Shown here one piece after another: positions 1-20,784 of a stretch of DNA of 20,784 nucleotides. This DNA is from a virus. The notes beneath the pieces are model-generated. The model was not told the origin of the DNA, ran no database searches, and was given only the letters and a program-made list of their open reading frames with translations. How positions within the stretch are numbered: the first letter of the stretch is position 1; every line of letters starts with the position of its first letter. Made by a program: the position numbers and the translations under genes. Where the stretch lies: IMG/VR virus record IMGVR_UViG_3300018421_000278, positions 1 through 20,784 of that record. One strand, written 5' to 3'.

Positions 1-265
1 ACAATTTTATATCTACTAATGTTACTCGTTGATCTTTGTCAATTATGCGTTTGATGTCTTCTTTAACTTCTTCTGAAGTAAACATATCATCTGGGTTCAT
101 TAACAAATCCCAAATAATACTGCCAAAGTTTGGACGCATAACACGCTCACCTATTCTAGTGTTAAATTCATTTAGCAAATCTCGCTTAACTAATTCTATA
201 TCAGTTAATGCATATGGGGCTTTAATTTTGCCCACTGTGCTGAATCCTTTGAATAATGTTGCCAT
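1..265 (-). CDS. 25: Baseplate wedge subunit gp25 (5' part, cut by window edge)
   Basis: Reading leftward from the ATG at 265-263 gives 88 codons with no stop before the window edge; T4 gp25 has about 132 residues, so roughly the last third is missing. The protein carries features of the gp25/GPW lysozyme-like fold family: an N-terminal stretch leading into TDIELVKRDLLNEF, then RIGERVMRPNFGSIIWDLLM, followed by a charged helix. Gp25 forms part of the sheath-initiating core of the baseplate wedge. An in-frame ATG at 271-269 would add Met-Ser, but it overlaps the last base of the late promoter, so 265 is preferred. There is no clear Shine-Dalgarno sequence. The divergent neighbour is the outer-membrane protein gene. 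Family call is strong; the exact start is less certain. Confidence 0.88.
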   Translation of the reverse strand, partial: MATLFKGFSTVGKIKAPYALTDIELVKRDLLNEFNTRIGERVMRPNFGSIIWDLLMNPDDMFTSEEVKEDIKRIIDKDQRVTLVDIKL

Positions 266-270
266 ACTCA

Positions 271-278
271 TATTTATC
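271..278 (-). promoter_or_regulatory. T4-type late promoter GATAAATA for gene 25
   Basis: The minus strand reads GATAAATA, one base from T4 TATAAATA and identical to five other copies upstream of genes in this window. Placing +1 six bases after the last A, as in T4, puts it at about 265, which is the A of the preferred ATG. The transcript would then be leaderless or nearly so. Confidence 0.65.
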
Positions 279-304
279 TATTCTATTAACAATAGTTTTA
301 ATTT

Positions 305-317
305 CCTATATTATAGG
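305..317. repeat. Short palindrome CCTATA-T-TATAGG
   Basis: A perfect 13-base palindrome with six-base arms lies in the divergent gap between gene 25 and the outer-membrane protein gene, three bases before a late-promoter-like octamer. It could be an operator or chance in AT-rich DNA; no U-tract follows it, so it is not a terminator. Confidence 0.35.
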
Positions 318-319
318 TG

Positions 320-327
320 CATAAATA
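320..327 (+). promoter_or_regulatory. Late-promoter-like octamer CATAAATA upstream of the outer-membrane protein gene
   Basis: CATAAATA fits the NATAAATA form of T4-like late promoters but has C where the six best copies here have G. Predicted +1 is near 333, giving a leader of about 66 bases. No convincing TTGACA/TATAAT promoter is seen for this gene. Confidence 0.4.
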
Positions 328-398
328 AATCGTTGCATAATTATTACACAGTGTTACAAAATGTTTTAATTATTGTACACTTTAAAAAAGGAGAAAAT

Positions 399-1112
399 AT
401 GAGTAGATCATTATATAAACTAGTAGGTACACTTGCAATGGTAGGCGCAGTGTTCTTTACTTCAACAGCGCAAGCAGAATTAACTGGCACAGTAACCGCT
501 ACAAATAACTATTTGTGGAGGGGGTTGTCACAGTCAAGAAACTTGCCAGCAGTACAGGGTGGAGCAGAGTACAGCATTGGCGATTACTATGTAGGTACAT
601 GGGTATCGAACGTAGACTATGCAGAAAATGATCGGTTTTCATATGAACATGATATGTATTTTGGTAAAACTGGCGAAATAGGCAGTATTGCTTATGATGT
701 TGGTTACCTTTACTACAACTATGACAAAAATGCAGAATTTGATTTCAGCGAAGTATATGGATCAATTAGTGTTGCAAATTTAGATTTGTCTTTGTATGTT
801 CTTGTGGATACTGAAGCGTGGGAAGGTGCTAACCAAGACTTCGGGTTTGGTGAAGCAACGTATGTTTCAGCAGACTACACAATTCCGCTAAGTAACGGCG
901 TAGAAGTTGGATTGCATGCTGGTCACCATCAGGGTGATTTTGTTACTGCATTTAACGGCACACCTGACAGCTATAGCGATTATAACGTCAGTGCTAGTAA
1001 AGACAACTTCACATTCTTAGTATCTAAAACAAACCTAAACCAGGACACAAACGGTGCGCCGAACGACAATGATGAAACCAAAATTGTTGTATCGTACACA
1101 CTAACATTTTAA
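399..1112 (+). CDS. TorF/Gcw_chp-type outer-membrane beta-barrel protein with signal peptide
   Basis: 237 residues. The ATG at 399 is chosen because AAAAAAGGAG lies just upstream and a classic signal peptide follows: basic start (MSRSLYK), hydrophobic core about residues 8-22, and an AQA cleavage site ending at residue 26. The frame is open further upstream, but that part runs through the gp25 antisense region and has no signal sequence. The mature part begins with TNNYLWRGLSQ and continues with alternating strands such as YYVGTWVSNVDY and YDVGYLYYNYD, as in the Gcw_chp (TIGR02001/PF09694) family of putative porins. It ends in Phe (SYTLTF), the usual C-terminal signal of outer-membrane barrels. 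The protein probably inserts in the host outer membrane. Its role for the phage is unknown: superinfection exclusion, receptor masking and altered nutrient uptake are possible. A terminator follows 38 bases after the stop. Confidence 0.8.
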   Translation: MSRSLYKLVGTLAMVGAVFFTSTAQAELTGTVTATNNYLWRGLSQSRNLPAVQGGAEYSIGDYYVGTWVSNVDYAENDRFSYEHDMYFGKTGEIGSIAYDVGYLYYNYDKNAEFDFSEVYGSISVANLDLSLYVLVDTEAWEGANQDFGFGEATYVSADYTIPLSNGVEVGLHAGHHQGDFVTAFNGTPDSYSDYNVSASKDNFTFLVSKTNLNQDTNGAPNDNDETKIVVSYTLTF

Positions 1113-1119
1113 AAAACGG

Positions 1120-1147
1120 TTGACATATACTTTTGTATGTGTATAAT
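1120..1147 (+). promoter_or_regulatory. Near-consensus sigma-70 early promoter
   Basis: TTGACA at 1120-1125 and TATAAT at 1142-1147 are both perfect hexamers with a 16-base spacer. The element shares TTGACATA and TGTATAATA with the promoter before gp55, which points to a phage early-promoter class read by host RNA polymerase. Predicted +1 is near 1154, inside the 5' arm of the following hairpin. Confidence 0.8.
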
Positions 1148-1150
1148 AAG

Positions 1151-1180
1151 GGGTGTAAGGCAACTTACACCCTTTTTTTT
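1151..1180 (+). terminator. Rho-independent terminator after the outer-membrane protein gene
   Basis: GGGTGTAAG (1151-1159), loop GCAA, and CTTACACCC (1164-1172) form a perfect 9-bp stem followed by eight T's (1173-1180). It would stop transcripts coming from the outer-membrane protein gene. Transcripts from the promoter at 1120-1147 would start near 1154 and lack the three G's of the 5' arm. Confidence 0.85.
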
Positions 1181-1205
1181 AACAATTAAAACATGAGAAT
1201 TAAAA

Positions 1206-1457
1206 ATGTTTAAGTTTAACAGAGAGTTCGACGAAATTTGGAAAAAAGCAGAAGAAACAAATAATCGTCTGCACAAATCTCGTTTTTTGAAAATCTTTCA
1301 GCAAAACAAAAGATTTTCCACAGTGGGTCTTTATGACTCTGAAACTAAAAAATATGTTATCTTTGATAGCATTAATTTTGCTGGTAATTTTCGATATGAA
1401 AAGAATACTATGCCCGCAGAATTCATTGAAATGAAGCGTATGCTTTCAAATGCCTGA
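1206..1457 (+). CDS. Small unknown protein, 83 aa
   Basis: I do not recognise this protein. It is basic and begins with a charged probable helix (FNREFDEIWKKAEETNNRLHKSRF), then a short beta-type stretch (STVGLYDSETKKYVIFDS) and a C-terminal helix. There is no signal peptide, membrane segment or cysteine motif. Its position between two terminator hairpins, right behind a strong early promoter, makes it a one-gene early unit. Such small early genes in T4-like phages often act on host functions, but nothing in the sequence shows that here. The ATG at 1206 is preceded by a weak GAG-type ribosome site. A six-codon ORF starting at 1193 (MRIKNV) ends across the start codon and could couple or dampen translation. 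Confidence 0.6.
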   Translation: MFKFNREFDEIWKKAEETNNRLHKSRFLKIFQQNKRFSTVGLYDSETKKYVIFDSINFAGNFRYEKNTMPAEFIEMKRMLSNA

Positions 1458-1464
1458 ATAAATA
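1457..1464 (+). promoter_or_regulatory. Late-promoter-like octamer AATAAATA overlapping a terminator arm
   Basis: AATAAATA lies across the 83-aa gene's stop codon and the first bases of the hairpin. With T4 spacing, +1 would be near 1470, so the RNA would lack most of the hairpin's 5' arm and could read through into the 60-aa ORF. The match is to NATAAATA only, so this is tentative. Confidence 0.35.
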
Positions 1465-1494
1465 TGTGTAAGGAAACTTACACATATTTTTTTT
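1461..1494 (+). terminator. Rho-independent terminator after the 83-aa gene
   Basis: AATATGTGTAAG (1461-1472), loop GAAA, and CTTACACATATT (1477-1488) form a perfect 12-bp stem, followed by six further T's to 1494. The inner 18 bases, GTGTAAGGAAACTTACAC, differ at one position from the hairpin at 1151-1172. It starts four bases after the stop codon of the 83-aa gene. Confidence 0.85.
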
Positions 1495-1500
1495 ACAAAC

Positions 1501-1683
1501 ATGAAAAATCCAAAAAAAATCGATTCACTGTCTGAAGCAAATCAACAAATACATGTTCTACGTGCTGAAAATCAACTTCTCAGATCCGAAATAGAAATGT
1601 TGAAGCGTACTATTGCTGAAGAAACCAGTGCAAGATACGATGCATACAAAAAACTAGGAAATCGTTTAAGTAACAATGTCTGA
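1501..1683 (+). CDS. Small coiled-coil protein, 60 aa, unknown function
   Basis: Residues about 8-45 show a heptad-like pattern with many Glu, Gln, Arg and Leu (LSEANQQIHVLRAENQLL and onward), so most of the protein is probably one coiled-coil helix. There is no signal peptide or recognisable domain. The last 18 bases overlap the 3' end of the convergent gp5-like gene. No Shine-Dalgarno sequence is visible directly before the ATG, which follows the U-tract of the preceding hairpin by six bases. It may be a real small phage gene, but the weak start context lowers confidence. Confidence 0.5.
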   Translation: MKNPKKIDSLSEANQQIHVLRAENQLLRSEIEMLKRTIAEETSARYDAYKKLGNRLSNNV

Positions 1684-4161
1684 GTTGGTCAAGTAACCAT
1701 CTCGTGCTGTTCTTATTTCAACTGCTTGTTGTTTAAACGATTTTCTTGTAGCACTCATGCCGTCGGGTAGCGGAACACCGTCTGGCGTTTGAAAAAGTTC
1801 ACCTTCGAATTGTCTTCGTTGTACATAATCCGGTCTTGTTTCTGTTACTCCGCTTACATTATTGGATGTAAACTCCATCATTGCATTAGGAACATCTTTA
1901 TAATTACCAGAATTAAGTACACGCAATGCACTGCTTTTTGAGAAATTATTAGGACCTATATGGTCTGCAAAACTTGTTAAAGCAGACAACTGATTGTCTG
2001 AAATAGGCACACCAACTGTGCGAGTTACCATATTTGCTGTGGTGCCTAGCTTTGCAGCAGTTAACAGTTGACTACTTGCTCCACCTAACCCACTTCTAAA
2101 ATCAATAATTTTTCTACCTTGTTTATCAACAAAAATATTACTGGCTCCATCTCTGATAGAAATAATTCCTTGAGACTTGAGACTTTCTTGGAATTCTTTA
2201 GGACTTTTTGCCAGTCTTTGTAAATTTCCTATTTTGTTACTGAAAGCTCGCATGTCGCCTCTTTGCAAATCGCTCGGTATGCCGGAAGTGTCAATACCTA
2301 CTCGTTTTATTCTTGCAGTGTACTCGCTAATCTTATTGTTTACTCCTAACACTGTTGAATTACCAACTGTGGTAACAGGATTTCTTACCGAAGGAATACT
2401 GCTACTTAATTGATTTGTTAGCCTTTGCTGTAATGCACCGCTTAACTGTTTCTGTTGTGCGGGGGCAAAATTATTAGAAACATTTTTTGGAAAATCAAAC
2501 TGTGGCAATGCGCTAGGTCCGTTGCCTGTATAACCTGTGCCGTTTTTAAAACCAGATGGTGAATTATCAGCTGCTGGCACAGGGTCTCCTGCAGCATTTG
2601 TCATGCCTGTACTGCCAGCTGGTAGAGATTTCTTAAGTGTTTCGTCTGGGACTATATTGTCTTGATCATCATTAGTTGGATCAGGTATAGCATGGCCCTC
2701 AAATGGTTCAGCAGTCACCATTGTTGACACAATAGTGGTTATAGTGGGTTTAGGACCTGTACGTTTGCCGTCTGTGGTCAGAGGGCTATCTGAACTCTTG
2801 TCATATTTTGGATATTCTAATGCTGCATCTTCTATGCCAACAGTGGGTATAGGTGTAGCGGTTGCTGATGCACTAACACTGGGTGCATCTGGGCCGCCAC
2901 TGTTCATCAAAATAGTAGTTCCTTTTAACGTAACGGAATCACTTGCTTGATGTGTTATCTGCGCTCCGGCTTTTACAGTGCTGTCTCTGCCTGCTTGTGT
3001 GCTGTCTGATGCTGCAACATTTTTAAAAAAGTTTTTACCAGATGTGCTGTAAAAATCTCCTGCTGAATTCATATGTAGTTCGCCAGTCACAGCAGTTGCA
3101 AGTAAATTACCTGACGTTGTACCTGCTACTATGTTTGTGTCGCGCTCAGACTGTAGATTAATTTCACCGCCTGTGCCTCCACCTACACCTGTATAACTAC
3201 CGGCTGTGTTGTCAGCGGCAGCTTTGATGTTAACGTTTTGTCCTGCTTCGATGTTAACATTATAGTCTGCTCGAATATTAAAATCTTGTTTTGCTCGCAT
3301 GTTTATGCTGCCTTCAGCAAACAAATACACTTCGCCGGATTGACTAAACTCCATCCACACCTTGCCTTCTTTGTTAATGATATAGATAAAGCCATTAGTG
3401 TCATCAAGTAAAATTTGATTGCCTTGTGCTGTTCTAATTCGTATATTTCGCGTGGCTAAATGGTCATCTAATGTTATGCTGTGGCCGCCTAATCTGTAAT
3501 CAAACTTATCAGGGTCTCTGGGTCCAGGGGTGAGTATACCAAATACTTCGGATGGACTTTCTCTTCTGAAAGTGCTTTTGCCTGCTCCTCTTACAGGATC
3601 TAGGGCGAGTCCTTGAGTTGTAATTGCTTCTGCTAGTGTATGTTGTATAGGTCTGAACGTGTCATTGTGGTTGATATCCGCTGTTCTTTTATTCTTTTCC
3701 ATGGTAGGCAAATTAAAATTTGGTGCTTGATATGTTTTGCCTCCAGCGTTGCCTGGTAACATATAATTAAATTTGTCGCCAAATAAACAACTAATAACCA
3801 GCGGATACTTTGTGTTGCCGTCGCCAAAACAAACAAGCACAAGATTTCCCATATCAGGAACTACCCCTAAGAATCCATAACTGCTAATTGTGTTGTCTGG
3901 TTTTTGTAAATCTGTACCAATCTGTCTAGGATCAGTTGTGCCTGCAAAAGGACTAGTCCATACAGCATCAAAATAACCTGCTGTTGAATTTTTATCTTTG
4001 CTGATAGCAGGAATAAACACTCTTACTCGGCCAGTTCTGCTAACATCTTTAGTAGAAACAATTTCCGCTAGAAATATACCGAATACAGCATCTTTACCTT
4101 GATTAAGTTTGTGTAAAGGATTATTTCGACTGGTGCGATTACTGTTAGCGTTATAAGCCAT
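1666..4161 (-). CDS. 5: Gp5-like baseplate central spike with C-terminal lysozyme-like domain
   Basis: 831 residues, longer than T4 gp5 (575). Residues about 25-130 resemble the gp5 OB-fold (GIFLAEIVSTKD, RVRVFIPAISKD, GDGNTKYPLVISCLFGDK). Residues about 225-420 form a beta-helix-like stretch with short repeated strands (GSINMRAKQDFNIRADYN, VNIEAGQNVNIKAA) as in the gp5 C-terminal needle. A Pro/Ser/Thr/Asp-rich linker follows (about 425-560). Residues about 655-795 look like a GH24 lysozyme, best in the C-lobe: VPISDNQLSALTSFADHIG, then ALRVLNSGNYKDVPNAMMEF, then YVQRRQFEGELF. In T4 the lysozyme lies between the OB-fold and the needle, so the order here differs. The usual catalytic Glu appears to be Asp671 and the Thr position appears to be Ile, so activity is doubtful. 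The ATG overlaps the previous stop (TAATG). It is the last gene of the baseplate operon. Confidence 0.82.
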   Translation of the reverse strand: MAYNANSNRTSRNNPLHKLNQGKDAVFGIFLAEIVSTKDVSRTGRVRVFIPAISKDKNSTAGYFDAVWTSPFAGTTDPRQIGTDLQKPDNTISSYGFLGVVPDMGNLVLVCFGDGNTKYPLVISCLFGDKFNYMLPGNAGGKTYQAPNFNLPTMEKNKRTADINHNDTFRPIQHTLAEAITTQGLALDPVRGAGKSTFRRESPSEVFGILTPGPRDPDKFDYRLGGHSITLDDHLATRNIRIRTAQGNQILLDDTNGFIYIINKEGKVWMEFSQSGEVYLFAEGSINMRAKQDFNIRADYNVNIEAGQNVNIKAAADNTAGSYTGVGGGTGGEINLQSERDTNIVAGTTSGNLLATAVTGELHMNSAGDFYSTSGKNFFKNVAASDSTQAGRDSTVKAGAQITHQASDSVTLKGTTILMNSGGPDAPSVSASATATPIPTVGIEDAALEYPKYDKSSDSPLTTDGKRTGPKPTITTIVSTMVTAEPFEGHAIPDPTNDDQDNIVPDETLKKSLPAGSTGMTNAAGDPVPAADNSPSGFKNGTGYTGNGPSALPQFDFPKNVSNNFAPAQQKQLSGALQQRLTNQLSSSIPSVRNPVTTVGNSTVLGVNNKISEYTARIKRVGIDTSGIPSDLQRGDMRAFSNKIGNLQRLAKSPKEFQESLKSQGIISIRDGASNIFVDKQGRKIIDFRSGLGGASSQLLTAAKLGTTANMVTRTVGVPISDNQLSALTSFADHIGPNNFSKSSALRVLNSGNYKDVPNAMMEFTSNNVSGVTETRPDYVQRRQFEGELFQTPDGVPLPDGMSATRKSFKQQAVEIRTARDGYLTNSDIVT

Positions 4162-6596
4162 TACTCAGTGTCTTCCTCTTCTGATCTTTCTAATTTTCCA
4201 AGTTTGTTCAGTTGCAACGATGTTTCTTTGATTAAATTTAATTCTTGACTAAACTGTCCGCCTGAAAATATGTTAACAACACGTCTACACATATATATTC
4301 CTGTAATAAAGTAAGCAGTGCCGTCTTGTGTCCAGTAACCGGAGTTGCTATCTTCATCTGCTACATCAAAATCATATCGCTTAGGTGTTTGTATGTCAAA
4401 CAATATATAATTATCGTTGCCGGCTAAATGCAGGTGCTCCTCATTGGACTTGTTTTCAGTGTCTTCTGCACCTGATGCATGTGGAGTTACTTTGCCTACG
4501 TCTGTTTTACCCAACCAGTACGGGTCTCCTTTTATTTCCATGTCTAGCGTTACTAAAAAGTCTGTTGCAGAATGCTGTTGCATGAGATAACCAAATATAG
4601 TGTTTCTCGGTGTGCCGTTGTATGTGCCATCTTCTGCCTGATTAGGTATGCCACCTGTTTGAATAGCAGGCTCTGGCGTGCCGTTGTCTTCAGTGTCTCC
4701 GTCACTGTTATTCAATGCTCTTGCTGTATTTCTTGCTTGTTCTACTCCCACTGCTGTGCCTACACGCTCTGACACACTGCCTATGATATCTCCTGCATAC
4801 ACATACCCGCTTAGAGTAGGAGAATAGTCTGTGCCGTCTTGATTAGAAAAAGCATCGCTTTGTGTATTTTTAGCAGCATTGCTCAATGCCTGTGCTGAAG
4901 ATCTATTTGCAAGCACAGATTTAAGTGTTTCTGCAGACTGACTGTTTCTATTAGTGGCTGCATCTCTGATGTCAGCAGCTGAAAAGCCTAATTGCTTGCC
5001 AAGTTCAGATATCTGATCGGGTCTAGCATTGTCCACTATGTCGCTCACAGCATCTCGATTAGTAGCCTCTACTGCTTGTGTTGCTAGATCTTCACTGGTT
5101 AAATCATCGGTAACAGAGGCTTGACTAGAAATAGTTTTAGCCATCACAGTGCTAAAATCTCCACTGAAGCCTCCGGTTGGTGGCAGCAACATAGCATGAG
5201 CTGCTTTATAATCAATTTTGCAATTTAATATTTGATCGTTAAGTCCTGTAAACAAATAATGATATGCTTTGAAAATATCAATCTGATCTACTCTGGTTTG
5301 TATTTCGTCTCTGGATAGATTAGTATTTTCGTCAGCACTGGCACCTACTGTGGTTTTAGCTGTGGCATATATAACTGGCTTGAAAGTTATCTTTTTAGCA
5401 TATGCATTTCTTTTAGTATCGTAGGTTGTATAAGAAACTCCAGTATTCACTCTGACCCAATTTACAAATGCCTGTTCTTTATTAACCTCAGTGTTTGATG
5501 AATCTGATATATTTTGTGATCGTGTTATTCTGGTATAATACTCGTCGTTCATAGACAGCAGTGTCTGTATATATCGTTCTATAGTAACACCTTCTCTGAC
5601 TGTCACTCTATTTTCAGCAACTATTATATCCACAGGACCTTCGTCTTTGGTAGCAGATTCCAATAAGTCTTTGTATTCAGACTCCTCTTTATCTTCTAAT
5701 TCTGGATTCATTATCCTGTTTATTTCTTCTGCTCTAACATCACTATCAGTAACCAGACTAAGATCACTCAATCCGTATGGGCCGCTGGATAATCCAGATA
5801 TATCAATGTTATACTCGTCTTGTACTTGATATGCATCATAGTTTTCTTTCACATGATCGTTAATTTTTTTGACAAGATTTTCAACGTGCTCTGGAATTGT
5901 TGTGCCCACAGATTCCATCTTCTTTGGTATGCGAAAGTGATGATCTGCATAACCTGTGTGGTCCATTGCTACACAGCTAAATTGATATACGCTGCCTTCA
6001 TCGTTAATCTCCAGAGATACTGTGTTTATAACCATTCTAAATCGATAAGGGCCTGCCGCAGCAATTGGTTTGCCGCCGGCATCTGCTTCGTCTAAATCTT
6101 CTGAATAGCCTTTAAAAACAATTTCTAAAAACAAAGGAACATCGTTTGAAAAAATTTGATCGCCTAAATATGCTCTTGCTGCAATAATCTGATCTAAGAA
6201 ATCAGCGGCTCCTGGTTGTACAATATCAAAATTTATTGTTGAAAAAGCAAATGAATTACCTGGTCCTACTGCACTGGTGATTTCAATGTTATCTATTTGT
6301 ACACCGGTAACTCCTGTTTGTGCAAGAACCACAGTCTGTGAAGGATCAGCTGTCATAGCATCATGCAAGTACCCTCCTCTGTTATCAGATGCAGTGCTGC
6401 TTGTTCCAGGATCGTTTGTTCGTGCAGATGTACCCGATTGCGGCGGAGTAGTAGATGCTGACCCGCTAGCCGAAGTTACAGGAGGTATCATGTATAACTT
6501 TGCGTTGTACTGAAAATTCTCTACTTGGTCTAGTACATTTCCGTATACATTTCTTTTGAGAAACGGATCGTATTCTTCTGCTGATTTAATTGTCAT
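4161..6596 (-). CDS. Large baseplate hub protein, probable gp27 functional counterpart
   Basis: 811 residues. I do not see full-length similarity to T4 gp27 (391 aa), so the role is inferred from position next to gp5 and from a hub-like segment at about 115-245. That segment combines FSTINFDIVQPGAADFLDQI, FLEIVFKGYSEDLD and YQFSCVAMDHTGYADHHFRI, a pattern like the tube-forming domains of gp27/VgrG-type hub proteins. Residues about 40-75 are Ser/Thr/Gly/Pro-rich and look flexible. A central stretch around 500-640 is rich in Ala, Ser, Asp and Asn and looks helical or disordered. The C-terminus ends in charged residues. One base separates it from the gp53 stop, and its own stop overlaps the gp5 start, so hub and spike are likely made together. 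Confidence 0.65.
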   Translation of the reverse strand: MTIKSAEEYDPFLKRNVYGNVLDQVENFQYNAKLYMIPPVTSASGSASTTPPQSGTSARTNDPGTSSTASDNRGGYLHDAMTADPSQTVVLAQTGVTGVQIDNIEITSAVGPGNSFAFSTINFDIVQPGAADFLDQIIAARAYLGDQIFSNDVPLFLEIVFKGYSEDLDEADAGGKPIAAAGPYRFRMVINTVSLEINDEGSVYQFSCVAMDHTGYADHHFRIPKKMESVGTTIPEHVENLVKKINDHVKENYDAYQVQDEYNIDISGLSSGPYGLSDLSLVTDSDVRAEEINRIMNPELEDKEESEYKDLLESATKDEGPVDIIVAENRVTVREGVTIERYIQTLLSMNDEYYTRITRSQNISDSSNTEVNKEQAFVNWVRVNTGVSYTTYDTKRNAYAKKITFKPVIYATAKTTVGASADENTNLSRDEIQTRVDQIDIFKAYHYLFTGLNDQILNCKIDYKAAHAMLLPPTGGFSGDFSTVMAKTISSQASVTDDLTSEDLATQAVEATNRDAVSDIVDNARPDQISELGKQLGFSAADIRDAATNRNSQSAETLKSVLANRSSAQALSNAAKNTQSDAFSNQDGTDYSPTLSGYVYAGDIIGSVSERVGTAVGVEQARNTARALNNSDGDTEDNGTPEPAIQTGGIPNQAEDGTYNGTPRNTIFGYLMQQHSATDFLVTLDMEIKGDPYWLGKTDVGKVTPHASGAEDTENKSNEEHLHLAGNDNYILFDIQTPKRYDFDVADEDSNSGYWTQDGTAYFITGIYMCRRVVNIFSGGQFSQELNLIKETSLQLNKLGKLERSEEEDTE

Positions 6597-6597
6597 G

Positions 6598-6897
6598 TTA
6601 TGTGATTATACTTTCTACTGTTTTTTTACTGGGCAAAGATATTTCAGTACCTTCATTAAAGTCTTTAACAGGATCTTCTATAATATCTATATTTCGCAAT
6701 ACAACTATCCACCATACACGAGAATTTCCGTATTTGTCATACGCTAACAAATCTGGACGCTGATGATACTTGGGCTCTATGACATACTTTTCGTCGGAAA
6801 CACTTTTAGGTATAGTAGGCAGGTTATTGATATCTAAGAATACATCATAAACCCCAGTGCTTTTTAAAAAACTATCTTTTCTATGAAAACTGGCCAT
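6598..6897 (-). CDS. 53: Baseplate wedge subunit gp53
   Basis: 99 residues. The diagnostic part is EPKYHQRPDLLAYDKYGNSR followed by VWWIVVLRNIDIIEDPVKDF and an ISLPS end, the pattern of the T4 gp53 wedge family (PF11246), in which a tyrosine/tryptophan-rich segment precedes a DP-x-x-DF turn. T4 gp53 is 196 residues, so this is a short form with the core domain and little else. In the T4 structure gp53 clamps neighbouring wedges around the hub. The ATG overlaps the stop of the preceding gene by one base (TAATG), and the next gene starts after one base, so translation is probably coupled. Confidence 0.85.
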   Translation of the reverse strand: MASFHRKDSFLKSTGVYDVFLDINNLPTIPKSVSDEKYVIEPKYHQRPDLLAYDKYGNSRVWWIVVLRNIDIIEDPVKDFNEGTEISLPSKKTVESIIT

Positions 6898-7739
6898 TAT
6901 ACAAATCCATCCTTATAATTTTTACCGGTAGTAAATGATTGCAAATCGAATCTCTTGCGCAATTTGTGAGGTGTATAGCTTGGCTGAAGAGTAACTTGTA
7001 CGTTCATGAGAACTGGCACAAATGTTGTTTCATCGCCTACTACAGCAGTTTTTACTGGCACATAATCAACATCCGAAGGATAGTTTATGCTGTAAGATGT
7101 CACCACAACTGGCACTTTGTTAAAACCATGTTGTCCTAAATATTCAAACAACATAACAGGCGGCGGTGTTCCGTATAGTCCACTTGCAACAGCAGAGTCT
7201 CCAAAGAAGCTCTTTGTACAAACTTTTAAGAAATGTATAACGCCTAATAGGTACTGTGCCTCTTTGGTAGTGTTAGCAGAAAAATCTGCTGTAACTGGTA
7301 TTTGCGGTGGCGTGGTGTTTTTATAAGTCATCAATGGATAGTTCTGGCCATGAAAATCTGGCATATTATAGTTAACCTGCGAGCTTAATAATATGTCAGG
7401 TGTGTATTGCCAAACTAATCCATTTGTTTCATGCAAGGGCTTTAACAAATAATCTATTTTTGTACCGCCGGTAGACGGTGCACCATCACCCTCTAATTCC
7501 CCTTTCCAGAACAAAGAGCGGCCACCATCTTTTGGTCTCAACCTAGCTCTCCAATCAACATTTGTGGTTATACCGCTTTGCACACCACTTTGAGTTACTT
7601 GATCGCTAAAAGTTGATAGCTGAGTGCTTAAATCAGTTAGGTATTGCTGATTACCTGACCCACTAGAATCTGCACCAGAGCCGGAGCCTGTGCTTCTAGC
7701 TGTTCCTGATCCTGTTCCGCTTTGAGTAAAAGTTGGCAT
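6897..7739 (-). CDS. 48: Gp48-like baseplate/tail-tube cap protein
   Basis: 280 residues. The first 35 are a Ser/Gly/Thr-rich flexible tail. The body starts at VDWRARLRPKDGG and continues with LLKPLHETNGLVWQYTPDI and QVNYNMPDFHGQNYPLMTYK, the layout I associate with gp48-type proteins of marine T4-like phages. The C-terminal half has beta-rich segments including VVVTSYSINYPSDVDYVPV. T4 gp48 has 364 residues. Gp48 sits on the hub and starts polymerisation of the tail tube. This is the first gene of the minus-strand baseplate operon, with CAGGAG 5-10 bases before its ATG and a late promoter close upstream. A gp54-type role cannot be excluded. Confidence 0.65.
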   Translation of the reverse strand: MPTFTQSGTGSGTARSTGSGSGADSSGSGNQQYLTDLSTQLSTFSDQVTQSGVQSGITTNVDWRARLRPKDGGRSLFWKGELEGDGAPSTGGTKIDYLLKPLHETNGLVWQYTPDILLSSQVNYNMPDFHGQNYPLMTYKNTTPPQIPVTADFSANTTKEAQYLLGVIHFLKVCTKSFFGDSAVASGLYGTPPPVMLFEYLGQHGFNKVPVVVTSYSINYPSDVDYVPVKTAVVGDETTFVPVLMNVQVTLQPSYTPHKLRKRFDLQSFTTGKNYKDGFV

Positions 7740-7757
7740 TTCATTTCTCCTGTACAG

Positions 7758-7765
7758 TATTTATC
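7758..7765 (-). promoter_or_regulatory. T4-type late promoter GATAAATA for the baseplate operon
   Basis: GATAAATA on the minus strand places +1 near 7752, giving a 13-base leader that still contains GGAG before the gp48 ATG at 7739. This tight, sensible geometry supports the motif as the late promoter of this phage. Confidence 0.75.
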
Positions 7766-7811
7766 GCTTTCATAATACACTGTTTTAATTGCCGAATCCT
7801 AATAAATATCA

Positions 7812-7839
7812 TTGACATAGTAATGTTTGACTGTATAAT
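7812..7839 (+). promoter_or_regulatory. Sigma-70-type early promoter of the gp55-gp47-gp46 operon
   Basis: TTGACA (7812-7817), a 16-base spacer and TATAAT (7834-7839) match consensus exactly and mirror the promoter at 1120-1147. A late-like AATAAATA at 7801-7808 overlaps the upstream side, so the operon could also be read late. A GGAGATAA ribosome site follows before the ATG at 7866. Confidence 0.8.
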
Positions 7840-7865
7840 AGTATATAGAACTGGAGATAACAATA

Positions 7866-8732
7866 ATGAAAAAAGCAACAACAGTTAACTATCTAAACAA
7901 CAAAGATATACTAAAAGAAATACACAAAAGCAAACTTACATATTGTTATGTTGAAGATATAAAATACACAGACTACGACATAATACTAGACGATATAAGC
8001 AAAATTAATGCTAAAACAATAAAACAAGCCAAAGAAAACAAGTCTGCAAAAATGCAGAGTCTAGCTTATGCTGCTGCAATGGTAAACCACGACAAAGCAG
8101 ATTATAAAAACAAACCAAAGCAAAAAGAATTTGCTGTAGATCCCAGCTCGTTTTCAGACGAAGACGTTGTGTTTCGTGTTATGACATATGAACACATTCC
8201 TGAAGAAGAAGGTCGCAAAAAGAATCCAAAATCTATAGCAGATGAAAAAGCCAAAGTGAATTTTCCTCCATTCAAGCAGTATGCTTATCAAGGCACAGAA
8301 TTAAAAGAAGTTGTTCGCAGTCATTGGAGAGGCACACTAGTAAGTGGCAGTTTTTGCACAGAACACGGACGCATCACAAACAAATTAGGCACTATGTTTC
8401 TAAAATTAGTAGAAAGATACAGCCACAGAGCAAACTGGAGAGGTTATACATACGTTGATGAAATGCGAGGACAGGCATTGCTACAACTTAGTCAGATTGG
8501 ACTTCAGTTTAACGAGTCTAAATCAGACAACCCGTTTGCTTATTACACCGCAGTGGTAAACAACAGTTTTACCAGAATCTTAAACTTAGAAAAGAGAAAT
8601 CAAACCATCAGAGATGACATTTTAATTGAACAAGGACATTTGCCTAGTTACAGCAGACAATTAGCACACGAAGAAGAAGTTAGAGTGCTAAGAGAACGTG
8701 TAGAGTCAAGTACTGAACAATTTCCAGAGTAA
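7866..8732 (+). CDS. 55: Late-transcription sigma factor gp55 with long internal insertion
   Basis: 288 residues against 185 in T4. The start VNYLNNKDILKEI matches the gp55 N-terminus. The sigma-2-like core is at about 172-250: LGTMFLKLVERYSHRANWRG, then YVDEMRGQALLQL, then NPFAYYTAVVNNSFTRILNLEK, which fits the gp55 helices that bind RNA polymerase and the -10 element. Between them (about 23-170) lies an extra, charged segment with no counterpart in T4 gp55. Gp55 directs host RNA polymerase to TATAAATA-like late promoters; in this phage the likely target is GATAAATA. The gene heads an early operon and is followed after five bases by gene 47. The C-terminal tail (VRVLRERVESSTEQFPE) is acidic and helical. 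Confidence 0.85.
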   Translation: MKKATTVNYLNNKDILKEIHKSKLTYCYVEDIKYTDYDIILDDISKINAKTIKQAKENKSAKMQSLAYAAAMVNHDKADYKNKPKQKEFAVDPSSFSDEDVVFRVMTYEHIPEEEGRKKNPKSIADEKAKVNFPPFKQYAYQGTELKEVVRSHWRGTLVSGSFCTEHGRITNKLGTMFLKLVERYSHRANWRGYTYVDEMRGQALLQLSQIGLQFNESKSDNPFAYYTAVVNNSFTRILNLEKRNQTIRDDILIEQGHLPSYSRQLAHEEEVRVLRERVESSTEQFPE

Positions 8733-8737
8733 ATTTT

Positions 8738-9754
8738 ATGAGTCAACTGTTTAAAACAGCGGCTTGCTTTACGGACATACACTATGGACTAAAGCAAAAC
8801 AGCCGCTTACACTTAGATGATTGCCACCGTTACATAGATTGGTTTATTGCAGAAGCAAAAGCAAGAAACGCAGAAACTTGTATTTTCTTAGGCGATTGGA
8901 GCCATCACAGAGCAAACATTAATGTTGCAACAATGAATGCAACCATCAAAGATCTCAAACGCCTAAATGATGCTTTTGAAAAAGTTTACTTTATCACTGG
9001 TAATCACGATCTATATTACAGAGATAAACGTGAAATGAACAGTATCGAGTATGCTCGTGATTTACCTAATTTTGTTATGGTAGACGAGCATTTTGAACAA
9101 GACGGTGTTGCAATTATTCCGTGGCTAGTGGGCGACGAATACAAAAAAGTTTCTAAAATGAAATGCAAATACATGTTTGGGCATTTCGAACTGCCGTACT
9201 TTAAAATGAATGCCATGGTAGAAATGCCAGATCATGGAGGCATAACTGCAGAACTACTCAGCGGCCCAGAGTATGTTTTTAGTGGCCATTTCCACAAACG
9301 CCAATACAAAAACAATATTCATTATATAGGAAACGCATTTCCTCATAACTATGCCGACGTAGATGACGATGAACGTGGTGCAATGTTTATTACATGGGAC
9401 GAAGAGCCAATATATGTGAATTGGGCAGAATGTCCTAAGTACAGAGTATTTTCACTTAAACAATTATTAGACGATCATCAAAATTTACTTGACAAATACA
9501 CATATGCTCGTGTAAAATTAGATATTAACATTTCGTATGAAGAAGCAACTTTTATTAAAGAAAAATTTGCTGAACAGTACAATGTTCGTGAATTACAACT
9601 TATACCTATAAAAGAAGAAGAAGAAACATATCAAGGTGGCGAAATAAAATTCGAAAGTGTTGATCAAATTGTTGTTGCTCAGATTAGCACTATAGATTCA
9701 AACACCATAGAGAAACAAAAATTAATTGACATATACAACGAGTTAGAAATTTAA
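8738..9754 (+). CDS. 47: Recombination endonuclease subunit gp47 (Mre11/SbcD-type)
   Basis: 338 residues, the T4 gp47 size (339). All calcineurin-like phosphoesterase motifs are present in order: D13-x-H15 (FTDIHYG), GDWSHH with D53, GNHD at 88-91, GH at 148-149, and SGHFH at 182-186. These bind two Mn ions in the Mre11 nuclease. With gp46 it forms the end-processing complex needed for recombination-dependent replication and host DNA breakdown. The C-terminal third is helical and charged, as in the cap/ATPase-binding part of the family. It begins five bases after gp55 and its stop overlaps the gp46 ATG by one base, consistent with equimolar production. Confidence 0.95.
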   Translation: MSQLFKTAACFTDIHYGLKQNSRLHLDDCHRYIDWFIAEAKARNAETCIFLGDWSHHRANINVATMNATIKDLKRLNDAFEKVYFITGNHDLYYRDKREMNSIEYARDLPNFVMVDEHFEQDGVAIIPWLVGDEYKKVSKMKCKYMFGHFELPYFKMNAMVEMPDHGGITAELLSGPEYVFSGHFHKRQYKNNIHYIGNAFPHNYADVDDDERGAMFITWDEEPIYVNWAECPKYRVFSLKQLLDDHQNLLDKYTYARVKLDINISYEEATFIKEKFAEQYNVRELQLIPIKEEEETYQGGEIKFESVDQIVVAQISTIDSNTIEKQKLIDIYNELEI

Positions 9755-11517
9755 TGCTAAACATTAAAAATGTTAGTGCCCGTAACTTTATGAGTATAGG
9801 CAATAACACACAAGCAGTAACATTTGAAAACTGTCAACTTACATTAGTGCTAGGACACAACCTAGATATGGGAGGTGATGGCAGTAGAAATGGTACAGGT
9901 AAAACCACTATCATAAACGCACTAAGTTATGCTCTCTACGGAGAGGCATTAACAAACATCAGGCGTGATAATCTCATCAACAAGACCAACGGCAAGGGCA
10001 TGATGACCACTGTTGATTTTGAAGTTAATGGAATAGATTATCGCATCGAGAGAGGAAGAAAGCCTAATGTTTTAAGATTATTAGTGGGAGGTAACGAAGC
10101 GTTTGACGAAGAACAGCAGGGCGACAGCAGAGAAACACAAAAAGCCATTGAAAAGATTATTGGCTTCCCTCATGAAATGTTCAAACATCTGGTTGCACTG
10201 AACACTTACAGTGAGCCTTTCCTCAGTATGAAAAGCAATGATCAAAGAGAAATGATCGAACAACTGCTGGGCATAACCGATCTTAGTGCAAAAGCAGATA
10301 TACTAAAAGAAAAAATTAAAATTGTAAGAGATGACATCAAAGAAGAAGAAATACGAATTAATGCTGTTAAAGACAGCAACGAGCGTATTGAAAAAAATAT
10401 AAACGAACTTGAATCTAGAAAAAAAGCGTGGGATGTCACATACAACAATAAACTAGAAGAATTAGAGAATGTAATTACAACATTAGCAGAACTCGATGTT
10501 GATGCAGAGATTGATGCTCATAAACAAAATGTTGATGCTAAAGAACAGCAGGACATTGTTAAAACTCTCAATAAAGAAAATAAATCTACTGTGGAAAGTT
10601 TTAATCGCAGTCAAGACAGGCTCAGTGAATTACACAACAATCTCAAGGATGCAGAAGATGGTGTGTGTCATGCATGTAAACAAAAAACATCTCATCTGGA
10701 AACTCACACCGAATACATAACAGAACTAACTGATAAAATTACTCAAGAAACAGAATATAACAATCAGCATGCACAAAAAATTAAGGAAATCACTGAAGCA
10801 CTTGAGCAAGTGTCTGTGCCTGAAGTAGTAAAAACGTATTACGAAACAGTTGAACAAGCATACGAGCACAAACACAATTTAGAATCATTGGCTACGCAAT
10901 ACGAAAACAAAAAACAAGAAGCCAATCCTTATGTCGAACAAATAGAGCTGTTAACAGAAACAGGCCTACAAGAAATAAGTTTTGACACCATAAACGAATT
11001 AACATACTTACAAGAACATCAAGAGTTTTTACACAAACTGTTAACCAGCAAAGACAGTTTTATTCGCAAGAAGATTATAGATCAAAACATTGCATACTTG
11101 AATCATAGACTTGCTTGGTATTTAGACAAGCTCGGATTACCACATGATGTTAAGTTTGGCAACGATTTAACTGTTGAAATCACAGAGTATGGTCGCGACT
11201 TAGACTTTGATAATCTCAGTAGAGGTGAAAGAAATAGACTTATTTTAGGATTAAGTTGGGCGTTCAGGGATATGTATGAAAGCCTAAACAGGCCTATGAA
11301 CTTGATGTGCATAGACGAACTAATCGACAGTGGCATGGACACTATGGGTGTTGAAAACGCACTTGCTATACTTAAAAAGATGAACAGAGAACACAGAAAA
11401 AATATATTCCTAATCAGCCATAAAGAAGAGCTAGTGGGTCGTGTAAACAACGTGTTAACTGTTATAAAAGAAGGAGGCTTCACAAGTTATAACACAGATG
11501 TTGACTTTGTAGATTAG
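9754..11517 (+). CDS. 46: Recombination endonuclease subunit gp46 (Rad50/SbcC-type ATPase)
   Basis: 587 residues, close to T4 gp46 (560). Walker A is GSRNGTGKTT ending near residue 52; the ABC signature LSRGE is at 488-492; Walker B LMCIDE ends with D521 and E522; the H-loop is LISHK with H556. Two coiled-coil arms (about 180-300 and 310-440) flank a zinc hook CHAC at 305-308. The hook dimerises two subunits through a Zn ion. The protein uses ATP to control the gp47 nuclease. It is translationally coupled to gp47. A 44-base gap with a hairpin follows before the next gene. Confidence 0.95.
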   Translation: MLNIKNVSARNFMSIGNNTQAVTFENCQLTLVLGHNLDMGGDGSRNGTGKTTIINALSYALYGEALTNIRRDNLINKTNGKGMMTTVDFEVNGIDYRIERGRKPNVLRLLVGGNEAFDEEQQGDSRETQKAIEKIIGFPHEMFKHLVALNTYSEPFLSMKSNDQREMIEQLLGITDLSAKADILKEKIKIVRDDIKEEEIRINAVKDSNERIEKNINELESRKKAWDVTYNNKLEELENVITTLAELDVDAEIDAHKQNVDAKEQQDIVKTLNKENKSTVESFNRSQDRLSELHNNLKDAEDGVCHACKQKTSHLETHTEYITELTDKITQETEYNNQHAQKIKEITEALEQVSVPEVVKTYYETVEQAYEHKHNLESLATQYENKKQEANPYVEQIELLTETGLQEISFDTINELTYLQEHQEFLHKLLTSKDSFIRKKIIDQNIAYLNHRLAWYLDKLGLPHDVKFGNDLTVEITEYGRDLDFDNLSRGERNRLILGLSWAFRDMYESLNRPMNLMCIDELIDSGMDTMGVENALAILKKMNREHRKNIFLISHKEELVGRVNNVLTVIKEGGFTSYNTDVDFVD

Positions 11518-11532
11518 CCAATATAAAGTCTA

Positions 11533-11561
11533 GCAGTTATTTTTTTGCTGTAAATAACTGC
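11533..11561 (+). promoter_or_regulatory. 10-bp inverted repeat abutting the start codon of the GIY-YIG gene
   Basis: GCAGTTATTT (11533-11542) and AAATAACTGC (11552-11561) pair perfectly around a nine-base loop (TTTTGCTGT), and the ATG begins at the very next base. In RNA this would sit where a ribosome must bind, and no Shine-Dalgarno sequence is visible. It could repress translation, bind a protein, or be an RNA-processing site. No U-tract follows, so it is not a terminator. Confidence 0.6.
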
Positions 11562-11984
11562 ATGCAATGGACATACAATGGCAACCCTGTAGAAAACTTA
11601 CCTGCAAATTGCGAAGCGTTTGTTTATCTTATTACCAACACAACTAACAACAGAAAATATGTTGGTAAAAAACTTGCTAAATTTAAAACTACAAAACCCC
11701 CACTAAAAGGTAAAAAGAACAAGCGTCGCGGAAAAGTAGAAAGCGACTGGAGAGAATACTGGGGCAGTTCAGATCACCTAAAAGAAGATGTTGCTACCTT
11801 AGGCGAGGACAACTTTACAAGAGAAATATTATATTTTTGTCCTAGCAGAGGAGTCGCAAGCTACCTAGAAGCACGAGAACAATTTGAACGAAAAGTGTTA
11901 GAAACAGATGACTACTATAACGGAATTATTAATGTAAGAGTAGGCGGTTCTAAAATTCTAAAAGAAGCACTTAAAAACACATAA
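11562..11984 (+). CDS. GIY-YIG-type nuclease-like protein
   Basis: 140 residues. The N-terminus has a variant GIY-YIG signature: FVYLITN at 20-26 in place of GIY, and KYVGKK at 32-37 in place of YIG. A basic insertion follows (KKNKRRGK, 51-58). The family's usual metal-binding Glu could be E103 in YLEAREQFE, with N124 in [10 protein letters not shown] at the end of the fold. A W-R-x-Y-W-G-S motif at 63-69 also occurs in phage members I recall. Such proteins are often homing or repair endonucleases, but this one is short, lacks an obvious DNA-recognition domain, and sits in a normal operon rather than an intron. Its target is unknown. A hairpin touches its ATG. Confidence 0.65.
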
Positions 11985-11994
11985 AGGCACACTG

Positions 11995-13026
11995 ATGCAA
12001 ATCGAAGAAGATATTAAATTAGATTTTTCTAACGTTTTAATACGCCCAAAACGATCTACACTTAAATCCCGCAAAGATGTAGACTTATCAAGAACAATGA
12101 AATTTAGAAATAGTCAACAAGACTATACTGGTGTTCCTGTTATGGCTGCTAACATGGATGGAGTTGGCACTTTTGAAATGGCAGAAGCACTAGCAGAACT
12201 AGGCTTGTTTACCGTGCTAACAAAAAGTTATACATCTGCACAAATACACCAGTGGCTAAATCAAAACAGACATAAAAGTACAATTACTAATCATGTAGCA
12301 GTAAGCACCGGTATTACTGATGAAGACTTTAAAAAAGTAAATGAAACACTCAAACTAAGTCGAAGCATCAAATACGTGTGTGTAGATGTTGCAAATGGTT
12401 ATACAGAAATGTTTAGCGAATTCATTTATAAATTGAGGACGCAGTATCCGGGCCTAGTTATTATTGCCGGCAATGTTGTTACAGGTGATATGACACAGGA
12501 ACTAATCCTAAACGGTGCAGACATTGTAAAAGTGGGTATTGGACCAGGAAGTGTTTGCACTACTCGCATACAGACTGGTGTTGGCTATCCTCAACTAAGT
12601 GCTGTCATTGAGTGTGCTGATGCCGCTCATGGTCTCGGTGGACACATCATTGCTGATGGGGGATGTACTTGCCCTGGTGATGTAGCCAAGGCGTTTGGTG
12701 CAGGCGCAGACTTTGTGATGCTGGGTGGTATGCTTGCTGGGCACGATGAAGGCGGTGGTGAAGTACTGGATGGCAAAATTACTTTTTACGGCATGAGTTC
12801 AGAAACAGCAAACGACAAACACTTTGGTGGACTTAAGGATTATAGATCTGCAGAAGGCAAAGAAGTTAGTATTCCACACAAAGGCAAGGTTGAGAGTACT
12901 GTACAAACTATTTTAGGTGGTTTGCGTTCAACTTGCACTTATGTTGGTGCAAGTAGATTAAAAGACTTGACAAAATGCACAACATTTGTTAAAGTATATC
13001 AAACTCACAACAGAGTGTATGAGTAA
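11995..13026 (+). CDS. guaC: GMP reductase
   Basis: 343 residues, the usual GMP reductase length. The start [20 protein letters not shown] is characteristic of GuaC rather than IMP dehydrogenase, and there are no CBS domains. The TIM-barrel active-site loop is [11 protein letters not shown] with the nucleophilic C188 and T190; [20 protein letters not shown] and [12 protein letters not shown] bind the phosphate; E287 in RSAEGK corresponds to the catalytic Glu. The enzyme reduces GMP to IMP and ammonia with NADPH, so it moves guanine nucleotides toward the adenine branch. In an AT-rich phage this may help match host pools to genome composition (inference). It follows the previous gene by ten bases and shares TAATG with the next. 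Confidence 0.93.
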
Positions 13027-13454
13027 TGATAGGACGTAAAAGAATTATATACGACAAAGACGGTGTCACACCATATATGCATCGTTGGCATTTGTTGTTT
13101 AAAGAAAAGCTGGATAACTTTTCCGAAAACAAAAAGCATCCTTTTAACATATTTTTACACAAAATCGTTTTATCTGACGAACCTGTTTTTCACGATCACC
13201 CGTGGAACTATTTTACAATAATCCTCAAGGGAGGATACTGGGAACATACACCAGAGGGCAAGTTTTGGAGAGGTCCAGGGCACATGCGCTTTAGCAAAGC
13301 CAGTAGTTTGCATTATTTAGAAGTACCCAAAGGCGGGTGTGCATGGACACTATTTTTTAGGTTTAGTAAACAAAAAGATTGGGGATTTATAAAAAATAAC
13401 AAGTGGATACATTATCAAACCTATCTTAGACACAGAGATTCAAAAAAACATTAG
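13026..13454 (+). CDS. Cupin-like protein
   Basis: 142 residues. The central part, LHKIVLSDEPVFHDHPWNYF followed by TIILKGGYWEH, is a cupin-like motif: H56, H58 and H74 could bind a metal, with H96 in SSLHYLEV as a possible fourth ligand. The N-terminal YMHRWHLLFKEKLDNF segment precedes it. Related small proteins are, as I recall, common in marine phages and bacteria without a proven function. It overlaps the guaC stop by one base and is the last gene of the plus-strand operon, so it may be co-made with the nucleotide enzyme. No substrate can be inferred. Confidence 0.55.
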   Translation: MIGRKRIIYDKDGVTPYMHRWHLLFKEKLDNFSENKKHPFNIFLHKIVLSDEPVFHDHPWNYFTIILKGGYWEHTPEGKFWRGPGHMRFSKASSLHYLEVPKGGCAWTLFFRFSKQKDWGFIKNNKWIHYQTYLRHRDSKKH

Positions 13455-13560
13455 AAACACATTTTAAGGCAATAATTATAATAAAACACACATGGCACAC
13501 ATGGCATTTCTTTAATACTTCTGGCACATAAAATAAAAACAACATAGGCACTACACCGCA

Positions 13561-13835
13561 CCATGTAAATGGCTCCTTGAGGTGGCAATTAACTCGCCAT
13601 CGGAATCTGGAGATGTAGTCGTATAGATGCAACAAACGTTATGGCATTAAATAGATGCAGGCTCTGAGAAAAAGCAACCTGCAAATTAGTATAATTAAAC
13701 TCGTCTAGATTATATTAGTTTCCGTGAGGCTGGCAACAGCAGTGACGGTAGTGTATGGGGAGAGAAGGCTCACCGCTTCCTAGTAGCACCCGAGATTGAG
13801 ATGGCGATACTTGTCGTGATGAGTGTCATTTTTTT
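13561..13835 (+). ncRNA. Candidate structured RNA, class unknown
   Basis: Plus-strand hairpins: CCAT-GTAA-ATGG (13561-13572) and GCTG-GCAA-CAGC (13729-13740), both with GNRA tetraloops; the second is enclosed by CCGT/ACGG (13722-13748) with an internal loop GAG/AGTG. TGCAGG/CCTGCA pairs near 13657-13682, and GTGGC/GCCAT near 13582-13600. The loops are GNRA only when read on the plus strand. It ends at a terminator-like hairpin and seven T's. It could be an independent RNA or a structured 3' end of the gp55-cupin mRNA. I cannot assign an Rfam class by eye. Confidence 0.45.
13806..13835 (+). terminator. Probable terminator of the gp55-cupin operon or of the RNA
   Basis: GATACT (13806-13811) pairs with AGTGTC (13822-13827), including one G-T pair, across a ten-base loop. 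An A and seven T's follow (13829-13835). The stem is short, so strength is uncertain. Confidence 0.5.
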
Positions 13836-13855
13836 CACCCGTGCATACGGGTGAA
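13834..13855. repeat. Perfect 9-bp hairpin TTCACCCGT-GCAT-ACGGGTGAA
   Basis: This is the strongest stem in the region. It lacks a U-tract on either strand, so it is not a standard terminator. It directly follows the T-run of the preceding terminator and could protect RNA 3' ends or be a protein-binding site. Confidence 0.6.
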
Positions 13856-13884
13856 TTATGGCTCAACTTTCGTGATAAGTTCTT

Positions 13885-13899
13885 AAGAGCTTCGCTCTT
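13885..13899. repeat. Hairpin AAGAGC-TTC-GCTCTT
   Basis: A perfect 6-bp stem with a three-base loop, followed by the longer TTTCTTAC (13909-13916) / GTAAGAAA (13954-13961) stem. The latter encloses a degenerate tract of GAAT/GAAC/GTGA-like tetramers (13917-13952). No function is evident. Confidence 0.45.
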
Positions 13900-13954
13900 C
13901 CTAAAAACTTTCTTACAAATGAATGAGTGAAGTGAAACGAACGAATGAATGTAG

Positions 13955-13976
13955 TAAGAAAAGACACGAAGTGTCT
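13955..13976 (-). terminator. Possible minus-strand terminator of the gp26 operon
   Basis: On the minus strand AGACAC-TTC-GTGTCT is followed by TTTTCTT. It lies about 70 bases beyond the stop codon of the second gp26 frame and faces the convergent plus-strand operon. The interrupted U-tract makes it a moderate candidate. Confidence 0.45.
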
Positions 13977-13985
13977 CTTAACCTG

Positions 13986-14048
13986 ATTGTGCAATATCTT
14001 GCAAATTATTATAAGGATTGGTAGTTATTGCGCAATATGTTGCGCATT
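13986..14048. repeat. Two related 22-base palindromic units
   Basis: ATTGTGCAATATCTTGCAAATT (imperfect, 13986-14007) and a cleaner copy at 14027-14048, whose core TGCGCAA-TATG-TTGCGCA is a perfect 7-bp inverted repeat. They differ at four positions and lie 41 bases apart (start to start). The second overlaps the stop of the minus-strand frame. They could be paired protein-binding sites or RNA hairpins. Confidence 0.45.
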
Positions 14049-14280
14049 AGAGGAATTCGTTTTGTTTGTTACCTGATTTGGCAGCGTTGTATTTGTTAAC
14101 AGTTTTGATTAGTATTTCTCTTTCAGAACTGGACAGCATCCATGCTTCTGACCAAGACACTGAGCCATCACTGTAGATTACCAATTCTGCTATGGCTGAT
14201 TCGAGGGCTTTTTGATCTTCTTTCAGCTTCCCAAGATATGCCACTATCTCTTCGGGCTCAGCTGAACCTAGGAAGCTGTG
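14047..14280 (-). CDS. C-terminal frame of the tail/hub assembly chaperone, reached by -1 frameshift from gp26
   Basis: Open in the -1 frame relative to gp26 from the slippery site at 14280-14286 to the TAA at 14047. It adds 77 residues after Phe286: HSFLGSAEPEEIVAYLGKLK, then a helical charged part and SWSEAWMLSSSEREILIKTV near the end. A W/M-x-L/M-x-x-x-E-R-E-hydrophobic pattern of this kind is common in the T part of phage tail-assembly chaperones. The only nearby in-frame start is a GTG at 14244-14242 with a weak ribosome site, which would give a 65-aa separate protein. Frameshifting instead gives a gp26 fusion of about 363 residues. In T4 the gene after 26 is 51, a hub-assembly factor, so this may be a gp51-like part. 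Its stop lies in a palindrome. Confidence 0.7.
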   Translation of the reverse strand, partial: HSFLGSAEPEEIVAYLGKLKEDQKALESAIAELVIYSDGSVSWSEAWMLSSSEREILIKTVNKYNAAKSGNKQNEFL

Positions 14281-15137
14281 AAAAAATTTACAGGATCAAA
14301 GTTAACTTTGCCTGTAAACAAGTAGGGTTCGTCGTTTTCTTTACACTTTTCGTTAGTGCATGTCATCTGCATTTCGTGGTTTAATCCAATAGCGTTGATT
14401 TCTGCTATTTTGTTTTCAATTGCTTTACCAACTGAATTATCACAGTTTTCTAAAAATTCGCGAATTTGATCCCTGTCGTCGACAATCACAGTTTCGCCAT
14501 TGTTAGACACAGACACAGCGTCAACACTGTCGACTATGAGTGTAAAATTTAATGCGGCAATTTGTTTGAAATTGTCGTTGAACAGTCGCAGTCTTTCTAA
14601 ATCGTCTGTGACTTCTGCTAAACCTTGCAAACTACGAGTACTTTGAAAGTTTGTGATACCTGCTTGAATTGTGCTTTCGTATGTAAAAGGACGCACAACT
14701 ATGGTGAGATCTTTATAAGATATGTTGTATGTTTCTTGAATTGTTCCCATGGTGTCTAATGCTAGTTCTACATCTGCAACTCCGACTACTTCTTCTTTAC
14801 ACTTGGGGCATTCAGATGTGATTTCAACATCGTTACCGTAAGAAGCTGCTTGAACTGCAATCAACAGCACATCAACATCGCAATTTAACAATTTTCTTGC
14901 ATTTTTTACATTAGGAATACAACTTTGCAAAACTTGACTAACAGCTTCACCGTTTAACAGTGCATCTGGATTTTTCATAATCATTTCGTCTTTGGCAGTC
15001 ATTGCAAAAATAGGAAGTTCCTTGTTTTCCGGCATCTCTACTACACTAGGCGAATAAAATTTTCCTTGGCTAGGAATTTGTACATACATTTTGGGTGCTC
15101 TAAAATAAGCACTTAATGGATTGTGTTTGTTTGTCAT
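14268..15137 (-). CDS. 26: Baseplate hub assembly protein gp26
   Basis: 289 residues (T4 gp26: 208). It starts with YFRAPKMYVQIPSQGKFYSP and contains PIFAMTAKDEMIMKNPDALL, the conserved opening of the T4 gp26 family (PF12322), where a beta strand is followed by a helix carrying the K-[DE]-E motif. Two Cys pairs, CPKCK (near 110) and CTNEKCK (near 264), probably bind one zinc ion; these are not a feature I know from T4 itself. Gp26 is needed for central hub assembly in T4. Its last codons cross a perfect slippery heptamer three codons before the stop. AAGGA lies just before the ATG, and a GATAAATA late promoter lies 60 bases upstream. Confidence 0.82.
   Translation of the reverse strand: MTNKHNPLSAYFRAPKMYVQIPSQGKFYSPSVVEMPENKELPIFAMTAKDEMIMKNPDALLNGEAVSQVLQSCIPNVKNARKLLNCDVDVLLIAVQAASYGNDVEITSECPKCKEEVVGVADVELALDTMGTIQETYNISYKDLTIVVRPFTYESTIQAGITNFQSTRSLQGLAEVTDDLERLRLFNDNFKQIAALNFTLIVDSVDAVSVSNNGETVIVDDRDQIREFLENCDNSVGKAIENKIAEINAIGLNHEMQMTCTNEKCKENDEPYLFTGKVNFDPVNFFTAS
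14280..14286 (-). promoter_or_regulatory. -1 ribosomal frameshift site T TTT TTC
   Basis: Zero-frame codons are AAT TTT TTC ACA GCT TCC TAG, which gives the canonical X XXY YYZ heptamer with X=Y=T and Z=C. Slipping back one base continues as CAC AGC TTC and stays open for 77 codons. A possible hairpin, CAGCT/AGCTG (14259-14278), begins almost directly after it, with a ten-base loop containing the zero-frame stop. Confidence 0.75.
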
Positions 15138-15163
15138 AATTGTATAATCCTTAAAAAAATGCA

Positions 15164-15171
15164 GATAAATA
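15164..15171 (+). promoter_or_regulatory. T4-type late promoter GATAAATA for the oxygenase-like pair
   Basis: Exact GATAAATA; predicted +1 near 15177, leader about 65 bases to the ATG at 15242. It faces the minus-strand copy at 15197-15204, so each polymerase would cross the other's promoter. Confidence 0.65.
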
Positions 15172-15196
15172 TTAAAAATACTCTATGCTGCACAGG

Positions 15197-15204
15197 TATT
15201 TATC
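15197..15204 (-). promoter_or_regulatory. T4-type late promoter GATAAATA for gp26
   Basis: Exact GATAAATA on the minus strand; predicted +1 near 15191, leader about 54 bases ending in AAGGATTATACAATT before the gp26 ATG. It forms an 8-base inverted repeat with the plus-strand promoter, with a 25-base gap. Confidence 0.7.
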
Positions 15205-15241
15205 CTCATTAAAACAGGGTTTTATAATAATTGGTAAATTT

Positions 15242-15826
15242 ATGTCAACATTCACTGCTGATCAGTGTTATTTAGAAATAAACACAAACGAGACACATCT
15301 AAGTAATCTGTGCAACGCTTTCCTTGACACTGACCCTAAAACTCACGGCATAGAAGTTAATGACCAATTCATAGGCTCAACAGAGCAAACAGCAGATAAT
15401 CAAGAAACATCTGTGTTCGATGACACACGAATTTTCCCCATACACTACATAGATCCACAAGTGGTAATAAGCGGTAGTACATTTCTCAAGCAAATTAACA
15501 GAAAACACAAAATACTTGAAACTGTTATTTTTAAACTGCATAAAAATTTTTATTATAGACTGCACACAGATTGGAAGCGAGGTGTAGGTATTAACATGTT
15601 GTTGAACAGAGAACACAACAGTCATTGTTTGTTTGTGCAAAATAACAGTTTTATTGAACTAGAATATAAACCTAACAAATTGTATTTGTTCAACACACAA
15701 TGGCCGCACACTATCACTAATTTTGGTGATACTAGATACTTGTTGAGCATTGCATTTGACAAAGACAAAGATCAGTTAAGTTATGCTGAGCTGTGTAAAG
15801 ATGTTAAAAGTTTAGGATTGGGATGA
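15242..15826 (+). CDS. Probable 2-oxoglutarate/Fe(II) dioxygenase-like protein
   Basis: 194 residues from the ATG at 15242. The frame is open to an ATG at 15185, but the extra 19 residues are hydrophobic and lack a ribosome site; the choice is uncertain because 15242 also has only a weak one. The C-terminal half has the double-stranded beta-helix layout of 2OG oxygenases: H108-x-D110 (YRLHTDW), GVGINMLLN, then PNKLYLFNTQWPHTITN with H156, and R165 in TRYLLSI. The HxD-to-H distance (48) and the Arg nine residues later are typical of Fe(II) and 2OG ligands. Substrate unknown. The stop overlaps the next ATG (ATGA), so the two products are coupled. The first 90 residues match nothing I recognise. 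Confidence 0.6.
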   Translation: MSTFTADQCYLEINTNETHLSNLCNAFLDTDPKTHGIEVNDQFIGSTEQTADNQETSVFDDTRIFPIHYIDPQVVISGSTFLKQINRKHKILETVIFKLHKNFYYRLHTDWKRGVGINMLLNREHNSHCLFVQNNSFIELEYKPNKLYLFNTQWPHTITNFGDTRYLLSIAFDKDKDQLSYAELCKDVKSLGLG

Positions 15827-16377
15827 CATTTACTAGATTACAAGACACCACAGCAGAAGATTTGCGTGTGATTTCGCAGGAGTTTCAGCGATATAAAAAT
15901 GAACTGCCTCAACGCTTAATTGAACACATGAGGACATTGCAACACGACTTTGGCGGTTTTCCGGTATCTCGACTGGAACACTGTTTACAAACTGCTACCA
16001 GAGTATTAGAAGCCGGCGAGGATGACGAATATGTAGCAGTAGCACTGCTACACGACATTGGTGATACTTTATGTCCGCTTGCGCACGGCGAATTAGCAGC
16101 AATGATACTTAAACCTTATGTGAATGATGCTAATTACTTCTTGTTAAGAACACACAATGACTTTCAGGTGTACTACTATAATCATCATTTAGGATTAGAA
16201 AAAAATCTAAGACAACAACACAGAACAAGCATTCATTATGGATATGTGCTTAAATTTTGCGAAACTTACGACAGTGTGAGTTTTGACCCGTCATATAAAT
16301 CTAAACCCTTAGAATTTTTTATTCCATATGTAGAAAAGTTAATCAATAAAACTACATTTAATACTACAGATAAATAG
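15823..16377 (+). CDS. HD-domain protein of the PhnZ/MIOX-like oxygenase or phosphohydrolase type
   Basis: 184 residues. HD-type metal ligands are in order: H53 (SRLEHCLQTA), H77-D78 (VALLHDIGD), H88 (LAHGELAA), H111 or H121/H122 (THNDFQVYYYNHHLG) and D150 (FCETYDSVSFDP). The sequence LEHCLQTA...AGEDDEYVAVALLHDIG resembles the small HD proteins related to PhnZ and TmpB, di-iron oxygenases that cleave hydroxy-phosphonates. The Tyr and Glu that I recall as PhnZ substrate residues upstream of the first His appear to be Phe43 and Phe46 here, so PhnZ activity is not established. I recall close relatives in marine alphaproteobacteria as uncharacterised HD proteins. It overlaps the 2OG-like gene by four bases. 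The late promoter of the next gene overlaps its stop. Confidence 0.7.
   Translation: MTFTRLQDTTAEDLRVISQEFQRYKNELPQRLIEHMRTLQHDFGGFPVSRLEHCLQTATRVLEAGEDDEYVAVALLHDIGDTLCPLAHGELAAMILKPYVNDANYFLLRTHNDFQVYYYNHHLGLEKNLRQQHRTSIHYGYVLKFCETYDSVSFDPSYKSKPLEFFIPYVEKLINKTTFNTTDK
16369..16376 (+). promoter_or_regulatory. T4-type late promoter GATAAATA for the tape-measure gene
   Basis: Exact GATAAATA overlapping the last codons of the HD-domain gene. Predicted +1 near 16382 gives a 28-base leader before the ATG at 16410. Confidence 0.7.
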
Positions 16378-16409
16378 CTATTAGCAAAATATAACTTGTT
16401 GAGATTTTT

Positions 16410-19400
16410 ATGGCCGACATCCAATTGCCAGACGGCAATGTAATTAGAATACCTGACTTTGCGTTAGACAGCACTGCTCAGAAAATGCTCAACGAGCTTC
16501 AAAAACAAACCAAAGGCATGTCCGGGCAACTAAAACTGCTTGTAGAAAATGCTAAAAAAGATTCAAAAGAAGCTAACAAAGATCGCAAAGAAGCAGACAA
16601 AGACAGAGATGCAGTAATCAAAGCCACACAAGAATTAGCCGATGCTATGGAAAAAAGCAAAGGCAGTGGTGTCATGGCGTTTAACAGTACTGGATTAGAT
16701 CGTTTCAACAAAGGTGCTGCTCTGGGTGAAAAAGCATTTGTGAAATTTTACGACGGAGCAGTTGGTGCAGCAAAATATTTAAGCGCCGGGTTTATACTGT
16801 ATGGCGGCTACGTAATTGATAGTTTCTTAGGTTTAGGGCAAACGCTCAACGACATGACCAAAGCAGGCGTAGGCTTTGGTGATGGAGTTGCTGCAGGAGG
16901 CATGACTGCTACACAAGCACTGGAGCGTTTATCAGGCGCAGGACTAGACGGTTCTAGACTCATGATGCAGTTTAGCAATGCTGTTCAACTCATGGGCAAA
17001 CAATCTTTTACTCGAATGACAGAGTCGTTTTTAGATGCTACTAATGCAGGTGCCGATTTAGGCATGAGCTTGGAAGACAGTGCTGATAGATTAGGCAGAG
17101 AACTAGAAAGAAGAAGAGCAATGGGTCTGCTTGATAATATGAATCAACAACAGCTGCAAAAACAGATTACAACTTCTATTAAGCGACAACAGGAATATGC
17201 TAATGCTGTAGGCGAAAGCACAGACACATTGGTTGCTTTTGCTGACAGTTTATTAGAAAGAACTCCCACACTGACTTCAAGTTTGTTGAGGCTGGACAAC
17301 GATCTCAGAGGTAAAGTAGTAGCTGGTATATCAGACTTTGGTGCCGCTATGCGAGCAATGGGCGGCGAAGAAGGCGGCGAAATTGCTATGGCGTTCACAG
17401 AAGCTGCTGCAAGTGGTGCAATGGGCTTTAGTGATTCCATGACAGGATATATTCAAGCATTGCCCAGTTTAGCACCCACAATGAACAAATACATTGGCTC
17501 AATACAAAATGGCACACTGAGTCAAGACGATGCCAATGCAATGGCACAGGATTTAGCAGGACAGTTAAGCAATTTAAGTGAAAGCGAAAAACAGAGAATA
17601 TTTGCACTTGACAGAGCTGGAAATGCACAAGCAGCAAGCATGGCTCGTGCTATAACTCAATTTGAACAAACTGAAAAACGAATCAAAGATATGAATGCAG
17701 GATTAACCATGTCTGGTGTGCAAGCAGGCACAAACGTGTTAACATCCATATTCAAAGAGTTCAGCGGCACAATCGAAGCGTTTAAACTGTCCTTTTTAGA
17801 AGGATTAGGTGGTGCTGCAACTGGCGCAGACAGTTTAAAAGAAGCCTTTGCAGAAGTTAAAAAAAGTATAGGCACATCAATCGGCACACTTATGAATTCT
17901 TTTGGATTTGCTGGAGATGCAGTTGATGGCTTAACAGGTGCAGGCAAATCACTGGGAGAACAACTAGGAGAAAGACTACCCAGCATAATAAAAGCTGTTG
18001 GCGAAAAAGTAAGTGCAATTATAACATCTATTGGTAATTGGCTAAGCCAGTTCCAAAAAGACGGTAAATTTGATTTTAGTGAAATGATAAAAAGCATTAA
18101 AACTAGTATGTTAGATGGACTTAAATCTATGATTTTAGATGTAGGCAAACATTTAATACTTGCTATTGCCGGAATACAAATTTTAAAAATAGTTAGCAGT
18201 AAATTAATATCTGGATTAGCTGGGCCAATGGATGCTATCAGTAAAGGTGTCGGTAAAATTATTTCAAATTTAGCCAAAGGGGTAGGAAACGCAGTTACCG
18301 CAGTGCTTGGTGCTGTGGGCAAAGCTATGACAAATATAGGTAGTGGCATTGCAGGGTTAAGTAAAGGAATAGGAAACACATTTACAAGTTTAGTTAATGC
18401 TGTGAGCAAAGGTGTATCTTCTATTGCAACTGCTATATCAAATGTTGTAAGCAGTATAGGAAAAGGGTTAGGTGGTTTGATACAAGGCACACTAACTGGC
18501 GTAGGAAAAGGATTAGCAGCACTAGGTAATCCTAAAGCAATGCTTGGCAGTGTTACACTCGGCTTGTTAGCAGGAGTTATGTTTCTTGCTGCTAAATCGT
18601 TCCAAGCATTTGCAGATGTAAGTTGGGACGCAATAGGTAAAGGTTTTGTTGCACTGTTAGGGTTAGGTGCTGTGTCTGCTGTATTAGGACTAGCACTGCC
18701 ACTTATTATCCCAGGTGCAGTAGCAATTGGCGCACTAGGACTAGCACTTGTTCCGTTTGCCGCGGCAGCTATGTTGGCAGCTCCTGCAATGGATACTATC
18801 ACAGACAGTTTAATAAGACTAAAAGATGTTGACATTACTACATTGCTCGGCATTGGCCCAGCAATGGTAGGCCTTGCTGCAGGCATGGCAGCTCTCAGCG
18901 CAGGTGGTTTAATTGGCAGTGTGTTGGATGGGTTAGGCAGTCTGTTTGGCGGCGATAGCCCTGTTGACAAACTGATGAAATTGGGCGAAGCTGCTCCTGC
19001 TGTTAATGCACTGTCAGAAAACATGAAAGGGTTTGGTGACAATGTAGCAACTTTTAACGATGCATTATCTCAAATCAGAGGAGATGTTGCAGCAAGTGAA
19101 TTTGTAAAAATAGCAGATGCGCTAGAAGTGCTAAACGGGCAAATGGATGATATTAGCCTGGTTAAGATAATGAGAATGTCTGCACTTAAAATGTTTGGAG
19201 GTGGCGGAGAACAAGAACAACCTGGCATAACCAATACTGGTACTAGTTCTACTGCAAATGCTTTTTCTGATACAAATATAGGAATAAATGGACCCGAAAT
19301 AGCCAGTATAACGAACAGAGGTGTGTCGCAAACAACAAGTGCAGTACCATCTACTTCTAGAAGACAAGATCGCATAACAACAACTGCACAACAAAACGAT

Positions 19401-19607
19401 AACTTCGGAACAACAGAGCCAGGCTCTACTGAAGGGGAAGGCAGTGGAATGGAAACAGGTGTGTACAACGCCAACCCAGGCAACATGTCAACGATCCTCC
19501 GGGAAATGCTGGATGCACAGCGAGCTGTTGCAGCTAAACAAGAAGAAACCAACAGATTACTCAGAAGAGGTAATCGCACCAGCGAAGAAATCAACAGTAA
19601 CCTCTAA
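16410..19607 (+). CDS. Probable tail tape-measure protein
   Basis: 1065 residues, the longest gene here. The N-terminus is charged and helical (KDSKEANKDRKEADKDRD near 50-67). Residues 120-145 and 580-598 are hydrophobic, and 710-795 form a longer hydrophobic stretch. Residues about 605-705 have Gly-Val/Ile-Gly-Lys/Asn turns, spaced 11 residues at first (GVG at about 613, 624, 635), within amphipathic helix, as in many tape measures. The C-terminus has a disordered Ser/Thr/Gln part and ends in MLDAQRAVAAKQEETNRLLR, a short coiled coil. This layout fits a tape measure. T4 gp29 (590 aa) has no evident similarity to it by eye. At about 0.15 nm per residue, a full-length helix would measure about 160 nm; this is inference. 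It stands alone upstream of gp20 behind its own late promoter. Confidence 0.72.
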   Translation: MADIQLPDGNVIRIPDFALDSTAQKMLNELQKQTKGMSGQLKLLVENAKKDSKEANKDRKEADKDRDAVIKATQELADAMEKSKGSGVMAFNSTGLDRFNKGAALGEKAFVKFYDGAVGAAKYLSAGFILYGGYVIDSFLGLGQTLNDMTKAGVGFGDGVAAGGMTATQALERLSGAGLDGSRLMMQFSNAVQLMGKQSFTRMTESFLDATNAGADLGMSLEDSADRLGRELERRRAMGLLDNMNQQQLQKQITTSIKRQQEYANAVGESTDTLVAFADSLLERTPTLTSSLLRLDNDLRGKVVAGISDFGAAMRAMGGEEGGEIAMAFTEAAASGAMGFSDSMTGYIQALPSLAPTMNKYIGSIQNGTLSQDDANAMAQDLAGQLSNLSESEKQRIFALDRAGNAQAASMARAITQFEQTEKRIKDMNAGLTMSGVQAGTNVLTSIFKEFSGTIEAFKLSFLEGLGGAATGADSLKEAFAEVKKSIGTSIGTLMNSFGFAGDAVDGLTGAGKSLGEQLGERLPSIIKAVGEKVSAIITSIGNWLSQFQKDGKFDFSEMIKSIKTSMLDGLKSMILDVGKHLILAIAGIQILKIVSSKLISGLAGPMDAISKGVGKIISNLAKGVGNAVTAVLGAVGKAMTNIGSGIAGLSKGIGNTFTSLVNAVSKGVSSIATAISNVVSSIGKGLGGLIQGTLTGVGKGLAALGNPKAMLGSVTLGLLAGVMFLAAKSFQAFADVSWDAIGKGFVALLGLGAVSAVLGLALPLIIPGAVAIGALGLALVPFAAAAMLAAPAMDTITDSLIRLKDVDITTLLGIGPAMVGLAAGMAALSAGGLIGSVLDGLGSLFGGDSPVDKLMKLGEAAPAVNALSENMKGFGDNVATFNDALSQIRGDVAASEFVKIADALEVLNGQMDDISLVKIMRMSALKMFGGGGEQEQPGITNTGTSSTANAFSDTNIGINGPEIASITNRGVSQTTSAVPSTSRRQDRITTTAQQNDNFGTTEPGSTEGEGSGMETGVYNANPGNMSTILREMLDAQRAVAAKQEETNRLLRRGNRTSEEINSNL

Positions 19608-19638
19608 TCAAAAAAGTAAAAACAAAATACTACTTAAC

Positions 19639-19646
19639 GATAAATA
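19639..19646 (+). promoter_or_regulatory. T4-type late promoter GATAAATA for gene 20
   Basis: Exact GATAAATA; predicted +1 near 19652 gives an 18-base leader containing TAGGA before the ATG at 19670. Confidence 0.75.
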
Positions 19647-19669
19647 GTGTATTATATAGGAAAAACACT

Positions 19670-20784
19670 ATGAGTTGGCGCAAGCATTTTACACCATATG
19701 ATAATTCAGGCTTACCTTTAAACATACAGCCGCAAACAGAAACTGGAGGCCCAGGTGCTGCAAGCAGTAGGTACGCTAGTTGGTTACCAGAAGTTTATGC
19801 TGGTTCACCAAATCGTCTCATGCGATATATTCAATATGATCAAATGGATAACGATTTAGAAGTTAATGCGGCATTAGACACCATTGCTGAATTTGGCACT
19901 CAGGAAAATGAATACAGCGGTTTGCCTTTTGAAATTGAATTTTTAGAATCGCCAACTGACACAGAAGGTAAAATCTTAGACAAAACACTTCAAAACTGGT
20001 GTAGACTGAATAAAATGCACAAACGTGCATTCCGCATGTTCCGCAGTGTTTGTAAATATGGTGATCAATTCTTTATTCGAGATCCGGAAACATATGAGTT
20101 GTACTGGGTTGATCCTGCTAACATTGAAAAAGTAATTGTAAATGAAAGCGAAGGTAAAAAGATTGAAACTTATTTTATTAAAAATTTAGATCCAAACTTT
20201 GCTGAGCAAGTTGCTACAGATGTAGCAGCATTGCATGCAAGACCGTATGGTAGTGGACAAGGAATATCAGGTGTAATGAGTCCTGTTGCAACAACCACAA
20301 GCAATTATTTAACTGGTGCAATAAGCGGTTCTGATCAAGGAACTCCTGTAGATGCTAAACATGTTGTGCATATCAGCTTAACAGAAGGCATGGACCACAG
20401 TTGGCCTTTTGGTGTTAGCATACTCGAGCCTATTTTTAAAGTGTTTAAACAAAAAGAACTGTTAGAAGATAGTATTATTATCTATCGTGTACACAGGGCA
20501 CCAGAAAGACGTGTGTTCTTTATTGATGTAGGCAACATGCCTCCACACAAAGCACGCCAGTACTTAGAACAAGTTAAGTACGAAGTACAACAAAAACGTG
20601 TTCCTAATCAAAACGGCGGCGGCAGTGTTGCTGATGCAGCATACAATCCAATGAGCATGCTGGAAGACTACTTCTTTGCACAAACAGCAGATGGTAGAGG
20701 TTCAAAAGTAGACACACTGCCAGGCGGTGAGAACTTAGGACAAATTGACGATTTAAGATACTGTAATAACAAACTGTTAAGAGG
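19670..20784 (+). CDS. 20: Portal vertex protein gp20 (5' part, cut by window edge)
   Basis: 371 complete codons are open to the window end; T4 gp20 is 524 residues. Diagnostic stretches are WVDPANIEKV, then DSIIIYRVHRAPERRVFFID followed by VGNMPPHKARQYLEQVK, the KRVPNQNGG turn, and MLEDYFFAQTADGRGSKVDT followed by LPGGENLGQIDDL. These are the conserved clip/wing segments used as gp20 markers for T4-like phages. The dodecameric portal nucleates the prohead and is the channel for DNA packaging. The ATG has a TAGGA ribosome site 9-13 bases upstream and a late promoter close by. The tape-measure gene precedes it by 62 bases. Confidence 0.96.
   Translation, partial: MSWRKHFTPYDNSGLPLNIQPQTETGGPGAASSRYASWLPEVYAGSPNRLMRYIQYDQMDNDLEVNAALDTIAEFGTQENEYSGLPFEIEFLESPTDTEGKILDKTLQNWCRLNKMHKRAFRMFRSVCKYGDQFFIRDPETYELYWVDPANIEKVIVNESEGKKIETYFIKNLDPNFAEQVATDVAALHARPYGSGQGISGVMSPVATTTSNYLTGAISGSDQGTPVDAKHVVHISLTEGMDHSWPFGVSILEPIFKVFKQKELLEDSIIIYRVHRAPERRVFFIDVGNMPPHKARQYLEQVKYEVQQKRVPNQNGGGSVADAAYNPMSMLEDYFFAQTADGRGSKVDTLPGGENLGQIDDLRYCNNKLLR

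Follow-up and report, generated by a model that had tools for sequence, protein, structure and literature searches.

A gp26 gene of T4-like phage type predicted to yield short and long tail assembly chaperones by -1 ribosomal frameshifting

The end of a gp26 homologue found in a viral contig raises the question of how a second open frame, which overlaps the 3' end of the gene and continues past it, comes to be translated. The window analyzed here is the whole of a 20,784-nucleotide stretch of DNA (IMG/VR record IMGVR_UViG_3300018421_000278, positions 1 to 20,784), in which gp26 occupies positions 14268..15137 of the minus strand and has a zero-frame product of 289 amino acids. Read on that strand, the gene ends ...GAT CCT GTA AAT TTT TTC ACA GCT TCC TAG, with the stop codon TAG at 14268..14270 and a slippery heptamer, T TTT TTC, at 14280..14286 (zero frame AAT TTT TTC). 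The -1 frame has no stop between a point 25 nt ahead of the gp26 stop and a TAA at 14049-14047. A ribosome that slipped at the heptamer would enter an extension of 77 codons plus TAA (14047..14280, minus strand; HSFLGSAEPEEI...NKQNEFL), and the predicted product, ...NFF-HSFLGSAEPEEIVAYLGKLK...NKQNEFL, would comprise 286 + 77 = 363 residues. The heptamer, the open frame of 77 codons beyond it, and products of 289 and 363 residues had been put forward in an earlier sequence-only reading of this DNA and are borne out. The favored interpretation, held at a probability of about 0.9, is that this is a T4-like tail assembly chaperone gene in which a -1 frameshift at T TTT TTC yields short and long forms of gp26.

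The heptamer alone proves nothing. TTTTTTC occurs 11 times in the A+T-rich window against 9.6 occurrences expected from shuffling, which is no significant excess, and the evidence instead lies in the combination of a conserved heptamer with an open -1 frame. A scan of viral contigs recovered 46 relatives, 45 of which extend to the end of gp26 and form the assessable set. An open, overlapping -1 frame is present in all 45, and the heptamer is T TTT TTC in 35 and T TTT TCC in the other 10. The extension is conserved at the protein level in an alignment of 29 members, where the motif H-x-F-L directly follows the heptamer. Comparison of the window with five relatives gives pN values of 0.21-0.30 and pS values of 0.64-0.71 for the -1 frame (pN/pS ~0.3-0.46), while the remaining two frames of the same stretch of the window contain 5-6 stops each and show no comparable pattern. 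The -1 frame, and only that frame, is under purifying selection. A pseudogene, a sequencing error, or a frame left open by chance could be proposed for a site like this one, given that a lone T TTT TTC is expected by chance in DNA of this composition, but dozens of independent contigs share the arrangement, isolate genomes have it too, and purifying selection acts on the -1 frame. These comparative data contradict an accidental origin and leave it vanishingly improbable.

The arrangement is also found in much more distant phages. A tblastn search of phage records added 90 further relatives, all with less than 60% identity. All nine of the jumbo-phage records examined (Atu_ph07, Phosso, PAC2, MIJ3, CBB, XbC2, Munch, XaC1, and 121Q) have both T TTT TTC and the -1 frame, at ~30% identity. 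The Munch and XaC1 phages separate the slip site from the stop codon as candidate sources of constraint. In both, the distance from the first base of the slip codons to the zero-frame stop is 39 nt, compared with 15 nt in the window (24 nt further downstream), and the -1 frame nonetheless opens right at the heptamer, indicating that the constraint is tied to where slippage would occur rather than to where the stop lies. The heptamer and frame are likewise found in the cyanophages P-SSM2, Syn9, and S-PM2, in KVP40 and Aeh1, and in Desulfovibrio phage 7757. The comparison with relatives that the sequence-only reading had suggested thus finds both elements kept, from the metagenomic contigs to isolate genomes. 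In HTVC008M and phiM7, the heptamer takes the form T TTT TTT.

In the main alternative no frameshift is involved, and the downstream frame would be a small gene in its own right, translated by termination-reinitiation or from a GTG located 23 nt beyond the gp26 stop. The sequence-only reading had described the second frame as lacking an ATG and a good ribosome site, with a GTG 22 bases past the stop as its only nearby start. It was right that there is no ATG near the frame start and no good ribosome site; an ATG is present at about codon 47 of the extension (AWMLSS), and the GTG, which is preceded by a Shine-Dalgarno match of only 3 bases, lies 23 nt and not 22 past the stop. That GTG is shared by the window and six near relatives, which would suit a separate gene, but it is missing in most relatives. 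A survey of 40 sequences found no start codon position common across groups, no good Shine-Dalgarno sequence that is conserved, and no conserved, well-placed ATG paired with one for the second frame, and in 8 of the 40 there is no ATG, GTG, or TTG anywhere in the first 45 codons. Moreover, H-x-F-L is conserved immediately after the heptamer, ahead of any start codon, and the heptamer itself is conserved, with the -1 frame opening there wherever the zero-frame stop lies. The missing conserved start codon makes a separate gene unlikely as a general rule, and a separate start for the second frame was rejected on these grounds.

Some members of the family do show what such a start could look like. 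An ATG overlapping or adjoining the gp26 stop is found in 121Q, Cygsa01, K362, and BX-1 (TAATG) and in phiM7 (TGATG). In the Ackermannviridae-type phages Vi01 and BX-1, and also in Cygsa01 and K362, the -1 frame is kept without a canonical heptamer. For BX-1, Cygsa01, and K362, the TAATG overlap at the stop suggests that translational reinitiation may be used in place of frameshifting; Vi01 has neither the heptamer nor TAATG. At the locus studied here, initiation apart from gp26 is judged very unlikely, and ribosomal frameshifting is preferred.

Slippage could also be imagined one step earlier, with RNA polymerase rather than the ribosome slipping on the T run. The site in the window is a run of six T residues, which is the sort of sequence this would call for, although transcriptional slippage usually takes a longer run. 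In ten relatives the run is only five T residues long and is followed by CC, and the conserved element is one particular heptamer that keeps phase with the zero frame and has a stem after it. Polymerase slippage is therefore considered extremely unlikely, and a ribosomal event remains the preferred reading.

The relatives with five T residues form a sister clade of ten contigs (L019, L029, L031, L032, L035, and L037-L041) with T TTT TCC at the gp26 end. The clade keeps the -1 frame and has a downstream stem. Given that tandem slippage would be impaired on T TTT TCC, it is proposed, quite tentatively and as a somewhat doubtful option, that slippage in these phages involves a single P-site tRNA-Phe instead of the canonical tandem slip and is enabled by the conserved downstream stem.

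The stem itself is predicted as part of a three-way junction at 14224..14278 on the minus strand, based on minimum free energy and on arms that are conserved in the near group. The 66-nt segment that begins with the heptamer's final base has a minimum free energy of -23.0 kcal/mol (z -2.8), which is equaled by 3 of 200 shuffles. One arm, CAGCTTCC, is able to pair with GGAAGCTG, enclosing two small hairpins. A sister group has the same 5' arm and a different 3' arm ~60 nt on; there, 85.8% of cells are paired compared with 29-53% in slid controls, and two pairs show compensating changes. No covariation was found in the window's own group, where the stem is conserved with too little variation. 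The usual spacer between a heptamer and a stem is 5-9 nt, and this stem starts closer, only 2-3 nt past the heptamer, which is a point against the frameshifting interpretation, as is the coding constraint on the 5' arm. Since both arms code for protein and the sequences compared are related, the role of the stem as a frameshift stimulator is rated only as likely.

The identity of the proteins gives the second frame a functional setting. The gp26 product matches the Pfam family PF12322 (T4_baseplate) with an E value of 6.9e-19 and 68.8 bits against a curated cut-off of 24.5, which places it in the T4 gp26 family, and it matches PHROG 150, baseplate hub, at E 1.6e-20. An AlphaFold model of gp26 (pLDDT 79) was compared with BFVD and resembles baseplate hub assembly proteins of the T4-like type there, with a best E value of 8e-25. 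A fold search of the PDB with this model found no solved structure resembling gp26, which counts somewhat against the interpretation, and PDB sequence searches gave no meaningful match. The extension is modeled as helices (pLDDT 84.8) and is predicted to be the C-terminal domain of the long chaperone (TAC-NC). Searches of Pfam with the extension returned chance-level matches only, and its matches in PHROGs are weak, the best being phrog_18291 (E 2.9e-4), a family of unknown function, which was matched by the extension of a distant member.

A link to T4 gp51 comes from both halves of that protein. The first 200 residues of gp51 match PF12322, as gp26 does, and the gp51 C terminus aligns with the extension of the cyanophage group (hhalign P 6.5e-5). 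The extension of the window's own group aligns weakly with the gp51 C terminus directly (P 0.034) and at P 0.0007 with a combined profile that includes it; this link to cyanophage and gp51 C termini is weak taken alone and is another counterpoint to the frameshifting interpretation. From these alignments, T4 gp51 appears to be a gp26-family protein with a C-terminal segment resembling the extension. The T4 gp26 protein is homologous to the one here, but T4, RB49, and phiAS4 differ in having no slippery site or -1 frame at the gp26 end and in encoding gp51 in a gene of its own that is transcribed divergently. In HTVC008M (gp022, L057:16366-16503, 45 aa) and phiM7 (gp106, L074:1914-2075, 53 aa), small ORFs are labeled "baseplate hub assembly catalyst." These correspond to the gp26 -1 extension with its start trimmed to a usable ATG, and the label is likely a recurrent annotation error. 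The connection between the second frame and gp51 that the sequence-only reading had drawn is supported by these observations.

The expected client of a chaperone of this type is also encoded nearby. Positions 16410..19607 of the plus strand encode a predicted tape measure protein, which matches PHROG 58 (tape measure) at E 1.7e-10; two ORFs lie between it and gp26, whose start is ~1.3 kb away. In phage lambda, gpG and gpGT are the short and -1 frameshifted long chaperones of the tape measure protein, and the gp26 product and its fusion are best read as a TAC-N/TAC-NC pair of this type. A short form paired with a long form from a -1 frameshift, established for lambda and predicted here, is common to both systems, but the lambda pair belongs to another sequence family, uses another slippery site, and is cotranscribed from a position immediately preceding the tape measure gene. 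In the window, gp26 and the tape measure gene are on opposite strands, a difference from lambda that could be held against the chaperone interpretation. However, T4 gp26 is likewise on the strand opposite gp29, so a tape measure gene on the same strand is not a defining feature in T4-like phages. On the other side of gp26, ~590 nt (13455-14046) separate the -1 extension from a cysteine-dioxygenase-like ORF, have no assigned function, and hold a hairpin, CACCCGTGCATACGGGTG. This stretch had no Rfam, tRNA, or phage-DNA match, and the Rfam and tRNA/tmRNA scans as a whole gave no match.

Vladimirov and colleagues are said to have recognized T4 genes 26 and 51 as separate TAC-N and TAC-NC genes, with frameshifting kept in several other T4-like groups. 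That account fits the match of gp51 to PF12322, the heptamers of the relatives, and the alignment of the extension with gp51. The sequence-only reading had suggested that a frameshift at gp26 of T4-like phages was undescribed; this cannot stand, as tail assembly chaperones of T4-like phages are the subject, by its title, of a 2022 report (Vladimirov, Gautam, and Davidson, Virology 2022, 566:9-15, doi 10.1016/j.virol.2021.11.003). PMC12846349 cites that report in connection with poly-T slippery sequences within the TAC-N genes of T4-like phages, and PMC10885494 cites it as well. As represented in PMC12846349, that system shares with the one here its occurrence in T4-like phages, a poly-T slippery site within the gene for the short chaperone, and a -1 extension. 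The gp26 of the window, with its predicted frameshift, belongs to this already described type of T4-like chaperone. Neither the title nor the citing paper allows the T TTT TCC variant or the conserved stem to be attributed to the 2022 report. PMC3004832 counts both T4 gp26 and gp51 among the hub assembly chaperones. A further parallel is the TAC locus of the Vandenendeviridae and Andersonviridae, where a conserved -1 frameshift takes place at GTTTTT at the 3' end of TAC-N (PMC12846349); the poly-T motif and its position are shared in kind with gp26, and the phage families and the exact motif differ.

The following sequence of events is proposed for the phage in the window. Most ribosomes translating gp26 would stop at the TAG and release the 289-aa short form, predicted to act as TAC-N. 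A minority, with tRNA-Phe occupying both the P site and the A site at T TTT TTC, would slip back one base, a step that the adjacent downstream RNA stem probably assists, and would continue in the -1 frame to make the 363-aa long form with its C-terminal helical domain. The short and long forms would then associate with the tape measure protein and direct it as the tail is assembled, as gpG and gpGT do in lambda.

For the gp26 family as a whole, a frameshifted tail-chaperone pair appears to be widespread, extending through marine contigs, jumbo phages, cyanophages, and KVP40-like phages, and the split arrangement of genes 26 and 51 in T4 looks like the exception. Small ORFs annotated as "gp51" or as hypothetical after gp26 would be explained as fragments of the fused product, that is, as an annotation error that recurs across these phages.
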